64,000 nucleotides of DNA from an uncultured Clostridia bacterium (GTDB lineage Bacteria > Bacillota > Clostridia > Lachnospirales > CAMZNU01). The stretch is taken from contig CAMZNU010000010.1 of NCBI GenBank assembly GCA_947313885.1, positions 1 to 64,000 on the forward strand, read 5' to 3'. A program made the translations under genes and the position numbers. The notes under the pieces were generated by a model. It had not been told where the DNA came from and did not search any database. It saw only the letters and a list, made by a program, of their open reading frames with translations. Shown here in pieces: positions 1 through 64,000 of this stretch; the stretch's first letter is position 1, and the number at the start of each line of letters is the position of its first letter.

Positions 1-1576
1 GAAACAAATGTTTTCGCTGAAGCTGTTTTAGCACCTAGTGAATTTTTGTAGTCATAAAACTTTTTAAATAAAACCTTGGGCGGGCTTATAGTTTTAGCAC
101 CTAGTGAATTTTTGTAGTCATAAAACTAGATATAGAAATAAAGAAAATGACAAGTAGTTTTAGCACCTAGTGAATTTTTGTAGTCATAAAACGGTGATAT
201 CCTAGAGTTTAATATCGGTAGAGTTTTAGCACCTAGTGAATTTTTGTAGTCATAAAACTTTATTTTAATTTATAAAGAATAGTAACTAGTTTTAGCACCT
301 AGTGAATTTTTGTAGTCATAAAACATACACAGCACATTGTCCCTCACGCAACGTGTTTTAGCACCTAGTGAATTTTTGTAGTCATAAAACTGAACGACGA
401 GGGGCAAGAGGTCAGAATTTGTTTTAGCACCTAGTGAATTTTTGTAGTCATAAAACTAAAATTAAATACATGATTAACATACATGAGTTTTAGCACCTAG
501 TGAATTTTTGTAGTCATAAAACGAGATGCTATAATATAATTAAGTTAATCAAGTTTTAGCACCTAGTGAATTTTTGTAGTCATAAAACGAGCAAAAAGTA
601 ACAATAGAGCAAGAGATAGTTTTAGCACCTAGTGAATTTTTGTAGTCATAAAACAATTAAATTAAAATTAAATATCACGCTGTAGTTTTAGCACCTAGTG
701 AATTTTTGTAGTCATAAAACAGACGGGGCGAACCGTCTGTGATTGATGGTGTTTTAGCACCTAGTGAATTTTTGTAGTCATAAAACTGTTGTTTGTTGTT
801 GATATGTTTCCCGATTGTTTTAGCACCTAGTGAATTTTTGTAGTCATAAAACAGTCGATGGTCGGCTTTCCTGTCATAGTCGTTTTAGCACCTAGTGAAT
901 TTTTGTAGTCATAAAACTACCCCAGTCGCTTTATCCTCGCCACCGTGGTTTTAGCACCTAGTGAATTTTTGTAGTCATAAAACAAAAGTATCAAGAGATT
1001 TTTTTCGACAACAGTTTTAGCACCTAGTGAATTTTTGTAGTCATAAAACTAAGTTCGAATACAACACAATGGTTGTTGAGTTTTAGCACCTAGTGAATTT
1101 TTGTAGTCATAAAACTAATACATGCTTTTTAAAATTAACTTAAATGTTTTAGCACCTAGTGAATTTTTGTAGTCATAAAACAAAAATTACAAAGAGGTAT
1201 AAGACACTTTAGTTTTAGCACCTAGTGAATTTTTGTAGTCATAAAACCAAGAACCGAATAGAAAAATGTACAGCGAAGTTTTAGCACCTAGTGAATTTTT
1301 GTAGTCATAAAACAAGACAATTATAACAAGTTAACATATAGTGTTTTAGCACCTAGTGAATTTTTGTAGTCATAAAACTGTGGGTATTCTATCCCTTCAC
1401 TTTCCAATGTTTTAGCACCTAGTGAATTTTTGTAGTCATAAAACGTCAGCATCGTCACAATTTTAAAGTCCGAAGTTTTAGCACCTAGTGAATTTTTGTA
1501 GTCATAAAACCTTAGGATTCGCTTTGTGGATTGCAAAACAGTTTTAGCACCTAGTGAATTTTTGTAGTCATAAAAC
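1..1576 (+). CRISPR. CRISPR array, type II-like repeat GTTTTAGCACCTAGTGAATTTTTGTAGTCATAAAAC, 24 full repeats in window, 29-30 nt spacers; truncated at window start
   Basis: 36-bp identical repeats starting at 25, 91, 157, 223, 289, 355, 421, 487, 553, 619, 685, 751, 817, 882, 948, 1014, 1080, 1146, 1212, 1278, 1343, 1409, 1475, 1541; GTTTTAG...AAAAC ends are typical of type II repeats; partial spacer at 1-24. Confidence 0.98.
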
Positions 1577-1633
1577 GATTTTATTTTGGCTTATTAAGTT
1601 TTATTAATAACTAAATAAAAATATAAAAAAATG

Positions 1634-1662
1634 TTGACAAGCAAAATAAAAATATATATAAT
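1634..1662 (+). promoter_or_regulatory. sigma70-type promoter of tRNA-Leu (TTGACA-17-TATAAT)
   Basis: TTGACA at 1634-1639, TATAAT at 1657-1662. Confidence 0.8.
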
Positions 1663-1692
1663 TACTTTTGTTGGTAACAAAAGACAACATAA

Positions 1693-1773
1693 GCGGATGT
1701 GGCGGAATTGGCAGACGCGCTAGACTTAGGATCTAGTATCATAGATGTGCAGGTTCAAGTCCTGTCATCCGCA
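1693..1773 (+). tRNA. tRNA-Leu (anticodon TAG)
   Basis: GCGGATG/CATCCGC acceptor stem, class II tRNA length, anticodon arm CTAGA-CTTAGGA-TCTAG, GGTTCAAGTCC T-arm. Confidence 0.96.
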
Positions 1774-1782
1774 TAAAAAAAA

Positions 1783-1805
1783 GACTCCCATAGGGGAGTT
1801 TTTTT
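1783..1805 (+). terminator. Rho-independent terminator after tRNA-Leu
   Basis: ACTCCC-ATA-GGGGAGT followed by T run. Confidence 0.85.
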
Positions 1806-1963
1806 ATGCGAAAAATAAATTGTAGCAATAAACAAAAAAAGGGTATAAAAAATATGAATAAAAACGGTAATACATTTAATCAACAATGATAAAAATATAA
1901 AATAGAGATAGAAGTAAAAAAAATAGTCTATTCATACGAAATTAATTTTTTTATATAAAAGCA

Positions 1964-2026
1964 TTGAAAAAATGAGGAAAAACCTCTATTATTTAATTAG
2001 TTAAACATTTAACTAATTAAATAATA
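1964..2026 (+). promoter_or_regulatory. Promoter (TTGAAA-17-TATTAT) overlapping a 19-bp perfect inverted repeat; putative operator
   Basis: TTGAAA 1964-1969, TATTAT 1987-1992; inverted repeat TATTATTTAATTAGTTAAA-CA-TTTAACTAATTAAATAATA at 1987-2026, just upstream of AGGAGG RBS. Confidence 0.7.
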
Positions 2027-2042
2027 TTATAGGAGGGTAAAA

Positions 2043-4049
2043 ATGAACAAATACAAAAAGTTATTTGAGCCAATTAAAATAGGTAATGTAGAAATACCAA
2101 ATAGGTATTCAATGGCGCCAATGGTACCAGTAGGATTTGTAACAGAACAAGGTGCATTTAATGACGTTGGTATAGAATATTATGTAGAAAGAGCAAGAGG
2201 TGGAACGGGTTTAATAATTACAGGAATATGTAATGTAGAAAATGAGATAGAGCCGTTAGCGCAACCAAGTATACCATGTGTAACGAGAAATCCATTTCAT
2301 TTTGTACAAAAAGGAACAGTTTTAACAGAAAGAGTTCATGCATATGGATCAAAAATATTTTTACAATTAACGGCAGGAGTTGGACGTTCAGGAATACCAG
2401 CATTTTTAGTAGGAGCTACAGTAGCACCGTCACCACAAGAAAATAGATGGGATGGAACTATAAAACATAGAGAGTTAGCTACAGAAGAAGTGGAAACATA
2501 CATAGAGAAATTTGCTATGTCAGCAGCAATTGCACAAAAAGCAGGATTTGATGGTGTTGAGATTCATGCGGTACATGAAGGATATTTATTAGATCAATTT
2601 GCGATATCTTTTTATAATAAAAGAACAGATAAGTTTGGAGGTTCTTTAGAAAACAGACTTAGATTTGCTACAGAAATAGTAAAAGGTATTAAAAAGTTAT
2701 GTGGTGAAGATTTCCCAGTGTCATTAAGATATTCATTAAAAAGTATGATGAAAGGATTAAGACAAGGAGCATTACCAGGAGAAGATTTTGTAGAAGCAGG
2801 AAGAGATTTAGAAGAAGGTATAGAAGCGGCTAAATTATTAGTAGAAGCAGGATATGATGCATTAAATGTTGACGTTGGTACATATGATTCATGGTACTGG
2901 AATCACCCTCCAATGTACTTTGAAGATGGAATGTATAGAGAGTTTGGAAAAATAGTAAAAGAAGTAGTGGATGTGCCTGTAATAATAGCAGGAAGAATGG
3001 ATAATCCAGATATAGCATTAAGTTCTTTAGAAAATGGAGAAGCGGACATTATAGGATTAGGTAGACCATTATTAGCAGATGCATTTTTACCTTTAAAAGT
3101 TAAAAAAGGCGAAATAGAAGATATAAGACCATGTTTATCATGTCATTTAGGATGTATGGGAAGAGTAGCAAGTTCAGCAGGAATATCTTGTGCAGTAAAT
3201 CCAGCATGTGGACGTGAAGGAACATACGGAATAACACCGATAGTAACGAAAAAGAAAGTATTAGTAATAGGAGGAGGACTAGCGGGACTTGAATTTGCAA
3301 GAGTAAGTGCAATAAGAGGACACGAAGTAGAACTTCATGAAATGACAGATAAATTAGGTGGTAACATAATACCAGGAGGAGTACCAGCCTTTAAAAAAGA
3401 TGATTATGCATTAATAAGATGGTTTGAAAAAGCGGTTAAAGATGCAGGAGTTAAGGTTGTAATGAATTCAGCAATAACAGAAGAGAAAGTTAAAGCTGGG
3501 AACTATGATACAGTGGCAACAGCTACAGGATCAAACCCGATTGAAATTAAAGTAAAAGGATCAGAAGGATTAGAACATAAAATAATAACAGCGGATAAAG
3601 TGTTATTAGATGAAAATAAAGCAGGAAAAGAAGTGTTAATAGTAGGAGCAGGGTTAGTAGGATGTGAGACGGCACTGTGGTTAGCACAAAAAGGAAGAAA
3701 AGTTACAATAGTAGAAGGTGAAGATGATATATTAGGTGGACCACATAACCTAGCATTTGCAAACTATGACATGTTAAAAGATTTATTAAAGTTAAATGGA
3801 GTAGAAGTAAAGTTAGAAACAAAATTAGCAGGAGTAAATGAAAAAGGTGGAATAGTAAATTCAAAAGGAAAAGATGAAGAAATAAAAGCGGATACAGTAA
3901 TAATGGCTGTAGGGTATAAATCAGAAAAAAGTTTATATGAGAAATTAAGAATGGAAGTAGGAGAAATATATTTATTAGGAGATGCAAGAAACGTTAAAAA
4001 TATTATGTATGCTATATGGGATGCGTATGAAATTGCGAGAAGTATATAA
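2043..4049 (+). CDS. Enoate reductase / 2,4-dienoyl-CoA reductase-like NADH:flavin oxidoreductase (OYE domain + Fe-S + FAD/NAD domain)
   Basis: OYE N-terminus, CLSCHLGCMG Fe-S motif, GGGLAGLEFAR nucleotide-binding motif. Confidence 0.9.
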   Translation: MNKYKKLFEPIKIGNVEIPNRYSMAPMVPVGFVTEQGAFNDVGIEYYVERARGGTGLIITGICNVENEIEPLAQPSIPCVTRNPFHFVQKGTVLTERVHAYGSKIFLQLTAGVGRSGIPAFLVGATVAPSPQENRWDGTIKHRELATEEVETYIEKFAMSAAIAQKAGFDGVEIHAVHEGYLLDQFAISFYNKRTDKFGGSLENRLRFATEIVKGIKKLCGEDFPVSLRYSLKSMMKGLRQGALPGEDFVEAGRDLEEGIEAAKLLVEAGYDALNVDVGTYDSWYWNHPPMYFEDGMYREFGKIVKEVVDVPVIIAGRMDNPDIALSSLENGEADIIGLGRPLLADAFLPLKVKKGEIEDIRPCLSCHLGCMGRVASSAGISCAVNPACGREGTYGITPIVTKKKVLVIGGGLAGLEFARVSAIRGHEVELHEMTDKLGGNIIPGGVPAFKKDDYALIRWFEKAVKDAGVKVVMNSAITEEKVKAGNYDTVATATGSNPIEIKVKGSEGLEHKIITADKVLLDENKAGKEVLIVGAGLVGCETALWLAQKGRKVTIVEGEDDILGGPHNLAFANYDMLKDLLKLNGVEVKLETKLAGVNEKGGIVNSKGKDEEIKADTVIMAVGYKSEKSLYEKLRMEVGEIYLLGDARNVKNIMYAIWDAYEIARSI

Positions 4050-4082
4050 AGAATAAATAGAAAAGTAAATATTATATTAATG

Positions 4083-4128
4083 AAACACGGTATTCAACTT
4101 AAACTTAAGTTAAATACCGTGTTTTTTT
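4083..4128 (+). terminator. Rho-independent terminator
   Basis: aaacacggtatt...aataccgtgtttttttt hairpin. Confidence 0.85.
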
Positions 4129-4346
4129 ATTTATATAATGTTATTACCTAGTAAATATAATTTACTAGGTAACAGTGTATGAAAATAGAAGAAATAAAAC
4201 AAAAAAAAATACAATAAAAAAGCTTTACAAATAAATAGAAATATAATATAATTAGTAATACGAAATAAAATTCGTGAAAATAAAATAAGGCGAAGGTCTT
4301 TTTTTATGTAAAAAATAATTTAACATTCTAAAGTGAGGTGGAAATT

Positions 4347-4496
4347 TTGAGAACAAAGATTACTTTAGCTTGTACTGAGTGCAAACAAAGAAACTACGAT
4401 ACGAAAAAAGATAAGCGAGCTCATCCAGATCGTATGGAAACAAATAAATACTGTAGATTCTGTAACAAGCACACATTACACAAAGAGACTAAATAA
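4347..4496 (+). CDS. rpmG: 50S ribosomal protein L33 (TTG start; absent from ORF track)
   Basis: Translation [59 protein letters not shown] upstream; precedes secE. Confidence 0.93.
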
Positions 4497-4520
4497 TTGA
4501 GAATCAAAGGACGTGTAGAG

Positions 4521-4715
4521 ATGGAAAAAAAGTCTAAGAAAAATTTTTTTAAAGATATCAAAGGTGAATATAAGAGAATTATATGGCCAAGTAAGGAAGA
4601 GTTAAGAAAACAAACAAAAACGGTTATAATAACATCAGCAATATTAGGTGGAGTTATAGTAAGTTATGACATGTTTTTTTCTCTGCTTATGGATTTGTTA
4701 GCTAAGTATGTATAA
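4521..4715 (+). CDS. secE: Preprotein translocase subunit SecE
   Basis: Small single-TM protein with IIWPSKEELRKQT motif between rpmG and nusG. Confidence 0.93.
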   Translation: MEKKSKKNFFKDIKGEYKRIIWPSKEELRKQTKTVIITSAILGGVIVSYDMFFSLLMDLLAKYV

Positions 4716-4735
4716 AATAAAAATGAGGTAGAGGG

Positions 4736-5254
4736 ATGTCAAACGAAGCAAAATGGTATGTAGCACATACTTATTCAGGTTATGAGAACAACGTAAAAGG
4801 AACTATTGAAAAAACAATAGAGAATCGTAATATGAAAGATCAAATATTAGAAGTAACAGTGCCTATGTACGAAGTTACGGAAGAGAAAAATGGTAAGAAA
4901 AAAACGACTCTAAAAAAAGTATTTCCAGGATATGTTCTTTTAAAAATGATTTTGAATGATGATACTTGGTTTGTGGTAAGGAATACGAGAGGGGTAACGA
5001 GTTTTGTTGGTCCAGGATCTAAACCCGTCCCTTTATCTGATGATGAAGTTATTAAAATGGGAATCGAAAGTGAAACAATCGAAGTTGATTTTGAAATTGG
5101 TGATTACGTTGAGATAACATCAGGATTATTTGAAGGTACAACATCTTTAATAAAAGACATTAATATTAAAAAAAGAACAGTCGTTGTGAATATTACCGTA
5201 TTTGGTAGAGAAACACCGACAGAGTTAGATTTTTCACAAGTTAAGAAAATGTAA
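4736..5254 (+). CDS. nusG: Transcription termination/antitermination factor NusG
   Basis: WYVAHTYSGYENNVK, FPGYVLLKM, KOW region. Confidence 0.97.
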   Translation: MSNEAKWYVAHTYSGYENNVKGTIEKTIENRNMKDQILEVTVPMYEVTEEKNGKKKTTLKKVFPGYVLLKMILNDDTWFVVRNTRGVTSFVGPGSKPVPLSDDEVIKMGIESETIEVDFEIGDYVEITSGLFEGTTSLIKDINIKKRTVVVNITVFGRETPTELDFSQVKKM

Positions 5255-5278
5255 AATAAGCCCGATGGGCGTTATGAA

Positions 5279-5306
5279 GTGGGAGGGAAAATCCCGCAAT
5301 TACCAC
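5279..5306 (+). promoter_or_regulatory. Putative L1-binding-type mRNA leader upstream of rplK
   Basis: GTGGGAGGGAAAATCCCGCAATTACCAC; motif repeated upstream of rplA. Confidence 0.55.
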
Positions 5307-5322
5307 AATAGGAGGTGCCACT

Positions 5323-5748
5323 ATGGCAAAGAAAATTTCAGGTTATATCAAATTACAAATCCCTGCAGGTAAAGCAACACCAGCACCACCAGTTGGACCA
5401 GCATTAGGACAACACGGAGTAAACATTATGGCGTTTACAAAAGAGTTCAATGAAAGAACAAAAGGTGATGCAGGATTAATTATTCCAGTAGTTATAACAG
5501 TTTATCAAGATAAAAGTTTTACGTTTATAACAAAAACTCCACCGGCAGCTGTTTTATTAAAAAAAGCATGTAAAATTGAGTCAGGTTCTGGAGTACCGAA
5601 TAAAGAAAAAGTTGCGACTATAAAAAGAGCAGAAGTCCAAAAAATTGCTGAGCTTAAAATGAAAGATTTAAATGCGGCGACAATAGAGACAGCTACTAGT
5701 ATGATAGCAGGTACGGCAAGAAGTATGGGTATCGTAGTAGAAGACTAA
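5323..5748 (+). CDS. rplK: 50S ribosomal protein L11
   Basis: [29 protein letters not shown]. Confidence 0.98.
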
Positions 5749-5764
5749 AGGATATCTGTTTTAA

Positions 5765-5794
5765 GTGGGAGGGAAAACTTTCCGATAACACCAC
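5765..5794 (+). promoter_or_regulatory. Putative L1-binding-type mRNA leader upstream of rplA
   Basis: GTGGGAGGGAAAACTTTCCGATAACACCAC. Confidence 0.55.
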
Positions 5795-5842
5795 CTAACC
5801 ATACTATAAGTATAGGTTATGTATCCATAAGGAGGATTTATA

Positions 5843-6538
5843 ATGAAAAGAGGAAAAAAATATAAAGAGGTTTCGAAACTTGTAGAAGCTACAAAATTAT
5901 ATGATGTTAATGAAGCAATAGATTTATTAGGGAAAACAGCAACAGCAAAGTTTGACGAAACAGTAGAAGCGCATATTAGATTAGGTGTAGATAGTAGACA
6001 TGCAGACCAACAAGTACGTGGAGCGGTAGTATTACCACACGGAACTGGTAAAAAAGTACGTGTTTTAGCGATAGCTAAAGGCGAAAAAGCAGAAGAAGCG
6101 GAAAAAGCAGGAGCAGATTACGTTGGAGCAGAAGAATTAATTGCAAAAATCCAAAAAGAAAACTGGTTTGAATTTGACGTAGTAGTAGCGACACCGGATA
6201 TGATGGGATTAATAGGAAGAATAGGTAGAGTATTAGGACCTAAAGGATTAATGCCAAATCCAAAAGCAGGAACAGTTGCAATGGATATAGCAAAAGCTGT
6301 AACAGATATCAAAGCTGGTAAAATAGAATATAGATTAGACAAAACAAACATAGTACACGTTCCAGTAGGTAAAGTATCATTTGGTTCTGAAAAACTTAAT
6401 GAGAATTTCCAAACTTTAATGAGTGCACTTATAAAAGCAAAACCACAAGCATCAAAAGGTCAATATTTAAAAAGCGTAGTATTATCAAATACAATGGGAC
6501 CAGGAATTAAAATAAACCCAAGTAAATTAGCTGAGTAA
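5843..6538 (+). CDS. rplA: 50S ribosomal protein L1
   Basis: [26 protein letters not shown]. Confidence 0.98.
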
Positions 6539-6541
6539 TAG

Positions 6542-6692
6542 TTGACAAAAATATAAAAACAATTTATACTAAATATATTATGAAAAGAATACACCAAAGA
6601 CAGTAGGTAATAGGCGACTATGTAAACCCAACCGAGGTTAATATAAATTTTAATTTATAACTCTCTATGTCTATGGCATAGGGAGTTTTTTA
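6542..6692 (+). ncRNA. L10 ribosomal protein leader with intrinsic terminator
   Basis: TTGACA-N17-TATACT promoter, CAACCGAGGTTA leader motif, ACTCTCTATG...CATAGGGAGTTTTTT hairpin, directly before rplJ. Confidence 0.75.
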
Positions 6693-6741
6693 ATAACCCT
6701 TAGGGTGTTCGACATAAAATATTACAAGGAGGTGCAATTCA

Positions 6742-7242
6742 ATGGCAAAAATCGAAGCTAAACAAGTAGTAGTTAATGAAATTAGAGAAAAAGTTGAAAA
6801 GGCTAGTTCTATAGTATTAGTTAATGCAAGAGGATTAACAGTTGAACAAGATACAATTTTAAGAAGAGACTTAAGAGAAGCAGGTGTTGAATATAAAGTT
6901 TATAAAAACTCTATGATTAACTTTGCAATAAAAGATACTGAATTTGAAGGTTTAAGTGAATTTTTAAAAGGACCAACAACAGTAGCGTTTTCATATGACG
7001 ATCCTACAACAGCAGCAGGAATTTTATCAAAACATCAAAAAACTATAGATGCTTTAGAATTTAAAGCAGGCGTTATTGAAAAAACAATTTATGATGCAAA
7101 AGGTATGTTAGTAGTAGCAAGTATACCATCTAGAGAAGTACTTATATCTAAACTTTTAGGTTCATTCAAATCACCAATGGCAGGATTCGCAAGATTAATA
7201 GATGCGATAGCTAAAGATAAAGAAGAAAAAGAACAAGCATAG
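6742..7242 (+). CDS. rplJ: 50S ribosomal protein L10
   Basis: L10 motifs and rplJ-rplL order. Confidence 0.97.
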   Translation: MAKIEAKQVVVNEIREKVEKASSIVLVNARGLTVEQDTILRRDLREAGVEYKVYKNSMINFAIKDTEFEGLSEFLKGPTTVAFSYDDPTTAAGILSKHQKTIDALEFKAGVIEKTIYDAKGMLVVASIPSREVLISKLLGSFKSPMAGFARLIDAIAKDKEEKEQA

Positions 7243-7274
7243 AAACTTAAACTAATTATATGGAGGAAAATAAA

Positions 7275-7646
7275 ATGGCAAAATTATCAATAGCAGAATT
7301 AATTGAAGCTGTAAAAGAATTATCAGTTTTAGAATTAAATGAATTAGTAACAGCAGCAGAAGAAGAATTTGGTGTATCAGCAGCGGCAGGGGTTGCAGTA
7401 GCAGCAGGTGGAGATGCAGGAGCAGCAGCAGAAAAAACATCATTTGACGTTGAGTTAACTCAAGCAGGACAACAAAAAATTAAAGTAGTTAAAGCAGTTA
7501 AAGATATAACAGGATTAGGATTAAAAGAATCTAAAGGTGCAGTAGATAACGCTCCTACAATCATTAAAGAAGGAATTTCAAAAGAAGATGCAGAAGCATT
7601 AAAAGCTAAACTTGAAGAAGTTGGAGCAATTGTAACAATTAAATAG
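7275..7646 (+). CDS. rplL: 50S ribosomal protein L7/L12 (start trimmed to ATG after GGAGG)
   Basis: Ala-rich hinge, [28 protein letters not shown]. Confidence 0.98.
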
Positions 7647-7659
7647 TTATAATCATAAA

Positions 7660-7693
7660 AGAAGAACATGTAACATTAGTGTTCTTTTTTTTT
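7660..7693 (+). terminator. Terminator after rplL
   Basis: AAGAACA...TGTTCTT followed by T run. Confidence 0.75.
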
Positions 7694-7717
7694 ACAAAAA
7701 ATTGAGAAGGTGAAATT

Positions 7718-8236
7718 ATGAGGTTAGTTAAAGTAGATGAAAAATATGAAGAGCAACATAAAAAATTAGTTAATGAGTTTGAAAAAAGAGGTGAGGTAGT
7801 AACGCCGAATACGTTAAACCTAAATGGCAGAACGTATAAACAGTATGTGCAACATATTAGAGATAGGGAGATTGGTATAAATCAAGAAGTTAATATAGTA
7901 AAAGCTACATTATTATATTTAATAGTAGACGGTGAAATAGTAGGTGCTACAGATATAAGGTATGAGCTAAATGAATATTTACAAAAGTTAGGTCATATAG
8001 GATATGGTATAAAGCCAACAAAAAGAGGTAATGGATATGGAAACAAAATATTGGAATTAGCTTTAGAAACTATAAAGAGTGGGAAAATTGTTATAAAAGA
8101 AAAAAATGTGTTAGTAACATGTAATGTAGAAAATAAAAAATCCGAAAAAGTAATAATTAAAAATGGCGGTAAATTAAAAGATGAAGTAGAACATAATGGA
8201 GAAAAAAGAAGACAGTATTTAATATGTATAAAATAA
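7718..8236 (+). CDS. GNAT-family N-acetyltransferase
   Basis: GYGIKPTKRGNGYGNKILELAL acetyl-CoA binding motif. Confidence 0.85.
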   Translation: MRLVKVDEKYEEQHKKLVNEFEKRGEVVTPNTLNLNGRTYKQYVQHIRDREIGINQEVNIVKATLLYLIVDGEIVGATDIRYELNEYLQKLGHIGYGIKPTKRGNGYGNKILELALETIKSGKIVIKEKNVLVTCNVENKKSEKVIIKNGGKLKDEVEHNGEKRRQYLICIK

Positions 8237-8287
8237 AAGAATAATAAAAAAGAAAATAGTCCACAATAAAAATAAAAAGGTGGGTAT

Positions 8288-9112
8288 ATGGAACATTTTA
8301 AAAAGGCAGAAAAGTTCAAATCATATTTTAAAAATGGAACAAAAAACGATAATGAAGTAGGGTATGTAGAAAGAGAAGATTTTATTAATCAAGAAGTTGA
8401 TAAAAAAAACGCGAAAGAGAACGTGGTGGACAACAACGAGATAGAGAAATATGGTAAAATAAACGAAATAAAAGTTGAGAAAAATAATCCTAAAGGGAAC
8501 ATATATTATTTAAATATAATAGGTCAAATTGAAGGGCATATGCAATTATCAGAAAATACTAAAACTACAAAGTATGAACATGTAATACCCCAGTTAGTTG
8601 GTGTATCACAAGATAAAACGATAGATGGGGTATTAATAATATTAAATACAGTAGGTGGTGATGTAGAAGCAGGACTTGCGATATCGGAGTTAATAGCGAA
8701 TATAGGAAAACCTACAGTATCATTAATATTGGGAGGGGCGCATTCTATAGGGATACCATTAGCAGTAAGTACGTCACATTCTTTTATAGCAGAAAGTGCG
8801 ACTATGATAATACACCCAGTACGTTTAAATGGAACAGTTACAGGCTCACCACAGACTTACGAGTATTTTAATAAAATCCAAGAGAGAATAGTAAGGTTTA
8901 TAGAAAGCCATAGTAATATAAAAGAAAAAAGAATAAATGAATTAATGTTTGATACTACAAAATTATTATCAGATGTAGGAAGTTTGTTAATAGGTGAGGA
9001 AGCAGTAAAAGAGAAAATAATAAATGATATAGGTGGATTAAACGATGCAGTAAACAAACTGTATGAATTAATAGATGTAGATAGAAAAAATAAGAAAAGA
9101 GAAACTAAATAA
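8288..9112 (+). CDS. ClpP-class serine protease, TepA/YlfI-like
   Basis: [27 protein letters not shown] motifs. Confidence 0.85.
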
Positions 9113-9148
9113 AAAATGTAGTATCTAATTAAATAGATACTACATTTT

Positions 9149-9511
9149 TTATTTAGTTTCGAAAAGTTTTTCATAATCAACTTTTTTAAATCCAGCCAAA
9201 ACGGTATCACCACTAATAATTAAAGGGCGTTTAATAAGCATACCGTTAGAAGAAAGAAGTTTTAATTTTTCTTCATTACTAAGAGTTGGTAATTTACTTT
9301 TAAGACCTAACAATTTAAATTGAACACCGCGGGTGCTAAAATAACTATCGATAGGTAAAGATTTAGACGTAGTCCATAACTTTAGCTCATCGTAAGTTGG
9401 AGTTTCTGTAAGTATGTTACGTTTAGAATACGTAATACCTTTATCATCAAGCAAAACCTTTGCTTTTTTAACAGTACTTCAACCAGGTAAATAAAAAAAT
9501 AATGTATCCAT
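9149..9511 (-). CDS. ArsC/Spx-family thioredoxin-fold protein; candidate selenoprotein (in-frame TGA read as Sec)
   Basis: From ATG at 9511 (AAGGAGG RBS): MDTLFFYLPG-U-STVKKAKVLLDDKGITYSKRN...; TGA at 9481-9479 sits at the active-site Cys position; downstream frame stays open to 9149. Confidence 0.8.
9449..9481 (-). promoter_or_regulatory. Candidate bacterial SECIS element just downstream of in-frame UGA
   Basis: UGA, 20 nt, then AAGCAAA-GGU-UUUGCUU hairpin (7-bp stem, GG-containing apical loop). Confidence 0.65.
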
Positions 9512-9594
9512 AATTTAAAACCTCCTTTTAAAATTAGTATAGCATAAAAATAAATTTGCATACAAAAATGTTTATATATTGACAATAATTTAAG

Positions 9595-10227
9595 GTGGTG
9601 ATAAGGTTAAAAAAAGAGGTGATTAAAATTATAAAAACAAAAAATTTAGAGACAGACTTTTTAAAATATAAAGATGTAATAATAGATGAAAATAAAACAA
9701 CATTTATAGTAGGAGTAAGTGGTGCGGGAAAAAGTACATTATTAAAAATATTTAATGGGACGGAGAAATTTAAAGGTGAAGTTACATATAAAGAAACATA
9801 CATAAAAGATGAAAACTATATTAAATTAAGAAGAAAAATAATGTTAATAGGGCAACAATGTTTTTTATATGATTTAACGATAATAGAGAATTTTAAAAAA
9901 ATATATGAATTAAGAGATGAAAAAATGATAAGTGAGGATAAAGTAAATAAATATTTAAAAATGACTTGCATAGAAGGTAGTTTAAATAGAAAGTGCCAAG
10001 ATTTATCAGGAGGGGAAAGACAACGAGTTTTTATAGCATTAATGTTATCATTTAAAAGTGAGGTATTAATGATTGATGAACCGACGTCGGCGTTAGATAA
10101 TGAAACAGCATTAAAAGTTGTAGGTAATATAAAAAAGAATTGTAAAGAAGAAGGAATAACGTTAATAGTAGTTAGTCATGATGAAGAATTAGTAAATAAA
10201 TATGCCGACGAAATAGTGAGGTTATAA
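9595..10227 (+). CDS. ABC transporter ATP-binding protein, FetA-like
   Basis: GVSGAGKST Walker A, LSGGERQR, paired with FetB-like permease. Confidence 0.85.
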   Translation: MVIRLKKEVIKIIKTKNLETDFLKYKDVIIDENKTTFIVGVSGAGKSTLLKIFNGTEKFKGEVTYKETYIKDENYIKLRRKIMLIGQQCFLYDLTIIENFKKIYELRDEKMISEDKVNKYLKMTCIEGSLNRKCQDLSGGERQRVFIALMLSFKSEVLMIDEPTSALDNETALKVVGNIKKNCKEEGITLIVVSHDEELVNKYADEIVRL

Positions 10228-10228
10228 T

Positions 10229-11014
10229 ATGGATGGAGTAGTTGAAATAAGTGTAATGCAATTAGGTAAAGTGTATTTGTTGTTGCTACTAGTTTTGTAT
10301 GTACTGTCAAAAGCAAAAATAAAAGAAAGTAAATTATTATTTATAGGAAGTATAAGGATGACAGTACAGTTATTTTTAGCGGGTATAATATTAACGGAAA
10401 TTTTCAAAATGGATAAATGGTATTTTACAGTTATATATTTGATGGTAATGATAACATTTAGTAGTAGACGAATATTTAAATTAAATAAATATTTAAATGT
10501 TAAGTTTAAAATATACATAGTAGGATCAATAGGGTTAAGTGTAATATTTTTAATAATATTTTTTGTAGGATATGTATTAAAAGTAGATGTGTTAAATCCA
10601 CAATATACGATACCGATAAGTGGGATGATAGTAGGAAGCACTATGAACGGCATAATGCTTGGCTTAAAGGGTTTTAAAAATACATTAGAAAAAAGTAAGT
10701 TAGAAATAAAAACATTAATAAATTTAGGTGTAACACCAAAAAAAATATTAAAACCATATGTAAACGATGCTATAGAGATGGCTATGATACCTACGTTAAA
10801 TTCTATGGTTAGTATAGGACTAATAACATTACCAGGAATGATGACGGGACAAATATTAGCAGGTACGTTACCGATAACGGCTATAATGTATCAAATATCA
10901 ATAATGATAATGCTGTGTACAAGTGTAACAATAAGTATATTTGGAAGTATGAATTTAGGATATAAAACGTTATTTAACGAAAAAGGTGAATTGTTTTTAT
11001 TTGATGAGGTGTAA
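10229..11014 (+). CDS. ABC transporter permease, FetB/UPF0014-like
   Basis: Multi-TM; GSTMNGIMLGL, LPGMMTGQILAG motifs. Confidence 0.85.
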   Translation: MDGVVEISVMQLGKVYLLLLLVLYVLSKAKIKESKLLFIGSIRMTVQLFLAGIILTEIFKMDKWYFTVIYLMVMITFSSRRIFKLNKYLNVKFKIYIVGSIGLSVIFLIIFFVGYVLKVDVLNPQYTIPISGMIVGSTMNGIMLGLKGFKNTLEKSKLEIKTLINLGVTPKKILKPYVNDAIEMAMIPTLNSMVSIGLITLPGMMTGQILAGTLPITAIMYQISIMIMLCTSVTISIFGSMNLGYKTLFNEKGELFLFDEV

Positions 11015-11015
11015 A

Positions 11016-11822
11016 ATGGAGTTAGAAAAAAAATATGATGAATTAAAAAATATTTTAAGAAAGTTAGAAAAAGTTGTAATAGCGTATTCTGGTGGAGTTG
11101 ATAGTACATTTTTATTAAAAGTAGCTTACGATGAGTTAGGTGAGAATGTATTAGCTGTTACAGTAGATACACCGATGTACCCAAAAAGTGAAAAGGAATT
11201 AGCGATAGAGATAGGAAAAGAAATAGGCGTAACACATAAAATATTAGAAATAAAAGACGGTAATGAAATAATTAAATTTAATCCAGAGGATAGATGCTAC
11301 GTATGTAAAAAAAATATTTTTAAAAATATAAAAGAAATAGGCAAAAAAAACTATATAGAAAATATATTAGATGGTTCAAATACAGATGATTTAAAAACTT
11401 ATAGACCAGGGAAAAAAGCATTAGAAGAATTAGAAATAATAAGCCCATTAGTATTAGCGAATTTAAATAAACTAGAAATAAGAAAGTTGTCAAAAAAATT
11501 AGAACTAGAGACACATAATAAACCGTCATTTTCTTGTTTGATGACAAGGTTTGAATATGGAGAAGAAGTAACGAAAGAAAAATTAAAAGAAATTGAAAAT
11601 TGCGAAAATTTTTTAAAAGAAATAGGGTTTAAAAACTATAGAGTTAGAAAACATAAACATATAGCTAGAATAGAAGTAGATAAAGATGAAAGAGTAAAAT
11701 TTTTTGACATAGAAATTTTTGATAAAGTAAACAAATATTTTAAAAGTCAAGGGTTTAAATACGTTACAGTTGATTTAGATGGCTATATAAGTGGTAGCAT
11801 GGATATTGATATTAAAAAATAG
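11016..11822 (+). CDS. larE: ATP-dependent sacrificial sulfur transferase LarE
   Basis: VIAYSGGVDSTFLLKVA PP-loop; CYVCKKNIF; adjacent larB, larC. Confidence 0.92.
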   Translation: MELEKKYDELKNILRKLEKVVIAYSGGVDSTFLLKVAYDELGENVLAVTVDTPMYPKSEKELAIEIGKEIGVTHKILEIKDGNEIIKFNPEDRCYVCKKNIFKNIKEIGKKNYIENILDGSNTDDLKTYRPGKKALEELEIISPLVLANLNKLEIRKLSKKLELETHNKPSFSCLMTRFEYGEEVTKEKLKEIENCENFLKEIGFKNYRVRKHKHIARIEVDKDERVKFFDIEIFDKVNKYFKSQGFKYVTVDLDGYISGSMDIDIKK

Positions 11823-11833
11823 AAGGAGATTTT

Positions 11834-12598
11834 ATGGAAGAAGAAAAGTTAATAAAACTATTAAATAGTTTTAAAAAAGATGAAATAACAATAGATAATG
11901 CATTAGATAAATTAAAGAGTTTACCATTTGAAGACTTAGGATTTGTAAAAATAGATAATCATAGAAGTTTAAGAACAGGATTTCCAGAAGTTATATACGG
12001 CGAAGGAAAAACAAAAGAACAAGTAAAAATAATAGTTAAGTCTATGATAAAAGAAAACAATACGATTTTAATAACTAGATGTAAAAAAGAGCATTATGAT
12101 GAAGTTAAGAAAATTGTACCTAATTGTGCATACAATAAAATTGCTAACACTATCGTTATAAATGAAAAAGAAATTATAAACACTGATATAAAAGTAGTAA
12201 TAGCCACAGGAGGAACTAGTGACTTACCTGTTGCTGAGGAGGCGTATGTAACGGCTAGAGCTTTTGGATGTAACGTAATAAAATTAATAGATGTTGGAGT
12301 TGCAGGAATACATAGGCTATTAGATAATAAAGAATTATTATTTGATGCAAATGTAGTAATAGCCATTGCAGGAATGGAGGGTGCATTACCTAGCGTTATA
12401 GGTGGAATTGTAAGTTGCCCAGTAATTGCTGTACCTACAAGTGTTGGGTACGGTGCTAATTTCCAAGGGTTAACACCATTGTTAGCAATGTTAAATAGCT
12501 GTGCTAGTGGAATAGCTGTTGTAAATATTGATAATGGTTTTGGTGGTGGGTTTATGGCGAGTACAATAGTAAAACAAATAGAAAAGGGGAGAAAATAA
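11834..12598 (+). CDS. larB: Pyridinium-3,5-biscarboxylic acid mononucleotide synthase LarB
   Basis: GTSDLPVAEEAYVTARAFGCNV, GMEGALPSVIGG. Confidence 0.93.
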   Translation: MEEEKLIKLLNSFKKDEITIDNALDKLKSLPFEDLGFVKIDNHRSLRTGFPEVIYGEGKTKEQVKIIVKSMIKENNTILITRCKKEHYDEVKKIVPNCAYNKIANTIVINEKEIINTDIKVVIATGGTSDLPVAEEAYVTARAFGCNVIKLIDVGVAGIHRLLDNKELLFDANVVIAIAGMEGALPSVIGGIVSCPVIAVPTSVGYGANFQGLTPLLAMLNSCASGIAVVNIDNGFGGGFMASTIVKQIEKGRK

Positions 12599-13922
12599 TG
12601 GATAATATATTATATTTTGATTGTTTATCAGGAATAAGCGGAGATATGACAATAGGGGCATTATTAGATTTAGGAGTAAAGTTTGAATATTTAAAAGATG
12701 AGTTAAGTAAATTAAATATAGATGGATATGAGTTAGAAGCATTTAAAAATCAAAAAAATGGGATAACGGGAACAAAATTTAATGTAATACTTAAAAATAG
12801 CCATGACCACGAACACAAACATGAACATAATCACAACCATAAACACGACCACGAACACGACCACGAACACAAACATGAACATAATCACAACCATAAACAC
12901 GACCACGAACACAAACATGAACACAAACATGAACATAATCACAACCATAAACACGACCACGACCACAAGCACGACCATGATCATAGCCATGGAAGAAACT
13001 ATGAAGACATAATAAAATTAATAGATGAAAGTAGATTAAACAAGTATGTAAAAGAAATATCAAAAAAAATGTTTTTAGAAGTAGGTATAGCAGAGGCGAA
13101 AGTACACAATAAAAAAATAGAGGAAGTACATTTTCATGAAGTTGGTGCTGTAGATAGTATAGTAGATATAGTAGGTGTTGCTATATGTATAGATAAACTA
13201 GGGATAGAAGAAATAGTAGTATCACCGATACATGTAGGAACGGGATTTGTTAAATGTGACCACGGTGTAATACCAGTGCCAGCACCTGCGACTATGGAAA
13301 TTTTAAAAGGAATTCCAATATATTCAAAAGGTATAAGAAGTGAGTTAGTGACACCTACGGGAGCAAGTATAGTAAAAGTAGTAGGAAGTAAATTTACAGA
13401 TATGCCAAAAATGGAAATTGAAGAAATAGGATATGGATTAGGGACAAAAGATTTAGAAATAACGAATGTATTAAGAGTAATTAAAGGTAAAAAAAAACTG
13501 TAAAAGAGAAAATTATAATGTTAGAGACAAACATTGATGATATGAAAGGTGAAATATATTCATATTTAACAGAAAAATTATTAGGAGTTGGAGTATTAGA
13601 TGTTTATATGACGCCAATAATGATGAAAAAAACGAGACCTGCTAATATGTTATCAGTAATATGTAAAGATAAAGATAGAGAAAAAATAGAAGAAATAATA
13701 TTTAAAGAGACGACAACATTTGGAATAAGGAGTTATGAAGTAGATAGAAGTATTTTAGAGAGAAAAATGGAAGTGAAAAAAACGATGTACGGAGATATTT
13801 TAGTTAAAGGAGGATATTATAAAGGTGAAAAAATAAAAACATCATTAGAATATGAAGAAGGAAAAAAAATAGCTATAAAAAATAAAATACCATTAAAAGA
13901 CGTATATGAGGCAATAAAATAA
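12598..13922 (+). CDS. larC: Nickel insertion protein LarC, encoded as two ORFs (12598-13503 and 13518-13922) in -1 relation
   Basis: LYFDCLSGISGDMTIGALLDLG N-term with His-rich insert; ORF2 LETNIDDMKGE; A9 run at 13489-13497 right before ORF1 stop. Confidence 0.9.
12801..12993 (+). repeat. Tandem repeat encoding His-rich tract in LarC
   Basis: (HDHEHKHEHNHNHK)n encoded by repeated caccacgaacac/aaacatgaacataatcacaaccat units. Confidence 0.9.
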
Positions 13923-13987
13923 AGAGTACAAAAATAAAGTTTTAGAAGGAAGTCCTTTTAAAACTTTTTGTTATAAGGGAGAGAATT

Positions 13988-15247
13988 GTGAAAATTGGTT
14001 TGTTAGGTAAAAATTTAAGTTATTCGTTATCAAAAGAATTACATACTATATTTTTAGAAGATAATAATATAGAAGGCGAATATAAAAACATAGAAGTAGA
14101 AGAGAAAGATATATATAAATTTTTTAGAGATGACATAAAAAAAATAAGAGGAATAAATGTAACGATACCGTATAAAAATGAGGTTATGAAATATATAGAT
14201 GAAGTAAGTAAAGAAAGTGAAATGTTAAATAGTGTAAATACAATAATAAATGAAAATGGAAAATTAAGAGGTGAGAACACAGATATAATAGGATTTGAGT
14301 TAATGTTAAAAAGAAAAAAAATTAACTTTAAAAATAAAACTGTTGTAATATTAGGGACGGGAGCAACAAGTCAGATGGTTAAGTATTATAGTGAGAAAGA
14401 AAAAGCAAAAAAAATAATATTAGTAAGTAGAAATAAAAAAGAAGGGTGTATAACGTATGACGAAATAAAAGAAGGGGATATATTAATAAATACAACACCT
14501 GTAGGAACGAAAGATGTAAAAAGTAAATTACTAATAGATGAGAAACATATAAAAATATTTGAAACTATAATAGAAGTTACGTATAACCCGTTTAGGACAA
14601 AATTGTTAACATATGGAATATATAATAATAAAAAAGTTGTTAATGGTTTGTATATGTTAGTAAGTCAAGGTATTAAAAGTGAGGAAATGTTTATAAATAA
14701 AAAAATTGGTAATGAAGTAATAGAAAACATTTATAAAAAAATGTTAAGTAAAGTAAATATTGTATTAATAGGGATGTCTGGAAGTGGGAAAAGTACGATA
14801 GGTGAGGAGTTAGGAAAAAGATTAAATAGAAAACATGTAGATATAGATTTAGAAATAATAAAAAGTAGCGGAAAAGAAATAAGAGAAATATTTAATGAAT
14901 CGGAAGAAAAATTTAGAAACTTAGAAAGCATGAAAATAGAAGAAATGTCAGAAAAGGAGAATTTAATAATTTCTGTAGGTGGAGGTGGAATAAAAAGAAA
15001 AGAGAATATGGAGAACTTATATAAAAATGGGGTAATAATATATATAAACCGCGATGTAGATGAAATAATAAAAAGTTTAGAACACACGAATACAAGACCG
15101 TTGTTAGATGGAGATATAAAAAATAACATAAGAAAACTATTTAAGGAAAGAGAAGATGATTATAAAAAATATAGTGAAATAGAAGTAAGTAATAAAAAAA
15201 TAGAGGAAGCTGTGGAAAGTATTATAATGAAAGTAGGGGAATTATAA
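13988..15247 (+). CDS. Shikimate dehydrogenase-shikimate kinase fusion (AroE-AroK)
   Basis: GLLGKNLSYSLSKELH (AroE) and IVLIGMSGSGKSTIGEELGKRL (AroK). Confidence 0.92.
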   Translation: MKIGLLGKNLSYSLSKELHTIFLEDNNIEGEYKNIEVEEKDIYKFFRDDIKKIRGINVTIPYKNEVMKYIDEVSKESEMLNSVNTIINENGKLRGENTDIIGFELMLKRKKINFKNKTVVILGTGATSQMVKYYSEKEKAKKIILVSRNKKEGCITYDEIKEGDILINTTPVGTKDVKSKLLIDEKHIKIFETIIEVTYNPFRTKLLTYGIYNNKKVVNGLYMLVSQGIKSEEMFINKKIGNEVIENIYKKMLSKVNIVLIGMSGSGKSTIGEELGKRLNRKHVDIDLEIIKSSGKEIREIFNESEEKFRNLESMKIEEMSEKENLIISVGGGGIKRKENMENLYKNGVIIYINRDVDEIIKSLEHTNTRPLLDGDIKNNIRKLFKEREDDYKKYSEIEVSNKKIEEAVESIIMKVGEL

Positions 15248-15693
15248 TGAAAATAGCTATAGTAAATGGTGCAAATATAAATATGTTAGGAAAACGTGAG
15301 GCATCAGAATATGGATTAGATAGTTATGATGATTTAAAAAAAATGATAGATGAGTATTGTAAAAAAGAAAATATACAATATGAAATGTATCAAAGTAATA
15401 GTGAAGGTGAAATAATAAATTATTTACAAAGCTTGTATGAAGAGGTAGATGGTGTAGTAATAAACCCTGCGGGATATACACATTATAGCGTAGCTATATT
15501 AGATGCATTAAAAATATTAAGATGTATAAAAGTTGAAGTTCATATAAGTGATATAGAGAAAAGAGAAGATTATAGGAAAATTTCTATAACTAAAGATGGT
15601 TGCCATAAGCAAATAAAAGGTAAAGGATTTTTGGGGTATATAGAAGGTATAGAATATATAAAAAGGTGTGTATATGAAAAAAATAAAAACTAA
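15247..15693 (+). CDS. aroQ: Type II 3-dehydroquinate dehydratase
   Basis: NGANINMLGKRE, QSNSEGEIINYLQ, INPAGYTHYSVAILDAL. Confidence 0.95.
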   Translation: MKIAIVNGANINMLGKREASEYGLDSYDDLKKMIDEYCKKENIQYEMYQSNSEGEIINYLQSLYEEVDGVVINPAGYTHYSVAILDALKILRCIKVEVHISDIEKREDYRKISITKDGCHKQIKGKGFLGYIEGIEYIKRCVYEKNKN

Positions 15694-16687
15694 TTCATAC
15701 GATATATATTTAGGAAAAGGAATAATAAATAGAAGTGAAGAAATTATAAACAGTAAAAAAGATAAAATAATTATAACAGATGAAAATGTATATAAACTTA
15801 ACATACATAAAAGTATGAACTTAAGTAATGTAAAAAAAATAATAGTAATAAAAGCAGGTGAGAAAAGTAAAAGCCTTAAGTGTGTAGAAAAAATAATAGA
15901 TGAAATGTTAGAAGAAAATTTTAATAGGGAAAGTATGTTAGTAGCATTAGGCGGTGGAGTTGTAGGAGATATTGTAGGATTTGTAGGTAGTATATATTTT
16001 AGGGGAGTAGAAGTAGTGCAAATACCTACTACACTATTATCTATGGTAGATAGCAGTGTAGGGGGTAAGACAGGAATAAACTATAAAAATTGTAAAAATA
16101 GTATAGGTAGTTTTTATAATCCTAGTGCAGTAATTATAGATGTTGATTTATTAGAAACGTTAGAAAGTAGAGAAATAAGAAGTGGGTTAGGAGAAATAAT
16201 AAAATATGGTTTTATAAAAGATGAGGAAATAATAAAGATATTAGAAAAAAATGGGTTAGAAGAAAATAAAGCAAATATAATATATAAATGTTTGAGTATA
16301 AAAAAGGAAATAGTAGAAGAAGATGGACAGGAAAAAGGAATAAGAAAAATTTTAAACTTTGGGCATACGATAGGACACAGTATAGAGAGTTGTACAAACT
16401 TTGAGAAATATAGCCATGGTGAGGCTGTAGGACTTGGAATGGTTAAAATGATGTATAAAAATAAAAACCAAAAAAGGTTAATAAACTTATTAAAAAAACT
16501 AAATATGCCTTATGAAATTAAATTAGATGTTGAAAAAATAATAGAGATAATAAAATTTGATAAGAAAAGTGTAAGTAAGGAAGAAATAAATATAGTAGTA
16601 ATAGATGAAGATGAAATAGGAAAATGCGAAATAAAAAAAGTGACGTATAACTATTTAAAAAATTATTTAGAAGAAGGTGAAAAATAA
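15674..16687 (+). CDS. aroB: 3-dehydroquinate synthase
   Basis: GGGVVGDIVGFVGSIYFRGVEVVQIPTTLLSMVDSSVGGKTGIN. Confidence 0.97.
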   Translation: MKKIKTNSYDIYLGKGIINRSEEIINSKKDKIIITDENVYKLNIHKSMNLSNVKKIIVIKAGEKSKSLKCVEKIIDEMLEENFNRESMLVALGGGVVGDIVGFVGSIYFRGVEVVQIPTTLLSMVDSSVGGKTGINYKNCKNSIGSFYNPSAVIIDVDLLETLESREIRSGLGEIIKYGFIKDEEIIKILEKNGLEENKANIIYKCLSIKKEIVEEDGQEKGIRKILNFGHTIGHSIESCTNFEKYSHGEAVGLGMVKMMYKNKNQKRLINLLKKLNMPYEIKLDVEKIIEIIKFDKKSVSKEEINIVVIDEDEIGKCEIKKVTYNYLKNYLEEGEK

Positions 16688-17764
16688 ATGAGTAGTATAC
16701 AATTTAAAAATATAAAGATGAATATATTTGGCGAATCACATAATGATTACATAGGTGGAACTATAGAGGGGATACAAGCAGGACATAAAATAAATTTAAA
16801 CGTAATAAGAGAAGAAGTAGAAAAAAGAAAACCAAAGGGGAACATTAGTACTAGTAGAAAAGAAGAGGATGATTTTAAAATAATTTCAGGTATTTTTAAT
16901 GATAGAACAACAGGTATGCCAATAACGATAATAATAGAAAATAAAAATAAAAAATCGAAAGATTATGAAAAAACTAAAGATATACCACGTCCATCGCATA
17001 GTGATTATACGGCATTTAAAAAATATGAAGGGTTTAATGATTATAGAGGTGGTGGGCATTTTTCGGGACGTCTTACAGCAGTATTTGTAGTGCTAGGTAG
17101 TATTTGTAAAAGTATATTAGAAAATACAGAAGTAGAAATATTAGGACAAGTTAAAAGTATTGGGGAAATAGAGGGAGAAGATTTTTTAGACGTTAATTTT
17201 ACAAAAGAAGTTTATGAAAATTTAAAAAGTAATTTTCCAGTATGTAAAATGGAACATAAAGAAAAATTTATAAAAGAAATAGAAAAAGCAAAAAATAAAA
17301 ATGATTCTGTAGGTGGCACGGTACAAATTATGATAAGAGGGTTGCAAAGCGGTTTAGGAAATCCAATGTTTGAATCAGTTGAAAGTAACATATCAAAATT
17401 AATTTTTGGCATTCCAGGGGTAAAAGGTATTGAATTTGGAAAAGGTATAGAAATTTCTAAAAGTAGTGGATCTAAAAGTAATGATAACTATAAAATAGAA
17501 AGTGGAGTAGTTAAAACTATTACTAATAATTCAGGTGGGATAAACGGCGGAATAACGAACGGTATGGAAATAGTGTTTACAGTATATTTTAGACCGACGC
17601 CGTCAATAGGAATGGAACAAAAAAGTTTTAATTTAAATACATTAGAGGAAGTAACATTAGAAATAGAAGGACGACATGATCCGTGTATAGTACATAGAGG
17701 TAGTATAGTAGTAAAAAATATAATAGCGGTGTACGTACTAGATATGTATTTAGAAGGTGTATAA
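16688..17764 (+). CDS. aroC: Chorismate synthase
   Basis: GESHNDYIGGTIEGI, RPSHSDYTA, GRHDPC. Confidence 0.97.
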   Translation: MSSIQFKNIKMNIFGESHNDYIGGTIEGIQAGHKINLNVIREEVEKRKPKGNISTSRKEEDDFKIISGIFNDRTTGMPITIIIENKNKKSKDYEKTKDIPRPSHSDYTAFKKYEGFNDYRGGGHFSGRLTAVFVVLGSICKSILENTEVEILGQVKSIGEIEGEDFLDVNFTKEVYENLKSNFPVCKMEHKEKFIKEIEKAKNKNDSVGGTVQIMIRGLQSGLGNPMFESVESNISKLIFGIPGVKGIEFGKGIEISKSSGSKSNDNYKIESGVVKTITNNSGGINGGITNGMEIVFTVYFRPTPSIGMEQKSFNLNTLEEVTLEIEGRHDPCIVHRGSIVVKNIIAVYVLDMYLEGV

Positions 17765-18031
17765 ATGGATAAAATAGAAAATTTAAGAGAAGAAATAGAT
17801 GTTATAAACAAGGATATAATAAAGTTGTTGATTAGTAGGTTTGAAATAAGTAAAAAAATAGGTGAAGAAAAAAAACTTATAAAAAAAAGTGTGTTAGATA
17901 AAAACCGTGAAGATGAAATATATATAAATTTAGAAAAGCAGTTAAAAAATAGTGAATATAAAGTTGAAATAATAGAAATATTTAAAGAAGTTATTACAAG
18001 AAGTAAAGAAATACAAAAAAGAGGTAAATAA
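17765..18031 (+). CDS. Chorismate mutase (AroQ fold)
   Basis: LREEIDVINKDIIKLLISRFEISKKIGEEKK. Confidence 0.9.
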   Translation: MDKIENLREEIDVINKDIIKLLISRFEISKKIGEEKKLIKKSVLDKNREDEIYINLEKQLKNSEYKVEIIEIFKEVITRSKEIQKRGK

Positions 18032-19333
18032 ATGGATATTACAGTTAATAAAAGTGAGTTAAATGGAGAAATAATAATACCGCCATCAAAAAGTATGAGT
18101 CACCGTCAAATAATAAGCGGTAGTTTAAGTAAAGGGATAAGTAAAATAAGTAACATAGTATATTCAGAAGATATAAACGCTACTATTGATGCTATGGAAA
18201 GTTTAAATATACGAATAAAAAAGGAAAAAGATTGTGTAATAGTTGGACATGATAGTATAGAAGTAAAAAAAAATTATATAAATTGTAATGAATCGGGATC
18301 AACTATTAGGTTTTTAATACCTATAGCAGTTGCTGTATCAAAAAATGAAACAATAAAATTTGATGGTAAAGAAGGGTTAAGAAAAAGACCGTTACAAATT
18401 TATGAAGATGAGTTTGTAAAAAAAGGGATTAGTTGGAATTGTAGTAATGATAATTTACCTGTTGAAATAAAAGGTGAGCTTAAAAGTGGAATTTATAAAA
18501 TACGTGGAGATGTAAGTTCACAATTTATAACAGGGTTATTATATGGATTGTCATTAGTAGAAGGGAAATCTAAAATAGAAATAATAGGAGATTTAAAATC
18601 AAAAGGGTACGTAGATCTTACGATTAAATCGATGTTAGATTTTGGTGTAAAAGTTATAAATAATAATTATAAAAGTTTTGAAATAGAAAAAAGTGAATAT
18701 AAACCATGTGATGTAATAGTAGAAGGCGATTATTCACAACTTGCATTTTATGGCTTAGCAGGAGTTTTAGGGAAGGAGATAACAGTAAAAGGATTTAATG
18801 ATAAAGAAAAAAGTTTGCAAGGTGATAAAGAAATAATAAAAATGTTAAAAAAGTTTGGCGTAAAGATAGAGGAATTTAAAGATGGGTATAAGTTTTATAA
18901 AAGCGAAACAAAAGGAATAGAAGTTGATGTAAGTGACGTACCAGATTTAGCCCCTGTTTTATGTTGTGTAGGAGCAATTAGCACAGGAGTTACAATAATA
19001 AAAGGTATAGAACGTTTAAAAATAAAAGAATGTGATAGAGGTATGGCTATAGTAACAGAGCTTAGTAAACTTGGGTGTAACATAAAACATAAAGGTAGTT
19101 ATATAGAGATTGTAGGTAGTAAATTAATAGGAAACGTTACGTTAAATAGTTATAACGATCATAGAATAGCTATGGCGTTAACAATACTAGGAAGTAGTAT
19201 AGGAAATATAAAAATAAAAAATATTGAAAGTATAAATAAGTCGTATCCAGAATTTTTAAATGACTTTAAAAAAATAAAAGGTGACTTTAAAAAATCTAGA
19301 TATAACATAATTATTGAAAATCAAGGAGAGTAA
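18032..19333 (+). CDS. aroA: 3-phosphoshikimate 1-carboxyvinyltransferase (EPSP synthase)
   Basis: PPSKSMSHRQII, NESGSTIRFLIP, SYNDHRIAMAL. Confidence 0.96.
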   Translation: MDITVNKSELNGEIIIPPSKSMSHRQIISGSLSKGISKISNIVYSEDINATIDAMESLNIRIKKEKDCVIVGHDSIEVKKNYINCNESGSTIRFLIPIAVAVSKNETIKFDGKEGLRKRPLQIYEDEFVKKGISWNCSNDNLPVEIKGELKSGIYKIRGDVSSQFITGLLYGLSLVEGKSKIEIIGDLKSKGYVDLTIKSMLDFGVKVINNNYKSFEIEKSEYKPCDVIVEGDYSQLAFYGLAGVLGKEITVKGFNDKEKSLQGDKEIIKMLKKFGVKIEEFKDGYKFYKSETKGIEVDVSDVPDLAPVLCCVGAISTGVTIIKGIERLKIKECDRGMAIVTELSKLGCNIKHKGSYIEIVGSKLIGNVTLNSYNDHRIAMALTILGSSIGNIKIKNIESINKSYPEFLNDFKKIKGDFKKSRYNIIIENQGE

Positions 19334-19334
19334 T

Positions 19335-20762
19335 GTGGAAGGAAAAAAACATATCATTATACTAGTAATATTTATATTTATACTGATAGGTGTAGTAATT
19401 TACTTTACACTAGCATATGAAAATAGTGATGGTGTAAATATTAAAGAAAAAATATATACCTATGGAGAGGATTATTTCTTTATAACAGAAATAAAACAAA
19501 ATGAAGAAAATATAAATGAGAGTGTAAAAACTAAAATTCCTATAATGAATAAAAAGGGAATTATAGAAAACAATAAATTAATAATAAAATTACAATTAAG
19601 TAATGAAAAATTTAAATTAACGTACTTAGATGAAAATGAAGAACTTAAAAAATTAGACTATATAAGTATTAATGATGAAATAATATTAGAAACAAAAGGT
19701 GTCATGTACGTAGAAAATAAAGACGGTACATATATATTAGGAAATAATTTAAATTATGTAGAAATAGGCGATGCTACAATTGTAAAAAAAGAAAACGAAC
19801 CAATTAAAATTAAAAATGTAGGGGAAAAAATGATTTTTGAATATGTAGTAAATAAAGATAGAAAAATGAGTATATGGGGAGCTTATTCAAAAGATGAGTT
19901 GTTTACATATGAAACATTTAAAGAAAAATTTAATAGTCACAAACTAGGTAATGGGAGAGAATTATTAATAGATGGATATTATTTTAATACCCCTACAAGT
20001 TATGAACCTTATGAAGAAAATGCACTATGGAGAATACCGTCGGCGTATATTACGAATAATTTTATAAAGTACGGACATAGTATAGGGGAAAGTATAATAG
20101 GACAAAGTATGTTAAAAATATCTGTAAATAATATAAACGATGAAGGATATATACCATCGAAACCAAAAAGCATGTGGTTAAGTGATGAATATGGCTATGA
20201 AAAATATTTTTTTGATACAAGATTTAATTCAGATACGATAGAAACTTTTTTAGTAGGATATATAAAGTATGGGGATGATGAATATAGAAACGCATATTTA
20301 AAAATGGGCGAGTACTATATAAATCATGTAAAAGAAAATAAACATATAAATTATAGTGAAGATGGAGAAGAAGGATGGCTTATGGAAGATTATAACCAAG
20401 AGGGAAATGATAACAAAGTCCATTCATCATTAAATCATCAATTACATACGATGAAAGTGTTTTATGATATTTATTTAGAAGAGAAAGATGTAGAATATTT
20501 AAATGTTGCAAATAAAATGTTATACGGAATAAAAAACATAAAAGATAAATATATAATAGAAGATGGTGGATTAGAGTATGCATATTTGCCAAATGGAGAG
20601 ATGGGATTTGTAGATTATCCATATCTTACGTATAATGATTTATTTTTAGCCCAGAAAACTATAGAAAAAATAAAGGGGTATAGAGATGATGATTTAGATT
20701 ATTTAATGAGACATAAAAAAAAGCAAATGGATAGAGATGGTATAACAAATTATAAAAAATAA
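19335..20762 (+). CDS. Membrane-anchored protein with D-glucuronyl C5-epimerase-like C-terminal domain (GTG start)
   Basis: N-terminal TM; GWLMEDYNQ...SSLNHQLHTMKVFYDIY..., alpha-toroid-like C-term; RBS AAGGAGAG before GTG. Confidence 0.55.
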   Translation: MEGKKHIIILVIFIFILIGVVIYFTLAYENSDGVNIKEKIYTYGEDYFFITEIKQNEENINESVKTKIPIMNKKGIIENNKLIIKLQLSNEKFKLTYLDENEELKKLDYISINDEIILETKGVMYVENKDGTYILGNNLNYVEIGDATIVKKENEPIKIKNVGEKMIFEYVVNKDRKMSIWGAYSKDELFTYETFKEKFNSHKLGNGRELLIDGYYFNTPTSYEPYEENALWRIPSAYITNNFIKYGHSIGESIIGQSMLKISVNNINDEGYIPSKPKSMWLSDEYGYEKYFFDTRFNSDTIETFLVGYIKYGDDEYRNAYLKMGEYYINHVKENKHINYSEDGEEGWLMEDYNQEGNDNKVHSSLNHQLHTMKVFYDIYLEEKDVEYLNVANKMLYGIKNIKDKYIIEDGGLEYAYLPNGEMGFVDYPYLTYNDLFLAQKTIEKIKGYRDDDLDYLMRHKKKQMDRDGITNYKK

Positions 20763-20780
20763 ATCGAAGGTTGGTAAAAT

Positions 20781-21617
20781 ATGAAAAAAGTAATTTTTTG
20801 TGGATATGGAGAACTAGGGTTTCAATGTTTAAGAGAATTAAAAAAAAATAAATATGATATAAAATTTATTTTCACCCATAAAGATGTTAAAAATAATGAA
20901 GTTGAAAAATTTGCTATAGAAAATAAAATAGAATATACATATGATGATAGTAGAAAACAAAAAATATTGTATATAGAAAAATTGAATCAAATAGAAGGTG
21001 AGTATTTAATTTCTGTAAATTATAGATACATATTAGAAAGAGAAATATTTGAAATTCAAAAATATGCGGTAAATATTCATGGCTCGTTGTTGCCCAAATA
21101 TAGAGGGCGAACGCCCAATGTGTGGAGTATTATTAATGGTGAAAAATATAGTGGTGTCACAGTACATTTAATAGATGATGGAATAGATACAGGAGATATA
21201 GTAAAGCAAATAAAAATAAAAATAGAAAATAGTTATACAGGGTTTGAATTGCTAAAAAAATTTGAGGAAGTATATCCAAAAATAGTAATTGATAGTTTAG
21301 AAAAATTAGATAGAAATGAAAAATTAGAAAAACAAAATGAAGAAGAGGCAAGTTATTTTGGGAGAAGAACATCGATGATGGGATATATAGATTTTAATAA
21401 AGATAGCAATGAGGTAATAAATTTTGTACGTAGCCAAAGTTACCCATATCCAGGAGCATATTATTATATTAGAGATGGAAGAAAAATAATAATTAATAAA
21501 ATAAAGGTAAGTGAAAGGGAAAAAACTATGCCTATCGGAATAATTAAAAAAGATGGTGGAAAATATTTTGTTAATTGTAAAAATGAAACATTACTATTAG
21601 AAAGTTATGAATTATAA
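20781..21617 (+). CDS. Formyltransferase family protein (methionyl-tRNA/ArnA-like formyltransferase)
   Basis: AVNIHGSLLPKYRGRTPNVWSIINGEKYSGVTVHLIDDGIDTGDI. Confidence 0.88.
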   Translation: MKKVIFCGYGELGFQCLRELKKNKYDIKFIFTHKDVKNNEVEKFAIENKIEYTYDDSRKQKILYIEKLNQIEGEYLISVNYRYILEREIFEIQKYAVNIHGSLLPKYRGRTPNVWSIINGEKYSGVTVHLIDDGIDTGDIVKQIKIKIENSYTGFELLKKFEEVYPKIVIDSLEKLDRNEKLEKQNEEEASYFGRRTSMMGYIDFNKDSNEVINFVRSQSYPYPGAYYYIRDGRKIIINKIKVSEREKTMPIGIIKKDGGKYFVNCKNETLLLESYEL

Positions 21618-21715
21618 AAAATAAATATAACTTATATTTATAAATTTTCAGATAAAAATTGACAAAAGATATTTAAACTTATATGATTAAAAAAATGATG
21701 TAGAAATACATAAAA
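21614..21715 (+). repeat. 102-bp perfect direct repeat, copy 1
   Basis: Identical to 23593-23694; contains TTGACA-17-TATGAT. Confidence 0.97.
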
Positions 21716-21764
21716 ATGGGGTTTATTATGATTGTTGTATGTAAATTTAGATAAGGAAAATAAT

Positions 21765-22439
21765 ATGAGAAAGAATAAGGTTATATATACAATAGGATAC
21801 TCTCCTTTTAAAATAAAAAGATTTATAGAAGTTTTAAAGCAGTATGAAATTTTATGCGTAATTGATGTTAGGAGTAACCCATATTCTAAAATGTATCCAG
21901 AATATAATAAAAATAATTTGGAGAATGAATTAAAACAGATGGGAATACTTTATAGTAACTACAAAACAGAATTTGGAGCAAGACAAACAGATTTAAAATA
22001 TTTTAGTAATGATAAATACTTAGACTTCAATAAATATTCAGAATCTTGTTATTTTAAAGAAGGTATTAGAAAGATAGAAGAAGGAATGGCATTAAATTAT
22101 GTTTTTGTCTTAATGTGTTCCGAAAAAGACCCTATAATCTGCCATAGAAATATTATGGTTGCAAAGGCATTTTATAGTATTGGATATGAAATAAGAAATA
22201 TTCTAGCAGATGGAAAATATGAGAAACAAGATAGTATCGAACAACGATTAGTAGACATATATTTTAAAAATAAAAATCAGATTGCACTATCTGAAGAATT
22301 TTACAAAGAAAATGTAAGGGAAAGTTATGAGTTGCAAAACAAAAAGATAGGGTATAAAAAAGAACAAGATAGTTATGGATGGAGCGATTATAATGAAGAA
22401 GCAACTTTTCACAATAGGATTTACGCAGAAAACAGCTGA
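21765..22439 (+). CDS. DUF488-family protein
   Basis: YTIGYSP...VIDVRSNPYS...LMCSEKDPIICHRNIMV. Confidence 0.85.
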   Translation: MRKNKVIYTIGYSPFKIKRFIEVLKQYEILCVIDVRSNPYSKMYPEYNKNNLENELKQMGILYSNYKTEFGARQTDLKYFSNDKYLDFNKYSESCYFKEGIRKIEEGMALNYVFVLMCSEKDPIICHRNIMVAKAFYSIGYEIRNILADGKYEKQDSIEQRLVDIYFKNKNQIALSEEFYKENVRESYELQNKKIGYKKEQDSYGWSDYNEEATFHNRIYAENS

Positions 22440-22845
22440 AAAATTCTTTGAAATACTTATAGATAATAATATTGAAGTAGTTCTAGACATTAGATTAAAT
22501 AATACGTCGCAATTATCTGTTTTTTCTAAATATCCAGATATAGAGTATTTTTTAAAAGTTATTTGTAATATGGAATACAGACATGATATAAAATTTGCTC
22601 CAGATGAGAATACTTTAAAAAAATATAAAAAAAAGGAAATAGATTGGATAGGATATGTTGATGAATTTAATAAAACAATGAGTAATAGAAATATAATAGA
22701 TTATTTAAGTGAAAATTATTCAGATATAGCAAATAAAAACTATTGTTTGCTTTGTAGTGAGGCAAAAGAGAATATGTGTCATAGAAAGATTCTTTCTAAT
22801 ATACTAGCAAAGCATTTTAAAGGATTAACAATAACACACTTATAA
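22393..22845 (+). CDS. Second, divergent DUF488-family protein
   Basis: FTIGFTQKTAEKFFEIL...VLDIRLN...LLCSEAKENMCHRKIL. Confidence 0.85.
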   Translation: MKKQLFTIGFTQKTAEKFFEILIDNNIEVVLDIRLNNTSQLSVFSKYPDIEYFLKVICNMEYRHDIKFAPDENTLKKYKKKEIDWIGYVDEFNKTMSNRNIIDYLSENYSDIANKNYCLLCSEAKENMCHRKILSNILAKHFKGLTITHL

Positions 22846-22859
22846 ATGGGGGTTATAAT

Positions 22860-23509
22860 ATGAAAAAAGAGATAATAATACTAACGAAGAGTAGCAAAAA
22901 TAATGAATACTGTGTAGCGGGAAAGGATATATCAAATGGTAAATGGATAAGAGTTGTTTCAGAAACCGATGGTGGGGAAGTTCCCAAAAAAGATGTAAAA
23001 TATTCTGATGGCAGTGAAGTGGAAATACTTGATATTGTAGAAATAACATTTAAAAAGCATGAACCTAAAGAACATCAATGTGAAAATTATATCTATGACA
23101 ATAATGTAACATGGAAAAAAATGGAACGTAACACGGTTGAGGAAATAAAAAATACATAGATGAAGAAGAGGATATTTTTTTAGATACAAAGCCTTCTATT
23201 GCTTTGCGTGAGATAACTAAACTAGAAAAATCATTGTTATTACTTAAGATAGAAAAAACAAAAGTTGTTCTGTTTGATGATGGAAATATAAAATTACGTT
23301 TCCATTATAAAAATGAAAAATATAAGAGTTTTCATATTACTGATCTAAAAATTAAAAAAATTAAAACAAAGGATGATCTATATATTGTAAATAATGAGAT
23401 TAAAGAATCAGATAATATATTAGTTGTAGTTAGCTTGGCTAATAAACATACAGATGATAAATGTTATAAGGTGATAGCAAAAATATTTACCAATAAATCA
23501 GATAAATAA
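22860..23509 (+). pseudogene. Dual-OB-domain-like protein, split by a -1 frameshift (22860-23159 and the frame continuing to 23509)
   Basis: MKKEIIILTKSSKNNEYCVAGKDISNGKWIRVVSETDGGEVP... ; reading back one nt at A6 (23147-23152) gives ...VEEIKKYIDEEEDIFLDTKPSIALREITKLEKSLLLLKIEK... with no stop. Confidence 0.6.
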
Positions 23510-23592
23510 TGAATTTAAGTATATTTTTTGAAGTATATGATTTATTCGAATAAAAGTTAAGATTTTTTTATGACAGTGACAAATTATAAAAA

Positions 23593-23694
23593 ATAAAAAA
23601 TAAATATAACTTATATTTATAAATTTTCAGATAAAAATTGACAAAAGATATTTAAACTTATATGATTAAAAAAATGATGTAGAAATACATAAAA
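23593..23694 (+). repeat. 102-bp perfect direct repeat, copy 2 (promoter of cobalamin riboswitch transcript)
   Basis: Identical to 21614-21715. Confidence 0.97.
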
Positions 23695-23830
23695 GGGAAT
23701 TAAGTGAAAATCTTAAAACTGCCCCAGCAACCGTAATATGGACGAAATGCAAATACCACTGCAATTAAATTAATTGTGGGAAGGTGCAAAGTAGGATGAA
23801 ATTAAGTCGGTAGACCTATCATTTTTAGTT
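23685..23830 (+). ncRNA. Cobalamin riboswitch
   Basis: AAAGGGAATTAAGTGAAAATC, ACTGCCCCAGCAACCGTAA, ACCACTG, GGAAGG...AAGTCGGTAGACC; upstream of btuFCD. Confidence 0.93.
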
Positions 23831-23954
23831 ACTATTCTTCTGGGATGTGAGAAAATGTAGGTTAATCAATTAAATATTAAATAAAAATAAAAATATTAAA
23901 GATTAAAACTATTTCGCTACCTGTAGAATTGTAATTTGTTAATTATAATTTATT

Positions 23955-24860
23955 ATGGAGGAGTTAATTATGAAAAAAGTTTTAGTCTTATTTTTATTGG
24001 TTTTTTTAGTAGGGTGTTCTAATAACACAGAAGTAAAAGAGGAAGTAAAAGAAATTGTAGAAACAAAAGAAGAAGTTAGTAGTATTAATAGAATAATTTC
24101 AACAGCACCATCAAATACAGAAGTTATAGTAGGTTTAGGTTTAGGCGATAAAATAGTAGCTGTAGATAACTTTAGTGATAAATCAGAAATTCCGCATGAC
24201 GTTGTGTTAATGGACATGATGGCACCAAATATGGAATTAATAATGTCTTTAGAGCCAGATGTAATTATTACATCAAATCTTAATAGTGAAGGTGGTAGCC
24301 CCTTTGATCAGATAATAGATTTAGGTTATAACGTTGTAAATATCGAAACAGCGAATTCAATAGAAGATATATATAGTAGTATAGAAGCAATAGGTATAGC
24401 AGTGGAAAAAGAAGAAGAATCAAAAATAATGGTAAAAAATTTAAGAGAAGAAATTGAAGAAATAAGAGAGAAATCAAAACAAATAGAAGAGAGAAAAAAA
24501 GTATATTTTGAGTTAGGAAATTTTTCAGGTAGTTTATATAGTTTGGGGAATGGAACGTATATAGATGAAATTATAAGTGTAGTAGGTGGAGAAAACATTT
24601 TTCATGAACAGGAAAGTTGGATAGTAGTGTCAGGGGAGAGTATAGTAGATAAAGATCCAGAGATAATAGTAACTAGTTCAAGTATGGCAGATTCAGTAGC
24701 AGAGGAAATAAAAACGAGAGAAGGATTTAGTGAAGTTGAAGCGATTAAAAATGATAGAGTACATGTGTTAAAAACTAGTAATTTGTCAAGAGGATCACAA
24801 AAAGTAATAATAGGGATAAGAGAACTTGCGGAGGTTATGTATCCAAATGTTTATAAATAG
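23955..24860 (+). CDS. btuF: Cobalamin ABC transporter substrate-binding lipoprotein (BtuF-like)
   Basis: Lipobox FLVGCS; periplasmic-binding motifs; downstream of B12 riboswitch. Confidence 0.9.
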   Translation: MEELIMKKVLVLFLLVFLVGCSNNTEVKEEVKEIVETKEEVSSINRIISTAPSNTEVIVGLGLGDKIVAVDNFSDKSEIPHDVVLMDMMAPNMELIMSLEPDVIITSNLNSEGGSPFDQIIDLGYNVVNIETANSIEDIYSSIEAIGIAVEKEEESKIMVKNLREEIEEIREKSKQIEERKKVYFELGNFSGSLYSLGNGTYIDEIISVVGGENIFHEQESWIVVSGESIVDKDPEIIVTSSSMADSVAEEIKTREGFSEVEAIKNDRVHVLKTSNLSRGSQKVIIGIRELAEVMYPNVYK

Positions 24861-25857
24861 TAGTAAACTAAAATTTATAATTTTAATTAGTGTTTTAATA
24901 GTAGTAATTTTTTTAGGTGTGGCATTAGGAAGTGTACATATAGGGTTAAGAGATATAATAGAAATATTTAAAATAAAAATATTTAATTTAGATATGGAAA
25001 TAGAAACACCAAAATACATGTCTATTATATGGCAGTTAAGATTTCCAAGAGTGTTAGTAGGCATTTTATCAGGAAGTGCATTGGCTGTTAGTGGATTATT
25101 GTTCCAAACTATATTAAAAAATCCTATAGCATCACCGTATACATTAGGTGTATCAACAGGGGCATCAATAGGAGTTGCTATAGGAGTTATATTAGGTGTT
25201 AGTAATTTTATGTTATCGGTATTAGGATTTACAGTATCGATATTAGTAGTAGGTTTTATTTTATTAGTAGCGAGCTTATATGATAAATCGCTATCAAATG
25301 TTTCAATAATTTTAATAGGAATGGTAACGTCGTTAACTCTTAATGGATTTTTAACTTTATTAATTCTTTTTGCAGGAGAATCAAGTGGACAAATAATATA
25401 TTGGCAAATGGGTTCATTATCGCTAAAAACCTATAAAAACTTTGTAGACTTATTAGTTGTATTAGTAATAAGTGTAACGTACATATCATTTAAACATGTA
25501 GAGCTAGATATTTTAAGTTTTGGAGAATATGAGGCGAAAAAAATAGGATTAGATGTTGGTAAATTAAAAATTATAATAATAGGTGTTGCAACATTATTAA
25601 CAGCAGTAGTAGTATCGTTAAATGGTGTAATAGGATTTATAGGGTTAGTGTCACCGCATATAGCGAGGAAAATTTTTGGAAGTAGACATAAATTATTAAT
25701 ACCAGGATCAATAATTATAGGAAGTATAATATTAGTAAGTGCAGATATGGTAGCGAGGACAGTTATGCAACCATCAGAGTTACCAGTAGGAGCTATAACA
25801 GCTTTAATGGGTGGACCATTTTTTGGATATGTGTATTTAAGAAAAGGGAAAAAATAA
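24826..25857 (+). CDS. btuC: FecCD/BtuC-family ABC transporter permease
   Basis: LRFPRVLVGILSGSALAVSGLLFQTILKNPIASPYTLGVSTGAS. Confidence 0.95.
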   Translation: MRRLCIQMFINSSKLKFIILISVLIVVIFLGVALGSVHIGLRDIIEIFKIKIFNLDMEIETPKYMSIIWQLRFPRVLVGILSGSALAVSGLLFQTILKNPIASPYTLGVSTGASIGVAIGVILGVSNFMLSVLGFTVSILVVGFILLVASLYDKSLSNVSIILIGMVTSLTLNGFLTLLILFAGESSGQIIYWQMGSLSLKTYKNFVDLLVVLVISVTYISFKHVELDILSFGEYEAKKIGLDVGKLKIIIIGVATLLTAVVVSLNGVIGFIGLVSPHIARKIFGSRHKLLIPGSIIIGSIILVSADMVARTVMQPSELPVGAITALMGGPFFGYVYLRKGKK

Positions 25858-26612
25858 TGTTAAAAATCGAAAATATGAGTTGTGGGTATGACAATAAAAA
25901 AGTAATAAAAAATTTAAGCATTGAATTAGAAAAAGGTAAGTTATATGGAGTAATAGGTATAAATGGGTGTGGTAAAAGCACCCTTTTAAATGCAATATCA
26001 TCATTAATAAAATATACAGGTTCAATTAAATTAGAAAATAAGGAATTAAAGAAATTAAAAATAATAGATAGAGCAAAAGAAGTAAGTTATTTATCACAAA
26101 GTATAGAAAATAATGTAGACTTTACGGTATATGAGACGGTAATATTGTATAGATATCCAATGATGAAAGGGTTAATAAGAACGCCGAGTCAAGAAGATAG
26201 AGAAACAGTAGAGAGTACACTAAAAAAATTAAATTTATTAGAATTTAGAGATAGAAAAATAAAAGAGCTATCAGGTGGTCAAAAACAACGAGTTTTTTTA
26301 GCAGGGGCAATAGTAAATGAGCCGAAGATTTTGCTGTTAGATGAGCCGACGAATCACTTAGATATAAAATATCAAATACAAACTATAGAGCTAGTAAAAA
26401 AAATTGGTAAAGAAAAAAATATAATAGTAGTTGCAGTTTTACATGACTTAAATATTGTTATGAAATATGTAGATAAAGTTTTGTTACTAAGAAAAGATGA
26501 GAAATATATATTTGATGATACGGATAAAGTGCTAAAAGGTTTTGATATAGAAGATGAATATAAATTCAACATAAAAAGATATATGGAGGATAGTTATAAA
26601 ATATGGGTATAA
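25857..26612 (+). CDS. btuD: ABC transporter ATP-binding protein (BtuD-like)
   Basis: GINGCGKSTLL, LSGGQKQRVFLAGA. Confidence 0.95.
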   Translation: MLKIENMSCGYDNKKVIKNLSIELEKGKLYGVIGINGCGKSTLLNAISSLIKYTGSIKLENKELKKLKIIDRAKEVSYLSQSIENNVDFTVYETVILYRYPMMKGLIRTPSQEDRETVESTLKKLNLLEFRDRKIKELSGGQKQRVFLAGAIVNEPKILLLDEPTNHLDIKYQIQTIELVKKIGKEKNIIVVAVLHDLNIVMKYVDKVLLLRKDEKYIFDDTDKVLKGFDIEDEYKFNIKRYMEDSYKIWV

Positions 26613-27274
26613 CTAAAGAAAAGTTTTGTTTATCATATAGTTTAGGAAAAGATAGTACATTAGCATTAAATAGGATGATTGAAAAAGGACACAGACCAGT
26701 AGCACTTATAATATCAGTGAATGAAGATTATAATCTTACGTGGTTTCATGGAGTAGAAAATAATTTTTTAGATAAAGTTTCAAAATCTTTAGGTATTAAA
26801 ATAATAAAAGCAGTAGGAAACGGTAAAAATTATAGAGAAGTTTTAAAGGATGGGTTAAAAGAAGCAAAAGGATTAGGAGCAACAAGTTGTGTTTTTGGGG
26901 ATATAGATATAGAAGAACATAAAGAATGGGGAAATAAAATTTGTGAGGAAGTAGGTTTAAAAAGTGTATACCCTCTGTGGCAAGAAAATAGAGAAACAAT
27001 AGTTAAAGAATTTATAAATAAAGGTTTTAAAGGGATAGTAAAAACGGTATCAAAAGAGTATAAAGTATCAAAAGAGTTTTTAGGACGTGATCTAAATTTA
27101 GAATTGTTAGAAGAGTTTAGAAAAATAGGAATAGACTTATGTGGTGAAAATGGTGAATATCATACATTTGTATATGATGGAAAACTATTTAAAGAGCCGA
27201 TAAAATTTAAAAAAATGTCTATACATGAAAGTGAATATTCATATTCGTTAATGTTAGGTGAATTAGATGGGTAG
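26603..27274 (+). CDS. Diphthine-ammonia ligase (Dph6)-like ATP pyrophosphatase
   Basis: SYSLGKDSTLALNRM PP-loop, CVFGDIDIEEHKEWGNKICEEVGLKSVYPLWQ, CGENGEYHTFVYDGKLF. Confidence 0.88.
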   Translation: MGITKEKFCLSYSLGKDSTLALNRMIEKGHRPVALIISVNEDYNLTWFHGVENNFLDKVSKSLGIKIIKAVGNGKNYREVLKDGLKEAKGLGATSCVFGDIDIEEHKEWGNKICEEVGLKSVYPLWQENRETIVKEFINKGFKGIVKTVSKEYKVSKEFLGRDLNLELLEEFRKIGIDLCGENGEYHTFVYDGKLFKEPIKFKKMSIHESEYSYSLMLGELDG

Positions 27275-28064
27275 AAGTGTTGCAATACTTGGTACAGGGT
27301 CATCAGTTGGAAAAACATTAATAACTATGAGTTTATGTTATTACTACGGATATGAAAAACAAATGTTAGTATCACCGTTTAAAGCATTTAATTTATCAGG
27401 AGAATCATTTGAATTAGATGGTAGAACTATAGGAAATGCACAATATATACAAAGTATAGCAAGTAATAAACTTTATAATTGTAAAATGAATCCTATATTA
27501 AAACAATACGATAATAATAAAATGAAAAATATTGTTTTAGGAGATGAAGTAGATAAGTTAGATATATGTGAAATGAAAGAAATAGTTAATAGAAGTTATG
27601 ATGATATAAAAAAAGAAAATGATATAATAATTATAGAAGGAAGTGGAAGTTTTTTAGAATTGAACATAGATGATTTAGATATTCCAAATTTAATGTTAGT
27701 AAAAGAAAAAAAAATACCGATAATTATTGTATGCGACATTAGTAATGGAGGTGTATTTGGAAATTTATATGGACATATAAATCTTTTAGATGAACAGACT
27801 AGAAAACTTGTAAAAGGTATTATAATAAATAAATTTGATGGTGAGCCTAAGTTTTTCGAAACGGGAAAAGAAATATTAGAAAAAATATGTAAAGTACCGA
27901 TATTAGGAATAATACCCAAAATAGAAAACACGCTACCAGAGGAAGATGTTAAACATGTATATAAACATAAGTGTTTAAATTTAGAAGATGAAATAAAAAA
28001 GGTTTCAAGAGAAATAATAAAACATATGGAAATGGAATTAATAACGAACATAATAAGAAAATAA
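27267..28064 (+). CDS. CobQ/cobyric acid synthase-like ATPase domain without C-terminal glutaminase domain
   Basis: GTGSSVGKTLITMSLCYYYG...VSPFKAFNLSGESFELDGRTIGNAQYIQSIAS...KMNPILK; protein ends at 265 aa. Confidence 0.78.
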   Translation: MGRSVAILGTGSSVGKTLITMSLCYYYGYEKQMLVSPFKAFNLSGESFELDGRTIGNAQYIQSIASNKLYNCKMNPILKQYDNNKMKNIVLGDEVDKLDICEMKEIVNRSYDDIKKENDIIIIEGSGSFLELNIDDLDIPNLMLVKEKKIPIIIVCDISNGGVFGNLYGHINLLDEQTRKLVKGIIINKFDGEPKFFETGKEILEKICKVPILGIIPKIENTLPEEDVKHVYKHKCLNLEDEIKKVSREIIKHMEMELITNIIRK

Positions 28065-28092
28065 AAAAGCCCCTATAAGGGGTTTTTTTATT
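28063..28092. terminator. Terminator between convergent genes
   Basis: AAAAGCCCCTATAAGGGGTTTTTTTA. Confidence 0.85.
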
Positions 28093-28096
28093 TTAA

Positions 28097-28513
28097 TTAT
28101 TTAGGTGGCATAACTGTAGCAGTTCCATCTACAACAATTTTGCCATCTTGATTTGTGCAAGTAGTTTTAAGTACAATTCTATTTTTCTCTGTAATAATTT
28201 CTGTAACTTCAGCTTTAGCAGTAATTGTATCGCCAAATTTAACAGGTGCTAAAAACTTAAGATTTTGCCCTAAGTAAATAGTACCAGGACCTGGTAAATG
28301 CATACCAAGAACTGTAGAAATAAAAGAACCTACAAGCATACCGTGAGCAATTCTACCTTTGAACATACTTTTAGATGCGATCACATCATTTACATGTGCA
28401 GGATTTAGATCACCAGTAATACCAGCAAAAAGATAAACATCACTTTCAGATATAGTTTTTTGAAAAGATGCGGTATCACCTAATTTAATTTCTTTAATCG
28501 TTTTACCATTCAT
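28097..28513 (-). CDS. MaoC-like (R)-specific enoyl-CoA hydratase (start trimmed to ATG after AAAGGAGG)
   Basis: MNGKTIKEIKLGDTASFQKTISESDVYLFAGITGDLNPAHVND hot-dog fold. Confidence 0.88.
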   Translation of the reverse strand: MNGKTIKEIKLGDTASFQKTISESDVYLFAGITGDLNPAHVNDVIASKSMFKGRIAHGMLVGSFISTVLGMHLPGPGTIYLGQNLKFLAPVKFGDTITAKAEVTEIITEKNRIVLKTTCTNQDGKIVVDGTATVMPPK

Positions 28514-28684
28514 AATAAAACCTCCTTTTGGTGGAATTATAACATAAAACATATTATAGAGCAATATACATAGAAAAAGGGCGAAAATAATACAATATAA
28601 AAACAATACAAATAGAAAAAAAGTAAATAGTAATATATTAATTTTAATATGTATAGAAAAATTAGTGTAAACATACAAAAACTA

Positions 28685-28713
28685 TTGACAGTGAAAAAAA
28701 ATAAAAATATAAT
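28685..28713 (+). promoter_or_regulatory. Promoter of lysine riboswitch transcript
   Basis: TTGACA 28685-28690, 17 nt, TATAAT 28708-28713. Confidence 0.85.
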
Positions 28714-28714
28714 A

Positions 28715-28915
28715 AAGAAGATAGAGGAGCAGTTAGTAGGTAATAACATATGTTAAAGCTTAAAGTGGCTAATGATGTTATGAATTACTAAATTGCCGAA
28801 GAACAATATTAACTTTATAACATTGTTCTGGTACATAGGTTAAGCTATGTGTACTGTTACGAATTGTAAAGAGCTATCTACATACGGGGATACCCGTGTG
28901 TAGATAGCTCTTTTT
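28715..28915 (+). ncRNA. Lysine riboswitch (L-box) with intrinsic terminator 28871-28915
   Basis: AGATAGAGGAGCAGTTAGTA, AATTGCCGAAGAACAAT, CTGGTAC...ACTGTTA; 18-bp terminator stem + T run. Confidence 0.92.
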
Positions 28916-28934
28916 CTTTTAATAGGAGGATATT

Positions 28935-29315
28935 ATGGAATCTTTAATAAGAATGAGAATGAGTATGCACGATGCACATTATGGTGGGAACTTAGTAGAT
29001 GGTTCAAGAATGCTAAACCTTTTCGGGGATGTTGCAACAGAATTATTAATAAAAAATGATGGAGATGAAGGTTTATTTAGAGCGTATACGGAAGTAGAAT
29101 TTTTAGCACCTGTGTATGCAGGTGATTTTATAGAAGCAGTAGGTAAAATTGTTAAAACAGGAAACACATCAAGAACGATGGAATTTGAGGCAAGAAAAGT
29201 TATAGCACCAAGAACAGATATAAGTGATTCAGCTTGTGATGTATTAGAACAACCAATAGTAGTATGTAGAGCGAAAGGTGTATGTGTAGTACCAAAAGAA
29301 AGTCAAAGGGGGTAA
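28935..29315 (+). CDS. kal: 3-aminobutyryl-CoA ammonia lyase
   Basis: Hot-dog fold [24 protein letters not shown]; lysine fermentation operon. Confidence 0.9.
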
Positions 29316-29318
29316 AAA

Positions 29319-30134
29319 ATGGAGAAGTTAATAATCACGGCGGCTATTTCAGGTGCAGAAGTTACAAAAGAGCATAATCCAAATGTACCGTATACAGTAG
29401 ATGAAATAGTAAGAGAGGCAAAAAGTGCCTATGATGCAGGAGCATCAATAATTCATTTGCATGTAAGAAATGATGATGGAAAGCCAACACAAGATAGAGA
29501 AAGATATAGACAATGTATAGATGCTATAAAAAAACAATGTAAAGATGTAATAGTTCAGCCGTCAACAGGTGGTGCAGTTGGTATGAGTAGTGAGGAGAGA
29601 TTGCAACCAGTTGATTTAAAACCAGAGATGGCTACGTTAGATTGTGGTACTTGTAACTTTGGTGGTGATGAAATATTTATAAATACAGAAAACATGATAA
29701 AAGAGTTTGGGCAAAAAATGATAGATTTAGGAGTTAAGCCAGAAGTTGAAGTATTTGATAAAGGAATGGTTGATACAGCTATAAGAATGAATAAAAAAGG
29801 ATTTATAAAATCGCCTATGCATTTTGATTTTGTGTTAGGTGTAAATGGAGGAATGAGTGCTACGCCACGAGATGTAGTATATATGGTAGAAAGTATACCA
29901 ACAGGTTCAACGTTTACAGTAGCAGGAATAGGAAGACATCAATTTCCGATGGCGACACTAGCGATATTAATGGGTGGTCATGTAAGAGTAGGATTTGAAG
30001 ATAATTTAAATATTGAAAAAGGTGTATTAGCAAAATCAAATGGAGAGCTTGTAGAGAAAGTTGTAAGAATAGCAAAAGAGTTAGGAAGAGAAATAGCTAC
30101 ACCAGAAGAAGCTAGAAAAATTTTAAACTTATAG
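29319..30134 (+). CDS. kce: 3-keto-5-aminohexanoate cleavage enzyme (BKACE)
   Basis: ITAAISGAEVTKEHNPNVPYT, SIIHLHVRNDDGKPTQD. Confidence 0.95.
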   Translation: MEKLIITAAISGAEVTKEHNPNVPYTVDEIVREAKSAYDAGASIIHLHVRNDDGKPTQDRERYRQCIDAIKKQCKDVIVQPSTGGAVGMSSEERLQPVDLKPEMATLDCGTCNFGGDEIFINTENMIKEFGQKMIDLGVKPEVEVFDKGMVDTAIRMNKKGFIKSPMHFDFVLGVNGGMSATPRDVVYMVESIPTGSTFTVAGIGRHQFPMATLAILMGGHVRVGFEDNLNIEKGVLAKSNGELVEKVVRIAKELGREIATPEEARKILNL

Positions 30135-30142
30135 GGGGAAAA

Positions 30143-30793
30143 ATGAATAAGGTAAAAAAAATAGAGGAGTTAGAAAATTTATTTTTTGATGGCATGACGT
30201 TAATGATCGGAGGATTTTTAGGTTGTGGAACGCCAGAGAAATTAATAGATTACGTAGTTAAGTTAAATATACAAAATATAGAAATAATAGCAAATGATAC
30301 AACATTTGATAATGTAGGTGTTGGTAAATTAATATCAAATGGTCAAGTAAAAAAAGTGATAGTGACCCATGTAGGAACGAATCCAACTACAGGAAAATTA
30401 ATGTTTGAAAATAAATTAGAAGTTGAGTTATCACCACAAGGAACATTAATAGAAAGAATACGAGCAGGTGGATATGGTTTAGGTGGAATATTAACAGCTA
30501 CAGGAGTTGGTACAGAAGTAGAAGAGGGTAAAGAAAAAATAAAGATTAAAGGTAAAGAATATTTATTAGAATTACCGTTAAGAGCAGACGTATCGTTAGT
30601 GTATGGAACTAAGTGCGATAAGTTTGGAAATACATATTATGAAGGTACGACAAAAAACTTTAATCCTATGATTTGTATGGCGGGGGATAAAGTAATAGTG
30701 CAAAGTGATGAAATAGTAGAAATAGGACAAATAGACGTTGAGAAAATTATGACACCAGGAGTAGTAGTAAACTACGTAGTGAAGGGGGAGTAA
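30143..30793 (+). CDS. Butyryl-CoA:acetoacetate CoA-transferase subunit alpha (AtoD-like)
   Basis: [21 protein letters not shown]. Confidence 0.92.
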
Positions 30794-30794
30794 G

Positions 30795-31457
30795 ATGATT
30801 AATGAAAAAACAGTAAAAGAAGTAATAGCAAAAAGGGTAGCAAGAGAATTAAAAGAAGGACAGTTAGTAAATTTAGGAATAGGGTTACCAACAATGGTAT
30901 CAAACTATGTTGATAAAAATAAAATGATAACATTTCAATCAGAAAATGGAATGGTAGGAATGGGAAAAGCACCAGAAGAAGGAAAGGAAAATGACAATAT
31001 AAAAAATGCAGGTGGATCACATGTAACGGTAGAAAAAGAAGGTGCATTTTTTGATTCTAGTTATTCGTTTGGTTTAATAAGAGGTGGACATGTAGACGTT
31101 ACAGTATTAGGAGCGTTACAAGTAGATGAAAAAGGAAATGTATCTAATTGGAAAATACCAAATAAACTGTTACCAGGAATGGGCGGTGCTATGGATTTAG
31201 TAGAAGGAGCAAAAAAAGTAATAATAGCAATGCAACATACAGCAAGAGGGAAAGAAAAAATATTAAAGGAATGTAATTTACCATTTACAGCGAAGGGGGT
31301 AGTAAACTTAATTATAACAGAATATGGTGTAATGGAAGTAACTAAAGATGGTTTATTATTAAAAGAGATAAATAAAGAAACAACAGTAGAAGAAATGCAA
31401 AAAGTAACAGGAGCTAAGTTAATAATATCAGAAGATTTAAAAGAGATGACAGTATAA
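30795..31457 (+). CDS. Butyryl-CoA:acetoacetate CoA-transferase subunit beta (AtoA-like)
   Basis: [23 protein letters not shown]. Confidence 0.92.
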
Positions 31458-31480
31458 ATTATAAAAGGGGAGAATTTAAA

Positions 31481-32518
31481 ATGAAAACAGGATGTAAATT
31501 TGGAACGCATAGAGTAATATCACCATTAAACGTATTACCACAAACAGCAACGAAAATTAATAATGATATGGAAATTTATGATAATGAAATATTAATAGAT
31601 GTAATGTCATTAAATATTGATTCAGCAAGTTTTACACAAATTGAAGAAGTTTGTGGCGGAGATGTAGAAAAAATAAAAAAAATGATAATGGAGATAGTTG
31701 AAGAAAAAGGTAAAATGCAAAACCCAGTAACAGGTTCAGGAGGAATGTTAATAGGTAAAGTATCAAAAATAGGTGACAAATTAAAAGGTAAAATCGATTT
31801 AAAAGAAGGAGATAAGTTAGCAACATTAGTATCATTATCGTTAACACCATTAAAAATAGATACGATAATAGACATTAAAAAAGATATAGATAGAGTGGAT
31901 ATTAAAGGTAAAGCGATATTATTTGAAAGTGGAATATATTCAGTATTACCAAATGATATGGAAGAGACGTTAGCATTAGCGGCATTAGACGTAGCAGGAG
32001 CACCAGCACAAGCTAGAAAATTAGTAAAAAAAGATGATTATGTAGTAGTGTTAGGAGCAAATGGTAAGTCAGGATTATTATGTTGTTATGAAGCTATGAA
32101 AAAGGTTGGGGATAATGGATTAGTAGTTGGGCTTGTAAGAAATGAAAAAGGGAGAGTTGCATTAGAAAAAACAGGTTTTTGCCATAAAGTAGTAATAGCA
32201 GATGCACAAGAGCCTATAACAGTATTAAATGAATTAATGAAAGTATCAGGAAATAAAGAATATGATGTAGCAATTAATGTTGTTAACGTTCCAAATACAG
32301 AAATGTCTACAATATTACCAGTAAAAGATGATGGAATAGTATACTTCTTCTCAATGGCAACAAGTTTTACAAAAGCGGCATTAGGAGCAGAAGGTGTAGG
32401 AAAAGACGTTAATATGATAATTGGAAATGGTTATACAAGAGGTCATGCAAAAGTGACTATAGAAGATGTTAGAGAAAGTAAAGTTATAAGAGAAATATTT
32501 GAAAACATGTACGTGTAG
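31481..32518 (+). CDS. kdd: L-erythro-3,5-diaminohexanoate dehydrogenase
   Basis: GCKFGTHRVISPLNVLPQTATKINND. Confidence 0.93.
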   Translation: MKTGCKFGTHRVISPLNVLPQTATKINNDMEIYDNEILIDVMSLNIDSASFTQIEEVCGGDVEKIKKMIMEIVEEKGKMQNPVTGSGGMLIGKVSKIGDKLKGKIDLKEGDKLATLVSLSLTPLKIDTIIDIKKDIDRVDIKGKAILFESGIYSVLPNDMEETLALAALDVAGAPAQARKLVKKDDYVVVLGANGKSGLLCCYEAMKKVGDNGLVVGLVRNEKGRVALEKTGFCHKVVIADAQEPITVLNELMKVSGNKEYDVAINVVNVPNTEMSTILPVKDDGIVYFFSMATSFTKAALGAEGVGKDVNMIIGNGYTRGHAKVTIEDVRESKVIREIFENMYV

Positions 32519-32548
32519 AAATTAATTTTATATAAGGGGGAAATTAAA

Positions 32549-33829
32549 ATGGCAGTTATAAAAAATGAAGTATCAGAGGTTAATAGAAAAAGATTTTTTA
32601 GTGACGTAACAAATGAGCAATGGGATGATTGGAAATGGCAAGTAGCAAATAGAATAGAAACTTTAGATGATTTAAAAAAATATGTGTCATTAACAGAAGA
32701 GGAAGAAGAAGGTATTACAAAATGTTTAGGAACGTTAAGAATGGCGATAACGCCACATTATTTAACATTAATAGATTTAGAAGATCCGTATTGTGCAATA
32801 AGACGTCAAGCAGTACCACAGGGATTAGAAACGTATAGATCAGAAGTTGATCAAGAAGATCCATTACACGAAGATGGAGATTCACCAGTGCCAGGGCTTA
32901 CACATAGATATCCAGATAGATGTTTATTGTTAGTAACAGATCAATGTTCTGTATATTGTAGACACTGTACGAGAAGACGTTTTGCGGGACAAAAAGATGA
33001 TTCATTAGCGACAGCGGGAATAGATAGAGCAATAGAATATATAGCAAAAACAAAAGAAATAAGAGATGTAGTAATATCAGGGGGAGATGCTTTATTAATA
33101 AGTGATAAAAAATTAGAGCATGTATTAAAAAGTTTAAGAGCAATACCACATATAGAAATGATAAGAATAGGAACAAGAACACCAGTAGTTTTACCACAAC
33201 GTATAACAGATGACTTATGTAATATGCTTAAAAAATATCAACCAATATATTTAAATACACATTTCAATCACGGAAAAGAAATGTCAACAGCGTCAATAGA
33301 TGCATTAAATAAATTAGTAAATGCAGGTGTATGTGTAGGGAATCAATCAGTATTATTAGCAGGAGTAAATGATTGTGTACATGTTATGAAAGATTTAGTA
33401 ACGACATTAACATATAACAGAGTTAGACCGTATTATATATATCAATGTGATTTATCGTTAGGGTTATCACACTTTAGAACGTCAGTATCAAAAGGTGTAG
33501 AAATAATAGAAGGACTAAGAGGACACGTATCAGGATTATGTGTACCAACGTTTGTAGTAGATGCACCAGGAGGCGGCGGTAAAATACCTGTAATGCCACA
33601 ATATGTAATATCACAAAACCATAATAAAACGATATTAAGAAACTTCGAGGGAGTAATTACGACGTATGAAGAGCCAAGTGATTATGTGCCAGGATGTAAA
33701 TGTGAAGTATGTAGAGGTGATAAAGTAGTTAATAAGGTAGGAGTTGCAGGACTGTTAAATGGTCAGCAAATTGCATTAGAGCCAGAAGGTTTAGAAAGAA
33801 AGAAAAGAAGTGAAAAAAATAAACATTAA
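32549..33829 (+). CDS. kamA: L-lysine 2,3-aminomutase (radical SAM)
   Basis: DQCSVYCRHCTRRRF radical SAM CxxxCxxC. Confidence 0.97.
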   Translation: MAVIKNEVSEVNRKRFFSDVTNEQWDDWKWQVANRIETLDDLKKYVSLTEEEEEGITKCLGTLRMAITPHYLTLIDLEDPYCAIRRQAVPQGLETYRSEVDQEDPLHEDGDSPVPGLTHRYPDRCLLLVTDQCSVYCRHCTRRRFAGQKDDSLATAGIDRAIEYIAKTKEIRDVVISGGDALLISDKKLEHVLKSLRAIPHIEMIRIGTRTPVVLPQRITDDLCNMLKKYQPIYLNTHFNHGKEMSTASIDALNKLVNAGVCVGNQSVLLAGVNDCVHVMKDLVTTLTYNRVRPYYIYQCDLSLGLSHFRTSVSKGVEIIEGLRGHVSGLCVPTFVVDAPGGGGKIPVMPQYVISQNHNKTILRNFEGVITTYEEPSDYVPGCKCEVCRGDKVVNKVGVAGLLNGQQIALEPEGLERKKRSEKNKH

Positions 33830-34859
33830 TATGGATGAAATAATAGAAGGAATAATAAAAAATAGAAGTGTATCAATTATAGGAATGGGAAAAAACGTAG
33901 GTAAAACTACAGTATTAAATTATTTAATAAATAAGACCAAGGGTAAAATAGCTCTTGGTCTTACTTCTATAGGAAGAGATGGGGAAACGGAAGATATAGT
34001 AACGTCAACGAGTAAACCAAAAATATATGTATATGAAGGAACTGTAATAGGTACGGCAAAAAATCTTTTAATGAGAAGTTGTATAACATATGAAGTAATA
34101 GAAAGTACACATATAAAAACACCTATGGGAAAAATAATAATAGTTAAGGCGTTATCAAGTGGATATATAGAAATAGGTGGGGCGTCAATAAATGAGCAAA
34201 CAAAAACTATAATTAATAAGATGAGAAATTTGGGTAGTGAATTAATAATAGTAGATGGTGCAATATGTAAAAAAACGACTTCATCACCATTGATAACGAA
34301 TAGTACAATTTTATGTACAGGCGGAGCTATAAGTAATGATGTAAATAAAGTAGTAGAGGATACTATAAACACGATAAAATTATTAACTATGAAAAAAGCT
34401 AATGATAATATAAGGAAAACAAGTTATGAAATATTAGAAAAAAGCGATGTAGGAATTATTGACAACGATAATAATGTTAAAAATATTAATATAAAAACAG
34501 CGCTAGGAAATAGTAAAATTATTATTGACGAGACAGATGAAAATAGTAAATACATAGTAATAAAAGGTGTAGTAGTAGAAAGTATTTTAGAAGACTTTAT
34601 GAAAAGTGGAAAATGTAGAGATGTAAAAATTGTAGTGCTAGACGGTACAAAATTATTTATAAACAAAGAAGTGCTAAATAAATTTGAAAAAAAATGTAAA
34701 GGCATAGAAGTACTAGAAAAAATAAATGTATGTCTAATAGCGGTAAACCCAACGTCTCCAAATGGAAATAAATTAAATGGAGATGAGGTTATAATGAAAT
34801 TAAGAAAAAGAACAAATGTACCAGTAATAGACGTATGTAGAGAAGGTGATACAAATTAG
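33810..34859 (+). CDS. kamB: KamB, lysine 5,6-aminomutase reactivase-associated P-loop protein
   Basis: GMGKNVGKTTVLNYL; between kamA and kamC. Confidence 0.8.
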   Translation: MKKININMDEIIEGIIKNRSVSIIGMGKNVGKTTVLNYLINKTKGKIALGLTSIGRDGETEDIVTSTSKPKIYVYEGTVIGTAKNLLMRSCITYEVIESTHIKTPMGKIIIVKALSSGYIEIGGASINEQTKTIINKMRNLGSELIIVDGAICKKTTSSPLITNSTILCTGGAISNDVNKVVEDTINTIKLLTMKKANDNIRKTSYEILEKSDVGIIDNDNNVKNINIKTALGNSKIIIDETDENSKYIVIKGVVVESILEDFMKSGKCRDVKIVVLDGTKLFINKEVLNKFEKKCKGIEVLEKINVCLIAVNPTSPNGNKLNGDEVIMKLRKRTNVPVIDVCREGDTN

Positions 34860-36306
34860 TTATTTAAATGGAAAGTATGATGAAATAGGGGTTAATTATA
34901 TAATAGATAAATTATATATACACACTGATTTTGGAAAAGAAGAAAGAAAGAATATAAGGATTTATAAAAGTAAGGATATTGGAAAACTAAAAGATGAGCT
35001 AAATAGAGTTGAGCAAATAATAAAAAAAGTCGATGAAAACAAATATCAACAAATATTATTAGAGATGGTTAAAATAAAAGACATACGGGGAACGTTAAAA
35101 AGATGTGAAAATAATTTAGTGTTAGATGTAGTAGAATTTTTTGAAATTAAAAATTTTGCTATAACAACAAATAAAATAATGAAAATATATAAAACCATGG
35201 ATTTAAATTTAGATAATATTGAATTTAAAAGCCAAGAAGAAGTAGTTAAAATTTTAGATGATGGAAAAGGTTTAAATACTTTTCATATATATAACGGCTA
35301 TAGTGAAAAAATATCAAAAATAAGAAATGCAAAAAAAGTAATAGAGAATAAAATATTTTCAGAAGTGGATTATGAAAATAGAGAAAAGTTAAAAGAAGAA
35401 AGAATAAATATAGTAATAGAAGAAGAGGAAGAAGAGTTAAAAATCAGAAAAAAACTAACAAATGAAATTAGGGGTAACATAGATAAGTTTTACAGCAATA
35501 TAAAAAGTATAGGTACGTTAGATTTTTTACTAGCCAAAGGGAGATTAGCGAAGGCGTACAATTGTTCTAAGCCGATAATAAATAATAATAATATTATTAT
35601 TTTAAAAAATATGGTTAATATGCAAGTAAAAAATAGACTAGAAACAAAAGGAAAAAAATACACGGAAATAAGTGTTAATTTAGAAGATGGGGTAACAGTG
35701 CTTACAGGTGCTAACATGGGCGGTAAAAGTGTCGCACTAAAAACTACTGTAATAAATGTTTTATTATCACAGCTGGGATTTTATATATTTGCACAGTATG
35801 GAGAGATAGGTATTGTAGATTATATAGAATTTATTTGTAACGATTTAGAGGAAGAAAAAGAAGGGCTAAGTACATTTGGCGGGGAAATAGTTAAATTAAA
35901 AGAAATTATTTTCAAGCTTAAAAGAGGTAGAGGATTTGTAATATTAGATGAATTTGCCCGTGGAACTAATCCAAAAGAAGGTAGTGTAATATTAAAATCA
36001 TTAATTAAATATTTAAACAAACTAAATAGTACAGTAATAATTGCGACCCATTTAGATTTAGAAATAGAGGGAAAAGTTAAGAGATTAGAAGTAGTAGGTT
36101 TTAAAAACATAGATTTAAAAAAGATGAAAAAGAAAATAGAACTTAATAGTAGAGATGGAGTTAAATTATTACAAAAATATATGGATTACACTATAGAGGA
36201 AGTTAATGATAATAAAGAAGTGCCAAAAGATGGTATAAACATATGTGAATTGTTAGGGTTAGAAAAAGAAATTATCGATGTAGCAAAAGAGTATTATAAA
36301 AAATAG
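34846..36306 (+). CDS. kamC: KamC, MutS-like ATPase of lysine 5,6-aminomutase reactivation (GTG start)
   Basis: GANMGGKSVALKT MutS-type Walker A, FVILDEFARGTNPKEG. Confidence 0.85.
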   Translation: MIQISYLNGKYDEIGVNYIIDKLYIHTDFGKEERKNIRIYKSKDIGKLKDELNRVEQIIKKVDENKYQQILLEMVKIKDIRGTLKRCENNLVLDVVEFFEIKNFAITTNKIMKIYKTMDLNLDNIEFKSQEEVVKILDDGKGLNTFHIYNGYSEKISKIRNAKKVIENKIFSEVDYENREKLKEERINIVIEEEEEELKIRKKLTNEIRGNIDKFYSNIKSIGTLDFLLAKGRLAKAYNCSKPIINNNNIIILKNMVNMQVKNRLETKGKKYTEISVNLEDGVTVLTGANMGGKSVALKTTVINVLLSQLGFYIFAQYGEIGIVDYIEFICNDLEEEKEGLSTFGGEIVKLKEIIFKLKRGRGFVILDEFARGTNPKEGSVILKSLIKYLNKLNSTVIIATHLDLEIEGKVKRLEVVGFKNIDLKKMKKKIELNSRDGVKLLQKYMDYTIEEVNDNKEVPKDGINICELLGLEKEIIDVAKEYYKK

Positions 36307-36317
36307 GAGGAAACATT

Positions 36318-37874
36318 TTGAACAGTAAATTAAATTTAAATTTAAAATTAGTAGATGAATCACGTGAAATAGCAAAAAAAATAGCCGAAGATACACAACT
36401 TTTCATTGAAAAGCATACGACGGTATCAACAGAGAGAACAATTTGTAGACTTTTAGGAATAGATGGAGTAGATGAATTTGAAGTGCCATTGCCAAACGTT
36501 ATAGTAGATAACGTTATGGAAAAGGGAGGGTTAAGCGTTGGACTTGCTACATATATAGGTAATGCTATAGTACAACTTGGGTTAACTCCTAATGAAATAG
36601 CTAAAAAAGTTTCAAAAGGTGAATTAGATTTAACGACAATGGAATTAGCTGATGAAATGGATATTAAATTAGCTGTAGAAAAAGTTGCAAAAGAAACAGT
36701 AGAAAAAATAAAAGCGAATAGAGGAAAAAGAGAAAGTTACTTAAATGAATTTGGAGATAAAGAAGGACCATATTTATACGTAATAGTAGCTACAGGAAAT
36801 ATATATGAAGATATTACACAAGCAAAAGCAGCGGCAAGACAAGGGGCAGATATAATAGCAGTAATAAGAACTACAGGACAAAGTTTATTAGATTATGTGC
36901 CGTACGGAGCGACTACAGAAGGTTTTGGAGGTACTTATGCGACACAAGAAAATTTTAGATTAATGCGTGAGGCATTAGATGAAGTAGGAGAAGAAGAAAA
37001 AAGATATATAAGGTTATGTAACTATTGTTCAGGGTTATGTATGCCAGAAATAGCGGCAATGGGAGCGACAGAAAGATTAGATGTAATGTTAAACGATGCT
37101 TTATATGGAATATTATTTAGAGATATAAATATGAAAAGAACGTTAGTAGATCAATATTTTTCAAGAGTAATAAATGGATTTGCAGGAGTTATAATAAATA
37201 CAGGAGAAGATAATTACTTAACGACAGCAGATGCAGTAGAAGAAGCATATACTGTATTAGCGTCACAATTTATAAACGAGCAGTTTGCGGTAACGGCCGG
37301 AATGAAAGAAGAACAAATGGGATTAGGTCATGCTTTTGAGATGGATCCTAGTTTAAAAGATGGATTTTTATTAGAATTAGCCCAAGCACAAATGGCAAGA
37401 GAGATTTTCCCAAAAGCACCATTAAAATATATGCCACCTACAAAATTTAAGACAGGAGATATATTTAAAGGACAAATACAAGATACGTTATTTAATATGG
37501 TAACTATAATGACAGGACAAAAACTACATTTATTAGGAATGTTAACAGAGGCGTTACATACACCGTATATGTCTGATCGTGCATTATCTATAGAAAATGC
37601 ACAATATATATTTAATAATATGGAATCATTAGGAGAAGAAATAACTTTCAAAAAAGATGGTATGATACAAAACAGAGCTAATTCAGTATTAAAAGAAGCA
37701 AATGATTTATTAAAAGAAATAGACAAAAATGGTTTATTTAAGACGATAGAAGAAGGTAAGTTTGCAGGTATAAAAAGACCTATAGATGGCGGTAAAGGAT
37801 TAGAAGGTGTTGTAGAAAAAGGTGAAAAATATTTCAATCCGTTTATTAGGTTAATGTTAGAGGAGGTTAAATAG
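36318..37874 (+). CDS. kamD: Lysine 5,6-aminomutase alpha subunit
   Basis: Full-length KamD-like; upstream of cobalamin-binding KamE. Confidence 0.95.
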   Translation: MNSKLNLNLKLVDESREIAKKIAEDTQLFIEKHTTVSTERTICRLLGIDGVDEFEVPLPNVIVDNVMEKGGLSVGLATYIGNAIVQLGLTPNEIAKKVSKGELDLTTMELADEMDIKLAVEKVAKETVEKIKANRGKRESYLNEFGDKEGPYLYVIVATGNIYEDITQAKAAARQGADIIAVIRTTGQSLLDYVPYGATTEGFGGTYATQENFRLMREALDEVGEEEKRYIRLCNYCSGLCMPEIAAMGATERLDVMLNDALYGILFRDINMKRTLVDQYFSRVINGFAGVIINTGEDNYLTTADAVEEAYTVLASQFINEQFAVTAGMKEEQMGLGHAFEMDPSLKDGFLLELAQAQMAREIFPKAPLKYMPPTKFKTGDIFKGQIQDTLFNMVTIMTGQKLHLLGMLTEALHTPYMSDRALSIENAQYIFNNMESLGEEITFKKDGMIQNRANSVLKEANDLLKEIDKNGLFKTIEEGKFAGIKRPIDGGKGLEGVVEKGEKYFNPFIRLMLEEVK

Positions 37875-38656
37875 TGAGTAGTGTAAAATTAAATACAGAA
37901 GTGTTAAATACAGAATTAGATTTATCAAAAATAAAACCATATGGCGATACTATGAATGATGGTAAAGTACAATTAAGTTTTACATTACCGATAGTTGATG
38001 ATGAAAAAGGTATGGAAACGGCAAAAGAACTAGGTAAAAAAATGGGATTAAAAGATGTTGGAGTAGTGCATCATAAACCATTGGATAAAGGGTTTACGTT
38101 TTATGTAGTGTATGGAACGGTAGAACATACAGTAGATTATAATAAAATAGAAGTAGAAGTGTTAGATATAAATGTTATGTCTATGAAAGAAACTAATGAA
38201 TATATAAAAGAAAATATTAAGAGAAAAGTAGTAATGATAGGTGCAAGTACAGGAACAGATGCCCATACAGTGGGAATAGATGCGATAATGAACATGAAAG
38301 GATTTGCAGGTCATTACGGATTAGAAAGATACGAAATGATAGAAGCATATAATTTAGGAAGTCAAGTACCGAATGAAGAATTTATTAAAAAGGCGATAGA
38401 GTTAAAAGCTGATGTACTGTTAGTATCACAAACAGTAACACAAAAAGATGTACACATTGCAAATTTAACAAACTTAGTAGAGTTATTAGAAGCAGAGGGA
38501 ATAAGAGATAAAGTAATATTAATAATGGGTGGACCTAGAATATCACAAGAATTAGCAAAAGAATTAGGATATGATGGCGGGTTTGGAATTGGGAAGTTTG
38601 CCGATGACATAGCAACTTTTGCAGTGACAGAAATAGTAGAAAGAAAATTAACATAA
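37874..38656 (+). CDS. kamE: Lysine 5,6-aminomutase beta (B12-binding) subunit
   Basis: GASTGTDAHTVGIDAIMNMKG B12-binding DxHxxG motif. Confidence 0.95.
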   Translation: MSSVKLNTEVLNTELDLSKIKPYGDTMNDGKVQLSFTLPIVDDEKGMETAKELGKKMGLKDVGVVHHKPLDKGFTFYVVYGTVEHTVDYNKIEVEVLDINVMSMKETNEYIKENIKRKVVMIGASTGTDAHTVGIDAIMNMKGFAGHYGLERYEMIEAYNLGSQVPNEEFIKKAIELKADVLLVSQTVTQKDVHIANLTNLVELLEAEGIRDKVILIMGGPRISQELAKELGYDGGFGIGKFADDIATFAVTEIVERKLT

Positions 38657-38689
38657 AAAAAATTTAATAAGAAAACAAAAAAATAAAAC

Positions 38690-38718
38690 CTATTAAAATA
38701 GGTTTTATTTTTTTGTTT
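38690..38718. terminator. Terminator after kamE
   Basis: AAACCTATTAAAATAGGTTTTATTTTTTT. Confidence 0.8.
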
Positions 38719-38721
38719 CTT

Positions 38722-38856
38722 TTATTTTAAATGTTTTTTCTTTTTATGGTCTGTTAGTATTTTGCTAGCTTCTGATTTTTCTTTTTTTGATGGAGAAGTT
38801 CTTAAATCATACCCAGCCTTTCTAACTTTTTTTGATGGATTACATTTTTTAGCCAT
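38722..38856 (-). CDS. Small Lys-rich basic protein, 44 aa (absent from ORF track)
   Basis: MAKKCNPSKKVRKAGYDLRTSPSKKEKSEASKILTDHKKKKHLK; AAGGAG RBS 8 nt upstream. Confidence 0.75.
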   Translation of the reverse strand: MAKKCNPSKKVRKAGYDLRTSPSKKEKSEASKILTDHKKKKHLK

Positions 38857-38879
38857 ATAAGCTTCTCCTTTGAATTATG

Positions 38880-39587
38880 TTAACTTAAAAATAAAACCAT
38901 AGTTAATATAAAAATAAGTATGTTTAACCGCATAAGTATAAAAGTTAATTTAGAGAACAAAGTATACTTTTCTTTAAAAACTTTTTCAAATATAGAAATT
39001 GTAGATAAAGAAAAATTTTGGTTTATAGCATAACGTACTGTTGCTACAGTTGTATACTTTGTTAATAAAAAATCTGAACTACTTCTAGAAGTTTCAATTT
39101 GTGAAAATAAATATTTTCGTGAACCGGCCACACGATTTTGGTACTTTCGTAAGAAAGATATTCCGAAAAAAGGTAATGGTTTAATTTTTTTATAATCTAT
39201 GTCCAGATTAATATTAGACTTAACTAAAATTGTATCGAAACTATCACGATAAAAAATATCATAAGCTAAAAAGAATTCATTTTTAAAAATTTTAGGCGAT
39301 AAAAACAATTGCATCCAAAGTAATGCGATAAAAATAAAATATATAAAAATTACATATATATTTAAAAATTTTATAAGGTATATACTTGGATGAAATAATA
39401 ATACCGCCATTAAAGTTAAAAAAAGAAAAGTTCCTTTAAAGAAAAGGGAAAAATACAAATGTAATTTAACTTTTCGTATAGCATAAATATTTTTATATAA
39501 TATTTTTTTGTTACCAACTAATAAGCCATCAACAACGATAGAAACAGTAGTTTTATTATTGTTATATATACAATCAATTTGTTTCAT
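38880..39587 (-). CDS. Hypothetical membrane protein (235 aa)
   Basis: Long ORF with two to three TM segments; RBS AGGAGG upstream. Confidence 0.75.
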   Translation of the reverse strand: MKQIDCIYNNNKTTVSIVVDGLLVGNKKILYKNIYAIRKVKLHLYFSLFFKGTFLFLTLMAVLLFHPSIYLIKFLNIYVIFIYFIFIALLWMQLFLSPKIFKNEFFLAYDIFYRDSFDTILVKSNINLDIDYKKIKPLPFFGISFLRKYQNRVAGSRKYLFSQIETSRSSSDFLLTKYTTVATVRYAINQNFSLSTISIFEKVFKEKYTLFSKLTFILMRLNILIFILTMVLFLS

Positions 39588-39624
39588 ATATCCTCCTAAT
39601 TAGATGGTAAGTATATATTACGTA

Positions 39625-41067
39625 TTATTTAGTAGTTGTTTCATCAGTTTTAAACATACCGATTCCAAGAATAGCAAATACAATTTCCATTATTGGATTT
39701 ATTAAATTTAAAAATGCAAATGGTAAATAAGCAAGAGTGCTAACACCAAGGTACGTACTCATAGTAACCCCACATGTATTCCAAGGAACCAATGCAGAAG
39801 TTAAAGTACCACCCGATTCTAGTACACGAGATTGAACCTTAGGGTGTAAGTTAAGTTTTGAAAAATCTTCTTTAAACATTTTACCTGGTAAAATAATTGC
39901 TATATATTGATCGGCTGTAACTATGTTAATTAAAATTGCTGTAAATATGCTAGTAGCTACTAATGGTGCTGGTTTTGTTGTAAATCTTTTTAAAGAGTTA
40001 ACAACAGAATCTAAAAATCCAGTAGTTTCTAGGACTCCACCGAAACACATAGCAAGAATAATTAGTGAAATAGTCCAAAGCATAGAATCAAGTCCACCAC
40101 GATTTAGAAGATCATTAATATTATCAACAACGTCTGGTGAGTATGCTGTTAAAGAGCTAGTATCAAAACTATAACCATAATGTAAAGCGTCTAAAAACTC
40201 TGAAAAAGTGTGACCTGTTTGTATAAATAAAGCTGAAATTCCACCTAAAAATACAGATAATAATAATCCTGGCATCGCTGGTATTTTAAATATAACCATA
40301 ACAACGATTAAAACAGGAGGTAGTAACAATAGAGGCGAGATAACAAAAGTATCATTAAGTATAGCTTTAAATTCTGCGATGCTACTAACATCGGCACCAG
40401 CACCGCCACTAGTAAGCCCTATAATTAAAAATAATATTAGGGCTATAACAAAACTAGGTATAGTTGAATATGTCATCGACTTAATATGTTCAAACACTGT
40501 AGTTCCAGAAATAGCAGGAGCTAAGTTAGTAGTATCAGATAGAGGTGACATTTTATCACCAACATATGCACCAGATACAACAGCACCAGCTGTAATTGCT
40601 AAATTTAAATCAAGAGCTGTCGCAATACCGATAAGAGCGATACCAACAGTTCCCGCCGTTGTCCATGACGATCCTATTGAGAGAGCAATAATTGATGACA
40701 ATAAAGCTGCGGCAAAATAAAAAATCTTCGGATTAATAATATCTAATCCGTATGTAATCATAGTAGGAACAATTCCCCCCATAATCCATGCTGATATTAG
40801 CATACCAATAATCATAAGAATAATTATTGATTGCATAGCAACAGTAATAGTGTTAATCATACCTTTTTCAATATCCTCCCAAGATTGCTTATCGATAACA
40901 ACAGCTAAAATTGCCGCTGATATTGTAGCAAAAATTAATGGAATATGTGGATCTAAACCAAGAACTATAATTCCATAACCTAGAAAAACCATAGCAAATA
41001 CTATTGATAAATAGCCTAAGATAGTACGTAGATGTGTAATTTTACTTTTTTCATTTTCAGTATTCAT
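39625..41067 (-). CDS. nhaC: NhaC-family Na+/H+ antiporter
   Basis: Multi-TM NhaC signature GAVVSGAYVGDKMSPLSDTTNLAPAI. Confidence 0.93.
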   Translation of the reverse strand: MNTENEKSKITHLRTILGYLSIVFAMVFLGYGIIVLGLDPHIPLIFATISAAILAVVIDKQSWEDIEKGMINTITVAMQSIIILMIIGMLISAWIMGGIVPTMITYGLDIINPKIFYFAAALLSSIIALSIGSSWTTAGTVGIALIGIATALDLNLAITAGAVVSGAYVGDKMSPLSDTTNLAPAISGTTVFEHIKSMTYSTIPSFVIALILFLIIGLTSGGAGADVSSIAEFKAILNDTFVISPLLLLPPVLIVVMVIFKIPAMPGLLLSVFLGGISALFIQTGHTFSEFLDALHYGYSFDTSSLTAYSPDVVDNINDLLNRGGLDSMLWTISLIILAMCFGGVLETTGFLDSVVNSLKRFTTKPAPLVATSIFTAILINIVTADQYIAIILPGKMFKEDFSKLNLHPKVQSRVLESGGTLTSALVPWNTCGVTMSTYLGVSTLAYLPFAFLNLINPIMEIVFAILGIGMFKTDETTTK

Positions 41068-41193
41068 ATAAAATCCTCCCAAATAAAAAATAAATTCCAC
41101 TACAATCGTATGTGAAAAAAACATAAAAGTCAATATTTTGCAAACAATTTTTATGAATTATGACGTATAGATAAAAAAGTAAAGTGAAAAACT

Positions 41194-41245
41194 TAATAGC
41201 AATCAAAAAAAAAACTAGCTATTAGCTAGTTTTTTTTGATTGCTA
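41194..41245. terminator. Long bidirectional terminator
   Basis: AATAGCAATCAAAAAAAAAACTAGCTATTAGCTAGTTTTTTTTGATTGCTATT. Confidence 0.85.
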
Positions 41246-41788
41246 TTAAGCGAAATATCTGTCTAATAAACCTTTAAAAGCTCTACCGTGACGTGCTTCA
41301 TCTTTAGCCATTTCATGAACTGTATCATGGATAGCATCAAGACCTAATTGTTTAGCTTTAGTAGCTATATCTTTTTTACCAGCTGTAGCGCCATGCTCAG
41401 CCATTACACGCATTTCTAAGTTTTTCTTAGTTGATGTATCAACAACTTCACCTAATAACTCAGCAAATTTTGCTGCATGTTCAGCTTCTTCAAAAGCGAT
41501 TCTTTTATAAGCTTCTGCAACTTCAGGATAACCTTCACGGTCAGCTTGACGAGACATAGCAAGGTACATACCAACTTCAGTACATTCGCCCATGAAGTTT
41601 TGTCTTAAACCTTCAACGATTTCTGGATCAACGTCTTTAGCAACACCGATTCTGTGTTCATCAGCAAAAACTAAATCACCAGTTTGTTCCGCGAATTTAT
41701 TTGTTGGAGCTTTACATTGTACGCAAGATTCAGGAGCAGTAGCACCTTCATGAACGTAACCACATATAGTACAAACGAATTTTTTCAT
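41246..41788 (-). CDS. Rubrerythrin-type protein (N-terminal rubredoxin-like domain)
   Basis: [15 protein letters not shown]...CVQCKAP; ferritin-like [22 protein letters not shown]. Confidence 0.95.
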
Positions 41789-41957
41789 TTTAATCCTCCT
41801 ATAGATAATAATGATTATCAATTACAATTATAACTATATTAAAAAAAATAGAAGAAGTCAATATATATTAAAAGTGAAATATGCATATTTTTTATTTTAG
41901 CTTTATTTACATAGTAATATACGTTAGAATTAAAATAAAACAATAGGAGAAATACAT

Positions 41958-44606
41958 ATGGATAAAATATTATTAATTGACGGAAACAGCATTTTAAATA
42001 GAGCATATTACGGAATACCTTTATTGCAAAATGAAAAAGGACAGTATACAAATGGTGTATATGGATTTTTAAATATGTTATTTAGATTTTTAGAAGAGGA
42101 AAAACCACAAATGTTGGTAGTAGCATTTGATTTAAAAGGTAAAAATTTTAGACATGATATGTATAAAGAATATAAAGGTACAAGGAAAGGTATGCCAGAA
42201 GAATTAAGAGAACAGTTACCAGCATTAAAAAAAATATTAGAAGCTATGGGAATAATGATAATAGAAAAAAAGGGGTATGAGGCGGATGATGTATTAGGTA
42301 CATTAGCTAAAATATCAGAAGTAGATGGATTAAATACAGTAATAATATCAGGGGATAGAGATTTACTACAATTAGCAACAAAAAAAACAAAAATAAGAAT
42401 ACCAAGAACGAGAAAAGGGAAAACAGAAGTAGAAGATTATTATGAAAAAGATGTAATAGAAAAAATAGGAGTAACACCTACAGAATTTATAGATATAAAA
42501 GGATTAATGGGAGATGTGTCAGATAATATACCAGGAGTTCCAGGAATTGGTGAGAAGACAGCTTTAAAAATTATACTTGAATATAAGTCAATAGAAAAAG
42601 CTTTAGAAAATATAGAAGATGTGAAGCCAAAGAAGGCAAAAGAAAATTTGTTAGAGTATAGAGATGTTGCAGTAATGTCAAAAGAACTTGCAACTATAAT
42701 AACAGATGTGCCATTAGAATATAATAAAGAAGAAACAATTATAAAAGATATATTTAATGAAGAAGCATTTAAAAAAATTCAGGAGTTACAGTTAAAAAGT
42801 TTGTATAAAAAATTTGGTACAGAAGCTATGGGCAAAGAAGTTGAAATAGAAATAGAAGCGATAGATAACCCATTTGAGTTAGAAGATTTATTGGAAAATG
42901 TATTAGAAGAAAAAATAGTTGCCTATAATTTAGGAATAGTAGATGAGAATTTAGTAGGTATAACGTTTAGTTATAACGATGAAAAAGCATATATAGCTAC
43001 AGTAGATGACTATATAACAGAAGATGAATTAATAAATACTTTTAAAAAGTTTTTTGAAAGTGATGTAGAAAAAATAGTAGAAGATAAGAAAAGAGATAAA
43101 AAATATTTAAGAAAATTTGGCGTGAAATTAAAAAATGTTAAATTTGATGTAAGCCTTGGAGCATACTTACATAAGCCTACAAAACAAGCTTATGACTTAT
43201 CTGATATTGGATTAGATTATTTAGAAGAAAACATTGAAAGTTTGGAAATGTTAGTAGGAAAGGGAAAAAAGAAAATATCTTTTGAAGAAGTGGAAGTTGC
43301 TAAAAAGGAGAAATATTTAGGATTGTTATCAAATGTATTATGGAGAAGTTATGAGATTATATTAAATGCATTAAAAGAGAAAGAACTATACGATTTATAT
43401 ATAGATGTTGAAATGCCATTAGAAGAAATATTATTAGATGTAGAAACAGAAGGTATAACAATAGACAAAGAACAATTAAAAAATCAAGGTGAAAAAATAA
43501 AATCAAGGTTAGATGAGTTAAGTGAGGAAATATATATGTATGCAGGTGAAGAGTTTAATATAAATTCGCCGAGTCAACTAGGGGTAATATTATTTGAAAA
43601 ATTAGAGTTAAAGGGTGGTAAAAAAACAAAAACAGGATTTTCAACGTCAATAGATGTATTAGAAAAAATAAGAAAAGCCCACCCAATAGTAGAAAGTGCT
43701 ATGGAATATAGAACTTTATCAAAATTATTATCAACATATGTGCAAGGTTTATTAAAGGAAATAAAAGATGACAATAAAATACATTGTACGTTTACGCAAA
43801 AAATAACAGCTACAGGAAGATTAAGTAGTATAGAACCAAACTTACAAAATATACCGATCAGAACAGAAATAGGAAGAAGTATAAGAAAGGCGTTCATACC
43901 AAAAAATAAAGACTACGTCTTTGTGTCATCAGATTATAGCCAAATAGAATTAAGAATATTGGCACATTTATCGGAGGATGAGACGTTAATAAAAGCTTAT
44001 GAAAAAGGTGAAGATATTCATACATTAACGGCATCACAAGTGTTTAATAAAAAATATGGTGAAGTAACTAGTGAGGAAAGAAGTAATGCAAAAGCTGTAA
44101 ATTTTGGGATAGTATATGGAATAAGTAGTTTTAGTTTAAGTAAAGATTTATATATCACAAAAAAAGAGGCAGATAGATATATAGAAAGTTATTTTAAAAC
44201 ATACCCTAAAATAAAAATATATTTAGATAAGTGTATAGAAGATGCTAAAAAGAATGGGTATGCAAAAACTTTGTTTAACAGAAGGAGGAACATCCCAGAA
44301 ATAACATCGACAAATTTCATAAAAAGAGGGTTCGGCGAAAGAATAGCAATGAATATGCCAATTCAAGGCACGGCAGCGGATATTATGAAAATAGCGATGA
44401 TAAAAGTTTATAATAAGTTAAAAGAAGAAAAAATAGATAGTAAAATAATATTGCAAATTCATGATGAGTTAGTAATAGAAAGTAAATTAGAAGATGTAGA
44501 AAAAGTTAAGAGTATATTAAAAGAAGAGATGGGAAAAGCAGTTAAATTAAAAGTTGATTTAGAAATATCAATGTCGGTAAGTGACAATTGGTATGATGCA
44601 AAATAA
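41958..44606 (+). CDS. polA: DNA polymerase I
   Basis: 5'-nuclease domain and SDYSQIELRILAHLS, QIHDELVIE motifs. Confidence 0.97.
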   Translation: MDKILLIDGNSILNRAYYGIPLLQNEKGQYTNGVYGFLNMLFRFLEEEKPQMLVVAFDLKGKNFRHDMYKEYKGTRKGMPEELREQLPALKKILEAMGIMIIEKKGYEADDVLGTLAKISEVDGLNTVIISGDRDLLQLATKKTKIRIPRTRKGKTEVEDYYEKDVIEKIGVTPTEFIDIKGLMGDVSDNIPGVPGIGEKTALKIILEYKSIEKALENIEDVKPKKAKENLLEYRDVAVMSKELATIITDVPLEYNKEETIIKDIFNEEAFKKIQELQLKSLYKKFGTEAMGKEVEIEIEAIDNPFELEDLLENVLEEKIVAYNLGIVDENLVGITFSYNDEKAYIATVDDYITEDELINTFKKFFESDVEKIVEDKKRDKKYLRKFGVKLKNVKFDVSLGAYLHKPTKQAYDLSDIGLDYLEENIESLEMLVGKGKKKISFEEVEVAKKEKYLGLLSNVLWRSYEIILNALKEKELYDLYIDVEMPLEEILLDVETEGITIDKEQLKNQGEKIKSRLDELSEEIYMYAGEEFNINSPSQLGVILFEKLELKGGKKTKTGFSTSIDVLEKIRKAHPIVESAMEYRTLSKLLSTYVQGLLKEIKDDNKIHCTFTQKITATGRLSSIEPNLQNIPIRTEIGRSIRKAFIPKNKDYVFVSSDYSQIELRILAHLSEDETLIKAYEKGEDIHTLTASQVFNKKYGEVTSEERSNAKAVNFGIVYGISSFSLSKDLYITKKEADRYIESYFKTYPKIKIYLDKCIEDAKKNGYAKTLFNRRRNIPEITSTNFIKRGFGERIAMNMPIQGTAADIMKIAMIKVYNKLKEEKIDSKIILQIHDELVIESKLEDVEKVKSILKEEMGKAVKLKVDLEISMSVSDNWYDAK

Positions 44607-44615
44607 AGGAGTCGT

Positions 44616-45212
44616 ATGAAAATTATAGGAGTAACAGGAAATATAGGTAGTGGTAAAACTATAATAAGCGAAAAATTTAAAGAAGAAAATAGCTGTGTAA
44701 TAAATGCAGATAAAGTAGGACATAAAATATTAGAATATAAAAAATACGCATATGAGGAAGTAATAAAAGAATTTGGGGTAAGTATATTAATAGATGGTAA
44801 AAAAGTAGATAGAAAAAAACTAGGTGAAATAGTATTTAATAATAAAAATAAGCTAGATAAATTAACGTTAATAACTCATAAATATATAGTTAAATATATT
44901 TTAGAAACAATAAATATAGAAAAAGAAAAAGGGTATGAATTTTTAGTAATAGATGCACCGTTATTAATAGATGTAGGAATGGAGAAGTTATGTGACTATG
45001 TAATAGTAGTAACTAGTAATGATGATGACCGAATAAAAAGAATAATGGAAAGGGATTTAGTAAGTAAAGAGTTAGCTATAAAAAAAATGAAATCACAAAA
45101 AACTAAAGATGAGTTAATAAAGTACGGTGATTACATAATAGAAAATATAGGGACTATATATGAACTAGAGAAAAAAACAATTAAATTAATAAATGAGTTA
45201 AGGGGAAAATAG
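44616..45212 (+). CDS. coaE: Dephospho-CoA kinase
   Basis: GVTGNIGSGKTIISEKF. Confidence 0.93.
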   Translation: MKIIGVTGNIGSGKTIISEKFKEENSCVINADKVGHKILEYKKYAYEEVIKEFGVSILIDGKKVDRKKLGEIVFNNKNKLDKLTLITHKYIVKYILETINIEKEKGYEFLVIDAPLLIDVGMEKLCDYVIVVTSNDDDRIKRIMERDLVSKELAIKKMKSQKTKDELIKYGDYIIENIGTIYELEKKTIKLINELRGK

Positions 45213-45779
45213 ATGTTAGTAAAAATAGGAAAATTATCAATAGTAATGATATTTATAGGTCTTAGTTTATTTATAGGGTATAAAAGTTTTTATATAGTAG
45301 GAAAAAAAATTTTTCCATTAAAAGAAGAATATATAATAAGGGAAATGAGTAATAAATATGAAGTAGATCCGTATTTAATAAGTGGAATTATTTATACCGA
45401 AAGTAAATTTAATAAGTATGCGATATCAAATAAAGGTGCAAAAGGATATATGCAACTTATGGACACGACGGCGATATGGGGACAGGATGAAATAAAGTTA
45501 GATAATTTTGATATAGAAAAGGTGTACGAGGCGAAATATAACATAGAAATAGGGACGTGGTATATAAGTAAATTAATAAAACAGTTTGGAAGTGTAGATG
45601 TGGCATTGGCAAGCTACAATGCAGGAAGTGGAAATGTAAGTAAATGGCTTGAAAATGTAAGATATAGTACAGATAAAAAAACCCTTAAAAACATACCATT
45701 TGAGGAAACTAAAAATTATGTCGATAAAGTTAAAAAAATAAAAGAAGTGTATAAAATATTGTATAAAGATTATTTTTAA
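45213..45779 (+). CDS. Lytic transglycosylase (SLT domain)
   Basis: GIIYTESKFNKYAISNKGAKGYMQLM, ASYNAGSGNVSKWL. Confidence 0.93.
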   Translation: MLVKIGKLSIVMIFIGLSLFIGYKSFYIVGKKIFPLKEEYIIREMSNKYEVDPYLISGIIYTESKFNKYAISNKGAKGYMQLMDTTAIWGQDEIKLDNFDIEKVYEAKYNIEIGTWYISKLIKQFGSVDVALASYNAGSGNVSKWLENVRYSTDKKTLKNIPFEETKNYVDKVKKIKEVYKILYKDYF

Positions 45780-45791
45780 TAGGAGACGGAT

Positions 45792-47408
45792 GTGTTGAAA
45801 ATAAATAAAAGTGTAAAACTAATAATGATAATAGTAATAACGCTAGTATTAGTAAGCTGTATAAATGAAGAAAAAGCACTAATAGAAGAAATAAATGTAA
45901 AAGAAATAAAAAAAGAGAAAGTAAGAAAAGAAAAAGGTGAAATAACGATAAGTATAGCACCGCCTAAAACGTTTAACCCTTTAAAAAATGAAGACATCTA
46001 TATAAATAATATGTTAGAAATATTATTTGAGCCACTTTTTGAATTAGATGAAAATTATAGACCAAAGCCTATTTTAGTTGAGAGCTTCACATCAAACTAT
46101 ACGGACAACACTACAACAATAAAATTAAAAGAAGGGCTTAAATGGAGTAATGGAACAGATATAACATCAGATGATATAATATATTCATTAGAAGTGATTA
46201 AAAATGCAAGTGAAAAGTCTATGTATAAAAACATGGTACGTGACGTAGTAAGTGCTAAAAAAGAAGATGAGTTAAAGGTAACTATACAATATGGGACGCC
46301 AAAGATGTTAATAGGTTATGATTTATTATTTCCGATTATATCAAAACAATATTATAGCAAAAAAGGTGTAGATTTAGAACCTATGGGAAATGGTAAATAT
46401 AAGTTTGTAGATTTAAATAAAAGTAGAGAATATCTGTTAGAAAGAGATGAAAGTAAAGAAATAAGTGGAAATATAGAAAAAATAAATGTAATAGTAATTC
46501 AAGATAGTGCAACTATGTTGTATAGTTTTGAGCAAAATAAAACAGATGTTATTATTTCAAGTTTCGAGGATTGGAATAAATATAATATGTCAAAGGAAAG
46601 TAATAGTTACAATTTTTATAATCAAGAATTTGAATTTATAGGAATGAATTTCGATAGAATACTTTTGCAAGATAAAAACCTTAGAATATTGTTAGATATG
46701 TTAACAAACGAAGAAGAGTTATTAAGTAAAGTATATTTAAATGATGGTGGGATAACTAAAACACCAGTAAATCCAAAAAGTTTTTTGTATAATGAAGATG
46801 TAAAAGATTATGGAAGTGATATAAATATTATAAACGATATTATAAAAGAAAATTTTACAACAGAAGAAAAAAACGGAATTAAAAAATTATATACAGATAT
46901 AAATGGTATTAAAAAAGAAATACTATTGAGCTTAATAGTTAATGAAGAAAATGAATTAAGGATAAAAGTAAGTGAATATTTAAAAAAAACAATGAAAAAG
47001 TTCGGAATAGAAATAGAAATATCAAAGTTACCATATAGCGAATATTTAGAAAGAATTAATGTTGGTAATTATGATTTATTTTTAGGAGGATATAAAAGTG
47101 AAGCGAATCAAGATATAACGCCATTATTTGGAGTTATAGATAATGGTGAATTTGGCAATGTGTTTAATTATAAGATTAATAATATAGAAGAAAGAGTATA
47201 TGCTGTAAGAAATGCAAGAGGTGAAGAGCAATATAAAGTTGCATTAGAGCAGTTACAAAAATTAATAGCAGAGGAAATCATAATAATTAACACAGTGTAT
47301 AAAAAGGATATGATGTTAACAAATAGCACGATAAAGAATGATGAACATATATCTTATTCAAACCCGTTTAGAGGTATAGATAAGTTAGTTATGTATGAGT
47401 ATAAATAA
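45792..47408 (+). CDS. Peptide/oligopeptide ABC transporter substrate-binding lipoprotein (SBP_bac_5)
   Basis: LVLVSC lipobox; FEPLFELDENYRPKPILVESF. Confidence 0.88.
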   Translation: MLKINKSVKLIMIIVITLVLVSCINEEKALIEEINVKEIKKEKVRKEKGEITISIAPPKTFNPLKNEDIYINNMLEILFEPLFELDENYRPKPILVESFTSNYTDNTTTIKLKEGLKWSNGTDITSDDIIYSLEVIKNASEKSMYKNMVRDVVSAKKEDELKVTIQYGTPKMLIGYDLLFPIISKQYYSKKGVDLEPMGNGKYKFVDLNKSREYLLERDESKEISGNIEKINVIVIQDSATMLYSFEQNKTDVIISSFEDWNKYNMSKESNSYNFYNQEFEFIGMNFDRILLQDKNLRILLDMLTNEEELLSKVYLNDGGITKTPVNPKSFLYNEDVKDYGSDINIINDIIKENFTTEEKNGIKKLYTDINGIKKEILLSLIVNEENELRIKVSEYLKKTMKKFGIEIEISKLPYSEYLERINVGNYDLFLGGYKSEANQDITPLFGVIDNGEFGNVFNYKINNIEERVYAVRNARGEEQYKVALEQLQKLIAEEIIIINTVYKKDMMLTNSTIKNDEHISYSNPFRGIDKLVMYEYK

Positions 47409-47410
47409 AA

Positions 47411-47458
47411 AGACATAAAAAAAGAATCCACTAAGATTCTTTTTTTATGTCTTTTTAA
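47411..47458. terminator. Bidirectional terminator
   Basis: AAAAAGACATAAAAAAAGAATC...GATTCTTTTTTTATGTCTTTTT. Confidence 0.85.
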
Positions 47459-48306
47459 AAACCTATCATAATACCGCCTTTATCACCTTGAGTAATACAA
47501 AGTGCAGTAGGGTCTGCAATAATGATATTTTTAAAATTAGTTTTTTCTTTTAATTTTTCTTTAATATAATTAGCGCGTTCTAAACAACGTACGTGAGTAA
47601 TTACTAAAGTTCTAGAAGTAAAATCAATATCTTGATTAGAAATTAAATCAATAAGTTTGTTATAAACTTTAGATGCACGTGGTTTGTGTAATAAAGCAAC
47701 TTCGCCATTTTCAGACTTACATAAAGGTCTAATAGATAATATAGAAGCAATTTTCGCTATGTAAGGACTAACGCGACCATTTTTAACTAATGTGTTATAT
47801 CTTTCTAATATTATATAAAAATTCAAATCATTTTTAATGAAGTTAGAAATTTTTTCGTTAATTTCTGTTGGTGTAAGTTTTTCATTGATAAAATCAATAG
47901 CTTTAAGTACACAAGCAGTTTCAGCAGCAGTAGCTACTAAAGTATCGTATATATAAATTGTTTTTGATGAATTTGGAAATTCTTCTTCGAACATAGATTT
48001 ACCTAATACAGCACTACTGTAAGTAGCACTAATTTTAGAAGACATACAAAAAATAAAAACTGTATCAACACTATCATCATTAATAGCATCAAAAAAATGT
48101 TGCGGTGATGGTGCGGCAGTTCTAGGAATTCCTTTAAATTTCATAAGTTTATCAAAATAGTTATCAGTAGAAATATTACTATCATCTATAAACTCCTCAT
48201 CGCCAAGAGTAATAGTAATAGGAATACTGGTAAAAGAATATAAATCGTTTTGTATTGTCATTTTATCGACAATGTCACAAGCGCTATCGGCTATAATTTT
48301 TATCAT
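47455..48306 (-). CDS. DegV family protein
   Basis: IIADSACDI, SSKISATYSSAVLG, VKNGRVSPYIAKIASILSIRPL. Confidence 0.92.
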   Translation of the reverse strand: MIKIIADSACDIVDKMTIQNDLYSFTSIPITITLGDEEFIDDSNISTDNYFDKLMKFKGIPRTAAPSPQHFFDAINDDSVDTVFIFCMSSKISATYSSAVLGKSMFEEEFPNSSKTIYIYDTLVATAAETACVLKAIDFINEKLTPTEINEKISNFIKNDLNFYIILERYNTLVKNGRVSPYIAKIASILSIRPLCKSENGEVALLHKPRASKVYNKLIDLISNQDIDFTSRTLVITHVRCLERANYIKEKLKEKTNFKNIIIADPTALCITQGDKGGIMIGF

Positions 48307-48372
48307 AAAACACCTCCATAGAATATAAAAATATTATAGCATAAAAATTATAAAAGTAAAATATTTATAAAA

Positions 48373-48564
48373 TCAACAAAAAGTATCAAATTTTTTATAA
48401 AAAGGAGTTTTATGTTTGCAAGATTTAGAAGTGAAATGAGTACAGCCACGGCATTGTGGTGGTTTACGAACGACATTAATCATAGCATTCATGTAAGAGA
48501 CAACTTGTTTATTAGAAACAGGAGTATAATTTTCGCAAAAAGTTATTTTTTTATTAGTCGACAT
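48373..48564 (-). CDS. Small Cys-rich hypothetical protein (63 aa)
   Basis: RBS AGGAGG upstream; PPQCRGCTHFTSKSCKHKTPFYKKFDTFC. Confidence 0.7.
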   Translation of the reverse strand: MSTNKKITFCENYTPVSNKQVVSYMNAMINVVRKPPQCRGCTHFTSKSCKHKTPFYKKFDTFC

Positions 48565-48777
48565 ATAGACCTCCTAAGGTTTTAATTTTAGTATTGTCTT
48601 TAAAATATAAAATTATCATTTAAAGTAGAAAAATAGTAATTATTTATAGTTGTTTAAAAATAAAATAAGAAAAGCAAAATTATAGAAAGAAAAATAGTTA
48701 AAAATTAAATATAGATTGATATAAAAAAATAAATATTATATAATAGGTTAATTATAATAAACAAAGGAGAGTTACCT

Positions 48778-49386
48778 ATGAGCATTAAAGGTATGTTAAT
48801 AGTTATATCGGGTCCATCAGGCTCTGGAAAAGGAACAGTAGTAAACGAACTTAGGAAAAATGAAATGTATGCGTTATCTGTATCGATGACAACAAGATTA
48901 CCACGACTAAATGAAAAAGATAGTGTAGATTATTTTTTTAGAACAAAAGAAGAGTTTTTAAAAATTAGAGAAGCTGATGGTTTTTTAGAACATGCTGAGT
49001 TTGTAGGTAATATGTATGGTACTCCAAAATCCTACGTGGAAGAAAAAATAAATGAAGGAAAAGCAGTAATATTAGAAATAGATGTTATAGGGGCATTACA
49101 AGTAAAAAAAATATTTAATGAATGTATATTAATATTTTTAATACCGCCGACAAAAGAAATATTAAGAGAAAGGTTAATAGGAAGAAATACAGAAGATGCA
49201 ATAGTAATAGAAAGGAGACTAAAGAAAGCAGAGGATGAGATAACACAAATTGATAACTACGATTACCTAATAATAAATGATAAAGTACTTAATGCTGTGA
49301 ACCAAATATCATGTATAGTAAGTGCGGAGAGATTAAAACCAAAAAATTGTAAATTAAAAGTTAAAGAGTTTATAGGAGGAGAATAG
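48778..49386 (+). CDS. gmk: Guanylate kinase
   Basis: ISGPSGSGKGTVVNEL, TTRLPRLNEKDSVDYFF. Confidence 0.96.
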   Translation: MSIKGMLIVISGPSGSGKGTVVNELRKNEMYALSVSMTTRLPRLNEKDSVDYFFRTKEEFLKIREADGFLEHAEFVGNMYGTPKSYVEEKINEGKAVILEIDVIGALQVKKIFNECILIFLIPPTKEILRERLIGRNTEDAIVIERRLKKAEDEITQIDNYDYLIINDKVLNAVNQISCIVSAERLKPKNCKLKVKEFIGGE

Positions 49387-49387
49387 T

Positions 49388-49633
49388 ATGTTAGAGCCGT
49401 CATATACACAATTAATGAAACAACTAAATGAAGATCAAATAAAAGGAAAAGAAATAACGAGTAGGTATTCGATAGTGTTAGTTGCGGCAAATAGAGCGAG
49501 ACAATTAATAGCGGGAGAAGAGCAAACAACTACTAATGAAGTTAATAAGCCATTATCAATAGCTATAAAAGAGATGAGTGAGAATAATTTAAAAATAGAA
49601 ATGAATTTAGACATAGAAGAAATAGTAGATTAA
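49388..49633 (+). CDS. rpoZ: RNA polymerase omega subunit
   Basis: SRYSIVLVAANRARQL; position after gmk. Confidence 0.92.
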   Translation: MLEPSYTQLMKQLNEDQIKGKEITSRYSIVLVAANRARQLIAGEEQTTTNEVNKPLSIAIKEMSENNLKIEMNLDIEEIVD

Positions 49634-49646
49634 TTAAGGAAATTAA

Positions 49647-52088
49647 ATGTATAAGTATGCGAAGGTAATAGTAAATGTATCACATAGTGAAGTTGATACT
49701 GTCTATAGTTATGAAATACCAAAAAAATTTAGCGACAAGGTAGAAATAGGTATGAGAGTTATTGTACCATTTGGTTATGGGAATAAAAATATAGAGGGAT
49801 ACGTTGTAAATTTAATAAATGACATAGATATACCAGAAAAAAAAATAAAGTATATATTAGACATACCAGATGAAAAAAAAATATTTACTTTAGAGATGTT
49901 AAGTTTAGCGAAATACATGCGAGAAAAATATTACTGTAATTTTATAGATTGCCTAAACACAATGAAACCACAAGGTATAAAATTTAAAACAGAATATGTT
50001 ATTGAATTAATAGAAGAAACAGAAAAAAAATTAGTAACAGAAAAAGGAAAAGAAGTAATAAAATATTTAAAAGAAAAAGGGCTTAAAGTTTTAGAAGTAG
50101 AAATAATAGAGATATATGGAATTAATATAAAAAGAACATTAAAAAGTTTAGAAAATAAAAATATTGTAAAAAGGACACAATTATCGAAAGTAAAAGACTT
50201 AACACAACGTGTAAAAGTTGCATACTTAAATTATGATATAAACAATTTTTATAACGTTGTTAATAGTGTCCTAGAAAAAGAAGATAGTAAAAGTAAGATA
50301 GTAAAATATTTATTAGAAAACAAAAAAGGACGAGTAATAGATTTAGTAAAAATGTTTTCTAAATCGAAAAGTCCAATAGATACATTAGAGAAATACGGAA
50401 TAATTAAAATAGAAGTAGAAGAAGTTTTAAGAAACATAAATTATTCAATATATAAAGATAGTAGTGAAAAAAAAGTTTTAACAGATGAGCAGGATATGGT
50501 ATGTAATTATATTTTTGAAAAAATAGATAGTAAAAGTAATAAACCAATAGTTATACATGGAGTAACAGGTTCAGGAAAAACAGAAATATACATTCAGTTA
50601 TTAAAGAAAGTGTTAAAAGAAGGTAAAGAAGGTATTTTACTAGTTCCAGAAATTGCATTAACACCACAAACAGTAAGTAGGTTAGTAAATGTTTTTGGGG
50701 ATAAAGTTGGTATAACCCATAGTAGACTATCAGCAGGCGAGAGATATGATGAGTGGAAAAAAGCAAGAGATGGACAAGTATCAATAATGATAGGAGCAAG
50801 GTCAGCAGTATTTTCTCCATTTAAAAACCTTAGAATAATAATAATAGATGAAGAACATGAAAGTACGTATAGGTCGGAGACGACACCTAAGTATGACACT
50901 ATAGAAGTAGCGAGAAAAAGAATGGAAATAAGTAAAGGTACGTTAGTGTTAGGAAGTGCGACGCCTAGTATAAACACATATTACAAATGTGAAACTAATG
51001 AATACGAAATGGTAAAGTTAAATAAAAGAGTTAATAATAGTTTTCCAAATATTGAAATTGTAGATATGCGTGAACAATTAAAAAATGGAAATAAATCTAT
51101 ATTTAGTTGTCAGTTACAAAATAGTATAGAAAAAGCATTAAAAAATAAAGAACAAGTAATATTATTTTTAAACAAACGTGGTGCATCAAACTTTGTTAGT
51201 TGTAGAAGTTGTGGATATGTTTGTACTTGTGATAATTGTGCTGTGAGTTATACATACCATTCATATAAAAATAATTTAATGTGCCATTATTGTGGAAAAG
51301 AAATAGAAAACCCTAAAAATTGTCCGATGTGCGGTTCAAAATATATTAAGCATTTTGGAATAGGAACACAAAAGGTAGAAAATGAAGTAAAAAAAATATT
51401 TGATTGTGAAGTAGTAAGAATGGATTTAGATACTGTAGGTGGAAAAGATAGCCATAGTAAATTATTAGAAAAATTTAGAACTAAAAAAGCAGACGTGTTA
51501 GTAGGTACGCAAATGATAGCAAAAGGTTTAGATTTTGAAAATGTAACAGTAGTGGGAATAATAGCAGGTGATTTATCGATAAATAATGGAGATTTTAAGT
51601 CAGGGGAAAACACATTTCAATTGCTAACACAGGTATCGGGACGTGCGGGACGTGGCAGTAAAAAAGGGGAAGTGTATATACAAACATATAATCCAGAGCA
51701 TTACAGTATAATAAAAGCTAGTGAAAATGATTACGAAGGATTCTATAAACAGGAAATAGGAATAAGAAGAGCTATGAATTATCCGCCATTTAGTAATATT
51801 TTCGTAATATTGGTAATAGGGTCTAGCGAAAAAGAAGTTATAAATTTTTTAAATAATGTTAAAAGCGTACTAGAAATAAATAATATATATGAATATGAAA
51901 TATTAAATCCAACACCAGCAATAGTATCAAAAATCAAAAATAGATATAGATGGAAAATAATAATTAAAGGTGAAGACGAAAAAAAAATCAAAAATTTTGC
52001 TGTAGGAACTATAAAGCAAATAAAAAAAACTAATAACGTAACAAATTTAAATATCAGTTTAAATTTAAATCCTACAGTAATACCGTAA
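49647..52088 (+). CDS. priA: Primosomal protein N' (helicase)
   Basis: GVTGSGKTEIY, DEEHESTYRS, zinc-binding Cys motifs. Confidence 0.97.
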   Translation: MYKYAKVIVNVSHSEVDTVYSYEIPKKFSDKVEIGMRVIVPFGYGNKNIEGYVVNLINDIDIPEKKIKYILDIPDEKKIFTLEMLSLAKYMREKYYCNFIDCLNTMKPQGIKFKTEYVIELIEETEKKLVTEKGKEVIKYLKEKGLKVLEVEIIEIYGINIKRTLKSLENKNIVKRTQLSKVKDLTQRVKVAYLNYDINNFYNVVNSVLEKEDSKSKIVKYLLENKKGRVIDLVKMFSKSKSPIDTLEKYGIIKIEVEEVLRNINYSIYKDSSEKKVLTDEQDMVCNYIFEKIDSKSNKPIVIHGVTGSGKTEIYIQLLKKVLKEGKEGILLVPEIALTPQTVSRLVNVFGDKVGITHSRLSAGERYDEWKKARDGQVSIMIGARSAVFSPFKNLRIIIIDEEHESTYRSETTPKYDTIEVARKRMEISKGTLVLGSATPSINTYYKCETNEYEMVKLNKRVNNSFPNIEIVDMREQLKNGNKSIFSCQLQNSIEKALKNKEQVILFLNKRGASNFVSCRSCGYVCTCDNCAVSYTYHSYKNNLMCHYCGKEIENPKNCPMCGSKYIKHFGIGTQKVENEVKKIFDCEVVRMDLDTVGGKDSHSKLLEKFRTKKADVLVGTQMIAKGLDFENVTVVGIIAGDLSINNGDFKSGENTFQLLTQVSGRAGRGSKKGEVYIQTYNPEHYSIIKASENDYEGFYKQEIGIRRAMNYPPFSNIFVILVIGSSEKEVINFLNNVKSVLEINNIYEYEILNPTPAIVSKIKNRYRWKIIIKGEDEKKIKNFAVGTIKQIKKTNNVTNLNISLNLNPTVIP

Positions 52089-52098
52089 GGAGAATAAA

Positions 52099-52551
52099 AT
52101 GGCTATAAGAGAAATAAGACAAAAAGAAGATGTGGTTTTAAGAAAAATATCAAAAGAGGTAAAAGAGTTTGATAGTAAGTTAGAAATGATATTACAAGAT
52201 ATGGAAGACACAATGATAGAGAAGGAAGGGGTAGGAATAGCGGCTATCCAAATAGGTATATTAAAAAGAATATTTTTAGCAAATATAGATGATAAAATAA
52301 TAGAGTTTATAAATCCGAAAATATTAGAAAAAAAGGGATCACAAATAAATGAAGAAGGTTGTCTAAGTGCAGTAGGGGAAACAGGAAATGTAGAAAGAGC
52401 TACATATATAAAGGTGCAAGCCTATAATAGATTAGGTGAACAATTTATATATGAAGCGGAAGATTTCGAAGCGATAATAATAAGTCATGAATATGATCAT
52501 TTAGATGGTATTTTGTATTTGGATAAAGTGATAGAAAGTGACGAGATATAG
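52099..52551 (+). CDS. def: Peptide deformylase
   Basis: GVGIAAIQIG, EGCLSA, HEYDHLDG. Confidence 0.96.
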   Translation: MAIREIRQKEDVVLRKISKEVKEFDSKLEMILQDMEDTMIEKEGVGIAAIQIGILKRIFLANIDDKIIEFINPKILEKKGSQINEEGCLSAVGETGNVERATYIKVQAYNRLGEQFIYEAEDFEAIIISHEYDHLDGILYLDKVIESDEI

Positions 52552-52560
52552 GAGAACGAT

Positions 52561-53511
52561 ATGAAAATAGTATTTATGGGTACTCCAGACTTTGCAGTAC
52601 CGTCATTAGAAAAACTAATAGAGAAGCATAAAGTAGAATTAATAATAACACAACCAGATAGACCAAATAGAAGAGGCAAAAAAATTTCTTTTACACCAGT
52701 AAAAGAAATAGGATTAAAAAATGACATCGAAATATACCAACCGAAAAATTTAAAAGGTATTGATACGATAAAAAAGTTAAAAAAAATAAATGCGGATGTA
52801 TTTATAGTAATAGCTTATGGGCAAATTTTATCAGAAGAAATTTTACAAATACCAACGTATGGCTGTTTAAATGTACATGGAAGTATATTACCAAAATACA
52901 GAGGTGCAGCGCCTATACACTATGCGGTAAAAAATGGTGATGAAGAAACTGGTGTAACAATAATGTATATGGATAAAGGGCTAGATACAGGAGACATTAT
53001 AAAAATAGGTAAAATGAGTATATCGGCTAAACAAAATACAGGTGACGTACATGATGAAATGATGGAGTTAGGAAGTGAAGTGTTATTAGAAGTGCTAGAA
53101 GAAATAGAAAATGGTACAGTAAAAAGAGTTAAGCAAAATGATGAGAAGGCGACATTTACAAGTAAAATAAGTAAAGAAGAAGGACATATAAATTTCAATA
53201 AAACATCAGAAGAAGTATTAAATTTAGTTAGAGGGATGACACCATATCCGTCGGCATATACTATTTTAAATGATAAAAAATATAAAATAGGCGAAGTTGA
53301 AATAGTTGACGATGTGGAATTAAAAACAATAGAAGCTACAAACAATAGTAAAACAAATGGAGAAATAATTAAAAGTGAAGAAGAAATAATAGTTAAATGT
53401 AAGGGAGGAGGGATAAGAGTTAAAAAAATACAAAAACCAGGAAGTAAAATGATGTTAGTGAAAGATTTTTTAAGAGGAAATAAAATAGAAAAAGGAACAG
53501 TGTTAATTTAA
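52561..53511 (+). CDS. fmt: Methionyl-tRNA formyltransferase
   Basis: VHGSILPKYRGAAPIHYAV. Confidence 0.97.
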   Translation: MKIVFMGTPDFAVPSLEKLIEKHKVELIITQPDRPNRRGKKISFTPVKEIGLKNDIEIYQPKNLKGIDTIKKLKKINADVFIVIAYGQILSEEILQIPTYGCLNVHGSILPKYRGAAPIHYAVKNGDEETGVTIMYMDKGLDTGDIIKIGKMSISAKQNTGDVHDEMMELGSEVLLEVLEEIENGTVKRVKQNDEKATFTSKISKEEGHINFNKTSEEVLNLVRGMTPYPSAYTILNDKKYKIGEVEIVDDVELKTIEATNNSKTNGEIIKSEEEIIVKCKGGGIRVKKIQKPGSKMMLVKDFLRGNKIEKGTVLI

Positions 53512-53523
53512 AAGGAGGAAATT

Positions 53524-54219
53524 ATGTTTTATATGTATACAAGCACATCGATGGAAGTATGGTTATTTGTCTTATTGCCAGCATTTATGTTTGCGTTATA
53601 TGCGCAGTCAAACATTAAAAGTACGTTTAATAAATATTCAAAAATAAATAATAAAAGAGGTTTAACAGGAGCAGAAGTTGCAAAATTACTATTAGAAGCA
53701 AATGGAATATATGATGTAGAAGTTGAGTATGTAAAAGGTAATTTATCAGATCATTATGATCCAAGAAATAAAGTTATTAGACTATCAGATGCGGTATATG
53801 GAAGTAGATCACTAGCAGGCATTGGAGTAGCGGCACATGAAACAGGACATGCAATTCAGCACAACGAAAGTTATGGTCCATTAGCATTAAGACATATGAT
53901 ATTACCGATGGCACAAATAGGTGGAAGTTTAGCGATGCCAATATTTTTTGCAGGTTTTTTCATAACGCCAGATCTTTTGTATGTAGGTATAATATTATTT
54001 ACATTTACGATAATGTTTCAATTAGTTACATTACCAGTTGAATTTAATGCATCAAATCGTGCTATGAAAATATTAAGTAAAGAAAATATAATAGAAAAAG
54101 ATGAAATAGCACCAGCAAGAAAAGTGTTAAATGCAGCAGCATTAACATATGTAGCGGGAGTTGTTACGGCGGTGGCACAACTAATAAGATTATTAGTGAT
54201 AGCTAACGATAGAAGATAA
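53524..54219 (+). CDS. Zinc metallopeptidase, YugP family
   Basis: GVAAHETGHAIQH. Confidence 0.92.
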   Translation: MFYMYTSTSMEVWLFVLLPAFMFALYAQSNIKSTFNKYSKINNKRGLTGAEVAKLLLEANGIYDVEVEYVKGNLSDHYDPRNKVIRLSDAVYGSRSLAGIGVAAHETGHAIQHNESYGPLALRHMILPMAQIGGSLAMPIFFAGFFITPDLLYVGIILFTFTIMFQLVTLPVEFNASNRAMKILSKENIIEKDEIAPARKVLNAAALTYVAGVVTAVAQLIRLLVIANDRR

Positions 54220-54240
54220 ATCCTATATTAGGAGAATATA

Positions 54241-55185
54241 ATGATAAATGTATACCTAACAGAATCAGGCAAAATAGTAGAAAAAGAATATAAAAAGAAT
54301 ATAGAAAGTGGTAGTTGGGTATGTTTAACAAATCCAACTATAGAAGAAATGAAGTTTATAGAAGATAAATATAATTTAGAAGAAACATTTATAACGGCGG
54401 CATTAGATGAGGAAGAAATGTCTAGAACAGAGTATGATGAAGATAATGGAAGTACATTAATAATTATGAATTTTCCAATAATAATTAAGGAAGAAACAAA
54501 CAATATATATAAAACGATACCTCTTGGAATAATACATACAGAAGATGTAATAATAACGATATGTTTACAAGATAATGCAGTATATAATTTTTTTAAGAGG
54601 AATAAAAATAAAAGTATAGATACAAAAAAAAAATCTAGATTTATATTGCAAATAGCATATAGAATACACACATATTTTTTAACGTATTTAAGACAAATAG
54701 AAAAAGAAGGTAACCATATAGAAGATGGGATAGAGAAAGTGACAAAAAACCAAGCTATATTACATTTATTAGATTTGCAAAAAAGTTTAGTTTTTTTCTC
54801 CACGTCGTTAAGTTCTAATGAGTTAGTACTAAGAAGAATAAAAAGGTTACAATTTATAACGCAGTACGATGAAGATGAGGAATTACTAGAAGATACTATA
54901 ATAGAAAACAAACAAGCAATAGATACAGCAAAAATATATAGTAGTATTTTAAAAAGTACGATGGAAGCAATTTCATCTATTATAAATAATAATATGAACA
55001 TAGTGATGAAATCACTAACAGTATTAACGATGGTATTATCGTTACCAACAATGGTATACAGTTGGTATGGGATGAACGTTAGCTTACCATACATGAATAA
55101 TGAATTCGCATATGTATGGATAACATTAGTATCGCTAATACCATTAATAATAGTAGTCTATTTATCAAAAAAACGTTTAATATAA
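54241..55185 (+). CDS. corA: CorA-family divalent cation transporter
   Basis: C-terminal YGMNV motif followed by second TM. Confidence 0.93.
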   Translation: MINVYLTESGKIVEKEYKKNIESGSWVCLTNPTIEEMKFIEDKYNLEETFITAALDEEEMSRTEYDEDNGSTLIIMNFPIIIKEETNNIYKTIPLGIIHTEDVIITICLQDNAVYNFFKRNKNKSIDTKKKSRFILQIAYRIHTYFLTYLRQIEKEGNHIEDGIEKVTKNQAILHLLDLQKSLVFFSTSLSSNELVLRRIKRLQFITQYDEDEELLEDTIIENKQAIDTAKIYSSILKSTMEAISSIINNNMNIVMKSLTVLTMVLSLPTMVYSWYGMNVSLPYMNNEFAYVWITLVSLIPLIIVVYLSKKRLI

Positions 55186-55195
55186 GGAGAAAATA

Positions 55196-55594
55196 ATGGT
55201 TGCTAACTGTTTGAAATGTAGAAAAATATTTAACAAAATCAAAAGTCCAATTTGCCCAGAGTGTCAAAAGAAAGAAGAGGAGTTATTTGATGCAGTACGC
55301 TTATTTATAAAAGAAAATCCAAATACAAGTATGGAAGAAGTAATAGAAGAAACAGGCGTTACAAAAAAGAAAATTATTAAGTGGATAAAAGAAAAAAAAT
55401 TAGATTTAGTATTAACAGGTGAAAATGCTATTAGATGTTCTAAGTGTGGAGTTGTAATATCATCAGGCAATATATGTGAAAAGTGTTCAAAATCATTTAT
55501 AGATACAGTAAATTCTTTGCAAAGTAAAGTAGTTGTTGAAAAAGAAAAAAGGTTAAGCCATGCTATGGAAACAGCAAAAAGAAGAAGAAAATAA
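55196..55594 (+). CDS. Zinc-ribbon / HTH protein (YvyF/TIGR03826-like)
   Basis: CLKCRKIF..CPEC, central HTH-like EEVIEETGVTKKKIIKWI, CSKCGVVISSGNICEKC. Confidence 0.75.
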   Translation: MVANCLKCRKIFNKIKSPICPECQKKEEELFDAVRLFIKENPNTSMEEVIEETGVTKKKIIKWIKEKKLDLVLTGENAIRCSKCGVVISSGNICEKCSKSFIDTVNSLQSKVVVEKEKRLSHAMETAKRRRK

Positions 55595-55633
55595 AAAAGA
55601 TGACTTCTATTTTTTTAGAAGTCATCTTTTTTA
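55594..55633. terminator. Bidirectional terminator
   Basis: AAAAAGATGACTTCTATTTTTTTAGAAGTCATCTTTTTT. Confidence 0.85.
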
Positions 55634-56797
55634 TTTCTTGCTAATAAGATCAAAAACATTTGCATTACATGAAAAACATCGGGTAGTTTTTAATTTTTCG
55701 ATAGTTTTAATTTTTTCTGAAAACCCTATGGTAAAAAGTTCTTTACAGTTTTTACACTTGTAAGTTCTAATAGTTTTACGTATTTCGCCGGTGTACAAAT
55801 CATCTCCATAGACATCATCAATAATAAGTGAATAATTAGGAGTAGTAGTTAGACAAATCATTTGACTAAAACCGCCTATAATTTTAGCGCCTTCATAAAA
55901 ATTAAAATGTTTATGAATTTCAGTAATAACTAAACCTAAATCGTTAAAGGATTTTTGCATTTCTAAAGTTACTTTAGGTTGTTTGTTGGCAAAAGAGAAA
56001 AAAACGTTTAGATTACCTTCATTTTTTAACATATATAACCCTCTAGATAAAAATAATTTAAGCCCTTCTATAGTATAGGGAGGATCTGTAAATAAACAAT
56101 CAAAGGTATTAACTAATGAGGATGGTGGCAATTGCCTAGCATCATATTTAATAGTAGTAATATTTAAACTTATATCTGTGTTAATAGAATTAATGTAATT
56201 TAAAATGCGGTCATCAATATCAACAACAGTAATGTTGGATTTATTATTTTCTTTAGAATTAAATAGACGCATAGTAAGTAGGGCAATACTTATAGATATT
56301 AAATCATCATCACCAAAACATAAAATATTTTTTCCGATCAGACTATTTTTTTGTAAAGCTAAGACAGCTCTTTTTAAACTAGTAGATGGCGTACATTTAG
56401 ATTGATCTAGTTCAACATCGACAATAGGTCTCTCATCGAGTAATTTTTTAATTATGCTTAGTTCAGGTGCTAAGAGATTTTCAAAATCATCAATATTGCC
56501 TTGAAGTTTGTTATAGAGGTCAAGATCAAAATTTTCATATTGAAGAGTTTTAGTAACGTATTCAAAACCTTTTTTCGTAAGCTTTATACCACAATCTTGT
56601 TTTACGATATCAATTTTTTTAAATTCATTTTTTATTGCAGATACGACGGGGATAGGCAATAATAGAAATTTTGCAATTTCTTTATTTGAAATACCGTTGT
56701 TAATATATATAAGAAATAGAATATTTTCTATAACTTGCACGTCTTCAGATAAATTAACTTTCTCGCGAATTTCTTTTAATAGTTTGATAATAAACAC
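55631..56797 (-). CDS. BpsA-like branched-polyamine synthase family protein with C-terminal zinc ribbon
   Basis: N-terminal winged helix, FGDDDLISISIALL, LFTDPPYT methyltransferase-like motif, CKNCKELF..CFSCNA. Confidence 0.8.
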   Translation of the reverse strand: MFIIKLLKEIREKVNLSEDVQVIENILFLIYINNGISNKEIAKFLLLPIPVVSAIKNEFKKIDIVKQDCGIKLTKKGFEYVTKTLQYENFDLDLYNKLQGNIDDFENLLAPELSIIKKLLDERPIVDVELDQSKCTPSTSLKRAVLALQKNSLIGKNILCFGDDDLISISIALLTMRLFNSKENNKSNITVVDIDDRILNYINSINTDISLNITTIKYDARQLPPSSLVNTFDCLFTDPPYTIEGLKLFLSRGLYMLKNEGNLNVFFSFANKQPKVTLEMQKSFNDLGLVITEIHKHFNFYEGAKIIGGFSQMICLTTTPNYSLIIDDVYGDDLYTGEIRKTIRTYKCKNCKELFTIGFSEKIKTIEKLKTTRCFSCNANVFDLISKK

Positions 56798-56968
56798 TCC
56801 TTCATAATAATTTAAATAATTTAATTTATTATATCATAAAAATATTAACTATTAAAAATTGCGGAAAATAAAAATAAGTTATGAAAAATGAAGAGTTAAA
56901 TAAAGTTTTATATAACTTGCTAAAAATATAATACTATTGTAATATATTTTTTAAATAGTATTATATTA

Positions 56969-58408
56969 ATGAGGGTGAAAATGGAAAATAAAAAAATGGG
57001 AAACTATATAGAAAGAATAAAGATGTATTTTATGAAACAAACTCCAAGTCAAACAGTAATAATTAGTTTTTTAATGTTTGTAGGATTAGGTACAGTATTA
57101 TTAATGTTACCTATATCAAATGCAAAAGGTGAATGGACAGGGATATACGATGCACTATTTACAGCGGTATCGGCTGTGTGTGTTACGGGGTTAGTCGTTG
57201 TGAATACATTTGAATATTGGTCATTGTTTGGAAAAATTGTATTATTAATTTTAATACAAGTAGGCGGACTAGGGTTTATGACTATACTTACGTTTATATA
57301 TATATCAATAGGTAGAAAGATAACGTTAAAAGAAAGGTTAATAATACAATCTACTTTTAATAAGTCTACAATAGACGGAATGATAAGATTAACACTAAGA
57401 GCAATTAGGGGAACGTTATTAATTGAGTTAGTAGCTGGTATAATGTTATCAATATTTTTTTATTATGATAGAGATATAAATGTTATGACGTCTATATGGT
57501 ATGGGACATTCCATGCTGTATCGGCATTTTGCAATGCAGGATTTGACATATTAGGCGATAATAGTTTAATGAGATACGATACAAATTTATTTACTAATAT
57601 AGTATTTTCAACGTTAATAGTATTAGGAGGTTTAGGATTTGTAGTTTGGGATGACTTTATAGTAAAAGTACTAAAGAGTAAGAAAAAAATAACTATGAAA
57701 AAAAAATATTCTAGTTTAACGTTGCATAGTAAAATAGTCATATCAACTACATTTTATTTAATATTATCAGGTATGCTATTTACATTTGCTTTAGAATTTA
57801 ATAATAGTGAAACGATAGGAAATTATAGTTTGTATGGAAAAGCAATAACATCATTTTTTCAATCGATAACATTAAGAACAGCAGGATTTAACACTATAAA
57901 TTTAAGTGCTTTAAATGATGGAACTAAATTTATTTATATAATTTATATGTTAATAGGAGGATCACCAGGAGGAACAGCAGGGGGATTAAAAACAGTAACG
58001 TTTGCGGTTATAGTAATAAGTGTATTGTCATCAAACTTAGGTAAAGAAAAAGCGGAATGTTTTAAAAGAGAGATACCATTATCGGTACTTCAAAAATCAT
58101 TATCAATACTTGGCATGTACACATTTACATTAGTTGCAGGAACAGTATTGTTATCGGTAACAGAAGTAGAGATGTTAAATAGTTTTAATTTTATAGATTT
58201 ATTATTTGAGACGGCATCGGCGCTAGGGACAGTGGGAGTTACAGTTGGAATAACGAGTGAGTTAACAAATATAGGTAAAATAATAGTAAGTATAATAATG
58301 TTTTTAGGAAGGTTAGGACCGATAACGATAGGAGTAGCGCTTACGATAAAACAAAGTACGAAAGTAAATAAATTAGACTTCCCAGAAGAAGAAGTGTTAG
58401 TAGGTTAA
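56969..58408 (+). CDS. ktrB: TrkH/KtrB-family potassium uptake protein
   Basis: TAVSAVCVTGLVV, GGSPGGTAGGLKT. Confidence 0.94.
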   Translation: MRVKMENKKMGNYIERIKMYFMKQTPSQTVIISFLMFVGLGTVLLMLPISNAKGEWTGIYDALFTAVSAVCVTGLVVVNTFEYWSLFGKIVLLILIQVGGLGFMTILTFIYISIGRKITLKERLIIQSTFNKSTIDGMIRLTLRAIRGTLLIELVAGIMLSIFFYYDRDINVMTSIWYGTFHAVSAFCNAGFDILGDNSLMRYDTNLFTNIVFSTLIVLGGLGFVVWDDFIVKVLKSKKKITMKKKYSSLTLHSKIVISTTFYLILSGMLFTFALEFNNSETIGNYSLYGKAITSFFQSITLRTAGFNTINLSALNDGTKFIYIIYMLIGGSPGGTAGGLKTVTFAVIVISVLSSNLGKEKAECFKREIPLSVLQKSLSILGMYTFTLVAGTVLLSVTEVEMLNSFNFIDLLFETASALGTVGVTVGITSELTNIGKIIVSIIMFLGRLGPITIGVALTIKQSTKVNKLDFPEEEVLVG

Positions 58409-58433
58409 GAGTAATGTTATTAAGGAGAATAAG

Positions 58434-59099
58434 ATGAAAAAAAGACAATTTATAATATTAGGATTAGGAAGATTTGGAAATAGTGTAATAGATGTGTTGA
58501 TAGAACATGGATATGATATTTTGGCTGTAGATAAAAGGAAAGAAGCAGTACAAAGCATGGCTACAAAAGTAACGCACGTAATACAAGGTGATGTTAGGGA
58601 AGATGGTACATTAGACAGGTTAGGATTTAATAATTTTGATGTAGCGGTAATATCGATAGGAAGAGATATGGAAGCTAGTATAATGTCGATAATGAAAGCG
58701 AAAGAAGAAGGGGTAGGATTTGTAATTGCAAAAGCAGAAACTGTTGTGCAAAAAAAAATATTAGAAAGAATAGGGGCGGATAGAGTTGTGTTACCAGATA
58801 AGGAGATGGGGACACGTGTAGCAACAAATTTAATAACAACAACAGTATTAGATTTTATAACGCTATCAGACGAATTTTCGATAGCGGAAATAGAACCATT
58901 AAATAAATGGTGTGGGAAAACATTAATAAATGCAAATATAAGAGGAGATAATGGCTTAAACGTAGTAGCTATAAAAAGAGGAAAAAAAACGATAGTGTCA
59001 CCAGACCCGAATATAGAAATAGGAAAAGAAGATATATTGGTAGTAATAGGTGAAAACAAGAACTTGCAGTTAGTGAAAGAAAATGATGAAGATATGTAA
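58434..59099 (+). CDS. ktrA: TrkA/KtrA-family potassium uptake regulatory protein
   Basis: ILGLGRFGNSVIDVL RCK N + C domains. Confidence 0.94.
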   Translation: MKKRQFIILGLGRFGNSVIDVLIEHGYDILAVDKRKEAVQSMATKVTHVIQGDVREDGTLDRLGFNNFDVAVISIGRDMEASIMSIMKAKEEGVGFVIAKAETVVQKKILERIGADRVVLPDKEMGTRVATNLITTTVLDFITLSDEFSIAEIEPLNKWCGKTLINANIRGDNGLNVVAIKRGKKTIVSPDPNIEIGKEDILVVIGENKNLQLVKENDEDM

Positions 59100-59127
59100 A
59101 AGCAAAGAGATAAACTAGGTGATATAA

Positions 59128-59895
59128 ATGATAAATAGTATAGATAATAAAAAAATGAAGTTAGTAAAAAGTTTAAATCAAAAAAAATATAGAGATAAAG
59201 AAAACAAATTTGTAATAGAAGGTAGTAGATTTATAAATGAAATACCTAAGAAAATAAAAGTAATATTTACATTAGTGTCAGAAAGCTTTAAAAATAAAAA
59301 TGATATTGATAAATATGAATCAGTAGAAATAGTAGGAGATGATATTTTTAATAAAATAACGGATACAAAAAATACACAAGGAATATTAGCTGTATGTGAA
59401 AAATATAAATATAAAATAGATGATTTATATAGTGTTAAAAATGATTATGTTATTTTAGGAGATAAAATAACAGACCCAGGAAATTTAGGGACAATAATAA
59501 GAACAGCAGAAGCAAGCGGGGCAGACTATATAGTATTATCAAAAGGGTGTGTAGATATATATAATCAAAAAGTTATTAGATCTACAGCAGGAAGTGTATT
59601 AAATATTCCTATAATAGAAGATGTAAATTTAGAAGAAGTAATAAAAAAATTAAAAAATGACGATGTTAAAATAATAGGGTCACATTTAAGTAGTAAAAAA
59701 TATCATATAGATTGCAATATGAAAAACAAATGTGGTATAGTAATAGGTAACGAGGCGAATGGTATGAGTGATGAAATAACAAATTTATGTGATGAGTTGG
59801 TAATAATACCTATGATAGGAAAAGTAGAATCATTAAATGCGTCGGTAGCAAGCGGAATATTAATGTATGAATTGATAAGACAAAGAGGAGAATAA
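59128..59895 (+). CDS. SpoU/TrmH-family RNA 2'-O-methyltransferase
   Basis: DPGNLGTIIRTAEASGAD, VIGNEANGMSDEI, SLNASVASGILMYE. Confidence 0.94.
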   Translation: MINSIDNKKMKLVKSLNQKKYRDKENKFVIEGSRFINEIPKKIKVIFTLVSESFKNKNDIDKYESVEIVGDDIFNKITDTKNTQGILAVCEKYKYKIDDLYSVKNDYVILGDKITDPGNLGTIIRTAEASGADYIVLSKGCVDIYNQKVIRSTAGSVLNIPIIEDVNLEEVIKKLKNDDVKIIGSHLSSKKYHIDCNMKNKCGIVIGNEANGMSDEITNLCDELVIIPMIGKVESLNASVASGILMYELIRQRGE

Positions 59896-59896
59896 T

Positions 59897-60415
59897 ATGA
59901 AAAATCCAATAGTAACTATAGAAACAGAAAGATTTGGAACTATGAAATTAGAGTTATATCCAGAAATTGCACCTAATACAGTAAATAACTTTATATCGCT
60001 AGTTAAAAAAGGATATTATGACGGCTTAATATTTCATAGAGTAATAGCAGGGTTTATGATACAAAGCGGATGTCCAGATGGTACAGGAATGGGAAACCCA
60101 GGATATAGTATAGCAGGTGAGTTTACAAACAATGGTTTTGAAAATAATTTAAACCATGATCCAGGGGTTATATCGATGGCAAGATCACAAATGAAAGATT
60201 CAGCAGGTTCACAATTTTTCTTAATGCATAAAGATTCACCACATTTAAATGGTGAGTATGCAGGTTTTGGGAAAGTAATAGAAGGATTAGACATAGTAGA
60301 TGAAATAGCTAATGTAAAAAAAGATTGGGGCGATAAACCAGTGGACGACGTAGTAATTTCAAAAATGACAGTAGATTGTCAAGGTGTAGAGTATGATGAG
60401 CCTAAAAAAGTTTAA
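59897..60415 (+). CDS. Cyclophilin-type peptidyl-prolyl isomerase
   Basis: FHRVIAGFMIQSGCPDGTG, GSQFFLM. Confidence 0.96.
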   Translation: MKNPIVTIETERFGTMKLELYPEIAPNTVNNFISLVKKGYYDGLIFHRVIAGFMIQSGCPDGTGMGNPGYSIAGEFTNNGFENNLNHDPGVISMARSQMKDSAGSQFFLMHKDSPHLNGEYAGFGKVIEGLDIVDEIANVKKDWGDKPVDDVVISKMTVDCQGVEYDEPKKV

Positions 60416-60447
60416 CACATTGTAAATTAAATAGGTTGTGTAAAACA

Positions 60448-60474
60448 AAAAAAGGGCTAAGCCCTTTTTTTGTT
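60448..60474 (+). terminator. Terminator
   Basis: AAAAAAAGGGCTAAGCCCTTTTTTTG. Confidence 0.85.
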
Positions 60475-60529
60475 ATCTGTTGTAAACAATAAAAATATAA
60501 AATAAAATTTTAAATTTTAAGGGGGATGT

Positions 60530-61111
60530 ATGAAAAATAAAAAAGAAGTAATATTAACAGGATTGTTTGTAGCAATAATATCGGTTATGAGTTTTGTGCC
60601 GTATACAGGATTTTTAAATTTTGGAGTAATATCAATAACGACATTACATATACCATTAATAATAGGGAGTATAGCGTTAGGGATTAAAGGTGGATTGATA
60701 TTAGGAACTACATTTGGTGTATTGTCATTTTTAAAAATGTTATTAATGGGGACAAACCCAATAGAAGTAGCAATATTTACAAATCCTATGGTAGCGATAG
60801 TACCAAGGGCAATTACGGGATTGATAATAGCGTTAATGTTTAAGTTTATATATAAAGTAAGTGGTAAATTATTAGTATCGGCTACAATAACAGCGGTTTT
60901 TGGAACGATAACACATACGATATTAGTAATTACAGCTATGAATGTATTTGAGGGAGCAAATATAATAAGTGCATATGGTGGATTAATACCAGTGTTAGGG
61001 GTTTTAGTTGGAATAAATGGGTTATTAGAAACAGGGCTTGCTTTTTTAGTAGTACCACCAATAGTAATAGCATTATCAAAGGCAGGTTATTTAACTAAAA
61101 AAACAAAATAA
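60530..61111 (+). CDS. ECF transporter S component
   Basis: Small multi-TM protein with S-component-like topology. Confidence 0.75.
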   Translation: MKNKKEVILTGLFVAIISVMSFVPYTGFLNFGVISITTLHIPLIIGSIALGIKGGLILGTTFGVLSFLKMLLMGTNPIEVAIFTNPMVAIVPRAITGLIIALMFKFIYKVSGKLLVSATITAVFGTITHTILVITAMNVFEGANIISAYGGLIPVLGVLVGINGLLETGLAFLVVPPIVIALSKAGYLTKKTK

Positions 61112-61262
61112 AAAAATATTATATAATAAATTGTAGCAACGAGAAAATATAAGTGTCTGGATAAGAAATTAAATGAAATTACGGCAAAATACATAAATTT
61201 GTGAGTTTACGGAAATATTATCAATAAATAATAAAGCTTCAAGATCAATATATAGTAGTAAT

Positions 61263-61318
61263 AAAATGAACATATAAAGAGAAAGGTTTTTAAACCTTTC
61301 TCTTTATATGTTCATTTT
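61263..61318. repeat. 27-bp perfect inverted repeat (hairpin), no following U-run
   Basis: AAAATGAACATATAAAGAGAAAGGTTT-TT-AAACCTTTCTCTTTATATGTTCATTTT. Confidence 0.9.
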
Positions 61319-61651
61319 GCTAAGGGATATATTATTAGAAAGACAGAGATAATAAAAGAATACTTAAAGGAAAAAGAAAGAGAGAATAAAATAAAAGAAA
61401 GAGAGGTGTTAAAAAATAAAAGTGAGAAGAAAAGTTTAAATAAAAAATATTAGTAAGGGGAAGACTTTTTATGTATGAATATTAAATATACACCAAAGAA
61501 TATAAGAGGTTCATTTTTTAATGTATAAAAAAACGGATATAAAAGTAAAATTAAAAAAATATATAGCTAAACACAATGTAAGATATTGAAAAAATTAAAT
61601 GTAAATGTTAATATAAAATAATAAACAACCTAATAACCCAAAGGAGATTTT

Positions 61652-62833
61652 ATGAAGTTTAAAAGAGTACATTTAATAGTTATGGATTCAGTTGGAGTCG
61701 GAGAATTACCAGATGCAAAAGATTATGGTGATAGAGGTAGCAATACTATAGGAAATATTAGTAGAGTTACAAAAGGAATGAAAATACCGATGCTAGAAAA
61801 ACTAGGAATAGGAAACTTAACAGAAATAGAAGGAGTAAAAAAGGTAAAAAACTTTAAAGGTTATAGCTGTAAACTTGGTGAAATGTCAATAGGTAAGGAC
61901 ACGATGACAGGACATTGGGAAATGGTTGGTTTAAAAGTAGTAGAGCCTTTTCAAACTTTTACAGATACAGGATTTCCAAAAGAGTTGTTAGATGAACTTG
62001 CAAAAAGAAGTGGAAGAAACATAGTAGGGAACAAATCGGCATCAGGAACAGAAATATTAGATGAACTAGGAGAACATCAGATGAATACAGGAGATTTAAT
62101 AGTGTATACATCGGCGGACTCTGTATTACAAATAGCGGCTCATGAAGAAATAATACCGATTAAAGAGTTGTGGTCAATTTGCGAGATGGCAAGAGATATA
62201 ACGATGAAAGAAGAATGGAAAGTAGGAAGAATAATAGCAAGACCGTATGTAGGAAGTGGTAAAGGTAAATTTACCAGAACGTCAAATAGACACGATTATG
62301 CATTAAAGCCATTTGGAAGAACAACATTAGATGAATTAAAAGATGGTGGATTAGAAGTAGTATCGATAGGTAAAATAAATGATATTTTTGATACAGAAGG
62401 AATAACAAGAGCTATAAGAACAGTATCAAATAAAAATGGTATGGATGAAATAATAAAAATTTTAGAAGAAGATTTTAAAGGGTTAGTATTTTTAAATTTA
62501 GTAGATTTTGATGCATTATATGGTCACAGAAGAGATCCGAAAGGTTACAGAAATGAAATTGAAGCTTTTGATAAGCAACTAGGTGAGTTTATAAAAAAGA
62601 TGCCAGAAGAAGATTTATTGTTAGTGACGGCAGATCATGGGACAGATCCAACACAACCGGGAAGTGATCATACGAGAGAATATGTACCGTTATTAATGTA
62701 TAGCAAACAATTTAAATTAGGTAAAATATTAGAAGTAGGAGATACATTTGCAAATATAGGAGCGACAATAGCAGATAACTTCGGAGTTAAGAAACCAAGT
62801 ATAGGGAAATCATATATGAATATATTTAAATAG
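61652..62833 (+). CDS. deoB: Phosphopentomutase
   Basis: [43 protein letters not shown]. Confidence 0.97.
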
Positions 62834-62841
62834 AAAGGATT

Positions 62842-64000
62842 ATGACAATGGGATATGCGATAGAAATGTTAAATATAACAAAAGAGTTTCCAGGAATAAA
62901 GGCAAATGATGATATAACTTTAAAGTTAAAAAAAGGGACGATACATGCGTTGTTGGGGGAAAATGGAGCGGGTAAATCTACTTTAATGAGTGTGTTATTT
63001 GGATTATACCAACCAGAAAAAGGGGTAATAAAAGTTGATGGTAAAGAAGTTAAAATATCAAATCCAAATGTAGCGACAGAACTTAAAATAGGTATGGTGC
63101 ATCAGCATTTTAAATTAGTAGAATGTTTTACAGTAATAGAAAATATAGTGTTAGGAGTCGAGCCAAAAGGTAAATTTGGCAAAACGGATTATAAAAAAGC
63201 GGAAGAAAAGATAATAGAAATATCAGAAAAATATGGGTTAGCTGTAGAATTACATAAAAAAATATCAGAGTTAACAGTAGGGGCGCAACAAAAAGTAGAA
63301 ATATTAAAAATGTTATATAGAGAAGCGACGACATTAATATTTGATGAGCCAACGGCTGTGTTAACACCCCAAGAAATAAAAGGGCTATTAGAAGTTATGA
63401 GAAATTTAACGTGTGAAGGGAAATCAATAGTAATAATAACCCACAAGTTAGATGAGATTAAAGAAATAGCATCAGAGTGTACTATAATAAGAAAAGGAAA
63501 AGGAATAGAGACGGTAAATGTTGCAGAAAAAACTGTGCAGGAATTAGCGGATCTAATGGTAGGACGAGCGGTATCTTTTAAAACGGAAAAGCAAGAAGCA
63601 GATCCGAAAGAAGTTGTCTTAAGAGTTGAAAAATTAAATATGAAAAATAAAATAGGTGTTGAAAAATTAAAAAATGTATCATTTGAAGTTAGAAGCGGAG
63701 AAATAGTAGGGATAGCAGGTATAGAAGGAAATGGACAAACGGAACTTATAAATGCAATAACAGGACTTGAAAATAAATTTGATGGAAAAGTAATATTAAA
63801 CGGAAAAGATATTACTAAATCTAGCATTAGAGAAAAAACGCTAAGTGGAATCGGACATATACCAGAAGATAGACATAAACATGGATTAGTTTTAGATTAC
63901 ACATTAGAAGAAAACTTAATTTTACAAACTTATTTCACAGAAGAGTTTAGTAAAAATGGATTTATTAAAAAGAGTAAAGTGTCAGAGCAAAGTGATGAAT
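62842..64000 (+). CDS. Nucleoside/sugar ABC transporter ATP-binding protein (double ATPase), truncated by window end
   Basis: LLGENGAGKSTLMSVLFGLYQPEKG...IAGIEGNGQTELINAITG; frame open to 64000. Confidence 0.93.
   Translation, partial: MTMGYAIEMLNITKEFPGIKANDDITLKLKKGTIHALLGENGAGKSTLMSVLFGLYQPEKGVIKVDGKEVKISNPNVATELKIGMVHQHFKLVECFTVIENIVLGVEPKGKFGKTDYKKAEEKIIEISEKYGLAVELHKKISELTVGAQQKVEILKMLYREATTLIFDEPTAVLTPQEIKGLLEVMRNLTCEGKSIVIITHKLDEIKEIASECTIIRKGKGIETVNVAEKTVQELADLMVGRAVSFKTEKQEADPKEVVLRVEKLNMKNKIGVEKLKNVSFEVRSGEIVGIAGIEGNGQTELINAITGLENKFDGKVILNGKDITKSSIREKTLSGIGHIPEDRHKHGLVLDYTLEENLILQTYFTEEFSKNGFIKKSKVSEQSDE

What the first reader, a model, noticed from the sequence alone, without database searches (positions are those of the whole stretch)
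28715..28915. Lysine riboswitch predicted to be an ON switch for lysine fermentation
A canonical L-box precedes kal-kce-...-kamE. P1 pairs AGATAG (28719-28724) with CTATCT (28874-28879), and that same 3' strand is the 5' arm of the 18-bp terminator GAGCTATCTACATACGGG/CCCGTGTGTAGATAGCTC. Lysine-stabilised P1 should therefore block the terminator and activate transcription, the reverse of biosynthetic lysine riboswitches. LYS elements upstream of lysine catabolic genes have been proposed as activating in a few anaerobes, but this sequence shows the mechanism clearly.
Basis: partly seen in the sequence, partly recalled or inferred. Interest (0 to 1): 0.65.

Follow-up and report, generated by a model that had tools for sequence, protein, structure and literature searches.

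The report
Lysine-activated riboswitch for lysine fermentation genes
An RNA switch in front of a bacterium's lysine-eating genes appears to turn them on when lysine is present, by letting the lysine-bound RNA hold one arm of a transcription stop signal; this logic was already proposed for a few anaerobes, and what is added here is a comparison with relatives that supports it and shows that some of them chain several stop signals in a row.

Summary
Window 28714-28884 is a lysine riboswitch (RF00168, 56.9 bits; gathering score 30), the only one in this genome, preceding a complete lysine-fermentation operon (kal to kamE). Its P1 3' strand CTATCT (28874-28879) lies inside the 5' arm of a very strong terminator (28868-28913, -36 kcal/mol), so P1 and terminator exclude each other: a predicted ON switch.

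Comparison supports this. A terminator 5' arm covers the P1 3' strand in 19 of 24 kal-linked leaders, against 3 of 60 sampled class leaders, nearly all on biosynthesis or transport genes. In the 19, 103 of 114 positions pair in both alternative helices (best of 5000 shuffles: 88). The other five look like ON relays: a hairpin over or beside P1', without a U-tract, whose 3' arm can pair with the 5' arm of a downstream terminator. About ten leaders carry two or three serial terminators.

The concept is not new (Barrick & Breaker 2007; Mukherjee 2017). The window's switch is a new member of a known kind; the multi-stage relay in relatives is the more novel lead. No lysine response was measured.

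The parts
28685..28713 (+). Predicted sigma-70 promoter TTGACA-17-TATAAT; start site predicted at about 28719-28721
   Evidence: 12 of 12 consensus matches; the start position is inference
28714..28884 (+). Lysine riboswitch aptamer (RF00168)
   Evidence: 56.9 bits, gathering score 30, full model 1-182; only copy in the genome
28719..28724 (+). P1 5' strand AGATAG
   Evidence: model alignment; the same letters recur in the terminator 3' arm
28761..28766 (+). L2 loop UAAAGU, predicted kissing partner of L3
   Evidence: 6-nt loop of the MFE fold, exact complement of L3
28812..28817 (+). L3 loop ACUUUA, predicted kissing partner of L2
   Evidence: 6-nt loop of the MFE fold, exact complement of L2
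28874..28879 (+). P1 3' strand CTATCT, shared with the terminator 5' arm: the switching strand
28868..28913 (+). Intrinsic terminator, 21 bp, -36.4 kcal/mol, followed by a U-rich tract
28924..28929 (+). Shine-Dalgarno sequence AGGAGG of kal, outside both competing helices
   Evidence: sequence
28935..29315 (+). kal, 3-aminobutyryl-CoA ammonia lyase
   Evidence: NF052388 197.7 bits, cut-off 160
29319..30134 (+). kce, 3-keto-5-aminohexanoate cleavage enzyme
   Evidence: NF052387 468.7 bits, cut-off 382
30143..31457 (+). CoA-transferase subunits A (30143-30793) and B (30795-31457)
   Evidence: TIGR02429 and TIGR02428 over cut-off
31481..32518 (+). kdd, 3,5-diaminohexanoate dehydrogenase
   Evidence: NF052381 over cut-off
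32549..33829 (+). kamA, lysine 2,3-aminomutase
   Evidence: TIGR03820 577 bits, cut-off 525
33810..36306 (+). kamB (33810-34859) and kamC (34846-36306), lysine 5,6-aminomutase reactivase
   Evidence: NF052386 and NF052383 over cut-off
36318..38656 (+). kamD (36318-37874) and kamE (37874-38656), lysine 5,6-aminomutase, B12-dependent
   Evidence: NF052384 and NF052385 over cut-off

Best explanation
This is a lysine-sensing transcriptional ON riboswitch for the lysine-fermentation operon. Without lysine the 5-6 bp P1 helix is displaced as the terminator 3' arm (which repeats the P1 5' sequence AGATAG) emerges, the terminator forms and RNA polymerase stops before kal. With lysine bound, the closed P1 holds CTATCT, so only the upper 9 bp of the hairpin can form; that short hairpin is not followed by U residues and polymerase reads through. 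Shown: aptamer, shared strand, terminator, operon, and conservation of the double pairing. Inferred: ligand identity, direction and size of the response, and control by co-transcriptional kinetics.
For: Aptamer and position; L2-L3 complementarity; complete operon; terminator 5' arm contains all six P1' bases. Among kal-linked leaders 19 of 24 have a terminator 5' arm over P1', against 3 of 60 sampled class leaders (Fisher p 1.6e-11). In these 19, 103 of 114 P1' positions pair in both P1 and the terminator, against a shuffle mean of 78 and a maximum of 88 in 5000, including T-to-G changes at P1' position 6 matched by A-to-C in both the P1 5' strand and the terminator 3' arm. Folding by length: P1 costs almost nothing up to 28901, a ligand bonus of 6 kcal/mol keeps it at 28904-28907, and it is lost by 28910, so the crossover falls where polymerase would be at the U-tract. 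Control genes are mainly asd, dapA, lysC, lysA, lysP-like and NhaC-like.
Against: No lysine binding or termination was measured. The finished terminator is about 15 kcal/mol better than P1 plus the upper hairpin, so readthrough depends on kinetics that were not computed. The aptamer score (56.9) is at the low end of the kal-linked set (53-95 bits), with a shortened P2. The shuffle test ignores relatedness, terminator pairs were chosen by folding, and three of the 19 leaders (L169, L239, L240) are close relatives. The 60 controls are from one class and from the best-scoring matches, while kal-linked leaders come from a wider set.
Confidence: 0.83

Rival explanations
1. Conventional OFF switch: lysine-bound P1 frees a downstream terminator from an antiterminator and represses the operon.
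For: It is the usual logic of this class, demonstrated in B. subtilis and E. coli according to PMC11477304.
Against: No second terminator lies between 28913 and kal, and the only terminator needs the very strand that P1 occupies. Repression of lysine breakdown by lysine would also make little metabolic sense.
Confidence: 0.04
2. The aptamer no longer senses lysine (it has decayed or changed ligand, for example to beta-lysine), so the terminator is constitutive or answers to another signal.
For: Model score at the low end of kal-linked relatives (56.9 against 53-95) and a shortened P2.
Against: All conserved junction segments are kept (AGAGG.GC, GCCGAAG, CUGG, CUGU, AG.GCUA in the alignment), and L2 and L3 remain exact complements.
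Confidence: 0.05
3. The -36 kcal/mol terminator is too strong for lysine-bound P1 to resist, so the leader is mainly a terminator with weak ligand control and the operon is driven some other way.
For: The terminator wins by 12-15 kcal/mol once complete.
Against: The decision is made while the 3' arm is emerging, where the model predicts ligand dependence; strong terminators of -15 to -32 kcal/mol sharing P1' are common among relatives.
Confidence: 0.08

Closest known systems
Lysine riboswitches upstream of kal/kce in Clostridium sticklandii, Fusobacterium nucleatum and Thermoanaerobacter (PMC5584792, Mukherjee 2017)
   Same: Same aptamer class, same target genes; [quoted passage not shown]
   Different: The passages read do not describe the strand competition or test it; this genome is a lineage of its own (no other genome of its family is held) with the full kal-to-kamE operon behind one switch.
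ON-logic lysine, glycine and adenine riboswitches as described by Barrick & Breaker 2007 (PMC2258182)
   Same: Ligand-stabilised pairing buries part of the terminator stem, the mechanism proposed here.
   Different: Nothing in principle; here the claim is tested by comparing catabolic with biosynthetic and transport leaders.
Bacillus subtilis lysC L-box (OFF switch; general knowledge, and PMC11477304)
   Same: Same aptamer and ligand.
   Different: There the P1 3' strand belongs to an antiterminator; here it belongs to the terminator.
Na+ riboswitch of the Dehalobacter lysine-2,3-aminomutase gene (PMC9337991)
   Same: The aptamer overlaps a terminator stem and acts as an ON switch; an aminomutase gene is controlled.

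Membership tests
Lysine riboswitch (RF00168) | Covariance model match above the curated score | tested here: met
   56.9 against 30 bits, model 1-182
Lysine riboswitch (RF00168) | Five-helix junction with conserved core segments | tested here: met
   AGAGG.GC, GCCGAAG, CUGG, CUGU and AG.GCUA all present in the alignment
Lysine riboswitch (RF00168) | L2-L3 kissing interaction | tested here: met
   UAAAGU and ACUUUA loops are exact complements (read); the tertiary contact itself was not tested
Lysine riboswitch (RF00168) | K-turn in P2 | tested here: inconclusive
   P2 is shortened and no clear K-turn was seen by inspection; PMC2258182 notes that a number of variants lack it
Lysine riboswitch (RF00168) | Binds L-lysine | not testable with these tools
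   needs in-line probing or calorimetry
ON-type (terminator-sharing) lysine riboswitch | P1 3' strand is part of the terminator 5' arm | tested here: met
   six of six bases; 19 of 24 kal-linked leaders against 3 of 60 controls
ON-type (terminator-sharing) lysine riboswitch | Target is a lysine-consuming pathway | tested here: met
   kal to kamE over curated cut-offs
ON-type (terminator-sharing) lysine riboswitch | Lysine raises readthrough | not testable with these tools
   needs single-round transcription
OFF-type L-box | Separate downstream terminator with P1' in an antiterminator | tested here: not met
   single terminator, which itself contains P1'

The most novel reading that the evidence does not exclude
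Kal-linked lysine riboswitches form a distinct ON set in which one ligand event can be passed along a chain of hairpins: lysine-bound P1 breaks hairpin 1, whose freed 3' arm then invades the 5' arm of the next terminator, and so on through two or three serial terminators. The window holds the minimal, single-stage form. In five leaders hairpin 1 has no U-tract, and the downstream terminator could only be controlled by such a relay. An alternative for the serial forms is that the P1 5' strand re-pairs with each copied P1' strand in turn.
Probability: 0.45. Interest if true: 0.66.

Novelty: new member of a known kind. Interest (0 to 1): 0.42.

Why it matters
Lysine riboswitches are usually described, and considered as drug targets, as OFF switches. 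A catabolic ON set with a clean, directly readable shared strand gives an easy test of how one aptamer is wired to opposite outputs, and the window's form is the simplest one to test. If the relay in the relatives is real, it would be a natural RNA strand-displacement cascade that tightens control of a butyrate-forming amino-acid fermentation pathway.

Tried and rejected
A regular-expression search for lysine aptamers missed 12 of 18 known kal-linked cases and was dropped for Rfam scans. The criterion 'any stable hairpin containing P1'' did not separate the groups well, because long antiterminator-like hairpins in control leaders also contain P1'; requiring a compact hairpin followed by a U-tract did. 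That the serial terminators follow whole second aptamers is excluded by spacing (about 40-60 nt between units). That the aptamer re-forms with a copied P5-P1' half was not clearly supported: most copies lack a clear P5 hairpin, although AUGRAG and CUAUUG recur. Relay complementarity is specific to its own leader in the relay-like set (2 of 5000 permutations as good) but not in the copied-P1' set (485 of 5000), where it follows from the copying itself. In the 60 controls an antiterminator using P1' was clear in only part of the set, so I do not claim that each control is a proven OFF switch. Rodionov 2003 was not held, and searches of the open library found no experiment on an ON lysine riboswitch; most subscription papers are not covered.

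Full report
What is there. The leader at 28714-28915 is real and as described. Rfam finds a full-length lysine riboswitch aptamer at 28714-28884 with 56.9 bits, and it is the only one in the 1.55 Mb genome. The ten genes that follow are the lysine-fermentation set in one direction: kal, kce, two CoA-transferase subunits, kdd, kamA, kamB, kamC, kamD, kamE. The genome also encodes lysA and dapA, yet no lysine riboswitch sits on them, so the only lysine sensor of this type is on the catabolic operon.

Anatomy. P1 pairs AGATAG (28719-28724) with CTATCT (28874-28879). The terminator 5' arm starts at 28868, contains all six of these bases, and pairs with 28893-28913, where the letters AGATAG recur: the terminator 3' arm imitates the P1 5' strand and competes for the same partner. 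The terminator has 21 bp and -36.4 kcal/mol; none like it is expected in shuffles. If P1 is closed, only the upper 9 bp (28880-28888 with 28893-28901) can form, and these are followed by AGATAGCTC rather than U residues. A perfect TTGACA-17-TATAAT promoter at 28685-28713 places the start site at about 28719-28721, so the P1 5' strand is predicted to be the very 5' end of the RNA; in most relatives the best promoter match lies further upstream. The loops of P2 and P3 are exact complements (UAAAGU and ACUUUA), as expected for the kissing pair of this class.

Energetics. Folding the transcript at increasing lengths shows that P1 costs almost nothing until 28901 is exposed, then about 1 kcal/mol at 28904, 5 at 28907, 12 at 28910 and 15 at 28913. 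A ligand bonus of 6 kcal/mol moves the crossover from about 28904 to past 28907. Because polymerase covers roughly the last 10 nucleotides or more, this is the stretch exposed while it crosses the U-tract (inference). The switch can therefore work during transcription but not at equilibrium.

Comparison. I collected kal loci from the genome collections and scanned most of them for the aptamer, giving 24 kal-linked riboswitches including the window. Sixty riboswitches from the same class served as controls. Their first downstream genes fall mainly into groups of asd (24), NhaC-like (12), dapA (9), lysP-like permease (8) and lysC (2), with single cases of lysA, a lysine-type ABC binding protein, YfcC and an unassigned protein (the NhaC-like name is from inspection, since NCBIfam gave no hit for it). 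The terminator 5' arm covers P1' in 19 of 24 kal-linked leaders and 3 of 60 controls (Fisher p 1.6e-11; relatives are not independent). In the 19, 103 of 114 P1' positions pair both with the P1 5' strand and with the terminator 3' arm, against 78 on average and 88 at most in 5000 shuffles. At P1' position 6, six leaders have the C/G/C triplet where the window and others have A/T/A, a change matched on both partners.

Relays in relatives. The other five kal-linked leaders (L011, L018, L027, L029, L035) have a stable hairpin over or beside P1' without a U-tract, followed by a separate terminator. The 3' arm of the first hairpin is complementary to the 5' arm of that terminator clearly in three of them (L018, L027, L035: 7, 3 and 1 of 300 shuffles as good) and weakly in two (L029 and L011: 37 and 38 of 300). 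L027 is telling: its first-hairpin arm differs from the others (ATGCTAAAA) and its terminator arm differs to match (TTTTAGCAT). Across the seven leaders of the relay-like set, which also includes L028 and L169, pairing with the own partner beats permuted partners in all but 2 of 5000 permutations. Ten leaders have a terminator over P1' and then one or two more terminator-like hairpins (L028, L032, L033, L049, L074, L082, L106, L169, L239, L240; the second of L082 and the third of L106 are by inspection). In L032, L033, L049, L074, L082 and L106 the later 5' arms repeat the P1' motif CTATTG preceded by an AUGRAG-like segment. The simplest reading is a relay in which each broken hairpin frees an arm that blocks the next terminator. 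In L033 this complementarity is no better than chance, so the relay may not hold for all. The window has one stage only.

What is known. Barrick & Breaker 2007 (PMC2258182) state that certain lysine riboswitches have ON logic and bury pieces of terminator stems, citing their reference 21, which I take to be Rodionov 2003 (not held). Mukherjee 2017 (PMC5584792) lists kal/kce riboswitches in C. sticklandii, F. nucleatum and Thermoanaerobacter as positively regulated. A 2024 review of C. difficile (PMC11477304) describes lysine riboswitches as demonstrated OFF switches in B. subtilis and E. coli. I found no experimental test of an ON lysine riboswitch in the open library.

Verdict. Observation confirmed; ON interpretation supported at about 0.83; novelty low to moderate for the window itself, with a more interesting lead in its relatives.

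Noticed in passing
L169:1205-1480 and the same region of L239, L240: Kal-linked leaders with a P1'-sharing terminator followed by a second terminator; the 3' arm of the first is complementary to the 5' arm of the second and its lead-in over about 19 nt, better than all 300 shuffles.
   Followed up: partly
L106:2574-2910; also L074, L082, L032, L049, L033: Two or three serial terminators after one lysine aptamer, each 5' arm repeating the P1 3' strand motif CTATTG with an AUGRAG-like prefix.
   Followed up: partly
L027:2643-2880: Hairpin-1 3' arm and terminator 5' arm both differ from those of relatives yet remain complementary, a matched change that favours the relay.
   Followed up: yes
window 23658-23837 and 23955-28064: Cobalamin riboswitch (72.8 bits) upstream of what looks by inspection like a corrinoid-uptake gene set, directly before the lysine operon whose kamDE enzyme needs B12 (ORFs).
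   Followed up: no
window 39625-41133, - strand: NhaC-like antiporter gene (by inspection) beyond the operon; in 12 of the control leaders an NhaC-like gene carries a lysine riboswitch, here it has none.
   Followed up: no
window 28097-28525, - strand: Divergent MaoC-like hydratase gene upstream of the riboswitch (by inspection of the ORF), possibly tied to the same CoA-ester pathway.
   Followed up: no
L138 and L160 leaders (asd): Two of the three controls in which a terminator-like hairpin overlaps P1' although the gene is asd; their logic was not worked out.
   Followed up: no
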